The notes beneath the pieces are model-generated. The model was not told the DNA's origin. It saw only the letters and a list, made by a program, of their open reading frames with translations, and made no database searches. A DNA stretch of 64,000 nucleotides from an uncultured Bacteroidota bacterium (GTDB lineage: Bacteria > Bacteroidota > Bacteroidia > Flavobacteriales > Flavobacteriaceae): assembly GCA_902554655.1 (NCBI GenBank), contig CACDPE010000001.1:1-64000 (forward strand). Reading direction: 5' to 3'. A program made the position numbers and the translations under genes. Positions 1 to 64,000 of the stretch are shown one piece after another. How positions within the stretch are numbered: the first letter of the stretch is position 1; every line of letters begins with the position of its first letter.

Positions 1-1233
1 TCTGAGCAAAATGGTTGTGCAATTATTGATGGTAGTGATAAATTTTTATTTCCAGGAATAATTGATGATCAGGTTCATTTTAGAGAACCGGGCTTGAGTC
101 ATAAAGGAACTATTTTTTCAGAATCTAGAGCGGCCGTTGCAGGTGGAGTAACCTCATATTTTGAGATGCCAAACACAAATCCTCAGACAACAACTATTGA
201 AAATTTGAAAAGTAAGTTTCAGATAGCAGCTAATAACTCATTAGCTAATTTTTCATTTATGTTTGGCGGTACAAACTCTAATCTAAGCGAGGTTAAAAAA
301 TTAGATTTTAATGAGATACCTGGAATTAAACTATTCCTTGGTTCATCAACTGGAGATATGCTAGTAGATGATTATAATGCTATAGAGGATATATTGAGAT
401 TTTCAAAAGTTCCTGTAGTTGTACATAGTGAGGATGAAGTTATAATTAAAAAAAACTTAAATAAATACTTAGAAAAATATGGAGATAATATTCCTATTGA
501 ATATCATCCAAAAATAAGATCTGAGGAAGCATGTCTTAAATCTACATTAAGGATTATTGATCTTGCAAAAAAATGTAATTCAAGATTACATGTATTTCAT
601 CTTTCTACAAAATCAGAGTCTAAACTTTTTGAAATACTTCCTCTGGAAAATAAAAATATAACAAGCGAAGTATGCATTCATCATTTATCATTTAATGACT
701 TAGACTATAAAGAAAAAGGAGCTCTTATTAAATGGAATCCTGCAGTCAAATCACAATTAGATCAAGATGCTCTTTGGGATGCTCTCAATTCAGGCAGAAT
801 TGATATTGTGGCAACTGACCATGCTCCACATACATTAAAAGAAAAACAAAATAATTATTTAAATTGTCCTAGTGGCGGTCCTTTGGTTCAACATTCTTTG
901 ATAGTTATGTATGAACATTATTTAAATAAAAAAATCACTTTGCAGAAAATTGTAGAAAAAATGTGTAATAACCCTGCTAAAATTTTTAAAATTAACAAAA
1001 GAGGTTATATCAAAGAGGGATATTATGCTGATCTTGTAATTCTAGATCCTAACAAAAAACAAATAATTGGTTCTAATAACATTTTGTATAAATGTGGATG
1101 GTCCCCGTTTGAGGGAAAAACTTTTAATTCTGTCATCACTCATACCTTTGTTAATGGACACCTTGCATTTAATAATGGTAATCTTGACGATTCTAAATTA
1201 GGTATGAAAATTAATTTTAATAATGAAAATTAA
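1..1233 (+). CDS. pyrC: Dihydroorotase, 5'-truncated by the window edge
   Basis: Cyclises N-carbamoyl-aspartate to dihydroorotate in pyrimidine synthesis, in the cytoplasm. The reading frame is open from base 1, so the ORF-track start at 94 is internal. The metal-site motif just upstream of it reads DDQVHFREPGL, followed by GGVTSYFEMPNTNP and the C-terminal ATDHAPH aspartate motif. About 410 residues are visible, so only the first few tens are missing. Gln replaces the first His of the usual HxH pair. As I recall, Bacteroidota dihydroorotases often carry DDQVHF, so I treat this as a lineage feature and not as damage. The stop overlaps the start of the next lipoprotein gene by 11 bp, suggesting cotranscription. 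Confidence 0.95.
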   Translation, partial: SEQNGCAIIDGSDKFLFPGIIDDQVHFREPGLSHKGTIFSESRAAVAGGVTSYFEMPNTNPQTTTIENLKSKFQIAANNSLANFSFMFGGTNSNLSEVKKLDFNEIPGIKLFLGSSTGDMLVDDYNAIEDILRFSKVPVVVHSEDEVIIKKNLNKYLEKYGDNIPIEYHPKIRSEEACLKSTLRIIDLAKKCNSRLHVFHLSTKSESKLFEILPLENKNITSEVCIHHLSFNDLDYKEKGALIKWNPAVKSQLDQDALWDALNSGRIDIVATDHAPHTLKEKQNNYLNCPSGGPLVQHSLIVMYEHYLNKKITLQKIVEKMCNNPAKIFKINKRGYIKEGYYADLVILDPNKKQIIGSNNILYKCGWSPFEGKTFNSVITHTFVNGHLAFNNGNLDDSKLGMKINFNNEN

Positions 1234-1555
1234 GTCAATAATTTTTGTGTTTATTATTTCAATTGGTTGTAATGAAAAATTACCTGAAAATATTATGGAT
1301 CAAAAAAAAATGATTGATTTCTTGTTTGATGTAAATTTAATAAATTCAAGCAGGGGATTTACAAATAAATCTAATAGTAATTATTTTTCAGTTAGAGATT
1401 CTAGTTTGTTTAATAAACATAAAATTGATTGTTTAACTTTTGTAAGAAGCAACGACTATTACACAAAAAACCCAAAACTTTACTTAAAAATTTATTCAGG
1501 ATTGGATCAAAAGTTAAAAACTTTAAAAGATTCATTAAATAATGCCATCAATTAA
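1223..1555 (+). CDS. DUF4296-type small lipoprotein
   Basis: A 110-residue protein with a hydrophobic N-terminus ending in a cysteine (IISIGC), read as a lipoprotein signal although the -3 residue is not ideal. After the lipid site come PENIMDQKKMIDFLFDVNLI and then a Tyr/Lys-rich segment with YYTKNPKLYLKIY. This pattern and the position behind pyrC match the DUF4296 family of Bacteroidota, whose function is unknown. It overlaps pyrC by 11 bp and precedes tyrS by about 20 bp, so it probably shares the pyrC transcript. Family assignment is by motif memory, not a search. Confidence 0.7.
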   Translation: MKIKSIIFVFIISIGCNEKLPENIMDQKKMIDFLFDVNLINSSRGFTNKSNSNYFSVRDSSLFNKHKIDCLTFVRSNDYYTKNPKLYLKIYSGLDQKLKTLKDSLNNAIN

Positions 1556-1574
1556 ATAAATTTGGGTAAAATCT

Positions 1575-2858
1575 ATGAATTTCATTGAAGAATTAAAATG
1601 GCGTGGTTTAGTACAAGATATTACTCCATCTTTTGAGGATGAAATAAGTAATAATATATGCGTTGGTTATATAGGATTTGATCCTACCTCTGATTCATTA
1701 CATATTGGAAGTTTAGTACAATTAATAATTTTAAAGCATTTTCAAAATTATGGTCATAAACCAATTATATTAATAGGTGGTGCTACAGGAATGATAGGAG
1801 ATCCCTCAGGAAAATCAAAAGAAAGAAATTTATTAAGTCAGGAAATTATAAATGAGAATATCAAATCACTGAAGGCTCAATTTTCTAAATTTTTAAATTT
1901 TGATGGTGTAAAAAATTCAGCTATAATTTTAAATAATTTTGATTGGTGTAACAAGTTAAACATTATTGAATTTTTTAGAGATTTTGGTAAAGCTCTTACC
2001 GTAAATTATATGATGTCTAAAGATTCTGTAAAAAAAAGACTTGGAATTGATAGCTCAGATGGAATGTCTTTCACAGAATTTACCTATCAATTATTTCAAG
2101 CATATGATTTTTATTATTTAAATGAAAAGCATGATTGTTCAATTCAAATGGGCGGTAGCGACCAATGGGGAAATATAACATCTGGTGTAGAATTAATAAG
2201 AAAAAAATCAGGAAAAAAGACTAATGCAATGACTTGCCCATTAATAACCAAAGTTGATGGTACAAAATTTGGCAAGACAGAAGAAGGAAATGTTTGGCTT
2301 GACAAAGACAAAACATCACCATATAAATTTTATCAATATTGGTTAAACTCTTCCGATGAAGATTCAAAAAAATACATTAAGATTTTTACTTTCGAATCTA
2401 GAGAATTTGTTGAGGAACTAATTGATCAACACCTCAAAGCTCCCCATGAAAGAATTCTTCAAAAATTTATTGCCTCTAAACTTACTAAAATGGTTCACTC
2501 TGAAAAAGATTTAGAAAAAGTCCTTAATGCTTCGAATATTTTATTTTCAAAAAATAAAGACTCAAGTTTTTCTGATATTGATGAAGAAACCTTTACTCAA
2601 GTTTTTGAAGGAGTTCCAACTAATTCAATTACTTATGATGAATATAATAAGTGTTCTTCTATTGATGAACTTTTAAAATTTTCTCCTTTGTTTAAATCTA
2701 AGTCTGATGTCTTTAGGAGCTTGAAAGAAAATTCTGTATCAATAAATAAAGAAAAAATTGATTCTAACAGAGATTTATCATCTATTGAATTAATTCACAG
2801 TAAATATTTAGTTGTTCAAAGAGGTAAAAAAAATTATTCTCTTTTAGTATTGGCTTAG
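1575..2858 (+). CDS. tyrS: Tyrosyl-tRNA synthetase
   Basis: Charges tRNA-Tyr with tyrosine in the cytoplasm. The class I signature HIGS lies at residues 43-46 and the second signature is KFGKT near residue 232, with GGSDQWGNI between them and an S4-like RNA-binding region at the C-terminus. Length (427 aa) is normal for the bacterial TyrRS family. The ATG start has no visible Shine-Dalgarno, as is usual here. Its 3' end overlaps the convergent LuxE-like gene by 15 bp. Confidence 0.97.
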   Translation: MNFIEELKWRGLVQDITPSFEDEISNNICVGYIGFDPTSDSLHIGSLVQLIILKHFQNYGHKPIILIGGATGMIGDPSGKSKERNLLSQEIINENIKSLKAQFSKFLNFDGVKNSAIILNNFDWCNKLNIIEFFRDFGKALTVNYMMSKDSVKKRLGIDSSDGMSFTEFTYQLFQAYDFYYLNEKHDCSIQMGGSDQWGNITSGVELIRKKSGKKTNAMTCPLITKVDGTKFGKTEEGNVWLDKDKTSPYKFYQYWLNSSDEDSKKYIKIFTFESREFVEELIDQHLKAPHERILQKFIASKLTKMVHSEKDLEKVLNASNILFSKNKDSSFSDIDEETFTQVFEGVPTNSITYDEYNKCSSIDELLKFSPLFKSKSDVFRSLKENSVSINKEKIDSNRDLSSIELIHSKYLVVQRGKKNYSLLVLA

Positions 2859-3815
2859 CATTTGGTTACATCCTCTTAAGTCAGATTCTTCCAAGCGTCC
2901 TAACAATTCAAATCCATTTTGTTTAATCAAGCCATAATCATCAGTGGCAATAAATGAACATGAATAAATGTTTGATAAATCAATAATATTAATTGGACCT
3001 CTACCAAAATTTGATAATTTGAATGGATCGTTAATATCTCTTATTAATAGTTTTTTTGTTTTAGGTGTTTTAAAATTCAAATCTGAATGAGAATAACTTT
3101 GAGACAAGAGCTCAGTCATACCATATTCAGAATTTATTTTTTTTGTACCAAAACCTGATGCAAATAATTTGTGAAGTTCTTTTTTTGAAATTTCTTTTCT
3201 CTTACCCTTCATGCCACCAGTTTCAATAATAGTAGCCTTTTTAAATGAAAAACTAGATTTTTCTAAAAGATCTAGCAATGCGTAAGAAAGACCATATATG
3301 ATGTATTTAATATTATTTTTTTCAAAAAATAAACTTTTATCATTTAGTTCATCAGCATTTTCACAGAAAGAACTTTCATTGTATACTGAGTTTTTTATTA
3401 AATAATCAATCATGTAAATAAGTGATGAATTTGGTTTTTCCATTGGTTTTGGGGTTACTCCTAAAAAAGCATAATTAGAAGAATTACCATAATGATTATT
3501 AAAACACAATTTTATACTTTTTTCATATAATTTAAGATCTGAAATATGATGATAACTTTCAGTTCCAGTTGTTCCACTACTTATAAATACTTTTTCTATT
3601 TCATTATTGGTAGATAATACTTTATTAGTCTTAAAAAAAGAAATTGGAAGAAATGGAATTTTATCTATCGAATTAATTGTTTCAACTTTTATATTTAATT
3701 GCTCACAATAGCTATTATATATTTTATTATTTTGAAATTGATACTTAAAAATTTCAAGAGCTATTGAGTCAAAATTTTTTGAATTTATTAAATCTATGTT
3801 GTCTAAATTTTTCAA
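2844..3815 (-). CDS. LuxE/PaaK-like acyl-protein synthetase domain protein
   Basis: A 323-residue adenylate-forming enzyme of the LuxE (acyl-protein synthetase) family. The nucleotide-binding signature FISSGTTGTESYHH lies near residue 78, followed by segments such as INSEYGMTELLSQSY that resemble the C-terminal acyl-activating core. No luxC, luxD or luciferase genes are nearby, so bioluminescence is not implied. An acyl-activating role in lipid or surface-glycan metabolism is possible but not shown. The only classical start in frame is TTG at 3815; an in-frame stop lies seven codons upstream and the next Met is far inside. Divergent from the two-component pair. Confidence 0.75.
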   Translation of the reverse strand: MKNLDNIDLINSKNFDSIALEIFKYQFQNNKIYNSYCEQLNIKVETINSIDKIPFLPISFFKTNKVLSTNNEIEKVFISSGTTGTESYHHISDLKLYEKSIKLCFNNHYGNSSNYAFLGVTPKPMEKPNSSLIYMIDYLIKNSVYNESSFCENADELNDKSLFFEKNNIKYIIYGLSYALLDLLEKSSFSFKKATIIETGGMKGKRKEISKKELHKLFASGFGTKKINSEYGMTELLSQSYSHSDLNFKTPKTKKLLIRDINDPFKLSNFGRGPINIIDLSNIYSCSFIATDDYGLIKQNGFELLGRLEESDLRGCNQMLSQY

Positions 3816-3874
3816 TATTAAGTTATTGTTAAGTTAACTACATTTTTATTTTTAATTTTTAACTTCACAAAATA

Positions 3875-4567
3875 ATGAAAAAATTACCTACAAAGATTTT
3901 AATTGTTGACGATGAACCTGATATTATTGAAATATTAAAGTATAATCTAGATAAGGAAGGATATGATGTAAAGTCAGCAAATAATGGTAAAAAAGCTATT
4001 GAAAAGGCAAAAAAATACATTCCTGATATTATTATTCTAGATGTTATGATGCCTGAAATGGATGGAATAGAAGCTTGTGAAGAGCTAAAAAAAATAAGTA
4101 AACTTTCCAATACAAGAATTATTTTTTTATCAGCAAGAGGTGAAGATTTTACTCAAATTGCTGCATTCGATGCAGGTGCGGATGATTATGTAACCAAACC
4201 AGTAAAACCAAAAATTTTAATAAAAAAAATCTCATCAATTTCAAAAAGGATTAATAATAATTTATCAAATGTTCTTGATCTAGGTGATATTAAAGTAGAT
4301 AAAGAATCTTATTTGATTACAATAAATAAAGAAGATATTTCTTTACCAAGAAAAGAATTTGAATTATTATATTTATTGGCATCTAAGCCAGGTAAAGTTT
4401 TTTCTCGTGATGAAATCATGGCTAAGGTTTGGGGTACACAAGTAATTGTTGGAGATAGAACAATTGATGTTCATATAAGAAAACTTAGGGAAAAAATTGG
4501 AGATAAATGTATCAAAACCGTAAAGGGTGTTGGATATAAATTCAAGCTAAATGTCAAGAAAAAATAA
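3875..4567 (+). CDS. OmpR/PhoB-family response regulator
   Basis: DNA-binding response regulator of 230 residues. The receiver domain has the acidic pair at D12-D13, the phospho-acceptor D56 in ILDVMMPEMDG and the conserved Lys in VTKPVKP. The C-terminal winged helix (about residues 130-225) ends in DVHIRKLREKIGDKCIKTVKGVGYKF, typical of trans_reg_C. Its stop overlaps the following kinase by 17 bp, so the two are translated together. The architecture resembles PhoB or RprY, but the sequence alone does not identify the signal or regulon. Confidence 0.95.
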   Translation: MKKLPTKILIVDDEPDIIEILKYNLDKEGYDVKSANNGKKAIEKAKKYIPDIIILDVMMPEMDGIEACEELKKISKLSNTRIIFLSARGEDFTQIAAFDAGADDYVTKPVKPKILIKKISSISKRINNNLSNVLDLGDIKVDKESYLITINKEDISLPRKEFELLYLLASKPGKVFSRDEIMAKVWGTQVIVGDRTIDVHIRKLREKIGDKCIKTVKGVGYKFKLNVKKK

Positions 4568-5582
4568 ATTAAGAATACAAATTGCTCTGTTTTCTTTAAT
4601 TGTTTCTTCTGTTTTTACCATTCTTATAAGTTTTTTTATTAAAGAATTTAATCTACTAAAACCTCTATTTTTATCTTTTACTCTTTTAGCTACTGTTATC
4701 ATTTACTTATCGTTAAGTTTTTTTGTCAAGTATTTTTTAAATAGAAGGATAAAAGAAATTTCTAATCAACTTTTTTCTCAAGACTTAAATCTGAATAAAA
4801 CTATTACTACAGACATGGATGATTTAATTGATCAAATAAAACAATTTGATGATAAAAGAAAAATTGAATTAAGTGAAATGCGAGAGCAAGAAACTTTTAG
4901 GAGAGAATTTATTGGAAATCTAGCACACGAATTAAAAACACCTCTTTTCACAAGTCAGAGTTATATCCTTACCCTACTTGATGGAGCACTTGATGATAAA
5001 TCTGTAAATAAGAAATATTTAAAAATTGCTGGAAAATCTATTGAAAGACTAAACCTAATTGTTAAAGATTTAGATTTTATTACCAAATTAGAAACAGGCG
5101 ATAGCAACTTAAGAAAATCTAATTTTGATGTTGTTGATTTAATAAATAACTCAATTGAAATGCTTGAAATAAGTGCAAAAAAAAAGAATATTAAATTGAT
5201 GATTGAACATGAAAATAATCCTCCCATTAATGTTCATGCCGACAAAGAAAAAATAGAGCAAGTAATAATAAATTTGATAGAAAACTCAATTAAATATGGA
5301 AGAGAAAATGGAACAACAGAGATTGTTGTACAGGATTTAGTTGAAAATAAAATAATTGTTAGAGTTACAGATAATGGAATAGGAGTTAAAGAAAATCATA
5401 TAGATAGATTGTTTGAAAGATTTTACAGGGTTGATCAAAGTGGAAGTAGATCTAGTGGCGGTTCTGGATTGGGTCTAGCTATAGTAAAACATATAGTTGA
5501 TGCTCATGATGAAAAAATTTATGTTGAAAGCGATTTTGGAATTGGTTCTGAATTCTCATTTACAATTGATAAATCAAAATAA
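4551..5582 (+). CDS. Membrane sensor histidine kinase
   Basis: Partner of the preceding response regulator. Two hydrophobic segments (about residues 8-30 and 38-62) anchor it in the inner membrane with almost no periplasmic loop, so it may sense the membrane or an accessory protein. The phospho-acceptor H126 sits in GNLAHELKTPL; the ATPase boxes follow as NLIENSIKYG (N), VTDNGIGV (G1), LFERFYRVDQ (F) and GGSGLGLAIV (G2). No HAMP or PAS domain is obvious. PhoR-like in general layout. The stop is 24 bp before trmB. Confidence 0.95.
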   Translation: MSRKNKLRIQIALFSLIVSSVFTILISFFIKEFNLLKPLFLSFTLLATVIIYLSLSFFVKYFLNRRIKEISNQLFSQDLNLNKTITTDMDDLIDQIKQFDDKRKIELSEMREQETFRREFIGNLAHELKTPLFTSQSYILTLLDGALDDKSVNKKYLKIAGKSIERLNLIVKDLDFITKLETGDSNLRKSNFDVVDLINNSIEMLEISAKKKNIKLMIEHENNPPINVHADKEKIEQVIINLIENSIKYGRENGTTEIVVQDLVENKIIVRVTDNGIGVKENHIDRLFERFYRVDQSGSRSSGGSGLGLAIVKHIVDAHDEKIYVESDFGIGSEFSFTIDKSK

Positions 5583-5606
5583 TTAAATTTACCAAAAACA
5601 ATTTTT

Positions 5607-6278
5607 TTGGGTAGTAAAAACAAATTAAAAAGATTTAAAGAAAATTTATCTTTCAGTAATCTTTTTCAACCTTCAAGATCAGAGTTATTAGCTAACTCCT
5701 TTAAGTATAAAGGTTTATGGAGTGATTATTTTAAGAACAATAATCCAATAGTATTAGAGCTTGGTTGTGGAAAAGGTGAATACACATGCTCACTAGCCGA
5801 AAAATATCCAAACAAGAATTTTATAGGGTTGGACATAAAAGGAGCAAGGATTTGGAGTGGAGCAAAATATGCTTTTGTTAATTCTATTAAAAATGCTTGC
5901 TTTATAAGAGCTCAAATTGAATTAATTGAATTTTTATTTTTTGAAAATGAAGTTTCAGAAGTATGGATTACATTTCCAGATCCACAAATTAAAATTCAAA
6001 GACAAAAACATAGATTGACGAATATAAATTTTTTAAATAGCTACAAAAAAATAATTAGACCTAAAGGAATTATCCATCTTAAAACTGATAGTGAGTTTTT
6101 ACATGGATATACCCTTGGATTAATTGAAGCACTAAATCTTAAATTAATAAAATCAAATCATGATATATATTTAAATTATAATGCTCCTGAGGAAGTAACA
6201 AATATTAAAACTCACTATGAAAACATATTTTTGGAAAAAAATAAGAGAATAACCTATTTATCTTTTCAAATAAAATGA
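5607..6278 (+). CDS. trmB: tRNA (guanine-N7)-methyltransferase, TTG start
   Basis: Methylates G46 of tRNAs using S-adenosylmethionine. The SAM-binding motif LELGCGKGEYTC lies near residue 50, followed by FIGLDIKGARIWSGAK and the TrmB catalytic segment WITFPDPQIKIQRQKHRL. The start is TTG at 5607: no ATG exists upstream in frame, and the N-terminus GSKNKLKRFKEN matches where Bacteroidota TrmB proteins begin. The stop overlaps the next start by 4 bp. Confidence 0.93.
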   Translation: MGSKNKLKRFKENLSFSNLFQPSRSELLANSFKYKGLWSDYFKNNNPIVLELGCGKGEYTCSLAEKYPNKNFIGLDIKGARIWSGAKYAFVNSIKNACFIRAQIELIEFLFFENEVSEVWITFPDPQIKIQRQKHRLTNINFLNSYKKIIRPKGIIHLKTDSEFLHGYTLGLIEALNLKLIKSNHDIYLNYNAPEEVTNIKTHYENIFLEKNKRITYLSFQIK

Positions 6279-6595
6279 AAGAACAATCTTTTTTTGAAAG
6301 AGTTTATAAAGTAGTGAAAAAAATTCCCGCAGGAAAAGTAACAACCTATGGAGCAATTGCAAAGTTTTTGGGATCTCCGAGTTCATCAAGAACTGTAGGA
6401 TGGGCAATGAATGCGTCACATGATAATAAAAATATTCCTGCTCACAGAGTAGTCAATAGAAATGGTGTATTAACAGGTAAACACCACTTTTACGGAACTG
6501 ACTTAATGGAACAATTATTGAACAATGAAGGTATTGAAGTTAAAAACAATACAATTATTAATTTCAAAAATCATTTTTGGGATCCTAATAGTTAA
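6275..6595 (+). CDS. Alkyltransferase-like (ATL) protein, MGMT family
   Basis: A 106-residue MGMT C-terminal-domain protein. It keeps the Tyr turn (VTTYG), the arginine-finger segment (SSSRTVGWAMNAS) and the DNA-lesion pocket, but the alkyl-acceptor Cys of the usual PCHRV motif is Ala (IPAHRVV, residue 56). Established knowledge: Cys-less ATL proteins bind O6-alkylguanine and hand it to nucleotide excision repair. It should therefore bind lesions without repairing them. Starts inside the trmB stop (ATGA overlap). Confidence 0.88.
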   Translation: MKEQSFFERVYKVVKKIPAGKVTTYGAIAKFLGSPSSSRTVGWAMNASHDNKNIPAHRVVNRNGVLTGKHHFYGTDLMEQLLNNEGIEVKNNTIINFKNHFWDPNS

Positions 6596-6631
6596 ATTTT
6601 TAATGATTCATTAAATTTGCTTTAGTTGTTT

Positions 6632-7723
6632 ATGTCAAAACAAATTTTTAGTAAGGAGAAGATTAAAGAACTCATAAATGAGGTTAATACATCTTTTGAA
6701 ATTGTTAATATCAATAAATTCTCAAATGATATTACTATTGACTTGTTAATTGAAAATTTCACTCACAAATCAAAATCTGAAGCAAGAAATAATATTACTG
6801 AAGTTTTGTCTAAAAATTTTGATTCAACCTTAAATTTTAAAATCAACTTCAAACCTAAGTTTGTCAACAAAGAGGATTCAAATAAATTAAATAATATAAA
6901 AAATATCATTGCCATTTCATCCGCAAAAGGAGGTGTAGGTAAATCTACTGTGACTGCCAATATTGCTGTGACTTTATCCAAAATGGGTTTTAAAGTAGGA
7001 ATACTTGATGCTGATATTTATGGACCATCTATGCATATCATGTTCGATCTTGTTGGAAGAAAGCCTTTGGCTGTTGATGTTGATGGAAAATCTAAAATGA
7101 AACCTTTAGAAAGTTATGGAGTAAAAATTTTATCAATCGGTTTTTTTACATCAATGGATCAGGCAGTTATTTGGCGAGGTCCAATGGCAACAAAAGCTCT
7201 TGATCAATTAATTTTTGATTCTGATTGGAAAGAGTTAGATTTCCTATTAATTGATTTACCACCAGGCACTGGAGATATTCATTTAAGCATAGTCCAAAAA
7301 CTTTCTGTAAATGGATCTATAGTTGTTAGTACACCACAAATAATTGCAATGGCTGATGCAAGAAAAGGAATTTCGATGTATAGACAACAAAATATAAATA
7401 TTCCTGTTCTAGGTTTAATTGAAAACATGTCTTACTTTAATCCCCCAGATGATAAAAAGAAAAAGTATTATATCTTTGGAAAAGATGGAGTGAAGAATCT
7501 CTCTGAGGATTTTGATATACCATTTATTGGTGAAGTACCAATTATTCAAGGCCTAAGAGAATCTGGTGACATCGGTAGGCCAGGAGCATTGCAAGAAGAT
7601 ACTGAGCTGAGTAGAGTGTTTGAGGATATTACAAGGAAGTTGATAATTAATTTAACTGAAAGAAATACTAATTTGCCGCCAACAGAAATTGTTAAAATTA
7701 AAACTATGGCTGGTTGTTCATAA
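6632..7723 (+). CDS. Mrp/ApbC-type P-loop ATPase, iron-sulfur carrier family
   Basis: ParA-like scaffold ATPase used in Fe-S cluster delivery. A short N-terminal DUF59-like domain (about residues 5-75) precedes the deviant Walker A SSAKGGVGKST near residue 96, with DADIYGPSMH and LIDLPPGTGD downstream. The CxxC pair of many Mrp proteins is absent at the usual place (ENMSYFNPPDDKKKKYYIFG); I recall this as common in Bacteroidota versions. I use the ATG at 6632 and not the TTG at 6626. It sits directly before a NifU-domain gene, which supports the Fe-S role. Confidence 0.9.
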   Translation: MSKQIFSKEKIKELINEVNTSFEIVNINKFSNDITIDLLIENFTHKSKSEARNNITEVLSKNFDSTLNFKINFKPKFVNKEDSNKLNNIKNIIAISSAKGGVGKSTVTANIAVTLSKMGFKVGILDADIYGPSMHIMFDLVGRKPLAVDVDGKSKMKPLESYGVKILSIGFFTSMDQAVIWRGPMATKALDQLIFDSDWKELDFLLIDLPPGTGDIHLSIVQKLSVNGSIVVSTPQIIAMADARKGISMYRQQNINIPVLGLIENMSYFNPPDDKKKKYYIFGKDGVKNLSEDFDIPFIGEVPIIQGLRESGDIGRPGALQEDTELSRVFEDITRKLIINLTERNTNLPPTEIVKIKTMAGCS

Positions 7724-7725
7724 TT

Positions 7726-7956
7726 ATGAATAAGAAATTGACTGAAATTGAAAGAGCATTAGATGAAATAAGACCATTTCTGCAAGGCGATGGAGGAAAT
7801 ATTGAGCTTGTCTCATTTGAAAATGACACTGTAAAAGTTAGGTTATTAGGTAATTGTATTGGATGCTCAGTCAACCAAATGACATTGAAAAATGGTGTGG
7901 AGATGACAATAAAGAAATATGTTCCTACTATTAAGGAAGTGATTAACGTTGAATGA
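7726..7956 (+). CDS. NifU C-terminal-domain Fe-S scaffold protein
   Basis: A 76-residue protein made only of the NifU/Nfu C-terminal domain, which holds a cluster on a CxxC pair (GNCIGCSVNQMTLKNGVE). Upstream segments IRPFLQGDGGNIELV fit the family. The ORF-track start at 7714 is a TTG inside mrp; ATG 7726, two bases after the mrp stop, is the likely start. It lies between mrp and a ferredoxin-NADP reductase, so the three genes plausibly serve Fe-S assembly and electron supply. Confidence 0.93.
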   Translation: MNKKLTEIERALDEIRPFLQGDGGNIELVSFENDTVKVRLLGNCIGCSVNQMTLKNGVEMTIKKYVPTIKEVINVE

Positions 7957-9002
7957 TAAATACTGATATTTTAATAATTGGCGCTGGCCCAACTGGACTT
8001 TTTACGGTATTTGAGGCAGGATTACTCGGAATGAAGTGTCATATTATTGACTCTCTTGGAAAACCTGGTGGACAATGTTCAGAAATATATCCCAAAAAAC
8101 CTATATATGATATTCCTGCTCATCCTGAAATTTTAGCTGGTGATCTGATTAATAATTTGTTAAAACAAATAAAGCCTTTCAATCCAACTTATTCTCTTGG
8201 TCAAACTGCTGAAAAATTAGAAAAAGTTGATGATGGCTTTATTGTAACAACTAACAAGGGTATTGTAATAAAAGGAAAAGTTTTAGCAATTGCAGGTGGA
8301 TTAGGTAATTTTGAGCCTAGAAAACCTTCCATTGATAACATTCTAAAATTTGAAGATAAAGGCTTACAATACAAAATAATTGAAAAAAAAATCTTCAAGG
8401 GTAAAAAAGTTGTCATTTCCGGAGGTGGAGATTCAGCTCTTGACTGGACTATTGAGTTATCGAAAATTGCAAAGAAAGTTACACTCATTCACAGAAGAAA
8501 CCAATTTAGAGGTGCTGTTGATTCAGCAAATCAAATTCAAAAACTAAAGGATGAAGGAGTTATTGATGTTATAACTCCTGCTACTTTATTAAAAATTAAT
8601 GGTGATGATCATGTTAAAAATGTTGAATTAAATCATAATGAATCTAAGTTGAAAATTGATACAGATTTTATTATTCCACTTTATGGTCTTGTTCCAAAAA
8701 TGGATGTGTTTAAAGAGTGGGGCTTGAATATTGATAAAAATGCTATAGTTGTTAATAATTCTAAGGATTACAGTACAAATATTAAAGGTATTTATGCTAT
8801 AGGAGATATAAATACATATCCAGGTAAATTAAAACTCATATTATCAGGCTTTCACGAAGCTGCAGTTATGTGTCATAGTGCTTACAGTTTAATTAATCCT
8901 GAAAAAAAGAATACATTAAAGTATACAACAATTTCTGGTGTAAAAGGTTTTGATGGATCTGTTAAAAAAGCAAAAAAAATTGAAATTAATTCAATAAGGT
9001 AG
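7953..9002 (+). CDS. Ferredoxin-NADP reductase, thioredoxin-reductase-like type
   Basis: Flavoprotein of 349 residues transferring electrons between NADPH and ferredoxin or flavodoxin. An FAD dinucleotide motif GAGPTGLF lies at residues 9-16 and a second, NADPH-binding motif (VVISGGGDSALDW) is near residue 155; GIYAIGDI closes the FAD site. There is no redox CxxC, which separates it from true thioredoxin reductase and fits the YumC-type FNR family. It overlaps the NifU-domain gene by ATGA and is 7 bp before mvaD. Confidence 0.9.
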   Translation: MINTDILIIGAGPTGLFTVFEAGLLGMKCHIIDSLGKPGGQCSEIYPKKPIYDIPAHPEILAGDLINNLLKQIKPFNPTYSLGQTAEKLEKVDDGFIVTTNKGIVIKGKVLAIAGGLGNFEPRKPSIDNILKFEDKGLQYKIIEKKIFKGKKVVISGGGDSALDWTIELSKIAKKVTLIHRRNQFRGAVDSANQIQKLKDEGVIDVITPATLLKINGDDHVKNVELNHNESKLKIDTDFIIPLYGLVPKMDVFKEWGLNIDKNAIVVNNSKDYSTNIKGIYAIGDINTYPGKLKLILSGFHEAAVMCHSAYSLINPEKKNTLKYTTISGVKGFDGSVKKAKKIEINSIR

Positions 9003-9009
9003 ACTAATA

Positions 9010-10041
9010 ATGACTCTAAACAAATCAGAAGTCTCATGGAAATCGCCATCAAATATTGCTTTAATTAAGTATTGGGGAAAAAAAGAAAATCAGATAGCTT
9101 TAAACCCTTCTATTAGCTTTACATTAAAAAATTGTTATACTTCTACATCAATAAGTTTTATTAAGTCTAATAATTTTCAATATGAATTCAAGTTTCATGG
9201 TAATCATAAACCTGAATTCATTCCTAAACTAGATGTCTTTTTTTTAAGAATTAAAAAATATTTACCCTCTTTATCTAAACTGAGCTTAAAGATTAATTCG
9301 TTCAATTCTTTTCCCCATAGTAGCGGAATTGCATCCTCGGCATCAGCATTTAGCTCTTTAGCTTTATGTTTGATTGAGATTGAAAGTATGTTTTCCAACA
9401 TAATAAATGAAGATAATTTTTTTGAAAAAGCATCATTTATTTCTCGACTTGGATCAGGAAGTGCTTCAAGAAGTATATATGGGCCTCTAACTTGCTGGGG
9501 AAAGACTGATTTGTTCACTGGGAGTTCGGACCAATATGCTATACCAATAAATATTAAAAATAATAATTTTCCCACATTTTGTGATTCAATTTTAATAGTT
9601 GATAGTGGAATAAAAAAAGTATCGAGTACACTTGGACATCAGTTAATGGATAATCATATTTTCAAAAATGAAAGAATATCTCAGTCTCATTTAAACTCTT
9701 CCAAACTAAAAAAATCTATAGAATCCAACGATATTAATTTATTTTTAGAGGTCGTGGAAAATGAGGCACTCACACTACATGCATTAATGATGACTTCAAA
9801 TCCAAATTTTATCTTATTTAAACCAAACACTATTAATATTATTGAACATGTTTTGAAATTTAGAGATGAAACAAATACTAAAATTTGTTTTACACTAGAC
9901 GCGGGTGCAAATGTTCACTTATTATACCCTAAAAGCTCTTTCCAAATAGTTCAAGATTTTATTAAAAAAAGTCTAATTGTTTTTTGTGATGAAGAAAGAT
10001 TCATAAATGATGAAGTTGGTTTGGGTCCTGAAAAAAATTAA
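9010..10041 (+). CDS. mvaD: Diphosphomevalonate decarboxylase
   Basis: Converts mevalonate diphosphate to isopentenyl diphosphate. A GHMP-superfamily enzyme of 343 residues with the MvaD N-terminal signature SNIALIKYWGKKENQIALNPS, the Ser-rich GIASSASAFSSLALCL nucleotide loop and the RLGSGSASRS motif. Its presence with mevalonate kinase shows this organism makes isoprenoids by the mevalonate route, as most Flavobacteriia do. The following kinase starts 4 bp after its stop. Confidence 0.95.
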   Translation: MTLNKSEVSWKSPSNIALIKYWGKKENQIALNPSISFTLKNCYTSTSISFIKSNNFQYEFKFHGNHKPEFIPKLDVFFLRIKKYLPSLSKLSLKINSFNSFPHSSGIASSASAFSSLALCLIEIESMFSNIINEDNFFEKASFISRLGSGSASRSIYGPLTCWGKTDLFTGSSDQYAIPINIKNNNFPTFCDSILIVDSGIKKVSSTLGHQLMDNHIFKNERISQSHLNSSKLKKSIESNDINLFLEVVENEALTLHALMMTSNPNFILFKPNTINIIEHVLKFRDETNTKICFTLDAGANVHLLYPKSSFQIVQDFIKKSLIVFCDEERFINDEVGLGPEKN

Positions 10042-10045
10042 TTCT

Positions 10046-10975
10046 ATGGATTCCTCAGTTTTTTATTCAAAAATTTTACTTTTTGGTGAGTATGGAATCT
10101 TGAAAAATTCTAATGGCTTGTCTATCCCTTATGATCAGTACAGTGGAAGATTAAAAATTGGCGATTTAAATATTCAAAAAGTGGTAGATTCAAATTCTAA
10201 TTTGTTAGAATTTTATAATTATTTATCTAAAAAATCAGAGATTAAAAGTTTAATTAAACTAGATAGGTTATTTGATGATTTAAAATCTGGTTTATTTTTT
10301 GAAAGCTCGATACCATCTGGATATGGTGTTGGAAGTAGTGGAGCTATTGTTGCTGCAATTTACGAACACTATATTAGAGATGAATACGAAATTTTAAATA
10401 AAACCAAGAAAAATAGAATTTCAGACTTGATAAAGAACTTCTCTTTAATGGAATCTTTTTTCCACGGTAAATCCTCAGGATTAGATCCTTTAAATAGTTT
10501 CTTAAAATTACCTATTCTCATAAATTTTAGTCACGGAATTCAAACAACAAGCCTTCCAATTGAATACACTAGTGGTAATGGTGGTATTTTTATAATAGAC
10601 AGTGACTTAAATAGAAATACAGAATCACTTGTCAACTTATTTTTTGAGTTGATGACAGATAAAGATGTGAGCAATGCTTTTGACAAAGAATTCATTCGTT
10701 ATACTAATAAATGTGTTGAAAATTTCTTGAATAGTGAATTCAACGAACTTTTTATGAATACAAAAAAAATATCAAAATTTATTCTTGAAAATTTTGAATT
10801 TATGATACCAAAAGGATTTAAAAATCTTTGGGAAAAAGGGATTAATTCAGAAGATTTTGTTCTTAAACCATGTGGTTCTGGAGGAGGAGGTTTTATATTG
10901 GGCTTATCCATGGATTTAAATAAAGCTAAAAGCTATTTTTCTAAATTCAGTTTTAAAGTAGTTTTTTCTTTTTAG
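10046..10975 (+). CDS. Mevalonate kinase (GHMP kinase)
   Basis: Phosphorylates mevalonate. The GHMP ATP-binding loop appears as SSIPSGYGVGSSGAIVAAIYEHY near residue 90 (short excerpt: PSGYGVGSSGA), with HGKSSGLDPLNSF and a C-terminal PCGSGGGGFILGL motif. The ORF track begins at a start inside mvaD (10007). ATG 10046 gives an N-terminus MDSSVFYSKILLFGEYGIL that runs straight into the family's first strand and avoids a 35-bp overlap, so I prefer it (309 aa). A role as phosphomevalonate kinase is less likely but not excluded by sequence. Confidence 0.85.
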   Translation: MDSSVFYSKILLFGEYGILKNSNGLSIPYDQYSGRLKIGDLNIQKVVDSNSNLLEFYNYLSKKSEIKSLIKLDRLFDDLKSGLFFESSIPSGYGVGSSGAIVAAIYEHYIRDEYEILNKTKKNRISDLIKNFSLMESFFHGKSSGLDPLNSFLKLPILINFSHGIQTTSLPIEYTSGNGGIFIIDSDLNRNTESLVNLFFELMTDKDVSNAFDKEFIRYTNKCVENFLNSEFNELFMNTKKISKFILENFEFMIPKGFKNLWEKGINSEDFVLKPCGSGGGGFILGLSMDLNKAKSYFSKFSFKVVFSF

Positions 10976-11028
10976 TTTTTTTCTCAATTTTAGATTAACA
11001 ATACTAATTTTAAGATAATTTAATTGTG

Positions 11029-11712
11029 ATGAAATTAAATAAATACATTTCAGTACATAAGACAAGCTCTAAAAAAATTGCTGAAGATTATATATCTAAA
11101 AAAAAAGTTAAAGTTAACGGCTTGGTGATTACTGACATTTTTTTTCCAACTACAAAAAATGACAAGGTGTATTTGAATAATAAGTTAATTAAGAAAAAAA
11201 AATCAGGCTATATACTGTATAACAAGCCTGCTGATATTGATTCTAATTCTATTCCATTACACCTCAAAAAATTTTTGAAAAGTTTTTACAATGATGATGA
11301 TTATAATTGGATTGGTCTTGAAATAGGTGTTTGCGGATTAGTATTGTTTTATGATGACAATAAACTCAATCAATTAGTCGATAACATTTGGTTACTATTT
11401 GACTTAAAGTTTAAAAATCAATTAAATAAAAATCAAAAAAAAGATTTAAATGATTTTATCTCGTCGATAGATGAATTTAGCGAAATTAATTTTATCGATA
11501 ATAAAAATGTTGCTGTTAAGATTCAAAAAAAAAATCAAGAGAAATTATTTTTGAAACTCAAAGAATTTAATGTATTGTTGATTGATAGGGTACTAATTCA
11601 GAATTTAGATAAATTTGATATTCCCAGAGGAAAATTTAGAAAATTGAATAACTTAGAAATATTTAATCTAAAATCTCTATCTACAAGCCCATATAAATCC
11701 TCTGGTCATTAG
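11029..11712 (+). CDS. Degenerate S4-domain pseudouridine-synthase-like protein
   Basis: An N-terminal S4 RNA-binding domain (LNKYISVHKTSSKKIAEDYI, ending VKVNG...DKVYLNN) is followed by the RsuA/RluB-type opening YILYNKPA. The catalytic block normally reads GRLDxxTxGLLLLTDDG; here it reads IGLEIGVCGLVLFYDD, so Arg and the catalytic Asp are replaced (Asp by Glu). The C-terminal IPRGKFRKLNNLEI still matches the family end. 227 residues, slightly short. Likely RNA-binding without synthase activity, or decaying. ATG 11029 is used; a GTG lies one codon upstream. Confidence 0.75.
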   Translation: MKLNKYISVHKTSSKKIAEDYISKKKVKVNGLVITDIFFPTTKNDKVYLNNKLIKKKKSGYILYNKPADIDSNSIPLHLKKFLKSFYNDDDYNWIGLEIGVCGLVLFYDDNKLNQLVDNIWLLFDLKFKNQLNKNQKKDLNDFISSIDEFSEINFIDNKNVAVKIQKKNQEKLFLKLKEFNVLLIDRVLIQNLDKFDIPRGKFRKLNNLEIFNLKSLSTSPYKSSGH

Positions 11713-11790
11713 TTTCCATGCATCAAAATGTGTTTTTTTAATTCCATTGGATAATGACCAATTGAAAAGTAATAAACTACAACTTCACTA

Positions 11791-12597
11791 TCATTTTTTA
11801 TATACTGGTGATATTAAATTTTCTTTCGTATGATATTTCCCTTCAGATGCCCAACGAAATCCTCTCATCTGAATTGTAAGTGCTTCAGGAATTTCAAATT
11901 CTCTTTTGTAATGTCCAATAGAATTGTAGAAAACTCTTCCCCTACCATAATTCTTTTTCCAAATCATAGGCATAAAACTACCCTTAATTTCATTTTCATT
12001 TGGTTGCCAATTATTTAATTTAAATTCTGATACAGCTAGTACTTTAACATTTGGATCTATCATCATGTAGTATTGCTCAGAATTAGTAATCTTGAAATTT
12101 GAAACTCCATTAGTTATATAATCCAGCGAATCATATATTTTTATTTCATATTCAGCTGTCTTCATATCCTCCAGTTCACCTGGATGTGAAACAAAATCCC
12201 CACCAACAATAAAATGATAAAGTGGATATGGGCTTGAATCTGCAAGGCCCCCATGCCAACCAGCAAATCCAGTTCCATTAATTATAGCATTACGTAAACC
12301 TTCAAATTGTTTATCATTCATCCTAGGGTCAGATGAGTAAGCATCAGTGAAAACCTGAATAATGAGATCTGCTTCTTTCATTAATTGTTTATCCTCATAA
12401 ATGCTGAAATTATTGAAAACCTTCACGATTGCTCCTTCTTTTTCAAGTAGAGGAACAAAAAAATCAACACTTTCTTTAGGCCAGTGACCATCCATGCCAC
12501 CATAAACATAAATTACTTTTTTACCGTTTAATGATTGTGAAAACTGTTGATATGGAAATAAAAAGAGTGTTAAAATTAGAATTCTGAAGATTTTCAT
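11791..12597 (-). CDS. ThuA-like exported protein
   Basis: A 268-residue ThuA-family protein (class-I-glutamine-amidotransferase-like fold) with a signal peptide (hydrophobic to about residue 20, ending QFSQS). Typical features are VIYVYGGMDGH at the mature N-terminus, GWHGGLADS around residue 118 and the C-terminal YGRGRVFYNSIGHYKREFE. In rhizobia ThuA works with the oxidoreductase ThuB on oxidised disaccharides. Here it is divergent from a Gfo/Idh/MocA oxidoreductase and next to DUF1080 and GMC genes, so a role in 3-keto-sugar breakdown in the periplasm is the best inference. Confidence 0.85.
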   Translation of the reverse strand: MKIFRILILTLFLFPYQQFSQSLNGKKVIYVYGGMDGHWPKESVDFFVPLLEKEGAIVKVFNNFSIYEDKQLMKEADLIIQVFTDAYSSDPRMNDKQFEGLRNAIINGTGFAGWHGGLADSSPYPLYHFIVGGDFVSHPGELEDMKTAEYEIKIYDSLDYITNGVSNFKITNSEQYYMMIDPNVKVLAVSEFKLNNWQPNENEIKGSFMPMIWKKNYGRGRVFYNSIGHYKREFEIPEALTIQMRGFRWASEGKYHTKENLISPVYKK

Positions 12598-12660
12598 TGT
12601 TTTTTTTAATAATTATGTTTTAAATTTATTAATTCACATTGTCATTCCAAAGAAATCAAT

Positions 12661-14115
12661 ATGAAAAATAGAAGAAGTTTTTTAAAAAAATCGGCAATTT
12701 TTGGCTCAGGTTTATTTATTGTGCCTAGAAATGTTCTAGGTGGACCAGGATTTATTGCACCCAGTGACCAATTAAATATTGCTTCGATTGGTACTGGTGG
12801 AAAGGGTTATGATATTACTCACGATTGGGCATCGAGCGAAAGAGTAATTGCTCTTTGCGATGTTCATCCAGACAAATCGGATGTCGTTAATGCTAGAAAA
12901 AAATATCCAAATGCAAATGTTTATGTTGATTTTAGAGAAATGTTGGATAATGAAAAAGATTTAGATGCAGTTACTGTTAGTACACCTGACCATACACATG
13001 GGATTATTGCAAGTAATGCAATGAATAGAGGTTTACACGTATATGTTCAAAAACCTCTGACTCACAACATCGAAGAGGCTAGAAAACTAACCCAAATTGC
13101 AAAAAATAATAAGGTCGTAACTCAAATGGGTAACCAGGGTGGATCAAGTGCTGGGGTTATGAAAATTCAGGAATGGGTTGATAAAAAAATGATTGGAAAA
13201 ATTAAAAAGATTTATGCATGGACAAATCGACCAGTTTGGCCTCAGGGATTTCCAATGAAAGAAAATAATGAGGAGAAACCAAAAAATTTAAATTGGGATT
13301 TATGGCTAGGACCAGCCACTTATACAAAATATACCTCCCAACTCCATCCATTTAACTGGAGAGGATGGTGGGATTATGGAACTGGTGCACTTGGTGACAT
13401 GGGTTGTCATATATTAGATGCTCCTTATAAAACACTTGGTTTACATTATCCAACGGATGTCGAGTGTAGTGTGGGATCTGTATATCAACAAGCTTGGAGT
13501 CAAAATTTTATACCTGAAGGTTGTCCACCATCGTCTATTGTCACATTACATTTTAATAAGACAGATAAAAATGATTCAAAGATTGAATTGGTTTGGATGG
13601 ATGGAGGTCTTAGACCAAGTCACCCAGAGGATATTCCTGCCGATGACTTTTTAGGAGAAAAAAATAGCACAAATGGAGTTCTAATGATCGGTGAAAAAGG
13701 AGTTATTTCTTGTGGTGTTTATGCACTTACTCCAAAACTTTACAGAAAAGGTGAAAAAACAATTGAATTTGATACGGGCGGAGAATCAAGCCTTGATCAT
13801 ATTCACCACATGGAATGGATTAATGGAATCAAAGCAGGATACATGTCTGATACATACAAAAAAATAACAGCTCCTTTTGAATATGCAGGACCTTTTACGG
13901 AAACTGTTTTAATGGGTAATCTTGCAATTAGATCCTATATGAGTATGGGTAAAGAAAAGCCTAAATATTTTGAAGACAAGTATCATACTTCAGAGTTTGG
14001 AAAGTTTGTAGGTAGAAAAAAACTTCTTTGGGATGGAGATAATATGAAGATCACCAATTTTGATGAAGCAAATAAATTTGTTGGTAGAGTTAGAAGACCT
14101 GGTTGGAACTTTTAA
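12661..14115 (+). CDS. Tat-exported Gfo/Idh/MocA family oxidoreductase
   Basis: NAD(P)-dependent sugar oxidoreductase of 484 residues. The N-terminus NRRSFLKKSAIFGSGLFIV is a twin-arginine signal. The Rossmann fold starts at ASIGTGGKGY, with ALCDVHPDK and STPDHTHGI; the usual EKP motif reads VQKPLTHN, keeping the catalytic Lys. The C-terminal half contains WRGWWDYGTGALGDMGCH, seen in the Tat-exported branch. First gene of a rightward four-gene run, divergent from the ThuA-like gene across 63 bp. Tat export suggests folding with its cofactor before secretion. Substrate unknown; a 3-keto-glycoside is inferred from context. Confidence 0.92.
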   Translation: MKNRRSFLKKSAIFGSGLFIVPRNVLGGPGFIAPSDQLNIASIGTGGKGYDITHDWASSERVIALCDVHPDKSDVVNARKKYPNANVYVDFREMLDNEKDLDAVTVSTPDHTHGIIASNAMNRGLHVYVQKPLTHNIEEARKLTQIAKNNKVVTQMGNQGGSSAGVMKIQEWVDKKMIGKIKKIYAWTNRPVWPQGFPMKENNEEKPKNLNWDLWLGPATYTKYTSQLHPFNWRGWWDYGTGALGDMGCHILDAPYKTLGLHYPTDVECSVGSVYQQAWSQNFIPEGCPPSSIVTLHFNKTDKNDSKIELVWMDGGLRPSHPEDIPADDFLGEKNSTNGVLMIGEKGVISCGVYALTPKLYRKGEKTIEFDTGGESSLDHIHHMEWINGIKAGYMSDTYKKITAPFEYAGPFTETVLMGNLAIRSYMSMGKEKPKYFEDKYHTSEFGKFVGRKKLLWDGDNMKITNFDEANKFVGRVRRPGWNF

Positions 14116-14120
14116 ATTTA

Positions 14121-14879
14121 ATGAAATATAAAAAAGTACTTTTGTTTTTATGCCTAATTATCTTGCAATCATGTGTTGATAAAAAAGTGAATACAGTTGA
14201 TACTAAAAATTCTGTCAAGACTTACTCAAATAGTTGGAAACCTCTATTCAAAAAAAATTCATTGGAAGGCTGGCATTATTTTCAAGATGACGGAAATAAA
14301 TCAGGATGGACAGTTAAGGACGGAGTGTTTACTTTTACGTCAGAAAATGCTAGTGGTGAAGGAGATAAAAGCTTGTTAAGTGATAAAGATTATACAAGCT
14401 TTGTAATTTATTTTGAATGGAAAGTGTCTCCAGGATCGAACAGTGGTTTTTTTTGGGGAGTTAAAGAAGATTCTAAATATGAGTTTCCTTATGTTACTGG
14501 ACCTGAAATCCAAATTTTAGACTTAGGTTTAAACGATGAAACTCTCGATAAAACCACAATTGCTGGTGGATTATATGGCTTAGCTGCTCCAAAAAAAATT
14601 GTTACTAAACCAGCAAATGAGTGGAATAATTATCTAATCACAATTGATCAAGAAAAAAATTATGGTAATGTTGTTCACAATGGCGTGGATATTGTTACAT
14701 TTCCGTTGAGAGGAAATGCTTGGGAAAAAATGCTTGAAGGAACAAAGTTTGTTAATTGTGTTGATGAATGGAAGTATTGTGAATTTGGGAAATTTAAAAC
14801 TGGAAAAATTTCTATTCAAGATCACCCTGGAATAATCTCTTTTCGAAATATGAAAATAAAAGAGTTGTATGCAAATTAA
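14121..14879 (+). CDS. DUF1080 (3-keto-disaccharide hydrolase family) lipoprotein
   Basis: A 252-residue lipoprotein with lipobox ILQSC near residue 18 and one DUF1080 domain: WKPLFKKNSLEGWHYF, then SDKDYTSFVIYFEWKVSPGSNSGFFWG, EFPYVTGPEIQILD and the C-terminal IISFRNMKIKEL. Recent work on Bacteroides assigned 3-keto-glycoside hydrolase activity to this family, and the neighbours (GMC dehydrogenase, ThuA, Gfo/Idh/MocA) fit that. The ORF-track start at 14103 is a TTG inside the previous gene; ATG 14121, five bases after its stop, puts the signal peptide at the N-terminus. Confidence 0.88.
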   Translation: MKYKKVLLFLCLIILQSCVDKKVNTVDTKNSVKTYSNSWKPLFKKNSLEGWHYFQDDGNKSGWTVKDGVFTFTSENASGEGDKSLLSDKDYTSFVIYFEWKVSPGSNSGFFWGVKEDSKYEFPYVTGPEIQILDLGLNDETLDKTTIAGGLYGLAAPKKIVTKPANEWNNYLITIDQEKNYGNVVHNGVDIVTFPLRGNAWEKMLEGTKFVNCVDEWKYCEFGKFKTGKISIQDHPGIISFRNMKIKELYAN

Positions 14880-16590
14880 AAATAATTCAAAAGAGTACGA
14901 TGTAATTGTTGTTGGTTCAGGTGCGGGTGGTGGAATGGCCACAAAAGTTCTATCGGAAGCTGGTCTTTCTATTGCTGTAGTTGAGGCAGGTCCATATTAT
15001 GATCCTGCAAACCCGGAACAAATGACACAATTAAGACCTGCATACCACTCACCCAGAAGAGGAGCTGGAACAACTAGATTTTTTGGAGACTATGATCAAG
15101 CTTATGGTGGTTGGGATATTGATGGTGAACCTTACAGTCAAAAAGATAGTACGGATTTTAGGTGGTTTAGATCAAGAATGCTTGGCGGTAGAACTAATCA
15201 TTGGGGAAGAATTTCGCTCAGATTTGGGCCTGATGATTTTAAGAAAAAATCAATTGATGGTTTAGGGGAAGATTGGCCTATTTCATATGATGATATTAAA
15301 CCTTATTATGATAAAGTTGATAAATTAATTGGTGTTTTTGGTACTAAAGAAAATATATATAATGAGCCTGACGGGTTTTTTCTTCCTCCTCCAAAACCTA
15401 GATTACATGAACTTTTCTACATAGATGCTGCCAGAAAAAGTAATGTCAAAGTTATACCTTCCCGTTTATCTGTCTTAACTAAAAGACTAAATAATGAAAG
15501 GGGGATATGTTACTATTGTAATGGTTGTGCAAGGAGTTGTAATGTTTATGGTGATTTTTCCTCAGGATCTTGTTTAATTTTTCCTGCCCAAAAGTCTGGT
15601 GGTCAAATTGATCTGTATGTCAATTCTATGGTAAGAACTGTAACAACGGACAATGAAGGCAAGGCAACTGGAGTTTCATTTATAGACAAAGAAGAAAATA
15701 AAGAATATAAACTAAAAGGGAAAGTTGTAGTATTAGCTGCATCAGCCTGTAGCTCAGCAAGAATCTTACTTAATTCAAAATCAAAGCAACATCCAAATGG
15801 ATTAGGAAATAGTTCAGATTTAGTTGGTAAATATTTACATGATTCAACAGGTGGTGATATGATGGCTTTTATCCCTAAATTAATAAATAGGAAAACTTAT
15901 AATGAGGATGGTGTTGGTGGCATGCATGTTTATTCACCTTGGTGGTTGGACAATAAAGATTTAGATTTTGCAAGAGGATATCATATCGAGCAATGGGGAG
16001 GATTAGGAGCTCCAACATATGGAACTGGTTTTGATGTAAACAGGTTTAACAAATTTTTTGGGATTAATAAAGCAGGTGGATATGGAAATGTTTTACGTGA
16101 AGATATGAAAAAATACTACGGTTCAACTATAGGTCTTTCCGGCCGAGGAGAGTCTATTGCTCAAAAGACAAATTATTGTGAGATTGATCCAAATAAGGTT
16201 GATAAATTTGGTGTTCCTGTGCTAAGGTTTAATTATCAATGGACTGATAATGAAATAAAACAAGCAAAGCATATGCAGGATACATTTGAGGAAATAATTC
16301 ATAATATGGGAGGGATATCGCTCTGGGACAAACCAGGAAAAGATAGTAATTATGGTTTGACAAAACCAGGACAAATTATACATGAGGTTGGTACAACAAG
16401 AATGGGTTCAAACCCTAAAGACTCCGTTGTTAATGAATTTGAGAAATTACATGATACTAATAATGTGTATGTAGTAGATGCTGGTCCTTTTGTTTCCCAA
16501 GCGGATAAAAATCCTACATGGACTATTCTTGCTTTGGCCATGAGATCTTCTGAAAAAATCGTAGATGAATTTAAAAAACAAAACTTTTAA
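14869..16590 (+). CDS. GMC-family FAD sugar dehydrogenase, large subunit
   Basis: Catalytic flavoprotein of 573 residues. The FAD motif VIVVGSGAGGGMATKVL is at residues 11-27; GGRTNHWGRIS and the C-terminal GTTRMGSNPKDSVVN plus VVDAGPFVSQADKNPTWTILALA contain the GMC active-site regions. A Cys-rich patch CYYCNGCARSCN (about residue 210) may bind an Fe-S centre. It has no signal peptide, whereas the next gene has a twin-arginine signal, so it is probably exported as a complex with that small subunit. Family precedent: glucoside 3-dehydrogenases, which make 3-keto sugars. Overlaps the DUF1080 gene by 11 bp. Confidence 0.92.
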   Translation: MQIKNNSKEYDVIVVGSGAGGGMATKVLSEAGLSIAVVEAGPYYDPANPEQMTQLRPAYHSPRRGAGTTRFFGDYDQAYGGWDIDGEPYSQKDSTDFRWFRSRMLGGRTNHWGRISLRFGPDDFKKKSIDGLGEDWPISYDDIKPYYDKVDKLIGVFGTKENIYNEPDGFFLPPPKPRLHELFYIDAARKSNVKVIPSRLSVLTKRLNNERGICYYCNGCARSCNVYGDFSSGSCLIFPAQKSGGQIDLYVNSMVRTVTTDNEGKATGVSFIDKEENKEYKLKGKVVVLAASACSSARILLNSKSKQHPNGLGNSSDLVGKYLHDSTGGDMMAFIPKLINRKTYNEDGVGGMHVYSPWWLDNKDLDFARGYHIEQWGGLGAPTYGTGFDVNRFNKFFGINKAGGYGNVLREDMKKYYGSTIGLSGRGESIAQKTNYCEIDPNKVDKFGVPVLRFNYQWTDNEIKQAKHMQDTFEEIIHNMGGISLWDKPGKDSNYGLTKPGQIIHEVGTTRMGSNPKDSVVNEFEKLHDTNNVYVVDAGPFVSQADKNPTWTILALAMRSSEKIVDEFKKQNF

Positions 16591-16592
16591 AG

Positions 16593-17297
16593 ATGAATAG
16601 AAGAGATTCAATCAAGAACTTAACCTTTTTGTCAATTGGAGCTGGGCTTCTGCTTGAAGGGTGTTATGGTATTTCAAGAGAAAAAATAAAAAGATCTTTA
16701 ACAAGATATGAGTATGGAAGAACTCCTGAAGAAAAGCTATATGATGATAAGTTATTTGCTGAAAAGTTTTTTACAAACCAAGAACTATTTACTCTTGATA
16801 AAATATGTAATTTAATTTTACCACCAAACGAATTTGGGTCAATCAGAGATGCTGAGGTTGTTCAATTGATTGAATTTATGGCTAAAGATATCCCAACTTA
16901 TAAAGAGCCATTAAGAAACGGTTTAATATGGATTGATAACGAATCTAAAAAAAGATTTAATAATCTTTTTGTGGATTGTGAGATTGCACAACAAAAAAAT
17001 ATTTTTGATGAAATTGCATACTATGATCCAAATAAAAGTATTTCAGATTACTCTGAACCTGTTCAATGGTTTAATTTAGTTAGAAACCTTACAATGACTG
17101 GATATTTTACTTCTGAAGTTGGAATTAATGAACTTGGCTACAAGGGAAATATACCAAACATCTGGGATGGTGTTCCCCAAGACGTTCTTGATCAATACGG
17201 TTTAGAGTACGATAAAGATTGGTTGGAAAAGTTTGTTGATCAGTCTAAAAGAAATATCATAGCTGAATGGGATGACGAGGGTAACCTATTAACATAA
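16593..17297 (+). CDS. Gluconate 2-dehydrogenase subunit 3-like protein
   Basis: Small subunit (234 aa) expected to pair with the GMC dehydrogenase two bases upstream. The N-terminus MNRRDSIKNLTFLSIGAG is a twin-arginine signal ending in a lipobox-like LLLEGC, so it may be a Tat-exported lipoprotein that also carries the large subunit out. The body (FTLDKICNLILPPNEFGSIRDAEV and a run of helices) fits the Gluconate_2-dh3 family. No cytochrome c subunit follows, so the electron acceptor is unknown. The transcript ends at the hairpin just after the stop. Confidence 0.88.
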   Translation: MNRRDSIKNLTFLSIGAGLLLEGCYGISREKIKRSLTRYEYGRTPEEKLYDDKLFAEKFFTNQELFTLDKICNLILPPNEFGSIRDAEVVQLIEFMAKDIPTYKEPLRNGLIWIDNESKKRFNNLFVDCEIAQQKNIFDEIAYYDPNKSISDYSEPVQWFNLVRNLTMTGYFTSEVGINELGYKGNIPNIWDGVPQDVLDQYGLEYDKDWLEKFVDQSKRNIIAEWDDEGNLLT

Positions 17298-17302
17298 AAA
17301 AA

Positions 17303-17323
17303 CCGCTACTAAGCGGCTTTTTT
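17303..17323. terminator. Bidirectional intrinsic terminator
   Basis: Inverted repeat CCGCT-acta-AGCGG flanked by a run of A on the left and T on the right, so it can stop transcription from both sides. It separates the rightward dehydrogenase cluster from the leftward lipoprotein gene. Confidence 0.85.
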
Positions 17324-17344
17324 AATTTAAACAAATTTTTCAAT

Positions 17345-17986
17345 TTATTTTTTTTGCTGATAATCATAATATCCCTCAACAGGAATCATCAAGTGAGCGT
17401 ATTCTGTTCCAGCAAACATTACATATGGAGCACCTGAATTAAAATCAGTTGTTTGACCATCAAGTGTACTAGGATCAGCAGGAAATAACATTAAGTGAGC
17501 ACCTGATTCAATCCATTGCCCATCAGCTTTTGCTTTTGCTATTCCTTCTTCATCTGTAACCAAGTACATTCTATTATCTTCGCCCATATCGCCATGTAAC
17601 ATCCAAGCCCAACCATCAACATCATTTTTTGGAACAGTTCCAGTCATAAAGCCTTGTGCCCAAGCAAATGCAGCTGCATCTCCAACCATTGGCATTGCCT
17701 CATGTGGATCTTTCCAACCATTTTCAGGGTCAGAAGGTCCTCCATTTGGATTAGCAGCCATCGCTGTCCAACCATTTGTACCTTCTCTAAGTACAGTGCC
17801 GTCTACATCAACAACAGTACATTCAGCTGCAATAAATGAAGGGGCTGCTGTACTATATGCCCAAATTTTCCATTCAGCAGATGTATGAGGACCCTCAGGC
17901 TCACCATTAGTTTCAACTTTTTCAACGACCGCAGTTTCACAAGAAATTAAAAAGATAGCAACTAGTAATAATATAATTTTTTTCAT
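17345..17986 (-). CDS. Unknown lipoprotein, unusual composition
   Basis: I do not recognise the family. The ORF-track entry begins at 18328 and runs through a tRNA; the real start is the ATG at 17986, giving 213 residues with the lipobox AIFLISC. The mature protein is rich in Ala, Gly, Asp, Pro and Trp (NGWKDP, GWAWMLHG, EWKIWAY) and poor in the Lys/Asn/Ile that fill its neighbours, and the DNA is visibly less AT-rich. It ends in YDYQQKK. A single-gene unit between two terminators. Higher GC in an AT-rich genome can mark high expression or transfer; neither is proven. Confidence 0.8.
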   Translation of the reverse strand: MKKIILLLVAIFLISCETAVVEKVETNGEPEGPHTSAEWKIWAYSTAAPSFIAAECTVVDVDGTVLREGTNGWTAMAANPNGGPSDPENGWKDPHEAMPMVGDAAAFAWAQGFMTGTVPKNDVDGWAWMLHGDMGEDNRMYLVTDEEGIAKAKADGQWIESGAHLMLFPADPSTLDGQTTDFNSGAPYVMFAGTEYAHLMIPVEGYYDYQQKK

Positions 17987-18011
17987 ATCGATTAGTTTTA
18001 CGTAAATATAA

Positions 18012-18040
18012 CAAAAAAGCCCCAGAAATGGGGCTTTTGT
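18012..18040 (-). terminator. Intrinsic terminator after tRNA-Phe
   Basis: On the minus strand the repeat ACAAAAGCCCC-atttct-GGGGCTTTTTTGT forms a long stem followed by T residues. It directly abuts the 3' end of tRNA-Phe and so ends that transcript before the lipoprotein gene. Confidence 0.85.
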
Positions 18041-18112
18041 GGTACCTCGCAGAATCGAACTGCGGACACAAGGATTTTCAGTCCTTTGCTCTACCAACTG
18101 AGCTAAGGTACC
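18040..18112 (-). tRNA. tRNA-Phe (anticodon GAA)
   Basis: Read on the minus strand: acceptor stem GGTACCT/AGGTACC, D-arm GCTCAGTTGGTAGAGC, anticodon arm AAGGA-CTGAAAA-TCCTT with GAA, and T-arm CGCAG-TTCGATT-CTGCG. 73 nt including the discriminator A; CCA is not encoded. The supplied ORF reads this tRNA as protein, which is a known artefact. Confidence 0.98.
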
Positions 18113-18131
18113 ATACAATTTTTTGCAGTGG

Positions 18132-18139
18132 CAAATATA
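18132..18139 (-). promoter_or_regulatory. Putative -7 element of tRNA-Phe promoter
   Basis: The minus strand reads TATATTTG, an exact match to the Bacteroidota TAnnTTTG -7 element, about 19 bases before the tRNA 5' end. No clear -33 TTG is seen at the ideal spacing. Confidence 0.55.
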
Positions 18140-18178
18140 ATCCTTTTCAATAATAAATGAAAAATACTCAAACTTATT

Positions 18179-18186
18179 TACTTTTG
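18179..18186 (+). promoter_or_regulatory. Putative -7 element of coaX promoter
   Basis: TACTTTTG matches TAnnTTTG and ends 8 bases before the coaX ATG, implying a very short 5' leader. No convincing -33 element is visible. Confidence 0.45.
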
Positions 18187-18194
18187 CTTTAATA

Positions 18195-18920
18195 ATGAAT
18201 TTACTTGTAGATATTGGAAATACATTAACTAAAATTGCTGTCTCTGATGGTAAATCTATAGTCACAGAATTAAAGTTAAGGTCAATTGATTTGGACTTTA
18301 TCAAAGATATTATAGAGGATAATAACATAAAAAATATTGCAATTTCAAATGTGAGAAAACCAAATCAAAAATTATTTGATTTGTGTAATTCAAAATCAAA
18401 TCTCTACACCTTCAATAAAGAAATTAGATTACCGTTTAATAACCCATATGATGACGGTTTAGTAGGTGAAGATAGATTATCATTAATATTGGGAGCATAC
18501 TCGTTGTACCCACAAGATAATGTTTTAGTAGTTGATCTAGGAACTTGTATCACATATGATATCAAAACCTCTAAAAACGATTATCAAGCAGGTGGAATTT
18601 CACCAGGTTTAGCATTGAGAAAGAAATCTTTATCCTCAGGCACAGTCAATCTAAATGAAATAGATCCTGTATATCCAAAATCAATGATAGCTTCAGATAC
18701 TCACAGTTCTATAAGCATTGGACTACTAATAGGAATTCAATCAGAAATTGAAGGAATGATAAACAGGTATGAAAAAACATATAAAAATTTGAAAGTAATT
18801 GTTACTGGGGGTGACTCAATTTTTTTGTCTGGTAAGTTAAAAAACACCATATTTACAAATTCAAATTTTATATATAGAGGTTTGAATTATCTAATTGAAT
18901 ACAACCAAGTAAATGAATAG
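18195..18920 (+). CDS. coaX: Type III pantothenate kinase
   Basis: First step of coenzyme A synthesis: phosphorylates pantothenate. An ASKHA-fold protein of 241 residues with the phosphate-binding DIGNTLTK at residues 6-13, DGLVGEDRLSLILGA, and LVVDLGTCITYDI with GGISPG. Type III enzymes are not inhibited by CoA. It overlaps the following barrel gene by 8 bp and probably leads the coaX-barrel-TPR-lptC run. Confidence 0.95.
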   Translation: MNLLVDIGNTLTKIAVSDGKSIVTELKLRSIDLDFIKDIIEDNNIKNIAISNVRKPNQKLFDLCNSKSNLYTFNKEIRLPFNNPYDDGLVGEDRLSLILGAYSLYPQDNVLVVDLGTCITYDIKTSKNDYQAGGISPGLALRKKSLSSGTVNLNEIDPVYPKSMIASDTHSSISIGLLIGIQSEIEGMINRYEKTYKNLKVIVTGGDSIFLSGKLKNTIFTNSNFIYRGLNYLIEYNQVNE

Positions 18921-20163
18921 ATTTTTTTTAATAATCTTTTTTTTCTCACTTTCACTTTCCTCTCAAAAACTAAGTTATTCACCTTATTCATACTTTGGAG
19001 CTGGTGATAAAGGTTTTACATCAACTGCTGAAAACCAAATGATGGGAGGTTTATTGGTATATTATGATAGTACTCATGTAAACCTTAACAATGCAGCATC
19101 GCTTTCCAAATTAAAATTTGTCAATTATAACCTAGGAATTGATATTAAATCTAATTCATTTAAAAATAATTCAATTAACCAAAAATCTACAGCTGCAGGT
19201 TTAAAATATATATCTGTTTCAATACCAACAAAAGTTTTTTCTTTTTCATTTGGATTAAAACCAGACACATCAGTGGGTTATTTTCTTGAAAGTAATGATG
19301 ATACTAAAACGATAGCTGAATTAAATAGGTTTGAGGGTGATGGTGGTATTAATAATGCATTTCTTTCTGTCGGATTTGAAATTTTAAAAAACTGGGGCCT
19401 AGGAATATCTTCATCATATTCATTTGGAAATATAAATCATTACCACTCTAAATTTCTTGAAGATATTGAATTATATACTAAAGTTTCTAACGAATCATCT
19501 CTAAGCGGTTTAAACGTTAGTTTTTCATCTGTTTTTCAAACTAAAATTTCTGAAAAACTTACACTCAAAACCTCATTAAATTATTCTCAAGATTCAAAGT
19601 TAAAATCAAAAAATAATCAATCTATTTCTACTCTTACGCAGGATGGATCATATGGTGGAGATATTGAACAAAGTGACCTTGATGTTTTAGGTTTAAAACA
19701 AACAACATTTTTAATACCAAGTTCAATTAGTTATGGCTTAGGTATAGGTCAAGATAAAAAATGGTTTGTTGGTATGAGTTTGAAAAATCAAAATGGTGGA
19801 GGTTTTGAAAATCAAATAATGAACTTGGATAATGTTGAATTTAAGAGCTCTAAGCTTTATTCTTTTGGAGGTTTTTATTTACCAAAGTATGATTCATTTA
19901 CTAGCTATTTAAATACCATAACTTACAGATTTGGAGTGAGATATGAATCTGGAGGACTTTATGTAAATGGTCATCAGATTAATGATTTTGGTATAAATTT
20001 TGGTTTAAGTTTACCGCTAGCTAATTTATCAAGTGCCAATTTAGGCTTTGAAATTGGTCAGCGCGGAACTAATAATTCTGGACTCATTAAGGAAAATTAT
20101 TTTAGTTTAAAGCTTGGATTTTCGCTAAATGACTTATGGTTTATTAAAAGTCTTTATAATTAA
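18913..20163 (+). CDS. Outer-membrane beta-barrel protein, unknown role
   Basis: A 416-residue exported protein with signal peptide (cleavage after about SLSLSSQ). The mature chain is made of alternating amphipathic strands (VSFSFGLKP, LGISSSYSFG, FGVRYESGGLYVNG, INFGLSLPL) and ends in FSLKLGFSLNDLWFIKSLYN, typical of an outer-membrane barrel. The start PYSYFGAGDKGF...NAASLS is seen in FadL-like lipid or hydrophobe channels of Bacteroidota. Substrate unknown. Its position before lptC hints at an envelope-biogenesis transcript. Confidence 0.7.
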   Translation: MNRFFLIIFFFSLSLSSQKLSYSPYSYFGAGDKGFTSTAENQMMGGLLVYYDSTHVNLNNAASLSKLKFVNYNLGIDIKSNSFKNNSINQKSTAAGLKYISVSIPTKVFSFSFGLKPDTSVGYFLESNDDTKTIAELNRFEGDGGINNAFLSVGFEILKNWGLGISSSYSFGNINHYHSKFLEDIELYTKVSNESSLSGLNVSFSSVFQTKISEKLTLKTSLNYSQDSKLKSKNNQSISTLTQDGSYGGDIEQSDLDVLGLKQTTFLIPSSISYGLGIGQDKKWFVGMSLKNQNGGGFENQIMNLDNVEFKSSKLYSFGGFYLPKYDSFTSYLNTITYRFGVRYESGGLYVNGHQINDFGINFGLSLPLANLSSANLGFEIGQRGTNNSGLIKENYFSLKLGFSLNDLWFIKSLYN

Positions 20164-20166
20164 AAA

Positions 20167-21552
20167 ATGTTTATGAAATATTTTGTTTTAATTTTTTCGA
20201 TTTTTTCAATTAGTTATATTAATGCTCAATCAAGCGATGATTGTATAAGTAATCTATCAATTTTTGCTGAATATTATAAAGTAAAAAATTATGAATCGGC
20301 TTATGAACCTTGGATGAAAGTTAGAAAACAATGTCCAAAAATAAATGCAGCAATATACTCATACGGGAAAAGGATGTTAGAACACTTTATTAAGTCCAGC
20401 GATGGTGATATCAAAATTGCTTATCAAAATGATCTTTTAAGTCTTTACGATGAGTGGTTAATTAATTTTCCAAGTTTGAAGGGAAGAAATATAATTGGTG
20501 AAATTATATCTAACAAAGCCCAAGCAATGCTTGATAATAATCTAGCCTCTAATTCTGAAATATACAATACATTCAATAGTGCCTACGTTCAGGACAGATC
20601 TAGTTTTGATGACCCTAAACCTCTTTACAATTATTTTAAAACTTATTACGAATTATATAAGTCTGGTGAGGGTGATGTAACTCTTTCACTTGTTTTTAAT
20701 AAGTATGAAGACATATCTGAAAGATTTGAAGAAGTTATTGATGGCTATTCTAAGCAGCTGGATATACTACTCAAAAAAGAAGAGTCCGGACAACCTTTAT
20801 CCTCAAGAGAAAAATCAAATAAAAGAGCCTTTGGTATCAACTCAAATGCCTCCTCAATTTATCTAAAAAATTTAAATGCAATAATTGCCAAAGAGTCAAC
20901 ATGTGAAAATTTAATTCCATTGTACAGAAAGAATTTGGAGGAAAACAAGCAAAATCCAATATGGCTAAACAGAGCGGCAAGTAGAATGGATAGTAAGGAT
21001 TGCTCTGATGATCCTCTTTTTGTTGAATTAGTTGAACTACTACATAACTTAAATCCCTCAGCAAACTCAGCATATTATTTAGGTTTGTTAAATGATAAAA
21101 AAGGTAATGAGTCTGAGGCATTAAAATTTTATAATGAATCTATTGATTTAGAAACAGACAATATCAAAAAGGCAAGAATATTATATAAGATTGCTTCAAA
21201 ATATAAAAAAACCAATCAGTATTCTAAATCTCGAAATTATGCAAGGAGAGCTCTAGAATATCAACCCTCTTTGGGAAGTGCTTATCTGCTTATATCAAAT
21301 TTATACGCATTAAGTGCAAATAATTGTGGCAATACTCAATTTGAAAAAAGAGCTGTTTACTGGTTAGCGGCAAAAGAAGCTCGCAAAGCTGCTAATATCG
21401 ATGCTAGTGTAAGAAAAACTGCTATCAGAACTGCAGAAAGTTATGAAGGAAGAGCTCCATCAAAAACTGATATATTTACTGAAGGAAATGCTGGAAAAAT
21501 CATAAAATTTAATTGTTGGATAGGCCTTTCAGTTACTGTACCAAGTTTATAA
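20167..21552 (+). CDS. Exported TPR-repeat protein
   Basis: A 461-residue periplasmic or surface protein: signal peptide to about SYINAQ, then helical repeats. Clear TPR-like units occur in the C-terminal third, e.g. SAYYLGLLNDKKGNESEALKF and KARILYKIASKYKKTNQYSKS. Function unknown; TPR proteins usually scaffold complexes. The stop overlaps the lptC start (TAATG), so translational coupling is likely. A second Met two codons in (20173) could equally be the start. Confidence 0.8.
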   Translation: MFMKYFVLIFSIFSISYINAQSSDDCISNLSIFAEYYKVKNYESAYEPWMKVRKQCPKINAAIYSYGKRMLEHFIKSSDGDIKIAYQNDLLSLYDEWLINFPSLKGRNIIGEIISNKAQAMLDNNLASNSEIYNTFNSAYVQDRSSFDDPKPLYNYFKTYYELYKSGEGDVTLSLVFNKYEDISERFEEVIDGYSKQLDILLKKEESGQPLSSREKSNKRAFGINSNASSIYLKNLNAIIAKESTCENLIPLYRKNLEENKQNPIWLNRAASRMDSKDCSDDPLFVELVELLHNLNPSANSAYYLGLLNDKKGNESEALKFYNESIDLETDNIKKARILYKIASKYKKTNQYSKSRNYARRALEYQPSLGSAYLLISNLYALSANNCGNTQFEKRAVYWLAAKEARKAANIDASVRKTAIRTAESYEGRAPSKTDIFTEGNAGKIIKFNCWIGLSVTVPSL

Positions 21553-22094
21553 TGAATTATAAAATATTTTTATTTATAATTTGTTCTTTATTTATTTTTT
21601 CTTGCGAAAATTATTTTGATGATGTAAAAAAAATAAATTCTAGCGAACTAATCCCAGCAGGCAAAACAAAAAATTTTATTTTAAAATATACTGACTCAGC
21701 AAAACTTAAAGCTGTACTGAAATCACCTTTAAATATTGATTACACTAATCAAAATTTTCCATACTCTGAATTTCCCGAAGGTTTAAATATAGAATTCTTT
21801 GATTTAAAAGAAGGATCTACTAAAGTCTCCTCCAATTATGGTATAGTGTACTACACGACAAAAATTGTAAGTTTAGAGGGTAATGTTATTATTCAGTCTC
21901 CTGATAGTTCTTTTATCAAATCGAATCAAATTTTTTGGGATCCTGAACAGGAATGGCTGTTCACTGAAGAAAAAATTGTTTTCTCAAGTGACGATTACAA
22001 TATAAGAGCTCAAAAAATGGATGCTGATCGTTCATTTAAATTGTTAAAAACAGGTAAATTAGATGGTAGTTTTATATTTGAAGATAAAGAATAG
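21552..22094 (+). CDS. lptC: LPS export protein LptC-like lipoprotein
   Basis: Periplasmic bridge component that passes LPS from the inner-membrane transporter towards the LptA bridge. 180 residues; the N-terminus MNYKIFLFIICSLFIFSC gives a lipid-anchored form. The LptC beta-jellyroll signature is visible: EFPEGLNIEFFD, SNYGIVYYTTKI, LEGNVIIQSPD, SNQIFWDPEQEWLFTEE. The ORF-track start at 21513 is a TTG inside the TPR gene; ATG 21552 is used. The remaining Lpt genes are not in this window. Confidence 0.85.
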   Translation: MNYKIFLFIICSLFIFSCENYFDDVKKINSSELIPAGKTKNFILKYTDSAKLKAVLKSPLNIDYTNQNFPYSEFPEGLNIEFFDLKEGSTKVSSNYGIVYYTTKIVSLEGNVIIQSPDSSFIKSNQIFWDPEQEWLFTEEKIVFSSDDYNIRAQKMDADRSFKLLKTGKLDGSFIFEDKE

Positions 22095-22097
22095 CTT

Positions 22098-22283
22098 ATG
22101 AAATATCCACCAATTTTTGATTATTTATATTTATTTATTGCTGTTTTTATTTTTTGTGACATTGTATTATTTAAAGAATCATTTTCAGGAAATGAAATTT
22201 TAATTTTTTTCGGTTCTATGTCTTTATTTATGTTCTTTTTTAGAAGATATTTTAGAAATAAGTTTGATAAGAGAAATAAATGA
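22098..22283 (+). CDS. Small two-helix membrane protein
   Basis: A 61-residue protein with two hydrophobic segments (about residues 8-25 and 32-48) and a basic tail (RRYFRNKFDKRNK), so probably N-in, C-in. It starts 3 bp after lptC. I do not recognise the family; the tight linkage and clean composition argue that it is real. Confidence 0.65.
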   Translation: MKYPPIFDYLYLFIAVFIFCDIVLFKESFSGNEILIFFGSMSLFMFFFRRYFRNKFDKRNK

Positions 22284-22416
22284 TTTTAAAATATTTTTTT
22301 TATGATAATTATCACCTGCTTTAGTTTTAAATACCTATTTGAGCTAATTATTCTTTGAGTTAATATTTATCTAATTTCCGTGATTATTTGTATTTTCGTC
22401 TACTAAATTTTTAACA

Positions 22417-24528
22417 ATGGCAGTATTAGGTAGTTTAAGAAGAAACTCTTTTGTTTTAATCGCAGTGATTGGTATGGCTTTATTCGCCTTTGTAATCGCT
22501 GGAGTTTTTGATGGTAATTCTTTCCAATCTCAAGATCCTATCGGAAAAGTTAATGGTGAAGTTTTATCACTAAATGACTTTAGATCCAAAGTTGATTTAT
22601 TTCAAAAATCTTATAATTTTAATGACCTACAATCAATTAATACTGCTTGGGATCAAACAGTAAGAAATGAATTACTTAATCAGGAAATTAGTGATTTAGG
22701 TTTAAGTTCAGGAAAAGATCACTTGGAGTACTTCATTTCATCAAACCCTAATTTTTATGAAAATGAAAGGTTTCTAAATGATGCTGGAATATTTGATATG
22801 AGTTTGTTTAGTAATTTTATTTCTGAATTGAAAGACTTTGATCCCCAAGGTTATGCACAATGGAGCTCACAAGAAAATGATTTTAAAAATCAAATCAATA
22901 TTGATTTATATTTAAATATGGTTTCCTCTGGAATTAATTCTAATGTTTTTGAGGGTGAAAAAGAGTTTTTAAAATCTAGTGAATTGGTTGATATTTCATT
23001 TGTTAAAATTCCTTATCAATCAATTGATGATAGCTTGGTTTCTGTTTCAAATTCTGAAATTTCAAAATATATAAAAGATAACCCTAAAGACTTTAAACAA
23101 GAAGAATCTAGAGATATAAAGTACGTTCTTTTTGATGAAAAACCATCTTCTAAAGATGAAAGAGAGTTAAGAGCAAGACTTTCTGAAATGTTAGTTGAAA
23201 AAGAGGAGTATAATCAAGTTTCAAAGCTAAATGAAGTTATTCCAAGTTTTTTAACAACTAAAGAGATAGACTTATATCTAGAGGATAATTCTGATATTCC
23301 ATTTGATACAATCTACAGACCCAAAGGATTTTTCTCGTCCAATCACGGAGAATTAATTTTTAATCTAGATAAAAATAAAACTTATGGACCATATGTAGAT
23401 GGAGAATATTTTAAAGTTACAAAGCTACTTGACAAAAAAAATAACGGTAATGTTAGAGCAAGTCATATATTAATTTCATACGCCGGCGCACAGGGCTCAA
23501 CTTCTCAGATTTCTAGAACCAAAGATGAAGCTAAATTAGAAGCTAATAGAATCTTAAGATTAGTAAGGGCAGATTCTAATAATTTTTCTACTCTCGCACT
23601 TGAAAATTCTGATGGACCGTCAAAAACAAATGGTGGAGATCTTGGGTTTTTTCAGGAAGGTGTTATGACAAAAGCCTTTAATGATTTTGTTTTTAAAAAC
23701 AGAGTAGGTAGAATAGGTGTGGTTGAAACTGAGTTTGGTTTTCATGTAATTAAAATTACTGCTAAAGAAGATTTAGTTAAAGTCGCAACTCTTGCACTGA
23801 GAAATATCCCATCTGAAAAAACAAGTGATTCTATATTCAACATCGCTTCAAAGTTCGAGATTGAACTTTCTAGTAATGGAAATATTGACGAAGTTGCTGA
23901 AAAGTTGAAGTTGGAAATTAAAACTCAAAATAATATTAGTAGGCTTGACCACGACTTACCTAGTTTACCTAACCAAAGAAGACTGGTTCAGTGGTTGTAT
24001 AATGATGAAACAAGCATAAACGATTACCAAAGATTTGATATTTCTAGAGGAGGTTATGTCATTGTTCAGTTGGTAGATAGTAAAGATGAAGGTTTACAAA
24101 GCAATGATATGGCTTTGTTAAACGTACTACCAAAGCTTCAAAACGAAAAAAAGGCAGAGATTATATTCAAAAGAAATAAAGAAAATAATACACTTGAAGA
24201 TTTAGCAAAATCTAATAATGCTCAGATAATCAATGTTGATGCAATTAATAAAAATACGCCTGTAGTATCCCAAGCAGGATATGAACCTGGTTTAATTGGT
24301 AAAGCTTTTTCATTAGAGCTAGGTGAAGAATCTAAATTATTTAGTGGAGAGACTGGTGTATACATGATAAGATTAGATAAAAAAGATATCAGTACTAAAA
24401 AACCAAACTCATTTATATCATTTCAAAACCAACTATCATCTTTATATAGATCTAACATTGATTTTCAAATTGTTGAATCATTAAAAGAATCTGCTAAAAT
24501 TGAGGATAATAGATCTTCTTATTATTAA
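22417..24528 (+). CDS. PpiD-like membrane-anchored peptidyl-prolyl isomerase
   Basis: Periplasmic folding factor of 703 residues. A single N-terminal membrane anchor (SFVLIAVIGMALFAFVIAGVF) follows the PpiD-like MAVLGSLRRN. A SurA/PpiD N-terminal chaperone region leads to one parvulin domain at about residues 345-450: VRASHILISYAG, FSTLALENSDGPS, GGDLGFFQEG, VVETEFGFHVIKI. The C-terminal third resembles a second, degenerate parvulin unit. About 130 bp of AT-rich sequence precedes it, with no confident promoter match. Convergent with the DUF456 gene. Confidence 0.9.
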   Translation: MAVLGSLRRNSFVLIAVIGMALFAFVIAGVFDGNSFQSQDPIGKVNGEVLSLNDFRSKVDLFQKSYNFNDLQSINTAWDQTVRNELLNQEISDLGLSSGKDHLEYFISSNPNFYENERFLNDAGIFDMSLFSNFISELKDFDPQGYAQWSSQENDFKNQINIDLYLNMVSSGINSNVFEGEKEFLKSSELVDISFVKIPYQSIDDSLVSVSNSEISKYIKDNPKDFKQEESRDIKYVLFDEKPSSKDERELRARLSEMLVEKEEYNQVSKLNEVIPSFLTTKEIDLYLEDNSDIPFDTIYRPKGFFSSNHGELIFNLDKNKTYGPYVDGEYFKVTKLLDKKNNGNVRASHILISYAGAQGSTSQISRTKDEAKLEANRILRLVRADSNNFSTLALENSDGPSKTNGGDLGFFQEGVMTKAFNDFVFKNRVGRIGVVETEFGFHVIKITAKEDLVKVATLALRNIPSEKTSDSIFNIASKFEIELSSNGNIDEVAEKLKLEIKTQNNISRLDHDLPSLPNQRRLVQWLYNDETSINDYQRFDISRGGYVIVQLVDSKDEGLQSNDMALLNVLPKLQNEKKAEIIFKRNKENNTLEDLAKSNNAQIINVDAINKNTPVVSQAGYEPGLIGKAFSLELGEESKLFSGETGVYMIRLDKKDISTKKPNSFISFQNQLSSLYRSNIDFQIVESLKESAKIEDNRSSYY

Positions 24529-25010
24529 AAATTTGATATAAAAGAGTACAGGAAATAGAATAAAAAAATTATAGTAATTATAGTTTTAAATACTGTACCT
24601 ACTAAAACTCCAATTAAAGACCCTAATGCAGGTAAAAATGATTTTGTAATATTTTTATTTGATATTATTTCGCCAGTAAATGCACCTATGAAAGGTCCAA
24701 AAATTAAACCTAGTGGACCAATTAAAAATAAACCAAAAATAAGACCAATTGTAGCCCCTAATTGACCTCCTTTAGTTCCTCCAAGTTTTTGAACCCCGAC
24801 AATTGGAATAATATAATCTAGAACTGAAATTGTAATTGCAATTAAAAATGTGGTAAATAGAAACCAAAATGAAAAACTAACATAATTTGTAAAGTTTAGT
24901 GCCAATAAACCAAACCATGATGCAATCGGTCCAGGTAAGATTGGAAGAAAGCTGCCTAGCAATCCTATTAAACATAAAATTAATCCTATAACCGAAAGTA
25001 AAATATCCAT
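24525..25010 (-). CDS. DUF456 membrane protein
   Basis: A 161-residue integral membrane protein with the Gly-rich DUF456 pattern: LCLIGLLGSFLPILPGP near the N-terminus, VQKLGGTKGGQLGATIG in the middle and GPFIGAFTGE towards the end. About five hydrophobic segments. Function unknown. The ORF-track start (25055) is a TTG overlapping the divergent lipoprotein gene; ATG 25010 gives the normal family length. Overlaps ppiD by 4 bp at the 3' ends. Confidence 0.85.
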   Translation of the reverse strand: MDILLSVIGLILCLIGLLGSFLPILPGPIASWFGLLALNFTNYVSFSFWFLFTTFLIAITISVLDYIIPIVGVQKLGGTKGGQLGATIGLIFGLFLIGPLGLIFGPFIGAFTGEIISNKNITKSFLPALGSLIGVLVGTVFKTIITIIFLFYFLYSFISNF

Positions 25011-25047
25011 AGTAATTATTAATACAAATTTTGTAATTTCATATGGG

Positions 25048-25506
25048 ATGAACAATATAAAATTAATTTATATTTTTTTTATTTTAATTAGTGGGTGTCA
25101 ATATAATTCAAATAATCAACCTGATTTAATAATAAATCAAGAAACAAAATGGGCAATTACTGATGAACACCCATCAACAGTAGAATGTGATAAAATAATC
25201 GATAAAAAGAATCGTATTCAATGCTTCAACTCTTATATTTCTGATTTATTTGTGCAAAATATAATGAAGGATTTAGTTCTAGAAAATTCAAATAATAATG
25301 ATACAATTTTTTTTGATTTAACTTTTGATAGTAATGGAAAAATTATTGTTGAAGGTATGACTGGAAATAATGAAATCATTAGTTTAATAGATGATATTAA
25401 AAAAAAAGTTGAAACTTTTCCAAATATTCTTCCTGCTACTAAAACTAATTTAGGAATTGCAGTAAAATCGAAAATTAAATTACCAATAATATTTAAGTCA
25501 GATTAA
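25048..25506 (+). CDS. Small lipoprotein, TonB-C-like
   Basis: A 152-residue lipoprotein (IFFILISGC). Two Cys in the mature part (VECDKII and RIQCFNS) could form a disulfide. The second half (TIFFDLTFDSNGKIIVEG through PNILPATKTNLGIAVKSKIKLPI) has the strand-helix-strand pattern of TonB C-terminal-like domains, which I infer rather than recognise with certainty. The stop overlaps the ruvC start (TAATG). Confidence 0.65.
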   Translation: MNNIKLIYIFFILISGCQYNSNNQPDLIINQETKWAITDEHPSTVECDKIIDKKNRIQCFNSYISDLFVQNIMKDLVLENSNNNDTIFFDLTFDSNGKIIVEGMTGNNEIISLIDDIKKKVETFPNILPATKTNLGIAVKSKIKLPIIFKSD

Positions 25507-26057
25507 TGGAATCAAAAATAATTTTAGGAATTGATCCCGGAACTAATGTAATGGGATATGGAATTATTTCAATTACTGGAGAAAAAGTAAAGCTGATTGA
25601 TTTTAGTGATTTTAGTTTAAAAAAATTAGATAATCATTATTTAAAACTTAAAAATATTTTTTCTTCATTAACTAAAATTATAGATAAATATAATCCAGAT
25701 GAAATTGCTATTGAAGCTCCTTTTTTTGGAAAAAATGTTCAATCTATGCTAAAACTGGGAAGAGCTCAAGGTGTAGCAATGGCTGCTGGACTAATGAAAG
25801 AAATTCCAATAACTGAATACTCACCAAAAAAAATTAAAATGGCTATAACTGGAAATGGAAATGCATCAAAGGAGCAAGTTGCTAAGATGTTACAAAGTAT
25901 TTTAAAATTTAAGGAAATACCTAAAAATTTAGATTCAACAGATGGACTAGCTGTTGCGATGTGTCATTTTTATAATTCAAAAAAAATAAGTTCTCTGGGA
26001 ACAAAATTTTCCAGTTGGGATTCTTATGTAAAAAATAATCCTGAAAAAATTACCTAA
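25506..26057 (+). CDS. ruvC: Holliday junction resolvase RuvC
   Basis: Cuts Holliday junctions during recombination with RuvAB. An RNase-H-fold nuclease of 183 residues: the first catalytic Asp is in GIDPGTNVMGYGI, Glu in EIAIEAPFFGKN, and the C-terminal Asp pair in DSTDGLAVAMCH. Coupled to the preceding lipoprotein by a 1-bp overlap; hemW starts at the next base after the stop. Confidence 0.95.
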   Translation: MESKIILGIDPGTNVMGYGIISITGEKVKLIDFSDFSLKKLDNHYLKLKNIFSSLTKIIDKYNPDEIAIEAPFFGKNVQSMLKLGRAQGVAMAAGLMKEIPITEYSPKKIKMAITGNGNASKEQVAKMLQSILKFKEIPKNLDSTDGLAVAMCHFYNSKKISSLGTKFSSWDSYVKNNPEKIT

Positions 26058-27191
26058 TTGGCTGGTATATATATTCATATTCCTTTTTGTAAGCAAGCTT
26101 GTCACTACTGTAATTTTCATTTTTCTACTAATCTCAAATCAAAAAAAACAATTATTGATTCCATAATAAAAGAAATTAAGCTTAAGTCAAAATTTGAAAA
26201 TGAGGAAATTGAAACAATTTATTTTGGTGGAGGAACCCCAACTCTTTTATCATCATTAGAAACTGAAGCTATCTTAAATTGTATTTATAAATACTATAAA
26301 GTAAAATCAGAATCTGAGATTACGATCGAAGCTAACCCTGATGATATAACAATTGATAGATTAAAATTTTTAAAAAAATTATCATTTAATAGGTTGAGTA
26401 TTGGAGTGCAATCATTTATTGATAGTGAGCTTAAATTGATGAACAGAGCTCACAATTCTAACAAAGCCATTAGATCAGTTGAAGTTTCTAAATCAGTATT
26501 CAATAATATTTCTGTTGATTTATTATATGGTTTGCCTGACTCTAATATTGAGACATTGGATCACAACATTAATATTTTACTAAATTTTGATATTAAACAC
26601 ATTTCATCATATGCTTTAACGTTAGAGCCTAAAACTGCTTTAGAAAAATTTATTAAAAAAGGTCTTGTCGAACTTCCAAATGATGATATTGTTTTTGAAC
26701 AATTCAAGCATGTAAATAAAGAATTAATTAGTAATGATTATATAAATTATGAATTATCAAGTTTTGCAAAAAAAAATTTTTTTTCAAAAAATAATACTGG
26801 TTACTGGTTAAGAAAAAAATATATTGGAATTGGTCCTTCAGCGCACAGTTACAATGGACTTTATAGAAGCTGGAACATCTCAAATAACAAAAAATATATT
26901 GATCAGATTCAATCTGGAAAGTTATTTTATAAAAAGGAAATTCTTACGAAGGTAGATCAATATAATGAATATGTTATGACTGGTTTAAGAACAATGTGGG
27001 GAATCTCTATATATTTTATTGAAAATAAATTTGGTAAAAATTTCAAAAACCATTTTTTAAAATCCATCAAGAAATATATTGAACAAAAGCTCATACATAT
27101 TTCAAATGGTATGTATATAACAACTGACTCTGCTAGATTTCTTGCAGATGGAATTGCTGCAGATTTATTTATAATTGATTTATCAGAATAA
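26058..27191 (+). CDS. hemW: HemW-like radical SAM protein, TTG start
   Basis: Radical-SAM protein of 377 residues, CPO-like family now assigned to heme handling. The 4Fe-4S motif is CKQACHYC near residue 11; IYFGGGTPTLL and IGVQSFIDSEL follow. The heme-motif HNxxYW reads NNTGYW here, so its His is Asn. The start is a TTG directly after the ruvC stop: the family begins MAGIYIHIPFC and no ATG is available until far downstream. It is not the coproporphyrinogen oxidase HemN in the strict sense, since HemN proteins are longer. Confidence 0.9.
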   Translation: MAGIYIHIPFCKQACHYCNFHFSTNLKSKKTIIDSIIKEIKLKSKFENEEIETIYFGGGTPTLLSSLETEAILNCIYKYYKVKSESEITIEANPDDITIDRLKFLKKLSFNRLSIGVQSFIDSELKLMNRAHNSNKAIRSVEVSKSVFNNISVDLLYGLPDSNIETLDHNINILLNFDIKHISSYALTLEPKTALEKFIKKGLVELPNDDIVFEQFKHVNKELISNDYINYELSSFAKKNFFSKNNTGYWLRKKYIGIGPSAHSYNGLYRSWNISNNKKYIDQIQSGKLFYKKEILTKVDQYNEYVMTGLRTMWGISIYFIENKFGKNFKNHFLKSIKKYIEQKLIHISNGMYITTDSARFLADGIAADLFIIDLSE

Positions 27192-27199
27192 ATTAATTT

Positions 27200-28576
27200 T
27201 TATTTTGTAAAAAATTTATAAAAATTTGAAATTGTTTCAATTCCGTTGTAATAGTTTGATAATCCGAAGTGTTCATTGGGCGAATGAATAGCATCACTAT
27301 CTAAACCAAATCCCATAAGTATAGTTTTTACACCTAATTCTCTTTCAAATTGAGCGATGATTGGAATAGAACCTCCATCTTTAACAGAAAATGGTTTTTT
27401 ATTATACACAGAATTATAGGCTTCACTTGCAGCTAAATATGCTTTAGAATCAGTATCAGTTATGTAGGGTTCTCCACCATGATGTTCACTAACTTTAAGT
27501 TTCATTCCAGTTGGGGTCATTTTTTTCATGTAATCTTTGAAAAGTTTACTAATTTTCTTCCAATTTTGGTTGCTAACTAACCTCATTGAAATCTTTGCAA
27601 ATGCTTTACTAGGTATTACAGTTTTTGAACCTTCGTCAGTATATCCCCCCCAAATTCCATTAACATCAAGACATGGCCTAATCGATTTTCTTTCTAATGT
27701 AGTGTATGATTTTTCACCAAGTACATCATTGATTTCCAATGAATTTTTAAATTCATTGATATCAAATGGTACTAAGCCGTCTTTTTTTCTTTCTTCATCC
27801 GAATATTCAATTACGTCATCATAAAAGCCGGGAATAGTAATTCTATTATTTTCATCGTGCAAATTAGAAATCATCCTAGCTAACGAATTAATTGGGTTTG
27901 CAACACTTCCTCCGTAAAGACCTGAGTGTAGATCTCGGTTTGGTCCAGTAAGCTCAACTTCTAAGTATGCAAGTCCCCTCAGTCCAGTTGTTATAGAGGG
28001 AATTTCTTTATCAATCATTCCAGTATCTGAGACAAGAATAATATCACATTTAAGTTTTTCTTTATTTTCTTTCACAAAAACTTCTAAATTATCACTTCCA
28101 ATTTCCTCCTCACCTTCAATCATAAACTTTATATTACATGGAACTCCACTAGTATTATTTAAAACCTCAATTGCTTTTAAATGCATATACATTTGACCTT
28201 TATCGTCACAAGATCCTCTTGCAAAGATTGCTCCCTCAGGATGAATATTAGTTTTCTTAATAATTGGTTCGAATGGATCAGAATTCCACAGTTCAATTGG
28301 ATCAACTGGTTGTACATCGTAATGGCCGTAAATTAAAACTGTTGGAAGGTTAGGGTCCTTAATTTTTTCAGCATAAACTATAGGATAACCATCAGTTTCA
28401 CAAATTTCACAATTGTCCAAACCCAAGTTTTTTAATTTATTCATTAAAAAACTTGCAGCATCTCGTATGCTATTTTCATATTCTTTAATTGCACTTATGG
28501 AAGGTATTCTTAATAAATCAAAAAGTTCTTCTAATAATCTTTCTTTATTGTTTTCTATATACGTTTTTACGTCCAT
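27200..28576 (-). CDS. M20-family dipeptidase
   Basis: Zinc metallopeptidase of 458 residues, cytoplasmic (no signal peptide), probably hydrolysing dipeptides from imported peptides. Metal-site motifs: YGHYDVQP near residue 85, RGSCDDKGQ near 120, EGEEEIGS near 153 and SDTGMID, with the C-terminal HSPNEHF. The dimerisation domain insert GLRGLAYLEVELTGPNRDLHSG (quoted in part: NRDLHSGLYGG) is typical of the M20 CNDP-like branch. A single gene facing hemW. Confidence 0.92.
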   Translation of the reverse strand: MDVKTYIENNKERLLEELFDLLRIPSISAIKEYENSIRDAASFLMNKLKNLGLDNCEICETDGYPIVYAEKIKDPNLPTVLIYGHYDVQPVDPIELWNSDPFEPIIKKTNIHPEGAIFARGSCDDKGQMYMHLKAIEVLNNTSGVPCNIKFMIEGEEEIGSDNLEVFVKENKEKLKCDIILVSDTGMIDKEIPSITTGLRGLAYLEVELTGPNRDLHSGLYGGSVANPINSLARMISNLHDENNRITIPGFYDDVIEYSDEERKKDGLVPFDINEFKNSLEINDVLGEKSYTTLERKSIRPCLDVNGIWGGYTDEGSKTVIPSKAFAKISMRLVSNQNWKKISKLFKDYMKKMTPTGMKLKVSEHHGGEPYITDTDSKAYLAASEAYNSVYNKKPFSVKDGGSIPIIAQFERELGVKTILMGFGLDSDAIHSPNEHFGLSNYYNGIETISNFYKFFTK

Positions 28577-28653
28577 AACAAATCTTAAACAAATTTAACT
28601 AAATACAATTTTTATACATTAATAAAACATCTATTTATTTTAATAATCTTGCT

Positions 28654-28661
28654 TATATTTG
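28654..28661 (+). promoter_or_regulatory. Putative -7 element of tRNA-Leu promoter
   Basis: TATATTTG, identical to the element before tRNA-Phe and matching TAnnTTTG, ends 10 bases before the tRNA 5' end. A clear -33 TTG is not seen. Confidence 0.6.
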
Positions 28662-28671
28662 CTTCCGTTTT

Positions 28672-28753
28672 GCGGGTGTGGTGAAATTGGTAGACACGCT
28701 AGATTTAGGATCTAGTGCTTCACGGCGTGGGGGTTCGAGTCCCTTCACCCGCA
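28672..28753 (+). tRNA. tRNA-Leu (anticodon UAG)
   Basis: Acceptor stem GCGGGTG/CACCCGC, anticodon arm CTAGA-TTTAGGA-TCTAG with TAG, a type II variable arm (TGCTTCACGGCGT) and T-arm GGGGG-TTCGAGT-CCCTT. 82 nt including discriminator A, no encoded CCA. Reads CUA and possibly other CUN codons. Confidence 0.97.
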
Positions 28754-28760
28754 CATTAAA

Positions 28761-28786
28761 AACCTCAACTTAATTGAGGTTTTTTT
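28761..28786 (+). terminator. Intrinsic terminator after tRNA-Leu
   Basis: Hairpin AACCTCAA-cttaa-TTGAGGTT followed by a T run (TTTTTTT). It ends the tRNA-Leu transcript 12 bases before the CIA30 gene, which therefore needs its own promoter or readthrough. Confidence 0.9.
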
Positions 28787-28798
28787 AATTTACTTATT

Positions 28799-29350
28799 AT
28801 GATAAAAAAAATATTCATAAAAATATTTATTTTAATTTCAATCCCTATGAATAGTCAAAGTATAGATTTAGTCAACCCTAAAGATAATATTGGTATTGAA
28901 AATTGGATTATTGTGAACGATGATGTAATGGGAGGTATATCAAAATCAAAACTTTACATTGATAACTATAATAATTTAGTATTTAATGGTTATTTATCTC
29001 TGGAAAATAATGGTGGGTTTGCTTCTTGTAGGTTAAACCTAAATGAAGTAAACCTTGCTGGTATCAAATCATTTTCAATTAAATATCGGGGTGATGGTAA
29101 TATTTATAAATTAAGACTTCAACAATCTAATAGAAGGGCTTCATACTCAGTTGACTTTAAATCTAAAAAAGATAATTGGCAGGAAGTTAATTTATCAATC
29201 AAAGATTTCACAGCTACTTGGAGAGGATTTACCTACTCAGATTATCCTGAGATTGAACTCGATAAAATAAATTCATTAGGTATTCAAATTTCAAATAAAC
29301 AAGAGGGAAATTTTAAATTAGAAATTAAGAATATAAAAGTAAATTATTGA
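28799..29350 (+). CDS. CIA30-domain exported protein
   Basis: A 183-residue protein with a signal-like N-terminus (IFIKIFILISIPMNSQS) and one CIA30 domain: IENWIIVNDDVMGGISKS, LENNGGFASCRLNL, IKYRGDGNIYKLRLQ and WQEVNLSIKDF. The fold is a carbohydrate-binding-like jelly roll. In eukaryotes CIA30 assists complex I assembly; in bacteria the role is unknown. Lies alone between the tRNA-Leu terminator and a convergent gene. Confidence 0.85.
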   Translation: MIKKIFIKIFILISIPMNSQSIDLVNPKDNIGIENWIIVNDDVMGGISKSKLYIDNYNNLVFNGYLSLENNGGFASCRLNLNEVNLAGIKSFSIKYRGDGNIYKLRLQQSNRRASYSVDFKSKKDNWQEVNLSIKDFTATWRGFTYSDYPEIELDKINSLGIQISNKQEGNFKLEIKNIKVNY

Positions 29351-29367
29351 TAATTAAATTTAGTTTG

Positions 29368-30084
29368 TTAATTTTTTCTTTTAACCCATATTTCGTGTAA
29401 TGGATCACCTTTACTGCTAAATCCTCTATGGTTCCATTCACCATTAATTAGTTCATAATCAAATTTCAATTTACTACCTACTTTTGAATTATCTCTTGAA
29501 AAAAATTCAATAATCTCAGAATATTTCCCATCTTTTGTTGTGTAAATCCCACCTCCAGTTCCCATGAATTGCTTAGTTTCAGTATTATATGCAATCCATT
29601 GAAATCTTTTTCCAGAAAGTAATTTCATAGTTTTTCTAGGGCCATCAATTTTTCTCATTTGTTTTTTACCATTTCTATATCTACCACCCATTAGCCATGC
29701 ACCTTCTAAATTACCCTCTGATCCATTATCAAATCTATTCCATGTTCTTTGCATTGAGGGAATTGAAATTGAATTTTTATTAATTTTTATTTTAAAAGTA
29801 GTTTCTGAACCAACTCTTTCAGGATTTCTTGTATCAAATTCTACCATCTCAGTCAAATTATCACCTTCAAGCTTCCAGGTACCACCATTTGTATATATGA
29901 ACTCACCTGTTTCAGCATTAAAAATACTTATAGACTGATATCCTTGTGAGGTAAATATAACTATCTGCTTTTCTTTGAAACCATTATAATTTTCATGAAC
30001 TCTTTCCCAAGATCCAACCAGACTTTGGCAATTTATTTCCAATGAAATAAGGAAAATAATAATAATGGAAAATATTTTTTTCAT
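29368..30084 (-). CDS. Exported protein with two internal repeats
   Basis: A 238-residue protein, signal peptide to about EINCQS, then two similar halves. Half one holds GSWERV, FNAETGEFIYTNGG, EMVEFDTRNPERVGS; half two holds GAWLMG, YNTETKQFMGTGGG, EIIEFFSRDNSKVGS. Each half looks like a small lipocalin-type beta barrel. The Cys in the signal (INCQ) does not make a convincing lipobox. Function unknown. Starts inside the waaA stop (ATGA), so it is cotranslated with LPS-core synthesis. Confidence 0.75.
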   Translation of the reverse strand: MKKIFSIIIIFLISLEINCQSLVGSWERVHENYNGFKEKQIVIFTSQGYQSISIFNAETGEFIYTNGGTWKLEGDNLTEMVEFDTRNPERVGSETTFKIKINKNSISIPSMQRTWNRFDNGSEGNLEGAWLMGGRYRNGKKQMRKIDGPRKTMKLLSGKRFQWIAYNTETKQFMGTGGGIYTTKDGKYSEIIEFFSRDNSKVGSKLKFDYELINGEWNHRGFSSKGDPLHEIWVKRKN

Positions 30085-31301
30085 AATGATATACTTTTTA
30101 TAATTCGGTCACTTGCTCCAGTCCTAATTTTTAAATATTTAGAAATTATTTTAGTTAGTTTTTGTCTGTAATTTTCATCAGTAATCAATTTATCAAATTG
30201 ATTATTAAATTCAATTTGATTTTTAATAGAAATAACTCCACCCTTACTAACTAAATCAATAGATTCTAAAAATTTTTTGTAGTTTTTACCAATTACAACA
30301 GGAATATCAAAAACACAAGCTTCTAAGATATTATGTAAACCTGTATTGCCCATTCCTCCCCCGATGTAAGCAATTTTACAATAACTATATAATTTTTTTA
30401 GGTCGCCAATAGTATCTACTAATAAAATATTAGATTGAATTTTTTCATCTGAAAAATAGGAAACTGGAACTGAAAAATTATGTTTAATTCTTTTTAAATT
30501 ATCATTTGAAGTATTATGTGGTGCAATTATCCAAAATAAATCTTCATGATTATTTTTTTTAATATATTCTATAATAATTTCTTCATCTTCTTTCCAAGTA
30601 CTTCCACAAACAATTATTTTTTTATTTTTCGATAACTCCTCAAATTTATCAATCCTATTGTTAAGATTTAACTGAAGTTTTACTCTTTCAATTTTTAAAC
30701 TTCCAACAATTTCAACATTATTTATTTCATTTTCATTAAGTATATTTTTAGAATTTTGATCTTGTACAAAAATTTTATCAAATGTTTTTATTTTATTTCT
30801 TATCCATGAATTAAAAAAAATAAAATACCAGTCTTTTTTTTTGAAGTCAGCTTCAATCAAATATTTTTTCGATCCATGATGATTTAATTCATCAATATAA
30901 TTAGGCCATATTTCTGACTTTACGAAAATTGAAATACATGGATTAATTATTTTAATAAATTTTTGAGAATTTGCTTTAGTGTCTAATGGTAAATAAAAAG
31001 TGTAATCAATTTCACTTATTCTTTTTTTTAATTTAAAACCTGATTCAGAAAAAAAAGTTAAAATAATTTTGTAATTAAATTTTTTTTTTAATTTAATTAT
31101 CAACGGTACTGCTAGTTCATATTCACCGAGTGATGCAGCATGAACCCAAATATGATTATCTCCAAAATTAATTGATGAAGATATTTTATTAAAAGTATCT
31201 TTTCTAAATTCTAAAAACCTTTTAACCCTTTTATTAAAAATACCTATTGCAGGAAGAACTGATGCTACTAGATTTATTAATATTCTGTATAATAAATTCA
31301 T
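30081..31301 (-). CDS. waaA: 3-deoxy-D-manno-octulosonic acid (Kdo) transferase
   Basis: Adds Kdo to lipid A at the inner membrane. GT30 family, 406 residues: N-terminal membrane-associated segment, the acceptor-site motif HAASLGEYELAVPLI with the catalytic Glu, FVKSEIWPNYI, and the C-terminal donor-site segments YIGGGMGNTGLHNILEA and PVVIGKNYKKF. ATG at 31301 is preferred to the TTG one codon upstream. Shows that the organism makes Kdo-containing LPS, consistent with lptC. Confidence 0.95.
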   Translation of the reverse strand: MNLLYRILINLVASVLPAIGIFNKRVKRFLEFRKDTFNKISSSINFGDNHIWVHAASLGEYELAVPLIIKLKKKFNYKIILTFFSESGFKLKKRISEIDYTFYLPLDTKANSQKFIKIINPCISIFVKSEIWPNYIDELNHHGSKKYLIEADFKKKDWYFIFFNSWIRNKIKTFDKIFVQDQNSKNILNENEINNVEIVGSLKIERVKLQLNLNNRIDKFEELSKNKKIIVCGSTWKEDEEIIIEYIKKNNHEDLFWIIAPHNTSNDNLKRIKHNFSVPVSYFSDEKIQSNILLVDTIGDLKKLYSYCKIAYIGGGMGNTGLHNILEACVFDIPVVIGKNYKKFLESIDLVSKGGVISIKNQIEFNNQFDKLITDENYRQKLTKIISKYLKIRTGASDRIIKSISL

Positions 31302-31353
31302 CAATACTAAAGTAATACATTTAGAAATAGTAAATTTGGATTAAATTTTTTTT

Positions 31354-32505
31354 ATGAAAAAAATTCAAATGGTAGACCTTCAAAGTCAGTATAATAAGAT
31401 TAAGGATGTTGTTGATAGTTCTATCATTAATGTAATGGAAAATGCCTCATTTATAAATGGTCCGACTGTAAAAAGTTTTCAAAAAAATCTTGAAGATTAC
31501 CTTGGAGTTAAGCATGTAATTCCTTGTGCCAACGGAACTGATGCCTTGCAGATAGCTATGATGTCCTTAGATTTGAAACCTGGAGATGAAGTAATTACCA
31601 CAAACTTTACTTTTGCAGCTACCGTAGAGGTCATATCTCTTCTGAATTTAAAACCTGTTTTAGTTGATGTAGAAATAGATAGCTTTAATATTGATTGTAA
31701 CAAGATAAAAAAAGCCATTACTTCAAAAACAAAAGCAATTGTTCCAGTTCATTTGTTTGGACAGTCTGCCGATATGGAAAAAGTTATGCAAATAGCTAAA
31801 GAATATAATCTTTATGTTATTGAAGATAATGCTCAAGCTATAGGTGCTTCGTTTCAGTTCAGCTCGGGAATTAAAAGAAAAACTGGGACTATTGGAGATA
31901 TAGGCACTACATCTTTTTTTCCTTCAAAAAATCTAGGTTGTTTTGGTGATGGTGGAGCTTTATTCACAAACAACGACGACTTAGCTTATAAGATTAGAGG
32001 AATCGTGAATCACGGCATGTATGAAAGATATCATCACGATGTTGTTGGTGTTAATTCAAGATTAGATTCAGTTCAGGCTGCAGTCTTGGATGCAAAATTA
32101 CCACACTTAAATTCTTACAATAAATCACGACAAACATCAGCAAAAAAATATACTGAGCTATTAAAAGGTTGTGACAAAATAAAAACCCCTATGTTTTCTA
32201 ATGGATGTATAGATGTATGTTCAAATTGTCATTGTCATGTTTTTCATCAATACACAATTAGAATTCTAGACGATAAAAGAGATGATCTTTCAAAATATTT
32301 ATCTGATTTGAAAATACCTTTTGGTATATATTACCCAATACCTTTACATAAACAGAAGGCATATAAAAATAAAGATTATGATAATGAAGATTTTTTAAAT
32401 ACAAACCTTTTATCAAGCCAAGTTATCTCCTTACCAATGCATTCCGAATTGACTGATGAACAGATTGAATATATTTCAGGAAAAATAACTAAATTTTTAA
32501 GCTAA
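31354..32505 (+). CDS. DegT/DnrJ/EryC1/StrS sugar aminotransferase
   Basis: PLP-dependent aminotransferase of 383 residues that makes amino sugars for surface glycans. Signature segments: FINGPTVKSFQKNLEDYLGV, CANGTDALQIAM, TNFTFAATVEVI, EDNAQAIGASF and the PLP-Lys motif FFPSKNLGCFGDGGA. A Cys/His cluster CIDVCSNCHCHVFHQY near residue 290 is unusual. Divergent from waaA across about 50 bp, which supports an LPS or surface-sugar role. The exact nucleotide-sugar substrate cannot be told. Its 3' end overlaps fabD by 9 bp. Confidence 0.9.
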   Translation: MKKIQMVDLQSQYNKIKDVVDSSIINVMENASFINGPTVKSFQKNLEDYLGVKHVIPCANGTDALQIAMMSLDLKPGDEVITTNFTFAATVEVISLLNLKPVLVDVEIDSFNIDCNKIKKAITSKTKAIVPVHLFGQSADMEKVMQIAKEYNLYVIEDNAQAIGASFQFSSGIKRKTGTIGDIGTTSFFPSKNLGCFGDGGALFTNNDDLAYKIRGIVNHGMYERYHHDVVGVNSRLDSVQAAVLDAKLPHLNSYNKSRQTSAKKYTELLKGCDKIKTPMFSNGCIDVCSNCHCHVFHQYTIRILDDKRDDLSKYLSDLKIPFGIYYPIPLHKQKAYKNKDYDNEDFLNTNLLSSQVISLPMHSELTDEQIEYISGKITKFLS

Positions 32506-33378
32506 AGCTGATCTAGTTGAGCAGTCCCTATTAATTTTTCTGATTAGCCCTTGTAAAACTTTACCTGGACCAACCTCAATAAAATCATTAATACCATCAT
32601 TAATCATATTATTTACAGTTTGTGTCCAAAGTACAGGGTTTGTTAACTGGTTGATTAAATTATTTTTTATTTCACTAATTACTACAGTCTTATTAGAATT
32701 AAAATTTTGATAGATTGGACATGATGGTTCGCTAAAATTAGTATTGTCAATTGCTTCTTTAAGTTCAGACTTTGCATCATTCATCAATGATGAATGAAAT
32801 GCCCCGCTAACAGGAAGAATTAGGCTTCTTCTTGCACCTAATGAATTAAATTTTTCACAAATATCTTTTACAGAATTAATTTCACCTGAAATAACAACCT
32901 GTCCTGGACAATTAAAGTTTGCGGCAATTACATTTCCGTTATAATTTCTACATATTTCTTTAATTTTTTCATCATCTAATCCTAGAATTGCTGCCATTGT
33001 TCCATTAGTATTTTCACAAGATTTTTGCATAGCTTTTGCTCTGAGAAAAACTAATTTAAGACCATCTTCAAATGATATTGTATTATTAGCAACTAATGCA
33101 GAAAACTCTCCAAGTGAGTGACCAGCAACAGCTGCAGGTGATTGGGTTTCCCTTAGAATTGTTAGCTCTGCAATTGAATGTAAAAAAATAGCCGGTTGAG
33201 TTACCTTAGTTTGCTTTAATTCATCATCACTACCTCTAAACATAATTTTTGATAATGAAAATCCTAAAACTTCATCACTTTGATCAAACAAAAGTTTTAC
33301 TTTTTTATTTGACTTATATAACTCATGACCCATTCCTGAGAATTGAGATCCTTGTCCGGGAAATACAAATGCACTCAT
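32497..33378 (-). CDS. fabD: Malonyl-CoA:ACP transacylase
   Basis: Loads malonyl units onto acyl carrier protein for fatty-acid synthesis. 293 residues: FPGQGSQFSGMG at the N-terminus, nucleophile Ser in VAGHSLGEFSALVA, the Arg site (FLRAKAMQ) and catalytic His in SGAFHSSLM. It lies 5 bp downstream of the 2TM-DHFR gene on the same strand, so the two are probably cotranscribed. Confidence 0.95.
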   Translation of the reverse strand: MSAFVFPGQGSQFSGMGHELYKSNKKVKLLFDQSDEVLGFSLSKIMFRGSDDELKQTKVTQPAIFLHSIAELTILRETQSPAAVAGHSLGEFSALVANNTISFEDGLKLVFLRAKAMQKSCENTNGTMAAILGLDDEKIKEICRNYNGNVIAANFNCPGQVVISGEINSVKDICEKFNSLGARRSLILPVSGAFHSSLMNDAKSELKEAIDNTNFSEPSCPIYQNFNSNKTVVISEIKNNLINQLTNPVLWTQTVNNMINDGINDFIEVGPGKVLQGLIRKINRDCSTRSALA

Positions 33379-33383
33379 TTTAT

Positions 33384-34271
33384 CTATTGTTTTTTATCAT
33401 ATCTAATAAAAGTAAAGTCGTAATTATGTTTTAAATCTTTTTTTCTTTGATCTCTTTGAACTTCAATCCATTTTTCAGGATCAATTTGAGGAAAATATGT
33501 ATCTCCATCAAATTCATGATGAACTCTTGTTAATTCAATTCTATCAGCAATTTCCATTGCTAATTTATAGATCTCTCCTCCTCCAATTATGAAAGGCTGT
33601 TTATCGTTTTTTGATTTTTCAAGAGCTTCATTTAGAGATGAAACTACGGTTATATTATCAGCAACATAATCAGAATTTCGAGTAATAACAATATTAGTCC
33701 GATTTGGAAGAGCCTTGGGCATAGACTCAAATGTTTTTCTTCCCATTATAACATGATGATTTTTTGTTAAGTTTTTAAAGTGTTTTAAATCATCGCTTAA
33801 ATGCCAAATAAGCTTATTTTCTTTACCAATAACATTATTTTCATCAGCTGCAGCGATTATTGTTATTAAATTTGATTTACTGTAAAATGTTTCAGATTTA
33901 GAAATTACTTCTGCTTCACTATAGTGTTCTTTTTTAAGTTCTAAAATTTTATTTCTTTGTAATTCCATCAATAATCTAGTTTGCTTTTTTTGCCATTTTT
34001 TTCCTAAAAATCTATTAGTTACATAAACATCAAAAGCGTGAAATAAAATTAAAAAACACCAAACAAGAAAAATCCATACAGACCAGGAGTATTTTAAAAA
34101 TATTAATTCATTCCCAATCTTTAAAAGAAAGTTCAGGACAAATAAAAATGAAGAAAAAAATAAAAAAATTATAAAATGATAGTAGAGTAATTTTTTTTGA
34201 CGAATTCTTTTTTGTGCATTTTCAAGAAATTCTATTTGTTCTTGATCAATTTTGGAACTACTTTTATCCAT
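33384..34271 (-). CDS. folA: 2TM-domain - dihydrofolate reductase fusion
   Basis: A 295-residue protein with two parts. Residues 1-125 form a 2TM domain (QIEFLENAQKRIRQKK, then membrane helices at about 34-55 and 65-85, then a long basic/acidic helix). Residues 135-293 are a complete dihydrofolate reductase: ITIIAAADENNVIGKENKLI, SDDLKHFK with the catalytic acid, IMGRKTFESMPK, FIIGGGEIY and YFPQIDPEKW. Standard DHFR is about 165 residues and soluble; here the enzyme would be tethered to the membrane, with its domain on the cytoplasmic face. No Met sits at the DHFR boundary (SNLITIIAA), so the fusion looks genuine. Confidence 0.9.
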   Translation of the reverse strand: MDKSSSKIDQEQIEFLENAQKRIRQKKLLYYHFIIFLFFSSFLFVLNFLLKIGNELIFLKYSWSVWIFLVWCFLILFHAFDVYVTNRFLGKKWQKKQTRLLMELQRNKILELKKEHYSEAEVISKSETFYSKSNLITIIAAADENNVIGKENKLIWHLSDDLKHFKNLTKNHHVIMGRKTFESMPKALPNRTNIVITRNSDYVADNITVVSSLNEALEKSKNDKQPFIIGGGEIYKLAMEIADRIELTRVHHEFDGDTYFPQIDPEKWIEVQRDQRKKDLKHNYDFTFIRYDKKQ

Positions 34272-34303
34272 TGTGATGCTAAATTAAAACAATATATTAT
34301 TAA

Positions 34304-35380
34304 ATGAGATTTATAAAACAAAAAAACGAGATCTATTTTGATAATGCCAAAATGGGGCCAATTTATGAGGAACTCTATAATTGGAGACTTTCATATGAAA
34401 GCAATCTTTTTAATAATAAAAGTAGTGTTAGAGATGGTCACGAAATATTTTTCAAAAAATTAAAGTCTCATGTTAAGTCATTCTTTAATGCACAAAATGA
34501 TGATGTTTTATTTTCAAATAGTTTTACAAGTGGTTTTAATAAATTACTAAGTAATATCGATAAAAAAGCAAAGTTTTTGTGTATAAAAAGGGATTATCCA
34601 TCAATTAGTAAATCAATTAAAAATTTCAATTTTAAGTTAGTTGAATTAGGATATATGGAAAATATTGAGGAGTTAATTTTGCGTGGTGTCATAAAACATA
34701 AGCCAAACGTTTTAGTTGTATCCATTGTTCAATATATAGATGGGCTAAAATTAAATTTGGATTTCATTAAAAAATTAAAACAACAATTCAGTGATTTAAT
34801 AATTATTGGTGATGGAACTCAGTACTTGGGATCTGAAAAATTCAGTTTCACGGATTCAGGTTTTGACATTGTTATTTCAAGTGGATATAAATGGTTGTTT
34901 TCTGGATATGGAAATGCAATAATGTTATTTAAAAAAGATTTTTACAAAAATAAGTTTGTAAATAAAAGTCGATTAAGAATACATAAAATTATTGAATCTG
35001 GCCATTTGGATTTATTTTCTTTTGGAAGTTTAAATATTTCATTATCTATAATGGAAAAAGAAATCGATTTAATTTCCAACAAAATAAAATCATTATCTAA
35101 AAAAATGACTTTAGGTTTAAAAAAAAGAAACTTATTAGGAATAGTTCACAAAAAAAGAGCCGAACATTCTTCAATTTTTAACATAGTAGATAATAATGGG
35201 GAATTACATAAATATTTGTCTGAACGTAATATAAAAACATCGATACGTGGAAAAGGATGTAGAATAAGCTTAGCTAGTTATAACTCTTTTGATGAAATTG
35301 AAAAATTTCTGAATCTTTTAGATAATTTTTATCATTCCACTTTAAACATTGATATACCCGAATCAGAATTACTTCCTTGA
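34304..35380 (+). CDS. Class V PLP aminotransferase, cysteine-desulfurase-like fold
   Basis: A 358-residue PLP enzyme. FDNAKMGPIYEEL at the N-terminus, GDGTQYLG for the cofactor Asp, and the Schiff-base Lys in ISSGYKWLFSGYG. The C-terminal substrate motif reads IRGKGCRISLASYNSFDEIEKFL, closer to isopenicillin-epimerase or kynureninase-like members than to SufS; the RxGxxC loop of desulfurases is not seen. Substrate unknown. Divergent from the 2TM-DHFR gene and overlapping the convergent FN3 lipoprotein by 49 bp. Confidence 0.8.
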   Translation: MRFIKQKNEIYFDNAKMGPIYEELYNWRLSYESNLFNNKSSVRDGHEIFFKKLKSHVKSFFNAQNDDVLFSNSFTSGFNKLLSNIDKKAKFLCIKRDYPSISKSIKNFNFKLVELGYMENIEELILRGVIKHKPNVLVVSIVQYIDGLKLNLDFIKKLKQQFSDLIIIGDGTQYLGSEKFSFTDSGFDIVISSGYKWLFSGYGNAIMLFKKDFYKNKFVNKSRLRIHKIIESGHLDLFSFGSLNISLSIMEKEIDLISNKIKSLSKKMTLGLKKRNLLGIVHKKRAEHSSIFNIVDNNGELHKYLSERNIKTSIRGKGCRISLASYNSFDEIEKFLNLLDNFYHSTLNIDIPESELLP

Positions 35381-36021
35381 TTATCTTTTGTGATAATCTT
35401 CCAATAGTAAGTTCCACTTTCAGAAATAGTATGATTTAATGATGATGAAGTGTGATTAGATTTTATACTTGTTGTCGGTGGATTTGATTTCCCTAAATAA
35501 ATATCATAAGTCAAATTATCACTTGCATTAGCATCAGAACCTGACCACTCTAATTTAACTACACCTTTGCTTACAGTCGATTCAGACTTCGGTGAAACAA
35601 TATCAGCAGGAAAAGGGGCATAATTAGATGTTTGTTCTCCTTTTAAATAAAATTTCCATGTTGCACTTGTCGCTGTTTGGGTACTATCACTATTCGACGA
35701 AACTACATACCATGAATAGGGCTGACCAACCTCAAGTTTAATAGTAGCTTTAGTTGAAGTAGTGGTCAAATTAGCACTCTCAGTGTTTGTTAGTAAATTT
35801 TTAACAATAACTGTATAGCTATCTGTGTTGTCCGATGCATTCCATGAAAACTCAACATCTTCACCATCTAGACATTCAGTTTGATTTGCTGGCGCAATCA
35901 ATGTAGTTAGTTTTGGAGGTTCAGGGGGTGGAGGTGGAGGTGGAGTATCTCCTCCTTCACCGCTTTCACCGCTACATGACATTAATAATATAAAAATTGG
36001 TAAGATTAATAATTTTTTCAT
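35332..36021 (-). CDS. Lipoprotein with fibronectin-III-like domains
   Basis: A 229-residue lipoprotein (lipobox ILLMSC) with a Gly/Glu patch and a seven-proline linker, then two FN3-like beta sandwiches: about residues 38-125 (VEFSWNASDNTDSYTVIVKN, PYSWYVVSS) and 135-229 (VKLEWSGSDANASDNLTYDI, GTYYWKIITKD). Probably displayed on the outer membrane; binding partner unknown. It starts just 5 bp after the stop of the large T9SS protein on the same strand, so the pair is likely one transcript. Confidence 0.82.
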   Translation of the reverse strand: MKKLLILPIFILLMSCSGESGEGGDTPPPPPPPEPPKLTTLIAPANQTECLDGEDVEFSWNASDNTDSYTVIVKNLLTNTESANLTTTSTKATIKLEVGQPYSWYVVSSNSDSTQTATSATWKFYLKGEQTSNYAPFPADIVSPKSESTVSKGVVKLEWSGSDANASDNLTYDIYLGKSNPPTTSIKSNHTSSSLNHTISESGTYYWKIITKDNQGSNSDSGISMFKVE

Positions 36022-36026
36022 AAAAT

Positions 36027-39000
36027 TTACTTCTTTATAAGTTTTGCAGTTTTTCTTACTGTTTTTGATTCTACTTTAAGATAATAAGTTCCTGATTTAA
36101 GGTTACTTACTATTACATCTAATGATCTGGAGCTGTTTACTTTTTTGTTTTTTACCCATAGTAGCCTTCCAGCATTATCAAACATAGATAATGAAACATC
36201 ATTATCTTCACCACCGACATATAGAGTTGATTTACTTGTAGTTGGGTTTGGACTTAGAACAATATTTTCTGAGTTGAAGACAGTTTTTTCATAGGATCCT
36301 TGACAAGTTTTATCACCTGTGACTTTTATAAAGTTTAAACCTTTTCTAAGCTTAAGTCTATAGTCTGATTGGTCAGTAGTTATAATATCATTGTTAAGAT
36401 TTATGTAATATTGATCACTACCACCAAATTTAAAATTAACATAATCGTCATCGTCGTCAACACTTGCAGTAACAGACAGGTCTTGTGGTTCAGTAATAAC
36501 TACATTAAAGCATTGTTTATAGTTATCCAAGTTTTCTGTTGTTAGGCAAACAGTATAATCTGCTGCTTGTAAATTACTAAGTGACCAAGTTGTTCCTTCA
36601 ATAGTTTCTGGTGTATGACTAAATCCAGATGGTCCACCAGTAACAGCAACTATAAATTTAGGATCACTGATTGATATAGTTAGACTCATCGATCCATCAT
36701 TGGCACTCCTGCAGGTTTCATCTTTTAATAGTAATGAGAATATATTTTGTCCAAAAGGAGTAGTATCACAGACATCACCAATATCATCATTATCTGAGTC
36801 TTTCTGGTCAGTATTTGGCGTATCAGGACAATTATCTACATCATTCTTAACACCATCATTATCATTATCATTTGAAACTACAATGAGTTCTATAGATGTT
36901 GTTTTTGTAAGATTCTCACTTTCAGCTTTAATGGTAAGTGGATAAGATTTAGCTGTGGTTTTTTCGTCTATTTTTAGAACAATTTCAATTGAACCATTAG
37001 AATTTATTTTTAAAGAATTAGATGGTTTGTATGATATGTTAGTATCACTTGGTAAACCTTCAATTGAAAACGTTGTTTGTTCATCAAAACCTCCATAAAC
37101 TTTGTAATTAACATTAAAACTACCTTCTTCACCTTGATTTATTTTTATTGATTTTACATCAGTATTTACATTGATCAATGGCTCATCAGAGGCAAAAAAT
37201 GATGAATAAACACCCAATCCATATGTTGCAGCAAATACTTTAAAATCATCACCTTTTCTTAAATCTAAATCTGTAACTCTAACATCACTCATTCCTGTAT
37301 TTGCTTGTAACCATGATGGTTTATCGGAAGAAAAATTTTTAGTATACCAAACACCTAATTCAGTACCAATTATAACTTCATCTTCAACCATTGGATTTTG
37401 TAATATACACCTAACCGGAATATCTGGAAGGTCACCGTCTTTTTCAATCCAACTAACTCCTCCATCATCACTAAAAAATATGTTATTCACTCCGAAATTG
37501 TGAAATGTAACAAATATTTCATTTTCACTACTTCCAAACTCAATATCAGAAATACTCCCTAAAAAGTTATTACCAGTTAATGAAGACCACTCTGCTTCAG
37601 ATTCTGGATTATCTCCTTCACTATATTTATGTGCATTTTCAACTTTTAAAAGTTGACCACCTTCTGTACCGACGTATAATGTGGATTTTTCTGAACTTGG
37701 ATAGACACTTAATGCACTTGCATTTGAATAAAATAAATTGCTATCGAAAAGTAAAACCTTTTTTGCATTGAAGTTTCTATCATCGGGATCGAAATCATCC
37801 CATTCGACATAGGCTGCGATTTCAGTAAGCGGAAATGTTCCCCCAGAGGATGAATAGTTCGAATAAATTATGCCAAATTCGGAATCCAAGGCCTGAACAT
37901 TAATAAAATCACCTTTACTTTCACTTTCATTATTAATAACAAAATTTTGACCAGAACTTTCATTTAAGTTCCAAACTTCTACAGATCTATTATATACATA
38001 GTTTTGAACAAAATATTTATTTGATTCTTTCTGAGAAAACATCGTTGCTGCACCATCTCCACCACTCACATCGTAAGCTTTTGAGCCAGAACTTTCATTA
38101 TCCACTTGGAACATAGTTCCATTATCCTGTAATCCTCCAACAAATACATCATAATCGCCTTGAGGAATAGGCCGTGAAGCATTTTCATATTTAGATCTGT
38201 CATTTCCGCGCACTGTTGAACTATGATTAGAAAACATATTTTTTGGTGCAACTGCAATAGTATAATATTGACTGGTGTGAAAATTTAAATTTCTTGTACT
38301 TATGGATGAACCACCTGAATTGGTAAATGATATACCTCCATCATTTCCAAACAAAACTAAATTAGGATTAGATTCATTTATAGTAGCTCCGTGTTGATCT
38401 GCGTGTGAGTATGGTCCATATCGATTATACCAGTGGCTTATTTGATTCCATGGATTGGAATTAGCTGATCCTGAAATACCACCGCTTGAAGTCTTAAACA
38501 AATCTATACCACCAACATATACTTGATTTGGATCTTGCGGATTTGCTTCAATCATTAAATCATAAAATGACTGACCTCTAGTGAAATCATTTGAAGGAAT
38601 TCCAGGGTCATCATCATCAGGTAATATTATGTCATCAAGTGTATTACCAGCTGTTAATCCTTTTTTAATCGTCACTGGATTTGCTGCATCACCAGTAGCA
38701 GCTAAAACAAATATTTCATTATTTGAGGTTAGTTCAATTTCTGTTCTTCTTCCGCCGTCAATTTGGAATTTTAAATTAAAAGCAGAACCACTTGAATCAG
38801 ATTCATATATTAAACCTGCCCCTAAACCTCTGTTGTCTCTTGTAGTAGACATCCATATTGTATTTTCTGAGGATATTTCAAGGTCAATGGGTTGAACTAT
38901 TCTCCCCTCGAACTCAACATTTATTTTATTCCAATTATTTCCACCGTCATTAGATTTATAAATTCCATATTCCTCTCCATTGAAAAAAGTTTGGGAAGCA

Positions 39001-40250
39001 TCTCTGTAGGAAGATGTTCCAGCTGCTAAGTAAATTTCAGATTTACCTTCATAGTTTCTAACTACAACATCATTAATATAAAATGTACCAGGAACAATTG
39101 TTACACCTTGTACTGAATTAGAAGATTTTTTTAAAGATAAAACTGTTTCACCATTTGTAATCAAGTTTTTAAGTCTAACTCCATTACTTTGTGTAATGAA
39201 TAATGCAGGTATATTAATAGAGTTCGGATTAGTAGCACCAACCCCCATTGAGACTAAATTATCACCATCATTGTTGTAAATAATTGCAGCAATTGCACCA
39301 GCGTTTTGAGCATTTAGAACTTTGACTCCAAATTCACAACCTCCTCTTTGTATTAAAGCAATTTTTCCCGAAACGGAGCTAATAGTTCCACATCCATCTT
39401 CAGGGCTTGTAATTACAGCTTCAGCTTCAATTGGGTCTGAAGTGAGTGATTTACCAAAACTGGCTGCTAAATAACCAATTTTGTTCTGACCTGAAGGTTT
39501 TTTAATTTCAATTGTATTCCCCTCACTGATGTAACTTGTGGGATTTTCAGTATTTCCGCCGAAGACTTTAAACCAACTATTTCCACCATCCTCAGATTTC
39601 CAAAGGCCATTCCCAAGAGCATCTCCAGCCGTATAAGATTCACCAGTACCAACATAAAAAACATTTTTATCATTAGGATCGTAGGTTATTGAGGAAACTG
39701 CTAGATTTTGCGGAATATTTTTAGTTACAAGAACCCATGGTGAGTTGGGGTCAGATATTTTAGTGTTTTTAAATAAACCTCCTGAGATTCCACCAGAAAA
39801 AACAGTTTCATTTGTGCTATCGTTTGGATCAAACATCATAGCTTTCGTTCTTCCTCCGACATTAATGGGTCCTCTTTGAATCCACTTCATCTCTTCATTT
39901 TCACCAGGTACAGCTGATCGTCTTGCTATAAGCCTGGATTTTCTTAAATCATCTTGTAATTTTAAAATTTTTTCAGGTTCTGTTCTACCAGTGATTGGAT
40001 TGATTGATAATTCCCAAATTTTTTCATAATAAGGATTTGGTGGAAGTTGAAGACTTTTTCTTGTAGATTTTGAAAGGTATTTGCTGTCTGAAAATGGGGA
40101 ATTTGCTAAATTTTTTTGATGTATACTTCTCTTTTGATCAATGCTTAAACCAGTATTGTTTGTATTTATAAGTAATCCAAATATTAGAATTACAAACACA
40201 TAAATTGATGGGCTATATTTTTTTAAATAATTCAAAAATAAATTGTGCAA
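36027..40250 (-). CDS. Large T9SS-secreted beta-propeller protein with PA domain
   Basis: A 1407-residue secreted protein. An N-terminal hydrophobic segment acts as signal. From about residue 105 to 1010 it carries sortilin-like propeller repeats with Asp-box motifs (KSEDGGNSW, KSNDGGNNW, SDDGGVSW), interrupted near residues 250-375 by a protease-associated domain (ALIQRGGCEFGVKVLNAQNA). Near 1135-1175 lie thrombospondin-3-type calcium repeats (DNDNDGVKNDVDNCPD, DSDNDDIGDVCD). The last ~75 residues are a type A T9SS sorting domain (VLSPNPTTSKSTLYV ... GTYYLKVESKT). The start must be TTG (40250, or 40235): an in-frame stop lies just upstream and no ATG is near. No catalytic site recognised. 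Confidence 0.88.
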   Translation of the reverse strand: MHNLFLNYLKKYSPSIYVFVILIFGLLINTNNTGLSIDQKRSIHQKNLANSPFSDSKYLSKSTRKSLQLPPNPYYEKIWELSINPITGRTEPEKILKLQDDLRKSRLIARRSAVPGENEEMKWIQRGPINVGGRTKAMMFDPNDSTNETVFSGGISGGLFKNTKISDPNSPWVLVTKNIPQNLAVSSITYDPNDKNVFYVGTGESYTAGDALGNGLWKSEDGGNSWFKVFGGNTENPTSYISEGNTIEIKKPSGQNKIGYLAASFGKSLTSDPIEAEAVITSPEDGCGTISSVSGKIALIQRGGCEFGVKVLNAQNAGAIAAIIYNNDGDNLVSMGVGATNPNSINIPALFITQSNGVRLKNLITNGETVLSLKKSSNSVQGVTIVPGTFYINDVVVRNYEGKSEIYLAAGTSSYRDASQTFFNGEEYGIYKSNDGGNNWNKINVEFEGRIVQPIDLEISSENTIWMSTTRDNRGLGAGLIYESDSSGSAFNLKFQIDGGRRTEIELTSNNEIFVLAATGDAANPVTIKKGLTAGNTLDDIILPDDDDPGIPSNDFTRGQSFYDLMIEANPQDPNQVYVGGIDLFKTSSGGISGSANSNPWNQISHWYNRYGPYSHADQHGATINESNPNLVLFGNDGGISFTNSGGSSISTRNLNFHTSQYYTIAVAPKNMFSNHSSTVRGNDRSKYENASRPIPQGDYDVFVGGLQDNGTMFQVDNESSGSKAYDVSGGDGAATMFSQKESNKYFVQNYVYNRSVEVWNLNESSGQNFVINNESESKGDFINVQALDSEFGIIYSNYSSSGGTFPLTEIAAYVEWDDFDPDDRNFNAKKVLLFDSNLFYSNASALSVYPSSEKSTLYVGTEGGQLLKVENAHKYSEGDNPESEAEWSSLTGNNFLGSISDIEFGSSENEIFVTFHNFGVNNIFFSDDGGVSWIEKDGDLPDIPVRCILQNPMVEDEVIIGTELGVWYTKNFSSDKPSWLQANTGMSDVRVTDLDLRKGDDFKVFAATYGLGVYSSFFASDEPLINVNTDVKSIKINQGEEGSFNVNYKVYGGFDEQTTFSIEGLPSDTNISYKPSNSLKINSNGSIEIVLKIDEKTTAKSYPLTIKAESENLTKTTSIELIVVSNDNDNDGVKNDVDNCPDTPNTDQKDSDNDDIGDVCDTTPFGQNIFSLLLKDETCRSANDGSMSLTISISDPKFIVAVTGGPSGFSHTPETIEGTTWSLSNLQAADYTVCLTTENLDNYKQCFNVVITEPQDLSVTASVDDDDDYVNFKFGGSDQYYINLNNDIITTDQSDYRLKLRKGLNFIKVTGDKTCQGSYEKTVFNSENIVLSPNPTTSKSTLYVGGEDNDVSLSMFDNAGRLLWVKNKKVNSSRSLDVIVSNLKSGTYYLKVESKTVRKTAKLIKK

Positions 40251-40275
40251 TTTAAATTACAACAACTATACCAAA

Positions 40276-41100
40276 TTATACTGAAACTAAACCTTTTATG
40301 TGTGGATGCGGATCGTAATTTACTATTTCAAAATCTTCAAATTTAAAATCAAAAATTGATTCTACTTTTCGTTTAATTTTTAAAGCTGGTAATTTTCTAG
40401 GTTTTCTACTCAATTGAAGATTAATTTGATCTATGTGATTGTTGTAAATGTGAGCATCTCCAAATGTGTGAACAAAGTCACCAACTTCAAGATTACAAAC
40501 ATGAGCAATCATGTGCGTAAGTAATGCGTAAGAGGCTATATTAAAAGGAACACCTAAAAAAATATCAGCACTTCTTTGATAGAGTTGACAACTTAGTTTA
40601 TTATCAGAAACATAAAATTGGAAAAAGGCATGACAGGGCGGAAGAGCTGCTTTTCCATTTTTTACGTTTTCACTAAAAGATTTCGATGTATCAGGCAAAA
40701 CACTTGGGTTCCATGCAGAGATTAGCATTCTTCTACTATCTGGATTATTTTTTATAGATTCGATTAATTCTGAAATTTGATCTATGTTATCATTATTCCA
40801 GTTTCTCCACTGAAAACCATAAACAGGACCTAAATCGCCATTTTCATCAGCCCAATCATCCCAAATTTTTACACCATTGTTTTTTAAATAATCAATATTT
40901 GTATCACCATTTAAAAACCATAGCAATTCATAAATAATTGATTTTGTATGAAGTTTTTTTGTTGTTACCATGGGAAAGCCTTCAGAAAGGTCGAATCTCA
41001 TTTGATATCCAAATACGCTTTTCGTTCCAGTTCCAGTTCTGTCCGATTTCTCAACACCATTTTTTACAACATGATGAATTAAATCAAGGTATTGCTTCAT
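40276..41100 (-). CDS. thyA: Thymidylate synthase
   Basis: Methylates dUMP to dTMP using methylene-tetrahydrofolate, yielding dihydrofolate that DHFR recycles. 274 residues with the full ThyA pattern: [20 protein letters not shown], the catalytic Cys in [13 protein letters not shown], and [21 protein letters not shown]. The fused DHFR lies about 6 kb away in the same orientation. Precedes the T9SS cargo gene by 26 bp. Confidence 0.97.
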
Positions 41101-41164
41101 GCTTCTAAATTATGAAATGTGAGAATTTTTATTCACTAATAATTTAAAAAAAAATTAAAAGATA

Positions 41165-42478
41165 TTAACCGATTAGCATCCCGGCAATAGCAGCCGATAA
41201 GAGTGATGCTAGTGCTCCTCCAATTAAAGCTTTAATACCAAATTTCGCCAAATTTTTTCTTTGATTTGGAGCCAAAGCACCAATTCCTCCAATTTGAATA
41301 CCTATTGATGAAAAATTAGCAAAACCACACAACATGTAAGTAGCCATTATTAGTGATTTTTCATAATTCAAAACAACTTCAGCACCTCCTAATTTAAAAT
41401 CAGCTAGTTGCATATATGCAATAAATTCATTTACTGAAAGTTTAATTCCAAGTAATTGACCCATTGGAATAATATCCGCTGAGGCAACACCAATTAACCA
41501 CATTAAAGGAGAAAATATGATTCCCATGATGGCTTCCAGTGAAAGATTGCTGTAAATTGTGTTAGCCTCAATTATTGAGTTTAAGCCACTAATGTTTCCA
41601 GTCAAAAATAGCAAATGATTTACCATTGCAATAAGAGCGATAAAGACTAGTACCATAGCCCCTATGTTAACAGCTAATTTTATTCCCTCTATTGTTCCAT
41701 TTGAAATCGCATCTAAAATATTTGATCCAGCATCATAGTCAGATATATTTACATCACTATCTATTTTCTCAGTTTGAGGAATAATGATTTTGGAAATTAA
41801 TATAGCACCAGGTGCAGCCATTACAGATGCAGTCAATAGATGTTTTGCAAACTCGATTTGCTTATCAGGGTCATCGCCACCAAGAAATGCGATATATGCA
41901 GCTAAAACACCACCTGCAACTGTCGCCATTCCTCCAATCATAACAAGTAAAACTTCGGATTTATTCATCTTACTTAAGTATGCTTTGATTAGTAAAGGAG
42001 ATTCCGTTTGTCCTAAAAAAATATTTCCAATTACTGAAAGACTTTCCGAACCTGAAATTTTTAAAAACTTAGTATATAGTTTTGCAAAAAAACTTACCAC
42101 TTTTTGAATAATTCCAAAGTAAAACAAAATTGAGGTAATCGCAGAAAAGAAAATTACTGTTGGTAAAATTTCAAATGCCCAAATGTAGCTAGTTGTTTTT
42201 GGTTTCAATAGATCACCAAAAACAAATATAGTTCCCTCTCTGGTAAAGTCAATTAATTTAACAAAAATAGCTCCAGCCTTTTCGAACATTGACTGAATAA
42301 AAGGTACTTTTAAAATCAAAATTCCAATCAATAACTGACTAAGCAGAGCCAAAATCACAGTTTTCCATGCTATTTTATTTTTTTGATTACTAAAAATATA
42401 AGCTATGACTAGTACGGTGATAATCCCTAACAATCCTCTAGAAAAACCTTCAAATGTGAAACCCTGGGAAGGAATCAT
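41165..42478 (-). CDS. NupC-type concentrative nucleoside transporter
   Basis: Inner-membrane nucleoside/cation symporter (CNT family) of about 437 residues. About ten hydrophobic helices; family segments include GQTESPLLIKAYLSKMNKSE (GQTESP), GGMATVAGGVLAAYI and the C-terminal CGFANFSSIGIQIGGIGALAP. The ORF-track start at 42517 is TTG; ATG 42478 (MIPSQGFTFEG) is preferred, though the longer form cannot be excluded. Nucleoside uptake fits the deoxynucleoside kinase and thyA nearby. Confidence 0.9.
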   Translation of the reverse strand: MIPSQGFTFEGFSRGLLGIITVLVIAYIFSNQKNKIAWKTVILALLSQLLIGILILKVPFIQSMFEKAGAIFVKLIDFTREGTIFVFGDLLKPKTTSYIWAFEILPTVIFFSAITSILFYFGIIQKVVSFFAKLYTKFLKISGSESLSVIGNIFLGQTESPLLIKAYLSKMNKSEVLLVMIGGMATVAGGVLAAYIAFLGGDDPDKQIEFAKHLLTASVMAAPGAILISKIIIPQTEKIDSDVNISDYDAGSNILDAISNGTIEGIKLAVNIGAMVLVFIALIAMVNHLLFLTGNISGLNSIIEANTIYSNLSLEAIMGIIFSPLMWLIGVASADIIPMGQLLGIKLSVNEFIAYMQLADFKLGGAEVVLNYEKSLIMATYMLCGFANFSSIGIQIGGIGALAPNQRKNLAKFGIKALIGGALASLLSAAIAGMLIG

Positions 42479-42519
42479 TTGATTTTCTGTAAATAAAAGC
42501 ACAAAGTTTAAATTCAAAA

Positions 42520-43086
42520 TTATTTTCTTTGATTAATTTCATCTCTTAATTTAGCAGCTAATTCATAGTTCTCAATTTCAATAGCATCGCTAATTTTTTT
42601 GTTTAGATCTTTTACTGAAAAATTTTTATAGTCCTCATCAAATTTTTTTTTAGTTTCTTTTTCTGCAATTTCTTTATTCAAAATTATTCCTGCTTGATCT
42701 AATATCTTGGTATATGTAAAAATTGGTGATTCAAACCTTAAGGCGAGAGCTACAGCATCAGATGTTCGAGCATCAATAATTTCTTCAATTTTGTCTCTTT
42801 CAAATATAATACTTGAATAAAAAATACCGTCGATAAGCTTATGAATGATGACTTGCTTTAAGTTTACGTCAAAACTATTTGAGAAAGTTTTAAAAAGATC
42901 ATGTGTAAGTGGTCTGGGAGGATCGATATTCTTATCAAGTGCAATTGCAATTGATTGTGCTTCAAACCCACCAATTACAATTGGTAATTTTCTTTCACCT
43001 TTTGCTTCTTCTAAAATTAGAGCATATGCTCCATTTTGAGACTGGCTGTAAGATATTCTGTTAACTTTTAATTCAACTAAATTCAT
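42520..43086 (-). CDS. Bifunctional nuclease (DUF151) family protein with UVR motif
   Basis: A 188-residue protein: BFN/DUF151 domain at residues 1-130 (LPIVIGGFEAQSIAIAL, IDARTSDAVALALRFESPIF) and a C-terminal UvrB/UvrC-like helical hairpin (LNKKISDAIEIENYELAAKLRDEI). Plant and bacterial relatives have been reported to have nuclease activity, but the bacterial role is not settled. Sits between etfA and nupC on the same strand with short gaps. Confidence 0.9.
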   Translation of the reverse strand: MNLVELKVNRISYSQSQNGAYALILEEAKGERKLPIVIGGFEAQSIAIALDKNIDPPRPLTHDLFKTFSNSFDVNLKQVIIHKLIDGIFYSSIIFERDKIEEIIDARTSDAVALALRFESPIFTYTKILDQAGIILNKEIAEKETKKKFDEDYKNFSVKDLNKKISDAIEIENYELAAKLRDEINQRK

Positions 43087-43116
43087 TCAATGAAAAACTA
43101 ATTCAAAAATAGAAAA

Positions 43117-44079
43117 TTAGTTGCTACTAGCCTTAAAGGCTTTAAGTTTTTCGTTTAGTCTTGGAATAATATCAAAAGCATCACCAACAATTCCATAGTC
43201 AGCAGCTTTAAAAAAAGGAGCTTCCGGATCTGAATTAATTACAACTTTAACTTTAGATGAACTCACACCTGCTAAATGTTGAATTGCTCCAGAAATGCCA
43301 ATTGCTATGTAAAGGTTAGTTGCAACTGGTTTACCCGTTTGACCGACATGTTCACCATGAGGTCTCCAACCCATATCTGAGACTGGTTTTGAACATGCAG
43401 TTGCAGCCCCTAAAGTTTTTGCTAAATCTTCAATTATATTCCAGTTTTCAGGTCCTTTGAGGCCTCTACCAGCTGATACAACAATATCAGCATCAGCAAT
43501 AGAAATATTACCAGAACCATATTCTACAGAGTCTGTCTGTAATGATGAATCTGGGACTTTAACATCCAAAAATATAAGCTCTGGATCAGATTTTTTTTCA
43601 ACTATACCAAAAGAGTTGTTATAAATTCCAATTAACTTTTTAGAATTATTTATTATTACATCACTAAATGCCTTATTTGAATAGGTTGACCTTTTTAGTT
43701 TAAAAGGATCTAGTGTTGTGGGGAGCCCGACTACATTTGATATGTATGATGAATCTGTTTTCACGGATAATGAAGGTGCTAAATATTTACTATCTGCACT
43801 TCCACCAACAATAATGTGATTAATAGACAAACTGACACAAACTTGAGCAATTACATCTGTATATTTTTGAACATTAAATTTAATCAGATCATTGTTTTTT
43901 ATATTTAAAATTTTGTCAGGACCATAATTGGAAAGAGCATCAATATTTTCAATATTAAACGAGAGAATAATCAATTCAGATGACAACATATCAGCTAGTC
44001 CTCTTCCGTAGGAAATAATTTCAGCTGAATTTTTCTTAGGCTTTGAGTTTTTTGATTCTATGTAAACTAATACTGACAT
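43117..44079 (-). CDS. etfA: Electron transfer flavoprotein, alpha subunit
   Basis: FAD-carrying subunit of the ETF heterodimer that accepts electrons from acyl-CoA dehydrogenases. 320 residues with the C-terminal FAD domain: VSAGRGLKGPENW, WRPHGEHVGQTGKPVATNLYIAIGISGAIQHLAG (excerpt GEHVGQTGKPV) and VVINSDPEAPFFKAADYGIVGD. The ORF-track start (44100) lies inside etfB; ATG 44079 matches the family start MSVLVYIESK and leaves a 1-bp gap after etfB. Confidence 0.96.
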   Translation of the reverse strand: MSVLVYIESKNSKPKKNSAEIISYGRGLADMLSSELIILSFNIENIDALSNYGPDKILNIKNNDLIKFNVQKYTDVIAQVCVSLSINHIIVGGSADSKYLAPSLSVKTDSSYISNVVGLPTTLDPFKLKRSTYSNKAFSDVIINNSKKLIGIYNNSFGIVEKKSDPELIFLDVKVPDSSLQTDSVEYGSGNISIADADIVVSAGRGLKGPENWNIIEDLAKTLGAATACSKPVSDMGWRPHGEHVGQTGKPVATNLYIAIGISGAIQHLAGVSSSKVKVVINSDPEAPFFKAADYGIVGDAFDIIPRLNEKLKAFKASSN

Positions 44080-44080
44080 T

Positions 44081-44827
44081 TTAAATAACTTTTGCTTCAT
44101 TGTGAAGTAAATTGATTAATTCATCTAAGTTTTCCGAGGATATCATTTTAATTTCTCCTTTTTCCTTAGGTTTATAAAACTTTACAGTTTCTGTTTTAAG
44201 ACTATTTTCATCAACTTCAACAACTTCAAGAGGTTTCTGTCTAGCTTGCATTATTCCCCTCATATTTGGAATTTTAAGATCACTTTCCTCAACCAAACCT
44301 TTTTGACCGCCAATTATTACTGGTAAAGTACAAGACAATGTTTCAATACCACCTTCAATTTCTCTACTGGCTTTTATTTTTTTACTATCGATTTCAAGTC
44401 CAACACAATTTGTAATAAAATTTATTCCAAGTAATTCTGAAATAATTCCCGGAACCATATTGCCATTGAAATCAATTGATTCACGACCTGCTATAATTAA
44501 ATCATAATTATTTTTTGAAATATAATCTGCTATTAGTTTTGCTACTTGAAAGCTATCTATAGGATTACTATTAATTCTAATTGCTTTATCAGCACCAATA
44601 GCTAATGTTTTTCTCAAGATAGGATCTGAATCTTCTAATCCAACATTAATCACATCGATTGATGAATTATCTTTTTCTTTAATCCATATTGCTCTTGTTA
44701 ATCCAAATTCATCATTAGGATTGATAACGAATTTGATACCATTCTTATCAAATTGTGTGTCGTTTTCAACAAAATTAATTTTCGAAGTTGTTTCAGGGAC
44801 ACAACTTATACAAACTAAAATTTTCAT
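44081..44827 (-). CDS. etfB: Electron transfer flavoprotein, beta subunit
   Basis: AMP-binding partner of EtfA, 248 residues. Starts KILVCISCVPETTSKINF; DEFGLTRAIWIKE, IIAGRESIDFNGNMVPG and the signature VVEVDENSLKTETVKFYKP are typical. First gene of the leftward etfB-etfA run. Upstream, 112 bp separate it from divergent pdhB. Confidence 0.96.
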   Translation of the reverse strand: MKILVCISCVPETTSKINFVENDTQFDKNGIKFVINPNDEFGLTRAIWIKEKDNSSIDVINVGLEDSDPILRKTLAIGADKAIRINSNPIDSFQVAKLIADYISKNNYDLIIAGRESIDFNGNMVPGIISELLGINFITNCVGLEIDSKKIKASREIEGGIETLSCTLPVIIGGQKGLVEESDLKIPNMRGIMQARQKPLEVVEVDENSLKTETVKFYKPKEKGEIKMISSENLDELINLLHNEAKVI

Positions 44828-44918
44828 AAATTATTATAATTACAAATATAATAAAATTCAATTTATTATGCACGCATAGTATTTTATAAATTTAATAAAT
44901 AATTATACTTTTTATTTA

Positions 44919-44926
44919 TATTTTTG
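44919..44926 (+). promoter_or_regulatory. Putative -7 element of pdhB promoter
   Basis: TATTTTTG matches TAnnTTTG and ends 13 bases before the pdhB ATG. No clear -33 TTG at 17-23 bases upstream. Confidence 0.45.
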
Positions 44927-44939
44927 CACAAACATAATT

Positions 44940-45920
44940 ATGAGACAAATTCAATTTCGAGAAGCTGTTTGTGAAGCTATGTCAGAAGAAATGAGAAAAG
45001 ACGAAAGTATTTATCTAATGGGTGAGGAAGTTGCAGAGTATAATGGTGCGTATAAGGCATCCAAGGGAATGCTTGATGAATTTGGTGAAAAGAGAGTTAT
45101 TGATACTCCGATCTCTGAGCTAGGATTTGCTGGAATTGGAGTAGGTTCAACAATGACGGGTAATAGACCAATTATTGAATTTATGACTTTTAATTTTGCT
45201 CTGGTTGGAATTGATCAAATAATTAATAATGCAGCAAAGATAAGACAGATGTCAGGTGGTCAATTTCCCTGTCCAATTGTCTTCAGAGGACCGACTGGAT
45301 CAGCTGGTCAACTTGCAGCTACTCATTCACAAGCATTTGAAAGTTGGTATGCGAACTGTCCAGGTCTTAAAGTTATAGTCCCATCAAATCCATATGATGC
45401 AAAAGGACTATTAAAGTCAGCTATCAGAGATGATGATCCTGTAATATTTATGGAATCTGAACAAATGTATGGTGATAAAGGAGAAGTTCCTGAAGAAGAG
45501 TATTTGATACCTATTGGGAAAGCCGAGGTTACAAAACAAGGGAATGATGTGACGATCGTTTCATTTGGAAAAATCATGAAAGAAGTTAACAAAGCTGCTG
45601 AAAAGCTTCAAGAAGAAAATATTAATGTTGAGATTATTGATTTAAGAACTGTTAGACCTCTTGATTATGAAACTATTTATCAATCCGTAAAAAAAACTAA
45701 TAGACTTGTAATTGTTGAAGAAGCTTGGCCATTTGGAAATGTTTCAACAGAGATTACCTACCAAGTTCAAAACACGGCATTTGATTATTTAGATGCTCCA
45801 ATAATTAAAATAAATACTGCTGATACACCAGCTCCTTACAGTCCAACTTTATTAAAAGAATGGTTGCCTAATTACAATGACATAATTAAAGCTGTAAATA
45901 AAGTTATGTATAAGCAATAA
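44940..45920 (+). CDS. pdhB: Pyruvate dehydrogenase E1 component, beta subunit
   Basis: Thiamine-diphosphate-dependent E1-beta of the pyruvate (or related 2-oxo acid) dehydrogenase. 326 residues: MGEEVAEYNGAYKASKGM with the catalytic Glu, DTPISELGFAGIGVG, EFMTFNFALVGIDQIINNAAK, and the C-terminal VSFGKIM / EEAWPFGNVSTEI. The alpha subunit and E2 are not adjacent, so the complex is dispersed in this genome. Branched-chain specificity cannot be excluded by sequence alone. Confidence 0.92.
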   Translation: MRQIQFREAVCEAMSEEMRKDESIYLMGEEVAEYNGAYKASKGMLDEFGEKRVIDTPISELGFAGIGVGSTMTGNRPIIEFMTFNFALVGIDQIINNAAKIRQMSGGQFPCPIVFRGPTGSAGQLAATHSQAFESWYANCPGLKVIVPSNPYDAKGLLKSAIRDDDPVIFMESEQMYGDKGEVPEEEYLIPIGKAEVTKQGNDVTIVSFGKIMKEVNKAAEKLQEENINVEIIDLRTVRPLDYETIYQSVKKTNRLVIVEEAWPFGNVSTEITYQVQNTAFDYLDAPIIKINTADTPAPYSPTLLKEWLPNYNDIIKAVNKVMYKQ

Positions 45921-45925
45921 ATTTC

Positions 45926-45933
45926 TATTTTTG
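45926..45933 (+). promoter_or_regulatory. Putative -7 element of hppA promoter
   Basis: TATTTTTG between pdhB and hppA, ending 20 bases before the hppA ATG. It fits TAnnTTTG, but no -33 element is evident and such strings are easy to meet in AT-rich DNA. Confidence 0.35.
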
Positions 45934-45953
45934 AATCCTCAAAAAAATATATT

Positions 45954-48362
45954 ATGAATTTCGATCCGATATTTATTCCAGTAGCCCTTTCAATTTTAGG
46001 TTTAATTTATATGTTTTTTAAAGCTAAATGGGTTAAAAAACAAGATCCAGGAAATGAAAAAATGGTTTCAATAAGTGCTGCTATAAAAAATGGTGCTTTA
46101 GCATTTCTCAATGCTGAGTATAAGTTGCTTCTATTTTTTGTTTTTGGAGCATCAATTGCACTATTTGTTATTTCAACAATGGTTGAAACTACAAGTTGGT
46201 TAATAATTCCAGCTTTTATTGTAGGTGCAATTTTTTCTGGATTAGCGGGCAATATTGGTATGCGAATAGCTACTGATGCCAATTCAAGAACTACTCAAGC
46301 CGCAAGAACTAGTTTACCGAAAGCTTTAAATGTAGCTTTCGGCGGAGGTACAGTCATGGGTCTAGGTGTAGCTGGTTTGGCTGTTTTTGGTTTGAGTTTA
46401 TTCTTTATATTTTTTATTAATTACTTCATTACCGATGGAGGAGACTTTTATAATGAAATGACTATTGTGCTTGAAGCCTTAGCAGGTTTTTCACTCGGTG
46501 CTGAATCAATTGCTCTTTTTGCAAGAGTAGGTGGAGGTATTTACACCAAAGCAGCTGATGTTGGGGCAGATCTTGTTGGAAAAGTTGAAGCAGGAATTCC
46601 TGAAGATGACCCAAGAAATCCAGCCACTATAGCTGATAATGTTGGGGATAATGTTGGTGATGTTGCTGGGATGGGAGCTGACCTTTTTGGTAGTTATGTA
46701 GCTACTGTTCTTGCATCAATGGTTCTAGGAAATTACATTATTAAGGATATGTCTGATGCTACTTCTCAACAATTTAATGATGCTTTTAATGGGATGGGCC
46801 CAATACTTCTTCCTCTTTTTATAGCAGGTATAGGAATAATTGCATCAATTATTGGGACATTATTTATTAAAATTAAAAATAATGATGCAAAGGAAGCTCA
46901 AGTACAATCATCTTTAAATACTGGCAACTTAATGTCTATTATAATCACTTTAGTTTCATGTTGGTTCTTAATTGATTGGTTATTGCCAGAAACAATAACT
47001 GGAATGAAATTCTTTGGAGAGGGAACAAAAGATATTCCTAGTTTAAATATATTCTATTCAACAATTGTAGGCTTAGCAGTTGGTTATTTAATATCTCTAT
47101 TTACTGAATATTACACTGCATTGGGAAAAAAACCAGTTTTAAATATTGTAAGAAATTCATCTACAGGTGCAGCAACTAACATAATAGCAGGTTTAGCTAC
47201 TGGAATGAAATCAACTTTCTCTTCTGTTATTTTATTTGCATTAGCAATATGGGGTTCTTACGTTTTAGGTGGATTTTATGGTGTCGCAATTGCAGCCTCT
47301 GCTATGATGGCAACTACTGCGATGCAACTTGCAATTGATGCATTTGGTCCAATTTCTGACAATGCTGGTGGAGTTGCTGAAATGAGTGAGCTACCCAAAG
47401 AAGTTAGAGAAAGAACTGATATCTTAGATTCCGTTGGTAATACGACTGCCGCTACTGGAAAAGGTTTTGCAATTGCTTCTGCAGCACTAACAGCACTCGC
47501 TTTATTTGCTGCTTATGTTACTTTTACAGGTATTGATGGTATTAATATTTTTAAGGCCGATGTATTGGCTGCTCTATTTATTGGAGGAATGATTCCGGTA
47601 ATTTTTTCTGCATTAGCAATGGAATCAGTTGGTAAAGCTGCAATGAAAATGGTTGAGGAAGTTAGAAGACAATTTAAAGAAATTCCTGGTATCCTTGAAG
47701 GAAAAGCTAAGCCAGATTACGAAAAATGTGTAGAGATATCTACGAACGCTGCACTGAAGGAAATGCTTTTGCCAGGTTTAATTACAATTATTACCCCTGT
47801 TATTATTGGATTTTTAATAGGACCTGAGGCTCTTGGAAGCTATATGGCTGGAGTTGCTGTTTCAGGTGTCTTATGGGCAATTTTCCAGAACAATGCAGGC
47901 GGAGCGTGGGATAATGCAAAAAAATCATTTGAGGCTGGTGTTGAAATTAATGGAAAAATTGAAAAGAAAGGTTCTGATGCGCATAAAGCTGCTGTTACTG
48001 GAGACACTGTTGGAGATCCTTTTAAAGATACCTCTGGTCCATCAATGAATATTCTAATAAAATTAACTTGTTTAGTAGGATTGGTTATTGCTCCAATTCT
48101 TGGTGATCATGGATCAACTGTGGTTGATAAATTTGAAACAGAAAAAGAACTCATTGAAAAGAAGATGTTTATTGAAGTTAATGATGAAAATCCTGATGAA
48201 AGCTCTTTAACAATATACTCCAGAGTTGAAGAGAATGGACTTGTTACTGAGAACACTGAAAAATGTTATGGATCTAAAGCCGAGTTACTACTTAAAGCTG
48301 CTGAAATTACAGGCGATCAACATTCCAGTTCAGTATTAGAAATGATTTCTCAAAATGAGTAA
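45954..48362 (+). CDS. hppA: Ion-translocating membrane pyrophosphatase
   Basis: Couples pyrophosphate hydrolysis to H+ or Na+ export across the inner membrane. 802 residues, about 16 membrane helices. The catalytic stretch contains [16 protein letters not shown] and [19 protein letters not shown]; the second site has [16 protein letters not shown], and the third [25 protein letters not shown] (Ala, not Lys, after GNTTA) points to the K+-dependent class, many of which pump Na+. After the last helix there is an extra soluble tail of about 80 residues (from [11 protein letters not shown] to the end). Confidence 0.95.
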
Positions 48363-48371
48363 ATTGATTCT

Positions 48372-48977
48372 TTATGAGAGTTTAGAATCTATTTTTTTAG
48401 TTATCAGGGAAAAATCTTTATTATTTTCAACAAAATCTATATTATCAACCTCAATTACAAGCAGGTTACTTTTATCATAGCTTTGAATCCAGGCTTCATA
48501 TCTTTCATTTAGTCTACTTAGATACTCAATGCTAATTGAGTTTTCATAGTCTCTTCCTCTTTTGTGTATCTGATCAACTAAGTTAGGAATACCACTTCTT
48601 AGATATATTAATAAATCAGGATCCTTAACAAATGAGTTAAGTGTATTAAAAATTGATTGATAATTTTCAAAATCTCGATTAGTCATCAATCCCATTGATT
48701 GTAAGTTTGGAGCAAATATGTAGGCATCTTCATATATAGTTCTATCTTGAATTGTATTTTTTCCATTATTTGAGCATTCAAGCATCTGGTTAAATCTACT
48801 GTTCAAGAAATATATTTGAAGATTGAATGACCATCTTTCCATCCTTTCATAGAAATCATCTAAGTATGGGTTTTTTAAAACATCTTCATAATGTGGTTCC
48901 CATTTATAATGTTTAGCAAGCATCTCAGTGAGAGTAGTTTTTCCAGCTCCGATATTTCCTGCTATAGCTATGTGCAT
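48372..48977 (-). CDS. Deoxynucleoside kinase
   Basis: Salvage kinase of 201 residues that phosphorylates deoxynucleosides. P-loop IAGNIGAGKTTLTEML at residues 4-19, the substrate-site Glu in HYEDVLKNPYL, ERWSFNLQIYFLNSRF, and the DRTIYED (DRS-like) catalytic motif, followed by the LID region KRGRDYE. With the nucleoside transporter and thyA in the same region, deoxynucleoside recycling seems supported. Faces hppA with a 9-bp gap. Confidence 0.92.
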   Translation of the reverse strand: MHIAIAGNIGAGKTTLTEMLAKHYKWEPHYEDVLKNPYLDDFYERMERWSFNLQIYFLNSRFNQMLECSNNGKNTIQDRTIYEDAYIFAPNLQSMGLMTNRDFENYQSIFNTLNSFVKDPDLLIYLRSGIPNLVDQIHKRGRDYENSISIEYLSRLNERYEAWIQSYDKSNLLVIEVDNIDFVENNKDFSLITKKIDSKLS

Positions 48978-49077
48978 GGTTTTTGATACTCAAACTAAAG
49001 TATGATATTTTGAAAAATTTTTCAAAAAAAATTAAACTTTTTATAACTAACCAAGTCTAAAATTATAAGTAATCATT

Positions 49078-49899
49078 ATGAAAAAATTATTTTTATTATT
49101 AATATTTATTTCTTCACTGAGTTTTTCTCAAGAATTTCAAGGAAAAGCTTTTTATATGTCAAAAATTAATGTAGACAAATCATGGATGGATAATCCTAGA
49201 TTTGCTAGTCGAAGGGGATACATGGAGGAAATGATTAAGAAAAACACTGAAAAAAATTACATTCTTGAATTCACCTCAACTGAATCTACTTACTCTGAAA
49301 GAGATAAAATTGATCTTGGTGAGTCTGGTGGATATAATTGGATGGCAAACTACATAGGTGATAACATTGGAAAGTTATATAAGAATATTCAAGAAAAAAT
49401 TGCTATAAATGAAACAGAAATGATGGGTAGATTTTTTCTCATTACAGATCCTCTTGAAACATCTAAGTGGAAAATGACTGGTGAATCAAAAAAAATTGGT
49501 CAATATACTTGTTTTAAAGCTGTATATGAAAAGGAAGTTCAGGAAAGAGTATTCAGTTTTGGATCTCAAAATCAAAATCAAAATCAAAATAATGTAAAAA
49601 CTAAGATGGTGGAAGTTTCTGCCTGGTTTACACCTGATATTCCAGTTTCTACTGGACCATCATGGTATCAAGGATTACCAGGGTTAATTCTTGAAGTAAA
49701 TGATGATAATACTACAATTTTGTGCACTAAAATTGTAATGAACCCTAGTGAAAAATCAAAAATCAAAAGACCTAAAAGAGGAAAAGTTATTAGTAATAAT
49801 GATTTTCTTGTTTTACAAGACCAAAAAAGACAAGAAGCAAGAGAGATGTGGCAAAAAATGAGAAGATCTGGAGGTAATCGATCATTTGCTAGAAACTAA
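49078..49899 (+). CDS. GLPGLI family exported protein
   Basis: A 273-residue Bacteroidota-specific protein with signal peptide (to about LSFSQ) and the name-giving motif YQGLPGLILEVND near residue 205; SAWFTPDIPVSTGPSWY precedes it. GLPGLI proteins are usually encoded next to a CarboxypepD-reg outer-membrane barrel, as here (10-bp gap). Function unknown. It includes a QN repeat from a hexanucleotide array. Confidence 0.93.
   Translation: MKKLFLLLIFISSLSFSQEFQGKAFYMSKINVDKSWMDNPRFASRRGYMEEMIKKNTEKNYILEFTSTESTYSERDKIDLGESGGYNWMANYIGDNIGKLYKNIQEKIAINETEMMGRFFLITDPLETSKWKMTGESKKIGQYTCFKAVYEKEVQERVFSFGSQNQNQNQNNVKTKMVEVSAWFTPDIPVSTGPSWYQGLPGLILEVNDDNTTILCTKIVMNPSEKSKIKRPKRGKVISNNDFLVLQDQKRQEAREMWQKMRRSGGNRSFARN
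49566..49589 (+). repeat. Hexanucleotide tandem repeat inside the GLPGLI gene
   Basis: Four perfect copies of TCAAAA, translated in the gene frame as alternating Gln and Asn. The six-base unit means that copy-number changes would keep the reading frame. Confidence 0.95.
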
Positions 49900-49909
49900 T
49901 ATAACATTA

Positions 49910-52679
49910 ATGAAAAGAGTATTTTTATTATTATTTCCACTATTTATATATTCACAATCCAGTATTAGTGGAAAAATAACAGACATTGATGGAAATTCAA
50001 TTATGGGAGCTAATATCATTGCTGTTAATAACGAAACTAATGTATTAGATGGTTTTGGTATTTCCAATGAAAATGGTTTTTATAGCCTGAATCTAAAAAA
50101 TGACACTGAATTTAATATTAAAGTTACATTTATTGGTTTTACACCTGTTGAGTTTAATTTAACTTTAAATCAAGATGTTACAAGAAATTTTGCTTTAGAG
50201 GAACAGGCCGAAGCTCTTGATGAAGTCGAAATTGTATACGAAATGCCTGTAACTATTAAAGGTGATACAATTGTTTACAGTGCAGATGCCTTCAATACTG
50301 GAACTGAAAAAAAACTTGCTGATGTTCTCAAAAATATGCCGGGTATAGAGGTTAATGATGATGGTGAGATTGAGGTAGAAGGACAGGTGGTTAGAAAAGT
50401 TCAAATTGAAGGAAAAGATTTTTTTGATGGTGACTCAAAATTGGCAACTCAAAATTTACCTGCTAAGGCCGTTGGTAAAGTAGAAGTTTTAAGAAATTTT
50501 ACTGAAAACAATCAGCTAAGAGATGTAACAAATAATGAAGATAATTTTGCGCTAAATATTAGGTTAAAAGATGGTCAAGATAAATTTTGGTTTGGAGAGA
50601 TAACCGCTGGTACAGGGCCAGATGATATTCATTTAATAGCGCCTAAAGTATTTTATTATTCAAAAAATTTTAACTTTTCTGTAATTGGAAATTCAAATGA
50701 TATTGGACAACCACCACTTTCAAGAAGAGATTTTTACAGATTTGGAGGTGGATTTAATAATTTAAATGCTAGAACTGGGACATCTATTAATATTAGCTCA
50801 GATATAGGTGGAATTAGTAATTTACAAAATAATAGAGCTAAATCAATTGAATCTGAATTACTTGCTACTAATTTTTCTGTATCAAATGAAAAAGGATTAG
50901 AAATTAGTGGTTTTACTATTTTCTCTTCAAACATTAATGAGATTGAAGAGAATATTAGCAGAACATATTTTACTAATAATGTTGTTGAAAACACTGGTAG
51001 AAATGTTCTTCAAAAAAATGAACTAGAGTTGTATAAATTTTCACTCGAATATGAACCAAGTGATATTTTACAACTAGAATATAATATATTATTAAATCAG
51101 AGTAATCAAGATGAAAACACTGATCTTACTTCAATGTATGGAAGAGGATTGAATCGTGTTAATGAAACGCTTGATATTGGAAGAGTACAAACACCATACT
51201 CTTTAAATCAAGAGTTAAAATTATATTATACAGCTGGTGAAAAAAATATTTTTTCACTTGAAGCTCAACACTTAGATCAAGAAGAAGATCCTATTGGTAA
51301 ATCTGTAAGGGAATTTAATCCTTTTTCGAGCTTGATAAATTTCGACTCAAATCAATCAAATTATAATACAACCCAAACTAGAAATATAAATACTAAGAAA
51401 TTTGAGACAAAATTCGACTATTATTATTTGATTAATGATCAATCTAATATTAACATTACCCTTGGAATAACAGATGTGAATCAAATTTATGCTTCTGATT
51501 TTTTTTCAAACTTTGGATAATGGTCAAATCAAAAATTTTAGTGATCAAGCTTATGTTAATGATGTTGATTTTAATTTCACAGATACATATATTGCACTTA
51601 AGTACAGACTAAAAACCGGTATTTTCACATTTGATCCTGGTTTAACTTTGCACTCGTACAATACAAATAATAATCAATATGGTGATTATTTTGAATCAAA
51701 AATTAGTGATGTAAGACCAGATTTTAGATTGAATTTACAATTTAAAAAAACAGAAAGTTTAAGATTAACATATAGAGAAACAACTCAATTTACTGATGTG
51801 AATAATCTTGCTAAGGCTTATGTTTTTAACAGTTACAACAGTTTATTTCAGGGAGAGCCTGAATTAGAAACATCTAAGGTTATTAATTACAATCTTAATT
51901 ACAGAAGCATTAATCAATTTACATTTACAAATGTTTTTGCTGGAGCTAATTATTCAAAAAGATCCAATTCAATTCAATCTCGAACAACTTTGGTTGGTGT
52001 AAACCAAGTTAGAAAGCCAGTTAACTCAAGTTTTCCGAGAGAATCATATTCTTTATATGGTCGTATTGATAAAAGAACTAAAAATCTAAAAGGTGAGATT
52101 GGTGTAAATTATAACTTTAGTGAATTCAATAATATTGTTAATAATCAAATAAGTAAGACTGAAAATTTAGGCCAAAATTATACAATTAGTTTAGCGACAA
52201 ATTTTAGAGACAAACCAAACGTAGAAGTTGGATATAGATATAATATAAATAAATACAACAATAGTGTTAGTTCTGTAGAGAATATTTTCTACAGGGAAAC
52301 ACCTTATGTAAGGGTTGATGCTTACTTTGGGAAAGGTTTTGTTTTTAATTCAGAGTATAGTTACAACTACTATAAAAATCAAGATGAGGTATTAAATAAC
52401 TTTAGATTTTGGGATGCAGATTTATCATTTGAAAAAGAAGGCTCGAAGTGGGAATATAGTATTGGAGTAACAAATATTTTGAATGATCAATCAATTAACA
52501 GAGACTCTGCTACAAACTTATCCTCTCAAACAAGGATGTATTTAATTCAGCCTAGATATATTTTATTTAAATTAAAATATGATTTGACTGCATTTGGAGG
52601 TGGAAAAAAATCTGATAACAAAAAATCAGATACTGGATCACTACCCAGAGGAAATAGAGGTGGAGGTAAGCTCAAATAA
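49910..52679 (+). pseudogene. CarboxypepD-reg outer-membrane barrel receptor, frame-disrupted
   Basis: Two ORFs (to 51520, and from within 51489-52679) form one protein. The first has a signal peptide (MKRVFLLLFPLFIYSQ), a carboxypeptidase-regulatory-like domain (SISGKITDIDGNSIMGANII), a plug-like section (KKLADVLKNMPGIEVNDDG) and the first barrel strands; the second supplies the remaining strands to LPRGNRGGGKLK. The frame breaks at a run of eight T (51499-51506); with seven T the protein would be a continuous 922 residues. This is the usual GLPGLI partner (OMP_b-brl_3 type). It may be a sequencing or assembly error, a phase-variable off state or real decay. Start ATG 49910; the 49886 start overlaps the GLPGLI gene. 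Confidence 0.85.
51499..51506 (+). repeat. T8 homopolymer at the receptor frame break
   Basis: Eight consecutive T between TCTGA and CAAAC. Seven T would restore the frame (ASDFFQTLDNGQ instead of ASDFFSNFG-stop). Confidence 0.9.
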
Positions 52680-52703
52680 GTAAATTTATTTATAATTTTG
52701 AAT

Positions 52704-53726
52704 GTGCTACTCAGGTTTTTCAAAATTATTTTTTTATTTTTTTCTCCTTTATTATTTTCTCAAAACGCACTTGAAAATTTTTTACTTGCATCAAAAGATG
52801 ATACCCAAAAGTTGTTTGGAAACTATTTAAAACCTGCATTAAAGGGTTCATTATATTTAATGAATTCTGGTTGGTATTCTACTGCAAAAGTTCATAAGAA
52901 GCTGGGCTTTGATTTAACAATTTCCTTGAACTCTATTATAGTTCCTCAAGGGGATAAATCGTTTGATATTTCAAATTTTAAATTAATTAAATCTGAAGTA
53001 AATAAGTTGCCTTCAATATTTGGTGATTCAAAAAATGAGGAACTAAATGTTATAATTCCTAAAAGTGATTTACATCCGCAACTTAAAGCAACATTTTTTT
53101 CACCAGCCGGTATTAAAGATCAGCTTCCATTAGGAATTGTTTCATCACCATCAATTCAAGCCTCGATTGGTTTACCTTTTAAATCTGAAATTACATTAAG
53201 ATATTTACCGGAGTACAACAGAAACAGAGTTTACTTCTCAAATTATGGTGTTGGATTTAAACATGATATTTTACAATATTTAACTTTTTTGAAAAAAACT
53301 CCTGCTCTAAACGTATCTGCTTTTGGTGCTTATTCATTTATGAAAATAAATTATGATATTCAATCATCAAACAAGTTTAGAGGCATTAATCAAATTGCAG
53401 AATTTGATATTAATAATTATAAATTTCAGATTTTAAGTTCCTTCGATCTAAAAATTTTTGAGTTTTATGGAGGCATTGGTATTTCAGGTGGAAAATCTTC
53501 TTTTTCAATTAGTGGGGAATACGAGTTAAACTATGTAGTGGATGGTGATTCTAATACTAAATTTCCAATTAATATTTCTGATCCAGTTGAAATTAATTAT
53601 TCTATACATGAACTTATTAAGAATCTTGGACTTAAATTTAAATTTCTTTTTTTTCATGCCTTTATTGACTATACATTTCAAGAGTACGATGTAGTGACAA
53701 TAGGAACATCAATAAATTTTAGATAA
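52704..53726 (+). CDS. Exported barrel-like protein, DUF6588-type
   Basis: An exported protein of about 340 residues: hydrophobic start (LLRFFKIIFLFFSPLLFSQ), then a globular region and barrel-like strands (ATFFSPAGIKDQLPLGIV, LPFKSEITLRYLPE, IGTSINFR at the C-terminus). Resembles DUF6588 outer-membrane proteins of Bacteroidota; function unknown. There is no in-frame ATG near the signal peptide. GTG 52704 or TTG 52698 must serve; the ATG at 52702 is in another frame. Confidence 0.7.
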   Translation: MLLRFFKIIFLFFSPLLFSQNALENFLLASKDDTQKLFGNYLKPALKGSLYLMNSGWYSTAKVHKKLGFDLTISLNSIIVPQGDKSFDISNFKLIKSEVNKLPSIFGDSKNEELNVIIPKSDLHPQLKATFFSPAGIKDQLPLGIVSSPSIQASIGLPFKSEITLRYLPEYNRNRVYFSNYGVGFKHDILQYLTFLKKTPALNVSAFGAYSFMKINYDIQSSNKFRGINQIAEFDINNYKFQILSSFDLKIFEFYGGIGISGGKSSFSISGEYELNYVVDGDSNTKFPINISDPVEINYSIHELIKNLGLKFKFLFFHAFIDYTFQEYDVVTIGTSINFR

Positions 53727-53728
53727 AA

Positions 53729-53760
53729 TTTGTTTTTCAATTTTTTTTTCACAAAATTTG
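53729..53760 (+). promoter_or_regulatory. Possible metY promoter
   Basis: TTTG (53729-53732) lies 20 bases before AAAATTTG (53753-53760), one mismatch from TAnnTTTG. It would start transcription just before the riboswitch. Suggestive only. Confidence 0.35.
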
Positions 53761-53773
53761 TTAAATATTCAAT

Positions 53774-53824
53774 AGAGGATCGATTTGACTGATTGCAACC
53801 TCATAAAAAAAGTGCTAAAGCAGA
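53774..53824 (+). ncRNA. SAM-II riboswitch
   Basis: A compact S-adenosylmethionine-binding pseudoknot upstream of metY. The element reads GAGG (P1 5' strand), then GATTTGACTG, ATTGCAA, CCTC (P1 3' strand), an A-rich linker and GTGCTAAAGCAG. The order stem - GATTT - TTGCAA - stem - TAAA-rich linker - GCTAAAGC follows the SAM-II pattern as I know it, and metY is a standard SAM-II target. The 5' side has about two extra bases between P1 and GATTTG. The ORF track reads this region as an N-terminal extension of metY, which I reject. About 60 bases separate it from the metY ATG, without an obvious T-run terminator. Confidence 0.82.
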
Positions 53825-53883
53825 AGCTTTTCACCCAGTTCAGTTTTGTCAAATCACCCTCTTATAAAATAAATTTTAATACT

Positions 53884-55179
53884 ATGGGAAACCAAAAACT
53901 TTCAACTAAAGCTCTTCATGCAGGGCATGATACAAGCTTAACACAGGGAACAAGAGCTGTTCCTCTCTATCAATCAACATCATATGTTTTTAATAATGCC
54001 GAACATGCTGCAAACCTTTTTGCCTTGGCTGAACCTGGCTACATTTATACGAGGTTAAATAACCCAACAAATGATGTTTTAGAACAAAGACTAGCCTCGC
54101 TTGAGGGTGGAATTGGAGCAGTTGTTACAGCAGGTGGAACTGCAGCAATTTCAACTACACTTTTGACATTGCTTAGATCTGGTGATCATATTGTAGCTTC
54201 AAATAGTTTATATGGCGGAACGTATAATCTTTTGAATGTAACACTCCCTAGGCTAGGTATTACGACTACATTCGTCGATCCTTCAAATCCAGAAAATTTT
54301 GCTGAAGCTGTTCAAGAAAATACAAGAGCTTTCTTTGCAGAATCTTTGGGTAATCCTAAACTAGATGTTTTAGATTTATCTGAAATATCAAAGAGAGCTA
54401 AAGCTGCAAAAGTTCCTTTCATAGTTGATAATACAGTTGCCACTCCCGCTCTACTTAGACCTATTGAGCATGGTGCTGATATTGTCATACATTCTTTGAC
54501 AAAATATATCAATGGTAATGGAACCGCTCTTGGTGGTGTAATAATTGATGCTGGAAAATTTGACTGGTCTAACGGAAAATTCCCTGAGTTTACAGAGCCT
54601 TCAGCAGGTTACCACGGGTTAGTCTATCATGATGTATTAGCTGAGGCTTCATTTATTGCAAAAGCAAGAATAGAAGGATTAAGAGATTTGGGTGCAGCCC
54701 TCAGTCCATTTAATGCTTTTCAAATTTTGCAAGGCTTAGAAACTTTGGATGTAAGAATGAAGAGGCACAGTGAAAATGCTTTAAGTTTATCCAAATGGTT
54801 AGAGTCAAAGGAAGAAGTAACCTGGGTTAATTATCCTGGATTAAAGAGCAGTAAATATAAAAGTCTTTCCGATAAATACTTACCAAATGGTCAAAGTGGA
54901 ATTGTCACTTTTGGAGTAAAAGGTGGTTATGAAAGTGCTAAGACAGTTGCTGATAAAACCCAAATATTCTCTTTACTTGCAAATATTGGAGATTCTAAAT
55001 CTTTGATTATTCACCCAGCTAGTACAACTCATCAACAATTGAATGATGAGCAACAAGAAACGACGGGAGTAACTAAAGATCTTATTAGGCTTTCAGTTGG
55101 GTTGGAAGACATAGATGATTTAAAAGGAGATTTAGAATTTGCATTTTCACAAATAGATTCTAAGGTTCTAACTTCATAA
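53884..55179 (+). CDS. metY: O-acetylhomoserine sulfhydrylase
   Basis: Makes homocysteine from O-acetylhomoserine and sulfide on the methionine route. A Cys/Met-metabolism PLP enzyme of 431 residues: STKALHAGHDTSLTQGTRAVPLYQSTSY, RLNNPTNDVLEQRLASLEGG, and the PLP-Lys motif IVIHSLTKYINGNG. The supplied ORF starts at a TTG at 53785 inside the riboswitch; ATG 53884 (MGNQKLSTKALHAG) is the true start. metX follows directly, so both are under the riboswitch. Confidence 0.95.
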   Translation: MGNQKLSTKALHAGHDTSLTQGTRAVPLYQSTSYVFNNAEHAANLFALAEPGYIYTRLNNPTNDVLEQRLASLEGGIGAVVTAGGTAAISTTLLTLLRSGDHIVASNSLYGGTYNLLNVTLPRLGITTTFVDPSNPENFAEAVQENTRAFFAESLGNPKLDVLDLSEISKRAKAAKVPFIVDNTVATPALLRPIEHGADIVIHSLTKYINGNGTALGGVIIDAGKFDWSNGKFPEFTEPSAGYHGLVYHDVLAEASFIAKARIEGLRDLGAALSPFNAFQILQGLETLDVRMKRHSENALSLSKWLESKEEVTWVNYPGLKSSKYKSLSDKYLPNGQSGIVTFGVKGGYESAKTVADKTQIFSLLANIGDSKSLIIHPASTTHQQLNDEQQETTGVTKDLIRLSVGLEDIDDLKGDLEFAFSQIDSKVLTS

Positions 55180-56139
55180 ATGGAACATAACCTATCTTAC
55201 ATTAATGTAAGAGATGTAAAAATTTTTTCAGGTAGGAAGGTTGATTTTCAACTTTCCTACCAAATTTTTGGTAAAGATTATAAATCATACCCAGTTGTTG
55301 TAATAAATCACTCTCTCACAGGTAATTCAAATGTAACAGGAAAAGATGGATGGTGGAATAATCTAGTTGGGGATAACAAATTAATTGATACTAAGAAATA
55401 TGCAGTATTGTCTTTTAATATTCCTGGTAATTGTTTTGGAAACGAATTAAATGATTTTATTGATGAATTAATCCTTGGTGATATTGCAAAAGTTTTTAAT
55501 AAAGCAATTCAACAATTAGGTATTTTTAAGGTACACACATTGATAGGAGGTTCGATAGGTGGTGGTTTAGTTTGGGAAATGGGTGTTTTGGAACCTGATC
55601 TTTTTGAGAACCTCGTTCCAATTGCAGCGGATTATAAATCTTCAGACTGGTTGATAGCAAATACTCATCTTCAATCAAAATTATTAGAAAATTCATCTGA
55701 TCCCATATTTGATGCAAGACTTCACGCAATGCTTACTTACAGAAATCCTATATCACTTAATAATAGATTTAAAAATCAATATGATGGTAAAGTTAGAAAG
55801 GTTAAAAATTGGTTGGATTTTCATGGAGAAACTCTAAAAAATAGATTTAATTTGGATGCATACAAAACCATGAATAGATTTCTTTCTTCAATAGATGTTG
55901 AGTCTTATTCTAATTCTAGTATTGATAAATTGATCAATAAGGTAAATAGTAATATATATATTCTATCTATTGACTCGGATTTACTTTTTACAGATAATGA
56001 ACAGAGAAATATTTATAAAAAAATAAGTTTAATTAAACAAAATATTTACTACTTTCAAATTAAATCAGATCACGGTCACGACGCTTTTTTCATTGAATAT
56101 GATCAAATTAATAATTTTTTAAAAGATTGCTTTTTGTAA
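55180..56139 (+). CDS. metX: MetX-like homoserine O-acetyltransferase
   Basis: Provides O-acetylhomoserine for MetY. An alpha/beta-hydrolase-fold protein of 319 residues with oxyanion segment NHSLTGNSN, nucleophile Ser in IGGSIGGGLVWEMG (near residue 127), Asp in SIDSDLLF and His in SDHGHDAFF. The starting base follows the metY stop directly. Somewhat shorter than classical MetX, but the motifs and linkage support the call. A serine acetyl- or succinyl-transferase role is not excluded. Confidence 0.88.
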   Translation: MEHNLSYINVRDVKIFSGRKVDFQLSYQIFGKDYKSYPVVVINHSLTGNSNVTGKDGWWNNLVGDNKLIDTKKYAVLSFNIPGNCFGNELNDFIDELILGDIAKVFNKAIQQLGIFKVHTLIGGSIGGGLVWEMGVLEPDLFENLVPIAADYKSSDWLIANTHLQSKLLENSSDPIFDARLHAMLTYRNPISLNNRFKNQYDGKVRKVKNWLDFHGETLKNRFNLDAYKTMNRFLSSIDVESYSNSSIDKLINKVNSNIYILSIDSDLLFTDNEQRNIYKKISLIKQNIYYFQIKSDHGHDAFFIEYDQINNFLKDCFL

Positions 56140-56143
56140 TTTA

Positions 56144-56175
56144 TTTTGAAAATTAAATTATCTGATGTATTTTTG
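56144..56175 (+). promoter_or_regulatory. Promoter of the aromatic amino-acid operon
   Basis: TTTTG at 56144-56148 (-33 type) and TATTTTTG at 56168-56175 (exact TAnnTTTG), separated by 19 bases. The transcript should start around 56179-56182, just before the leader ATG at 56183. Confidence 0.7.
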
Positions 56176-56182
56176 AAAAAAT

Positions 56183-56236
56183 ATGAACAAAACCTATAAC
56201 AAAAAATTCTATTTCTACTTTTACTATTCAAGTTAA
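56183..56236 (+). CDS. Phe/Tyr leader peptide of the pheA attenuator
   Basis: A 17-codon ORF absent from the ORF track, MNKTYNKKFYFYFYYSS then TAA. Codons 9-15 are seven uninterrupted aromatics (F Y F Y F Y Y), with another Tyr at codon 5. The next gene encodes prephenate dehydratase, and the operon makes Phe and Tyr. A ribosome starved for charged tRNA-Phe or tRNA-Tyr would stall in this run. Its ATG lies only about 8 bases after the -7 element, so the leader mRNA is nearly leaderless. Confidence 0.88.
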   Translation: MNKTYNKKFYFYFYYSS

Positions 56237-56303
56237 AGAAGGATTTTTTGTTATTATATAAATAAATAAATCAAAGAGTCCTGAATTTCAGGACTTTTTT
56301 TTT
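56196..56303 (+). promoter_or_regulatory. Transcription attenuator of the pheA operon
   Basis: Four mutually exclusive segments are visible. Segment 1 (56196-56210) pairs with segment 2 (56240-56254) over 15 bp with one G-U (protector). Segment 2 (AGGATTTTTTG, 56240-56250) also pairs with segment 3 (CAAAGAGTCCT, 56272-56282) over 11 bp with two G-U (antiterminator). Segment 3 (56277-56285) pairs with segment 4 (56287-56295) as the terminator stem. Segment 1 overlaps the start of the Phe/Tyr codon run, so stalling would mask it and favour 2:3; completing translation to the stop at 56234-56236 would mask segment 2 and favour 3:4. Confidence 0.87.
56277..56303 (+). terminator. Attenuator terminator before pheA
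   Basis: AGTCCTGAA-t-TTCAGGACT (realistically a 7-bp stem with a 5-base loop) followed by nine T. The last T is five bases before the pheA ATG at 56309. Confidence 0.93.
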
Positions 56304-56308
56304 GGATT

Positions 56309-57127
56309 ATGAAAATAGCAATTCAGGGAATATCAGGATCTTATCACGATCAAGTAGCTAAAATTTACTTTGGAAATGAATGTACAATATTAGACTGTAT
56401 GACGTTTGATGAAGTAGTTTTATCTGTTAAAGATGGGGTGTCCGATTTTGGGGTAATGGCTATTGAAAATTCAATTGCTGGTTCATTGATACCAAATTAT
56501 TCACTAATTGATGAAAATAATTTAAAAATTATTGGAGAGTCTTATATAAATATAAATCACCAATTGATGGTAGCACCTGGTGTCAAAATTGATGATATAA
56601 AAACTATTTCATCACATCCCATGGCTCTTCTCCAATGTAAAGATTTTTTAAAAAATTCAAATAAATTAATATTAGAAGATAAAGATACAGCTGAAGTTGC
56701 AAACAAGATTTCTAAAAATAATTTAACTGATATGGCTGCAATCGCAAGTAATAAAGCTGCAGAAATATATGGCTTGGATATAATTGAAAAGAATATTCAA
56801 ACAATCAAAAATAATGAGACTAGATTTGTGATTTTATCAGCTGAAGATTCATTGAATTCAAATATAGAAAAAAACAAGGCTTCATTAAAGTTAATTTTAA
56901 ATCATAGTAATGGAAGTTTAGCTAAGGTTTTAAATATTTTCCACAATTATAATATCAATCTAACAAAAATTCAATCTATTCCTGTAATCGAAACACCCTG
57001 GAAATACTCATTTTTTATTGATGTAACTTTTACAAATATCAATGATTATACTAATGCAATAAAAAATGTTAAACTAAATTCGGAGTTGCTTAAGGAATTT
57101 GGTTTATATAAAAGTGAAAAGTTATGA
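56309..57127 (+). CDS. pheA: Prephenate dehydratase
   Basis: Converts prephenate to phenylpyruvate for phenylalanine. 272 residues: a periplasmic-binding-like catalytic domain (FGVMAIENSIAGSLIPNY, SHPMALLQCKDFL, and the NNETRFVIL motif with the catalytic Thr) and a C-terminal ACT domain (about 190-265; NGSLAKVLNIFHNYNINLTKIQS) for feedback by Phe. No chorismate mutase domain is attached; that sits on the DAHP synthase. First structural gene after the attenuator; its stop overlaps the next start (ATGA). Confidence 0.95.
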   Translation: MKIAIQGISGSYHDQVAKIYFGNECTILDCMTFDEVVLSVKDGVSDFGVMAIENSIAGSLIPNYSLIDENNLKIIGESYININHQLMVAPGVKIDDIKTISSHPMALLQCKDFLKNSNKLILEDKDTAEVANKISKNNLTDMAAIASNKAAEIYGLDIIEKNIQTIKNNETRFVILSAEDSLNSNIEKNKASLKLILNHSNGSLAKVLNIFHNYNINLTKIQSIPVIETPWKYSFFIDVTFTNINDYTNAIKNVKLNSELLKEFGLYKSEKL

Positions 57128-58266
57128 TTAAAGTAGCTGAAAGATTAAATCATATTGAAGAATATTACTTTTCAAAAAAATTAAGGGAGGTAAAGAAACT
57201 TGAGAAGGATGGTAAACCAATAATCAATATGGGCATAGGAAGTCCTGATATTTTACCTCCAAAAAAAATATCTCAGTCTTTACAAAAATCATTAAATCAT
57301 GAAAATGCTCATAGATACCAGAGTTACAAGGGGATAGATTTACTTAGAGAATCAATTAAAAATTTTTATAAATCTAATTATAATGTTGAATTAAACTCTG
57401 ATAATAATATTCTTCCATTACTTGGATCAAAAGAAGGGATTATGCATATCTCACTAGCATTTTTAAATCCTGGTGATGAGGTATTAATCCCTGATCCTGG
57501 TTATCCAACTTATACATCAGTTACAAATATTGTTGGTGCAAAACCGATATATTTTGATTTAACTGAAGAAAATTCTTGGCTACCAGATATTGATAAATTA
57601 AATCAATTGAATTTATCTAAAGTTAAACTTATGTGGATTAATTATCCAAATATGCCAACTGGTTCTGACTTAGACACAGTCAAGTTTGAAGAACTTATTT
57701 CGTTTGCTAAACAAAATGAAATTTTATTGATTAATGATAATCCATATAGTTTTATACTAAATAAAAATCCAAAAAGTATATTATCAATTGAAAACTCAAT
57801 TGATTATTGCATGGAATTAAACTCACTTAGCAAGTCATTTAATATGTCAGGTTGGAGAGTTGGAATGCTCTTAGGTTCAAAAAGAAATATCGATTGTGTT
57901 TTAAAAATAAAATCCAATATGGATTCCGGTATGTTTTATGGAGTTCAAATGGGTGCTGTAAAAGCTTTAAAATTAGATAGTAGTTGGTTTAATAAAATCA
58001 ATGATATGTATTTAAAAAGAAAAAAAATTGTTTTAGAAATATGTGACATTTTAAACTTATCATATGATCCTAAATCAGTTGGAATGTTTGTTTGGGCAAA
58101 AATTAATTCAAATAAATCATCAAAAGAATTAACTGATTATTTATTGTATGAAAAAAATATTTTTGTTACACCAGGATTTATTTTTGGAAAAAATGGTGAA
58201 GGATATATTCGTTTTTCATTGTGTTTAGATGAGCAATTAATTACTAAAGCAAAAAGTAGATTATAA
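57124..58266 (+). CDS. Class I/II aminotransferase, likely aromatic
   Basis: PLP-dependent enzyme of 380 residues: INMGIGSPDILPP, SKEGIMHISLAFLNPGDEVLIPDPGYPTY (excerpt DEVLIPDPGYPTY), NYPNMPTGSDL and the Schiff-base Lys in NSLSKSFNMSGWRVGM. The DapL/AspC-like fold is broad, but the position between pheA and tyrA argues for the last transamination of phenylpyruvate and hydroxyphenylpyruvate. Overlaps both neighbours by 1-4 bp. Confidence 0.88.
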   Translation: MIKVAERLNHIEEYYFSKKLREVKKLEKDGKPIINMGIGSPDILPPKKISQSLQKSLNHENAHRYQSYKGIDLLRESIKNFYKSNYNVELNSDNNILPLLGSKEGIMHISLAFLNPGDEVLIPDPGYPTYTSVTNIVGAKPIYFDLTEENSWLPDIDKLNQLNLSKVKLMWINYPNMPTGSDLDTVKFEELISFAKQNEILLINDNPYSFILNKNPKSILSIENSIDYCMELNSLSKSFNMSGWRVGMLLGSKRNIDCVLKIKSNMDSGMFYGVQMGAVKALKLDSSWFNKINDMYLKRKKIVLEICDILNLSYDPKSVGMFVWAKINSNKSSKELTDYLLYEKNIFVTPGFIFGKNGEGYIRFSLCLDEQLITKAKSRL

Positions 58267-59132
58267 TGAAAATTGGAATAATTGGACTAGGTTTAATGGG
58301 TGGGTCATTTTCTTATGATATTAGAGATTTATATCCTGATGCTGTAATTTCAGGATTTGATATTTCAAAGCAAAATACTACTACTGCTATTGAATTAGGA
58401 ATAATTAGTTCATTACTTGATATTAGAAAAATATCTGATTTTAACATCATTATCGTTTCAGTCCCTGTTGACAAATCGATTGATGTTTTAAAAAGAGTTT
58501 TAAATAATGTTTCAAAAGAAACCCTCGTTATCGATGTAGGTTCAACTAAGCAAAAAATATGTAGTGAGTTAAAAAATCATATTAATAGAAAAAATTTTTT
58601 GGCAATGCACCCAATTTCAGGAACTGAGAATAGTGGACCATATTCTGCCAAGAAAAATTTATATTTTAATATTACTAATATTATTTGTGAGCCTGAATTA
58701 ACAAGTCCTAATCTATTAGATTTTGCTAATTCCCTGTTTAAAAAGTTTAATATGAAAATTATTAATATGGATCCAGCATCTCACGATCAACATATTTCAT
58801 ATGTTTCTCATCTTTCACATATTACTTCATTTATCTTAGCTAAAACAGTGATTCTGAAGGAAAAGAATGAAAAAAATATTTTTGATCTAGCTGGAAGTGG
58901 ATTTGAATCAACTGTTAGATTAGCAAAAAGTTCATCTGAAATGTGGACACCAATCTTTCTTCAGAACAAAGAAAATATTTTAGAGGCTTTAAATGGATAT
59001 ATTAATAATCTTGAGGAGTTAAAACAATTAATAATTAATAATGATAAAAAATCTATAATTAAAGATTTAAACAATATAAATAGAGTTAAAAAAATTCTTT
59101 TAGGGATAAACAATAAAAACTATGAAAAATAA
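58266..59132 (+). CDS. tyrA: Prephenate dehydrogenase
   Basis: Oxidises prephenate to 4-hydroxyphenylpyruvate for tyrosine. 288 residues, NAD(P) motif GIIGLGLMGGSFS at the N-terminus, VIDVGSTKQKIC, AMHPISGTENSGP (His of the active site) and the helical C-terminal half with SYVSHLSHITSFIL. No ACT domain, so feedback by Tyr is not evident. Overlaps the next gene by 11 bp. Confidence 0.93.
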   Translation: MKIGIIGLGLMGGSFSYDIRDLYPDAVISGFDISKQNTTTAIELGIISSLLDIRKISDFNIIIVSVPVDKSIDVLKRVLNNVSKETLVIDVGSTKQKICSELKNHINRKNFLAMHPISGTENSGPYSAKKNLYFNITNIICEPELTSPNLLDFANSLFKKFNMKIINMDPASHDQHISYVSHLSHITSFILAKTVILKEKNEKNIFDLAGSGFESTVRLAKSSSEMWTPIFLQNKENILEALNGYINNLEELKQLIINNDKKSIIKDLNNINRVKKILLGINNKNYEK

Positions 59133-60204
59133 CAAAAAACTTAGAAAATGGCTTGATGATTTTAAATTAGATCATCCACTGGTAATTGCTGGGCCATGTA
59201 GTGCTGAAACTGAAGCTCAAATGATGAGTATTGCTAATGAACTTAAAGGCTCTGATGTTTCTATTTTCAGAGCTGGTATATGGAAACCTAGAACAAGGCC
59301 AGGTATGTTTGAAGGCGTTGGTTCAATTGGACTTAAGTGGTTACAAAAGGTAAAAAAAGAAACAGGATTACTTACTGCGACTGAAGTTGCAAATGCAAAT
59401 CATGTAAAGCTTGCTATTGAACATGATGTAGACGTTTTATGGATTGGAGCTAGATCTACAGTTAGCCCATTTATTGTTCAAGAAATTGCTGATACCCTTA
59501 AAGGAACAGATAAAATAGTACTGATAAAAAATCCTGTTAACCCTGATTTAGCATTATGGTATGGCGGAATTGAAAGATTATATTCATCTGACATTAAAAA
59601 ACTTGGTGTTATTCACAGAGGATTTTCTACATACTCAAAATCAAAATTTAGAAATAATCCTGAATGGCAAATCCCTATAGAACTTCAAAATAAATTTCCT
59701 GACTTGCCATTAATTTGTGATCCTTCACATATATGTGGAAGAAGAGATCTATTACATGATGTTTCCCAAATTTCTCTAGATTTAAACTTTGATGGATTAA
59801 TGATTGAATCTCATATTGATCCAGATAATGCATGGAGTGATGCTGCTCAACAAATCACACCAAAGGTTTTAATACAGCTAATGAAAGAGCTAAAGATTAG
59901 AAAAGGAGCTTTCAATGAAGAGAGTTATGTAAATAAACTTGCGAAGTATAGAACAAAAATTGACATAGCTGATAATGATATTTTAGAAATTTTGTCCAAG
60001 AGAATGATTATATCAGATAAAATTGGTAAGCTAAAGAAAAAACAAAATGTTGCTGTTTTACAATCAAAAAGATGGAATGAAATTTTAGGTAAGATGATTT
60101 TAGTAGGGAAAGAAAAAGGATTGAGTGAGGATTTTGTTTTGAAAATTTTTAAAGCAATTCATCAAGAATCAATAAATCATCAAAATAAAATATTAAATAG
60201 TTAA
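59122..60204 (+). CDS. DAHP synthase - chorismate mutase bifunctional enzyme
   Basis: 360 residues in two domains. Residues about 15-260: type I-beta (KDO8P-like) DAHP synthase, with AGPCSAETEAQMM, RAGIWKPRTRPGMFEGVG, LWIGARST, LIKNPVNPD and LICDPSHICGRRD. Residues about 270-355: AroQ-type chorismate mutase (LAKYRTKIDIADNDILEILSKRM, ISDKIGKLKKKQNVAVLQSKRW). It thus controls entry to the shikimate pathway and the branch to prephenate in a single protein; the mutase domain may act as the allosteric sensor, as known for the family. Confidence 0.94.
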   Translation: MKNNKKLRKWLDDFKLDHPLVIAGPCSAETEAQMMSIANELKGSDVSIFRAGIWKPRTRPGMFEGVGSIGLKWLQKVKKETGLLTATEVANANHVKLAIEHDVDVLWIGARSTVSPFIVQEIADTLKGTDKIVLIKNPVNPDLALWYGGIERLYSSDIKKLGVIHRGFSTYSKSKFRNNPEWQIPIELQNKFPDLPLICDPSHICGRRDLLHDVSQISLDLNFDGLMIESHIDPDNAWSDAAQQITPKVLIQLMKELKIRKGAFNEESYVNKLAKYRTKIDIADNDILEILSKRMIISDKIGKLKKKQNVAVLQSKRWNEILGKMILVGKEKGLSEDFVLKIFKAIHQESINHQNKILNS

Positions 60205-61121
60205 TGACAGGATTAGTTTACAAATCAACAGGCAGTTTCTATAAAATAAAATTAGAAAATGGATCTTTTGTTGATTGTAAACTTTCAGGAAAATTTAGAA
60301 TTCAGGACATAAATTCTACTAATCCAATTTGTGTGGGTGATCAAGTACTTGTTGATTTAAATGAATCTTCAGGAAATGTAATAAAGGAATTGTTTGAAAG
60401 AAAGAATTATGTTGTTAGAAAGTCAGTCAAATTATCAAAACAATTTCACATTATAGCCTCAAATATTAATCTTTGTTTTTTAATTGTTACGCCAAAAAAT
60501 CCTGAAACATCAACTATGTTTATTGATAGATTTTTAGCATCAACTGTTTCATATGGAATTGATACTTTAATTTTATTTAATAAGATTGATAATTATGATC
60601 TAAAGTCTAAAGAAATTGTAAAAAATCTTGAAGAAATATATACATCTGCTGGTTATAAAACAATTTCAGTTTCAGGAAAGAAAAAAATTAATATTGATAT
60701 ACTAAAAAGTATTATGATAGGTAATACATGTGTTTTCTCAGGACATAGTGGAGTTGGAAAATCAACATTGATAAATTCTCTTGATTCTGATCTAAATATT
60801 AAAACATCACCAATTTCTGATTCTAATTTAACTGGTCAACATACTACTACTTTTTCCCAAATGTATGATTTAGAATTTGGTTCTAAAATTATTGATACTC
60901 CAGGTATAAAAGGTTTCGGGTTATATAATGTCAATAAACATGAGTTAAAAGATTATTTTAAAGAGTTTTTAAATATCAATTCTTGTAAATTTAATAACTG
61001 TACACATAATCATGAACCTGACTGTGAGATTAAAAAAAGTGTCGATAATGGATTAATTTCAAGATCTAGGTATAATAATTACATTTCAATGTTATTAGAA
61101 ATTGAAAATAGTTTTAGGTAA
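60204..61121 (+). CDS. rsgA: Ribosome small-subunit-dependent GTPase RsgA
   Basis: Circularly permuted GTPase helping 30S maturation. 305 residues: N-terminal OB fold (LVYKSTGSFYKIKLENG), G4-like LFNKID, P-loop GHSGVGKSTLINSL, IIDTPGIKGFGLY and a C-terminal zinc knuckle CKFNNCTHNHEPDC. It starts at the last base of the preceding stop. Its inclusion in the aromatic operon is positional, not functional, as far as can be seen. Confidence 0.95.
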   Translation: MTGLVYKSTGSFYKIKLENGSFVDCKLSGKFRIQDINSTNPICVGDQVLVDLNESSGNVIKELFERKNYVVRKSVKLSKQFHIIASNINLCFLIVTPKNPETSTMFIDRFLASTVSYGIDTLILFNKIDNYDLKSKEIVKNLEEIYTSAGYKTISVSGKKKINIDILKSIMIGNTCVFSGHSGVGKSTLINSLDSDLNIKTSPISDSNLTGQHTTTFSQMYDLEFGSKIIDTPGIKGFGLYNVNKHELKDYFKEFLNINSCKFNNCTHNHEPDCEIKKSVDNGLISRSRYNNYISMLLEIENSFR

Positions 61122-61574
61122 ATGAAAGCTGTAATTCAAAGGGTTAATTATTCAAAACTTAAAATCCATGGTAAGGTTTATAGTGAAATTTCCAAAGGAT
61201 TAATGGTTCTTTTAGGGATTACTCATGAAGATTCAATTGATGACATTAAATGGTTATCAAATAAAATTGTAAATCTCAGAATTTTTAATGATGATAATGG
61301 AATAATGAATAAATCTGTAAAAGAAATTGATGGAGATTTACAAGTTATAAGCCAATTTACTCTACACGCACTAACAAAAAAAGGAAACAGACCTTCCTAT
61401 ATTCATGCAGCAAAAGGTAAGTTTGCTGAAAGTAACTACAATTTATTTGTAGATGAAATCAGCATGATTTTTAATAAAAAAATAAAAACTGGTAAATTTG
61501 GTGCTGATATGCAGATAGATTTTGAAAATGATGGCCCCGTCACTATAATTATTGACTCTAAAAATAAAGTCTAA
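61122..61574 (+). CDS. dtd: D-aminoacyl-tRNA deacylase
   Basis: Removes D-amino acids (classically D-Tyr) wrongly attached to tRNA. 150 residues with family motifs MKAVIQRVNYSKLKI, SQFTLHALTKKGNRPSYIHAA (SQFTL and NRPSY, in two parts) and the GADMQIDFENDGPVTIIID end. Placing a D-Tyr-tRNA proofreader in the Tyr operon is suggestive. Two-bp gap to the next ATG. Confidence 0.95.
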   Translation: MKAVIQRVNYSKLKIHGKVYSEISKGLMVLLGITHEDSIDDIKWLSNKIVNLRIFNDDNGIMNKSVKEIDGDLQVISQFTLHALTKKGNRPSYIHAAKGKFAESNYNLFVDEISMIFNKKIKTGKFGADMQIDFENDGPVTIIIDSKNKV

Positions 61575-61575
61575 T

Positions 61576-61902
61576 ATGAAATTAAATATCTTACAAAAAA
61601 AAGTTGATGATTGGATTAAAAAGTATGGCGTAAGGTATTTTAATGAACTTACTAATATGGCTCAACTCACCGAAGAGGTTGGAGAAGTAGCTAGAATTAT
61701 TTCCAGAGTATATGGTGAGCAATCCCCAAAAAAGAATGAAAAAATTAATGATTTAGGTGAAGAACTGGCTGATGTTTTATTTGTTTTAATATGTTTAGCT
61801 AATCAAACAGGTGTTGATTTGGAAAAGGCTTTTGAAGAAAAATTAAATAAGAAAACAAAAAGAGATAAAGAAAGACATTTCTCAAATGAAAAATTAAAAT
61901 GA
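61576..61902 (+). CDS. MazG-like nucleotide pyrophosphohydrolase
   Basis: A 108-residue single-domain all-alpha NTP pyrophosphatase. Metal-binding pattern: LTEEVGEVARIIS (EExxE) and LGEELADVLFVLICLA (ExxD). Small MazG-like proteins clean up aberrant nucleotides. The supplied ORF start at 61552 lies inside dtd; ATG 61576 immediately follows the dtd stop. Overlaps aroA by 4 bp. Confidence 0.9.
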   Translation: MKLNILQKKVDDWIKKYGVRYFNELTNMAQLTEEVGEVARIISRVYGEQSPKKNEKINDLGEELADVLFVLICLANQTGVDLEKAFEEKLNKKTKRDKERHFSNEKLK

Positions 61903-63134
61903 AAAAAGTTCAGATAATACCATCTGATTTATCTTCTGATTCAAGTGTTAAAATATCTGGTTCAAAAAGTGAGTCAAACAGAGTTTTAATCTTAAATTCA
62001 ATTTTCAAAAACATTAAAATAAGCAATCTTTCAGATTCTGATGATTCGGTTGTTCTTAAAAATGCTCTTGAAAATCCTAATAAAAAAATTGATATACATC
62101 ATGCTGGTACTGCAATGAGATTTTTAACTGCTTATCTCTCAACAATAGAGGAAGGTAAGTTTACGTTAACTGGATCTGAAAGAATGAAAGAAAGACCTAT
62201 TGGTATTTTAGTTGATGCATTAAAAAATTTAGGATTTAATATTAATTATCTCAAAAAAAAGGGTTACCCACCTTTAGAAATTAATGGAACTAAAAATAAA
62301 AAGTCAATCATAAAACTTAAATCTGATATTAGTAGTCAATTTATCAGTGCTTTAATCTTAATTGGGCCAACTTTTAAAAATGGTTTAACCATTGAACTTG
62401 AAGGTGAAATTATATCTAAACCTTATATAAATTTGACATTGCATGTTTTGAAGAGATTAGGAATTGGTTACTCATACATAAAAAATATAATTAAAATTGA
62501 TTATGCTAAAGAGATTAGCCCAAACGAATATTTAATCGAATCTGATTGGAGTTCTTCATCTTATTTTTATGCAGTTGTTGCTATTAACAAAAAAATAAAT
62601 ATTAAGCTGAATAATTTTTTTAAAGAATCTTACCAAGGCGACAGTTATGTAGAAAAAATTTTTTTGAAACTAGGTGTTAAAACTAAATTTTTAAATCAAA
62701 ATGAAATACTATTATCTCCGATTTATGGTTATAAAAGGCCTAGTAGTTTGTTGTTTAATTTAATAGACAACCCTGACTTAGCCCAAACTGTTGCAGTAAC
62801 TTGTTTGGCTTTAAAAATCCAAGTTAAAATAACTGGTCTTCAAACACTAAAAATTAAAGAAACTGATAGAATTCTAGCATTACATAACGAGCTGTCAAAG
62901 TTTGGTGCAAAAATTATTTTTGATGATGCTAGTATTGAAATTTTTCCGCCGGTTGAATTTAATAAAAATATTGAAATATTTACCTACGATGACCATAGAA
63001 TGGCTTTGTCATTTGCACCACTTGGTTTGATTACTCCAATAATAATTAATGACCCAGATGTTGTAACAAAATCATTTCCAAATTATTGGAATGATTTATT
63101 ACAATTAAATTTTAATCTAAAATTTAAAAATTAA
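61899..63134 (+). CDS. aroA: EPSP synthase (3-phosphoshikimate 1-carboxyvinyltransferase)
   Basis: Sixth shikimate-pathway step, the target of glyphosate. 411 residues: ISGSKSESNRVLIL at the N-terminus, HHAGTAMRFLTAYL (NAGTAMR equivalent; Asn is His here), GSERMKERPIGILVDAL, LKSDISSQFISALILIG, the catalytic segment IKETDRILAL and TYDDHRMALSFAP. Divergent in parts, so the glyphosate class is not assigned. Last gene of the operon before a 62-bp gap. Confidence 0.93.
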   Translation: MKKVQIIPSDLSSDSSVKISGSKSESNRVLILNSIFKNIKISNLSDSDDSVVLKNALENPNKKIDIHHAGTAMRFLTAYLSTIEEGKFTLTGSERMKERPIGILVDALKNLGFNINYLKKKGYPPLEINGTKNKKSIIKLKSDISSQFISALILIGPTFKNGLTIELEGEIISKPYINLTLHVLKRLGIGYSYIKNIIKIDYAKEISPNEYLIESDWSSSSYFYAVVAINKKINIKLNNFFKESYQGDSYVEKIFLKLGVKTKFLNQNEILLSPIYGYKRPSSLLFNLIDNPDLAQTVAVTCLALKIQVKITGLQTLKIKETDRILALHNELSKFGAKIIFDDASIEIFPPVEFNKNIEIFTYDDHRMALSFAPLGLITPIIINDPDVVTKSFPNYWNDLLQLNFNLKFKN

Positions 63135-63196
63135 TTGTTGTTTTACTTGACAACCCCAGTATTCTAAATGTATATTAGCCGCTTTAATTTATTTTT

Positions 63197-64000
63197 ATGA
63201 AGCTTTCAAATTTTAATTATGATTTGCCAAAAGATTTATTGGCCGAATATCCCTCTGATCAAAGAGATGAATCAAGGTTAATGGTATTAGACAGAAAATC
63301 GAATAAAATTGAGCACAAATTATTTAAAGATGTGATTGATTATTTTGAAGACGGTGATTCTTTTGTTTTAAATGACACTAAAGTTTTTCCTGCAAGATTA
63401 ATAGGTAACAAAGAGAAGACAGGTGCTAGAATTGAAGTTTTTTTACTAAGAGAATTAAGTAGAGATCAAAGATTGTGGGATGTTTTAGTTGATCCAGCTA
63501 GAAAGATTAGAATTGGTAATAAATTATACTTTGGAGATGATGATAGCTTGGTTGCTGAAGTTATTGACAACACAACTTCTAGGGGTAGAACATTAAGATT
63601 TCTTTACGATGGTTCATATGATGAATTTAGAGAAAAATTATTGGAATTAGGTCAGACACCACTTCCAAAATATATCAAGAGAGAAGAAGAAGACTTTGAT
63701 AAAGATAGATATCAAACTATTTATGCTAAAAATGAAGGTGCTGTAGCAGCTCCTACTGCTGGTTTACATTTTTCAAAACATTTACTAAAAAGATTACAAA
63801 TTAAAGGAATAAGTCTTGCTGAATTAACATTACATGTTGGCTTAGGAACTTTTAACCCTGTTGAGGTAGAAGATCTATCAAAACATAAAATGGATTCTGA
63901 GGAATTATTTATAGGTCAAAAAGCTGTTGATATTATTAATCAAACAAAAAGCAATAAGAAAAAAGTTTGTGCTGTTGGAACAACTGTTATGAGAGGGTTG
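63197..64000 (+). CDS. queA: tRNA ribosyltransferase-isomerase QueA, 3'-truncated
   Basis: Makes epoxyqueuosine from preQ1-tRNA using SAM. Absent from the ORF track because it runs off the window. ATG 63197 gives [20 protein letters not shown], then [41 protein letters not shown] and [15 protein letters not shown]. About 268 of some 350 residues are present; the frame is open to base 64000. No QueA-specific riboswitch is seen in the 62-bp gap before it. Confidence 0.96.

Follow-up and report, generated by a model that had tools for sequence, protein, structure and literature searches.

A probable leader-peptide attenuator with mixed phenylalanine and tyrosine codons in front of the pheA operon of Flavobacteriaceae and other Bacteroidia

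The window (the whole stretch of DNA that was analysed, 64 kb long) belongs to a 1.1-Mb, incomplete genome assembly whose nearest relatives are marine uncultured Bacteroidetes and whose PheA is 99% identical to that of isolate AG-894-L20. Four genes of phenylalanine and tyrosine synthesis follow one another on its + strand, as do all features described below unless noted. These are pheA for prephenate dehydratase, the first gene of the proposed regulated operon (56309-57127; Pfam PF00800); a class I/II aminotransferase gene (57124-58266; PF00155); tyrA for prephenate dehydrogenase (58266-59132; PF02153 and PF20463, with NF006307 above cut-off); and a DAHP synthase-chorismate mutase fusion (59122-60204; PF00793 and PF01817). 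The Pfam matches bear out the function originally read from the sequence for the genes downstream of the leader. The aromatic operon appears to extend through 60204-63134 (+) with rsgA, a D-Tyr-tRNA deacylase, a MazG-like protein and aroA, and the presence of a D-Tyr-tRNA deacylase adjoining Tyr synthesis genes is suggestive.

Upstream of the pheA leader lie metY and metX, with metX ending at 56139, and these genes are themselves preceded by a SAM-II riboswitch (53769-53828; Rfam RF01726, 73.1 bits). One relative also carries a SAM-II upstream. The start of metY is probably the ATG near 53875, rather than the TTG at 53785 inside the riboswitch. A riboswitch-controlled met operon and a proposed attenuator-controlled aromatic operon are therefore arranged head to tail, and the 3′ end of metX abuts the leader.

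The leader peptide ORF read from the sequence (56183-56236) has 17 codons and encodes MNKTYNKKFYFYFYYSS, and a homologous F/Y-rich ORF occurs in relatives. Its putative regulatory codons, TTC TAT TTC TAC TTT TAC TAT, form the uninterrupted run F Y F Y F Y Y at 56207-56227. Segment 1, the protector arm ATAACAAAAAATTCT (56196-56210), can form 15 uninterrupted pairs with segment 2, AGGATTTTTTGTTAT (56240-56254), at -13.0 kcal/mol. Segment 2 has another potential partner in segment 3 (56272-56284), which doubles as the 5′ arm of the terminator; here AGGATTTTTTG (56240-56250) and CAAAGAGTCCT (56272-56282) would form 11 pairs at -11.7 kcal/mol. Segment 4 (56288-56299) supplies the 3′ arm of a predicted intrinsic terminator that separates the leader from the first gene, a hairpin at 56273-56299 with 12 pairs, a 3-nt loop and an energy of -13.9 kcal/mol. 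This hairpin overlaps the 2:3 pairing and runs into a tract of nine T (56295-56303), which overlaps the end of the stem and itself ends five bases 5′ of the pheA ATG at 56309. On direct reading, the coordinates given in the initial annotation for the ORF, the Phe/Tyr run, the 1:2 and 2:3 pairings and the nine T were essentially all correct. Its terminator stood as to the stem, the T tract and the distance to pheA, but the stem starts at 56273 and not at 56277. The region 56120-56320 folds much more stably than its shuffled versions (z = -3.7; 0/200 as stable).

The seven-codon F/Y run is the sole one in the 64-kb window, where 0.11 would be expected, and the region holds two terminator-like sites, both strands of the same hairpin, versus 0.2 expected. 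The run alone is no proof of a leader, because the genome is AT-rich and the F/Y run pattern matched it 20 times overall, compared with 12 times for a reversed control pattern; a genome-wide search with this codon pattern was accordingly rejected as too unspecific a leader finder. Among the ten matches that were fetched, only the pheA leader combined an ATG-started ORF with a terminator. Another candidate, a minus-strand terminator with a Leu/Ile/Val-rich mini-ORF (17324-17295), was dismissed because it is an ordinary terminator that follows a convergent gene.

A sigma-A promoter may be placed at 56146-56175, with TTG at 56146-56148, a 19-nt spacer and TATTTTTG (56168-56175) matching TAnnTTTG, and this motif would put the transcription start at about 56180. 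Boxes resembling TTTTG-N19-TAnnTTTG are found at one fixed position in 9/9 members of the window's clade. Judged from this motif, the 5′ UTR of the leader would measure 0-3 nt in that clade, placing the box at -12 to -5, and would have a median of 14 nt across all 128 loci compared. The same -12 to -5 position is reported for the promoter box of Flavobacterium psychrophilum, where leaderless mRNAs make up just 5.5% of all mRNAs (PMC9723704). The sequence suggests, then, that the leader ORF is almost leaderless in the window's clade, and this raises the testable question of how a leader with a 5′ UTR of 0-3 nt would initiate efficiently enough for coupling.

Evidence for a function comes from the manner in which the segments have changed together. 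At 128 loci, the sequence from the start of the ORF as far as the run, the sequence that follows the run and both arms of the terminator were excised, and duplex energies were compared between partners of the same species and swapped partners. For 1:2, own partners gave -14.1 versus -9.5 kcal/mol when swapped, and exceeded the swap mean in stability at 120/128 loci; for 2:3, the values were -12.0 and -8.9 kcal/mol, again with 120/128 better than the swap mean. The 3:4 pairing reached -14.9 versus -10.5 kcal/mol and 128/128 loci, a comparison that is partly circular because the terminator arms were located by pairing; that circularity does not touch 1:2 or the segment-2 side of 2:3. As related species are not independent, such counts are no probabilities, and the better guide is given by the flat controls: the unpredicted pairings 1:3 and 2:4 showed no difference between own and swapped partners across the 128 loci. 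Segment 2 is common to 1:2 and 2:3 in 127/128 loci, and its distance from the end of the run hardly varies (8-15 nt from the 5th to the 95th percentile). Moreover, segments 2, 3 and 4 have core pentamers that shift jointly across lineages (CGGGA/TCCCG/CGGGA, CAGGA/TCCTG/CAGGA, GAGAC/GTCTC/GAGAC, GGGAT/ATCCC/GGGAT). The mutually exclusive 1:2, 2:3 and 3:4 pairings are kept, in that order, through covariation. The family-wide swap test replaced a count of pairs on an alignment of close relatives, which told little with segment 2/3/4 cores that were almost invariant. The anatomy of the element, its conservation and the co-evolution of exactly these three pairings are direct observations.

Conservation was followed through PheA relatives from 201 genomes of the family, almost every one from a separate genus, from named genomes and at the order, class and phylum levels, by scanning the regions upstream of pheA for short F/Y-rich ORFs scored by the F/Y count in 8 codons. 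In 67 Flavobacteriaceae genera, selected by highest PheA score and supplemented by hand rather than drawn at random, a leader scoring at least 5 precedes pheA in 65, against 5% of dinucleotide shuffles, and one scoring at least 6 in 57 (0.6% of shuffles). Salegentibacter, Zunongwangia, Mesonia, Christiangramia, Gillisia and Aquimarina are among those with the leader, and a terminator follows it in nearly all. The two remaining genera have no F/Y leader within 400 nt of pheA, possibly through loss of the leader or an altered operon order. Most of the sampled Bacteroidia loci with pheA also carry a leader, for example MNSFAYTFSFFFYFYFSHKVEREFVCI and MRKTNYFFFYFYNRSHRGI. Three 0.6-Mb genomes of the same order, probably those of insect endosymbionts, have kept pheA with no leader upstream of it. 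At 18 loci that represent other classes of the phylum, no leader was found upstream of pheA, and a search of the plasmid collection gave no match. Three further loci from other classes, with closer, Bacteroidia-like PheA, do have an F/Y leader and terminator before pheA, and horizontal transfer of operon and attenuator together is a possible explanation. Because the element is present in most Bacteroidia loci and missing from most loci of other classes, its origin probably lies in the ancestor of Bacteroidia or in that of this kind of operon. Clearly, the absence of conserved F/Y leaders or of compensatory changes among relatives, named at the outset as the outcome that would count against an attenuator, is not what these genera and the 128-locus swap test reveal.

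Considering these features together, a ribosome-mediated transcription attenuator very probably governs the pheA-aminotransferase-tyrA-DAHP synthase/chorismate mutase operon, and we put the probability of this reading at about 0.92. It is the classical interpretation already proposed for the locus, and the conserved leader, the co-evolving 1:2, 2:3 and 3:4 pairings and the codon placement all support it. With ample Phe and Tyr, a ribosome would complete the predicted translatable ORF, whose codons call for the operon's own products, and rest at the stop (56234-56236), where it would mask the beginning of segment 2; segment 3 would then pair with segment 4, and RNA polymerase would stop in the T run before pheA. 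If charged tRNA-Phe or tRNA-Tyr were scarce, the ribosome would stall on 56207-56227 and sit on segment 1, leaving segment 2 free to pair with segment 3 once the latter had been made, so that the terminator would be pre-empted and the operon transcribed. An untranslated leader would form 1:2 and terminate by default.

Folding with masked RNA is consistent with this scheme, given ribosome footprint sizes taken from general knowledge; with these assumed sizes, the placement of the codons would let a stalled ribosome hide segment 1 and free segment 2. With the mask to 56239 (a ribosome stalled on the last Tyr codon) and nascent RNA to 56287, the antiterminator 2:3 forms at -11.1 kcal/mol before segment 4 exists. 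Masking to 56248 (a ribosome at the stop) leaves no structure to compete with the terminator, and unmasked RNA, with no ribosome, forms both the protector 1:2 and the terminator. In the full RNA at equilibrium, the terminator beats the antiterminator even with segment 1 hidden (terminator fold -18.4 kcal/mol). Since the terminator wins on finished RNA in all cases, control has to be kinetic, as it is in classical attenuators. We infer this kinetic order, along with the promoter, the footprints, termination itself and the response to Phe and Tyr.

The ORF stop lies 3′ of segment 2 in 106/128 loci, and a freely moving ribosome would therefore sweep across segment 2; in ten loci, the window included, the stop lies 5′ of it. 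Phe and Tyr are mixed in 128/128 runs, and the mixing that had been singled out as new in the window is accordingly the rule. A Trp codon occurs in the leaders of 38/65 genera. All 39 Trp codons lie in or near the F/Y run (5.1% of 772 residues there, against 0 among 686 other leader residues), at positions varying from 3 or 1 codons before the run to inside or after it, and Trp presence on the PheA tree needs about 12 changes. No Trp codon was found in the leaders of the window's marine clade. Leaders bearing Trp may sense all three aromatic amino acids, though a Trp codon inside segment 1 may be kept by pairing instead of sensing, and it is testable whether any single one of the three would elicit a response from mixed F/Y/W leaders.

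It is conceivable that the hairpin is a mere intrinsic terminator of the SAM-II-controlled metY-metX operon and that the short ORF occurs by chance. The end of metX lies just ~130 nt 5′ of the hairpin with no other terminator between, and the hairpin would also stop met read-through. This explanation is nevertheless very improbable. The swap test largely refutes it, the leader ORF, 1:2 and 2:3 being both conserved and co-evolving throughout the family, and pheA is preceded by leader and terminator together across Bacteroidia.

Another means of control would be a TnaC-like arrest in which free Phe or Tyr is detected by the nascent peptide inside the ribosome and charged tRNA is not the limiting factor. 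Arrest peptides usually require fixed residues. The lineage-specific N-terminal motifs (FWNGFYFYF, NWFYFFF) and the fixed distance to segment 2 would suit such a mechanism, but residues outside the run vary widely between lineages and F and Y interchange freely within it, which makes arrest just as hard to credit as a met terminator. A ligand-binding riboswitch or a tRNA-binding, T-box-like leader with an accidental ORF would likewise explain why the 5′ region is structured and contains a terminator and an antiterminator, yet no Rfam family reaches its cut-off at the element here or in 20 relatives, and conservation is confined to the F/Y codons and the short complementary arms, no further core being conserved; this is the least probable explanation of all. 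Attenuation by a translated leader remains the preferred reading.

As in the E. coli pheL-pheA attenuator (RF01859, Phe_leader), the element has aromatic codons in a short ORF, exclusive 1:2, 2:3 and 3:4 pairings and a terminator before pheA. It is unlike pheL in mixing Phe with Tyr and in its very short inferred 5′ UTR, and relatives differ also in that segment 2 usually lies inside the ORF. The RF01859 model scored 20.8 bits at the element, below its cut-off of 55. A comparative survey of attenuation by Lopatovskaya et al. in 2010 reportedly may cover Bacteroidetes. The top Rfam model by bits was Bacteroid-trp (RF01692; Weinberg et al. 2010, PMC2864571), a Bacteroidetes leader RNA described in Rfam as a tryptophan peptide leader, which matched end to end with 27.4 bits (E 0.29; cut-off 49). 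It had no match in a search of the window's incomplete genome and no gathering-level match at the element in 20 relatives, and it differs from the pheA leader in its Trp codons and trp genes; its score fits the same mechanism, not family membership. In trpL of Sinorhizobium meliloti, the AUG of the leader-peptide ORF is at the RNA 5′ end (PMC7298713), much like the almost leaderless pheA leader, although that leader concerns Trp, belongs to another phylum and has a measured 5′ end where ours comes from a motif.

The closest precedent is the work of Guerin et al. 2021 (ISME Commun 1:33, PMC9723704) on F. psychrophilum, a fish pathogen of the same family as the window organism. In this species and other Flavobacteriaceae, it described a structured 5′ element that is conserved ahead of pheA, together with strong indications of attenuation by leader peptides upstream of amino-acid operons, naming the pheA and hisG elements as conserved. 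The mechanism is therefore known in kind and was already outlined, and the initial claim of novelty for a textbook attenuator in such a bacterium falls. The two pheA elements share gene and family, neither has an Rfam match, and the structured region directly before pheA in the window is likened to theirs by description, not sequence. Beyond this paper, no detailed pheA leader in Bacteroides was found in the literature searched.

We lean slightly towards a class-wide aromatic attenuator of Bacteroidia that works without Shine-Dalgarno sites, is nearly leaderless in the marine clade and has added Trp codons in many other lineages, with one leader reading all three aromatics for a DAHP synthase operon. 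Leader-peptide attenuation of aromatic synthesis would then be an old, stable trait in Bacteroidia, a group mostly lacking Shine-Dalgarno sites where the mechanism is little studied, and the 128 loci with defined segments suffice for an Rfam family. The main text of Guerin et al. gives no leader sequence, pairings or reach beyond the family, details that its supplements may hold; to that text, the present analysis adds evidence at the level of segments, the spread through the class, the nearly leaderless form and the Trp codons.
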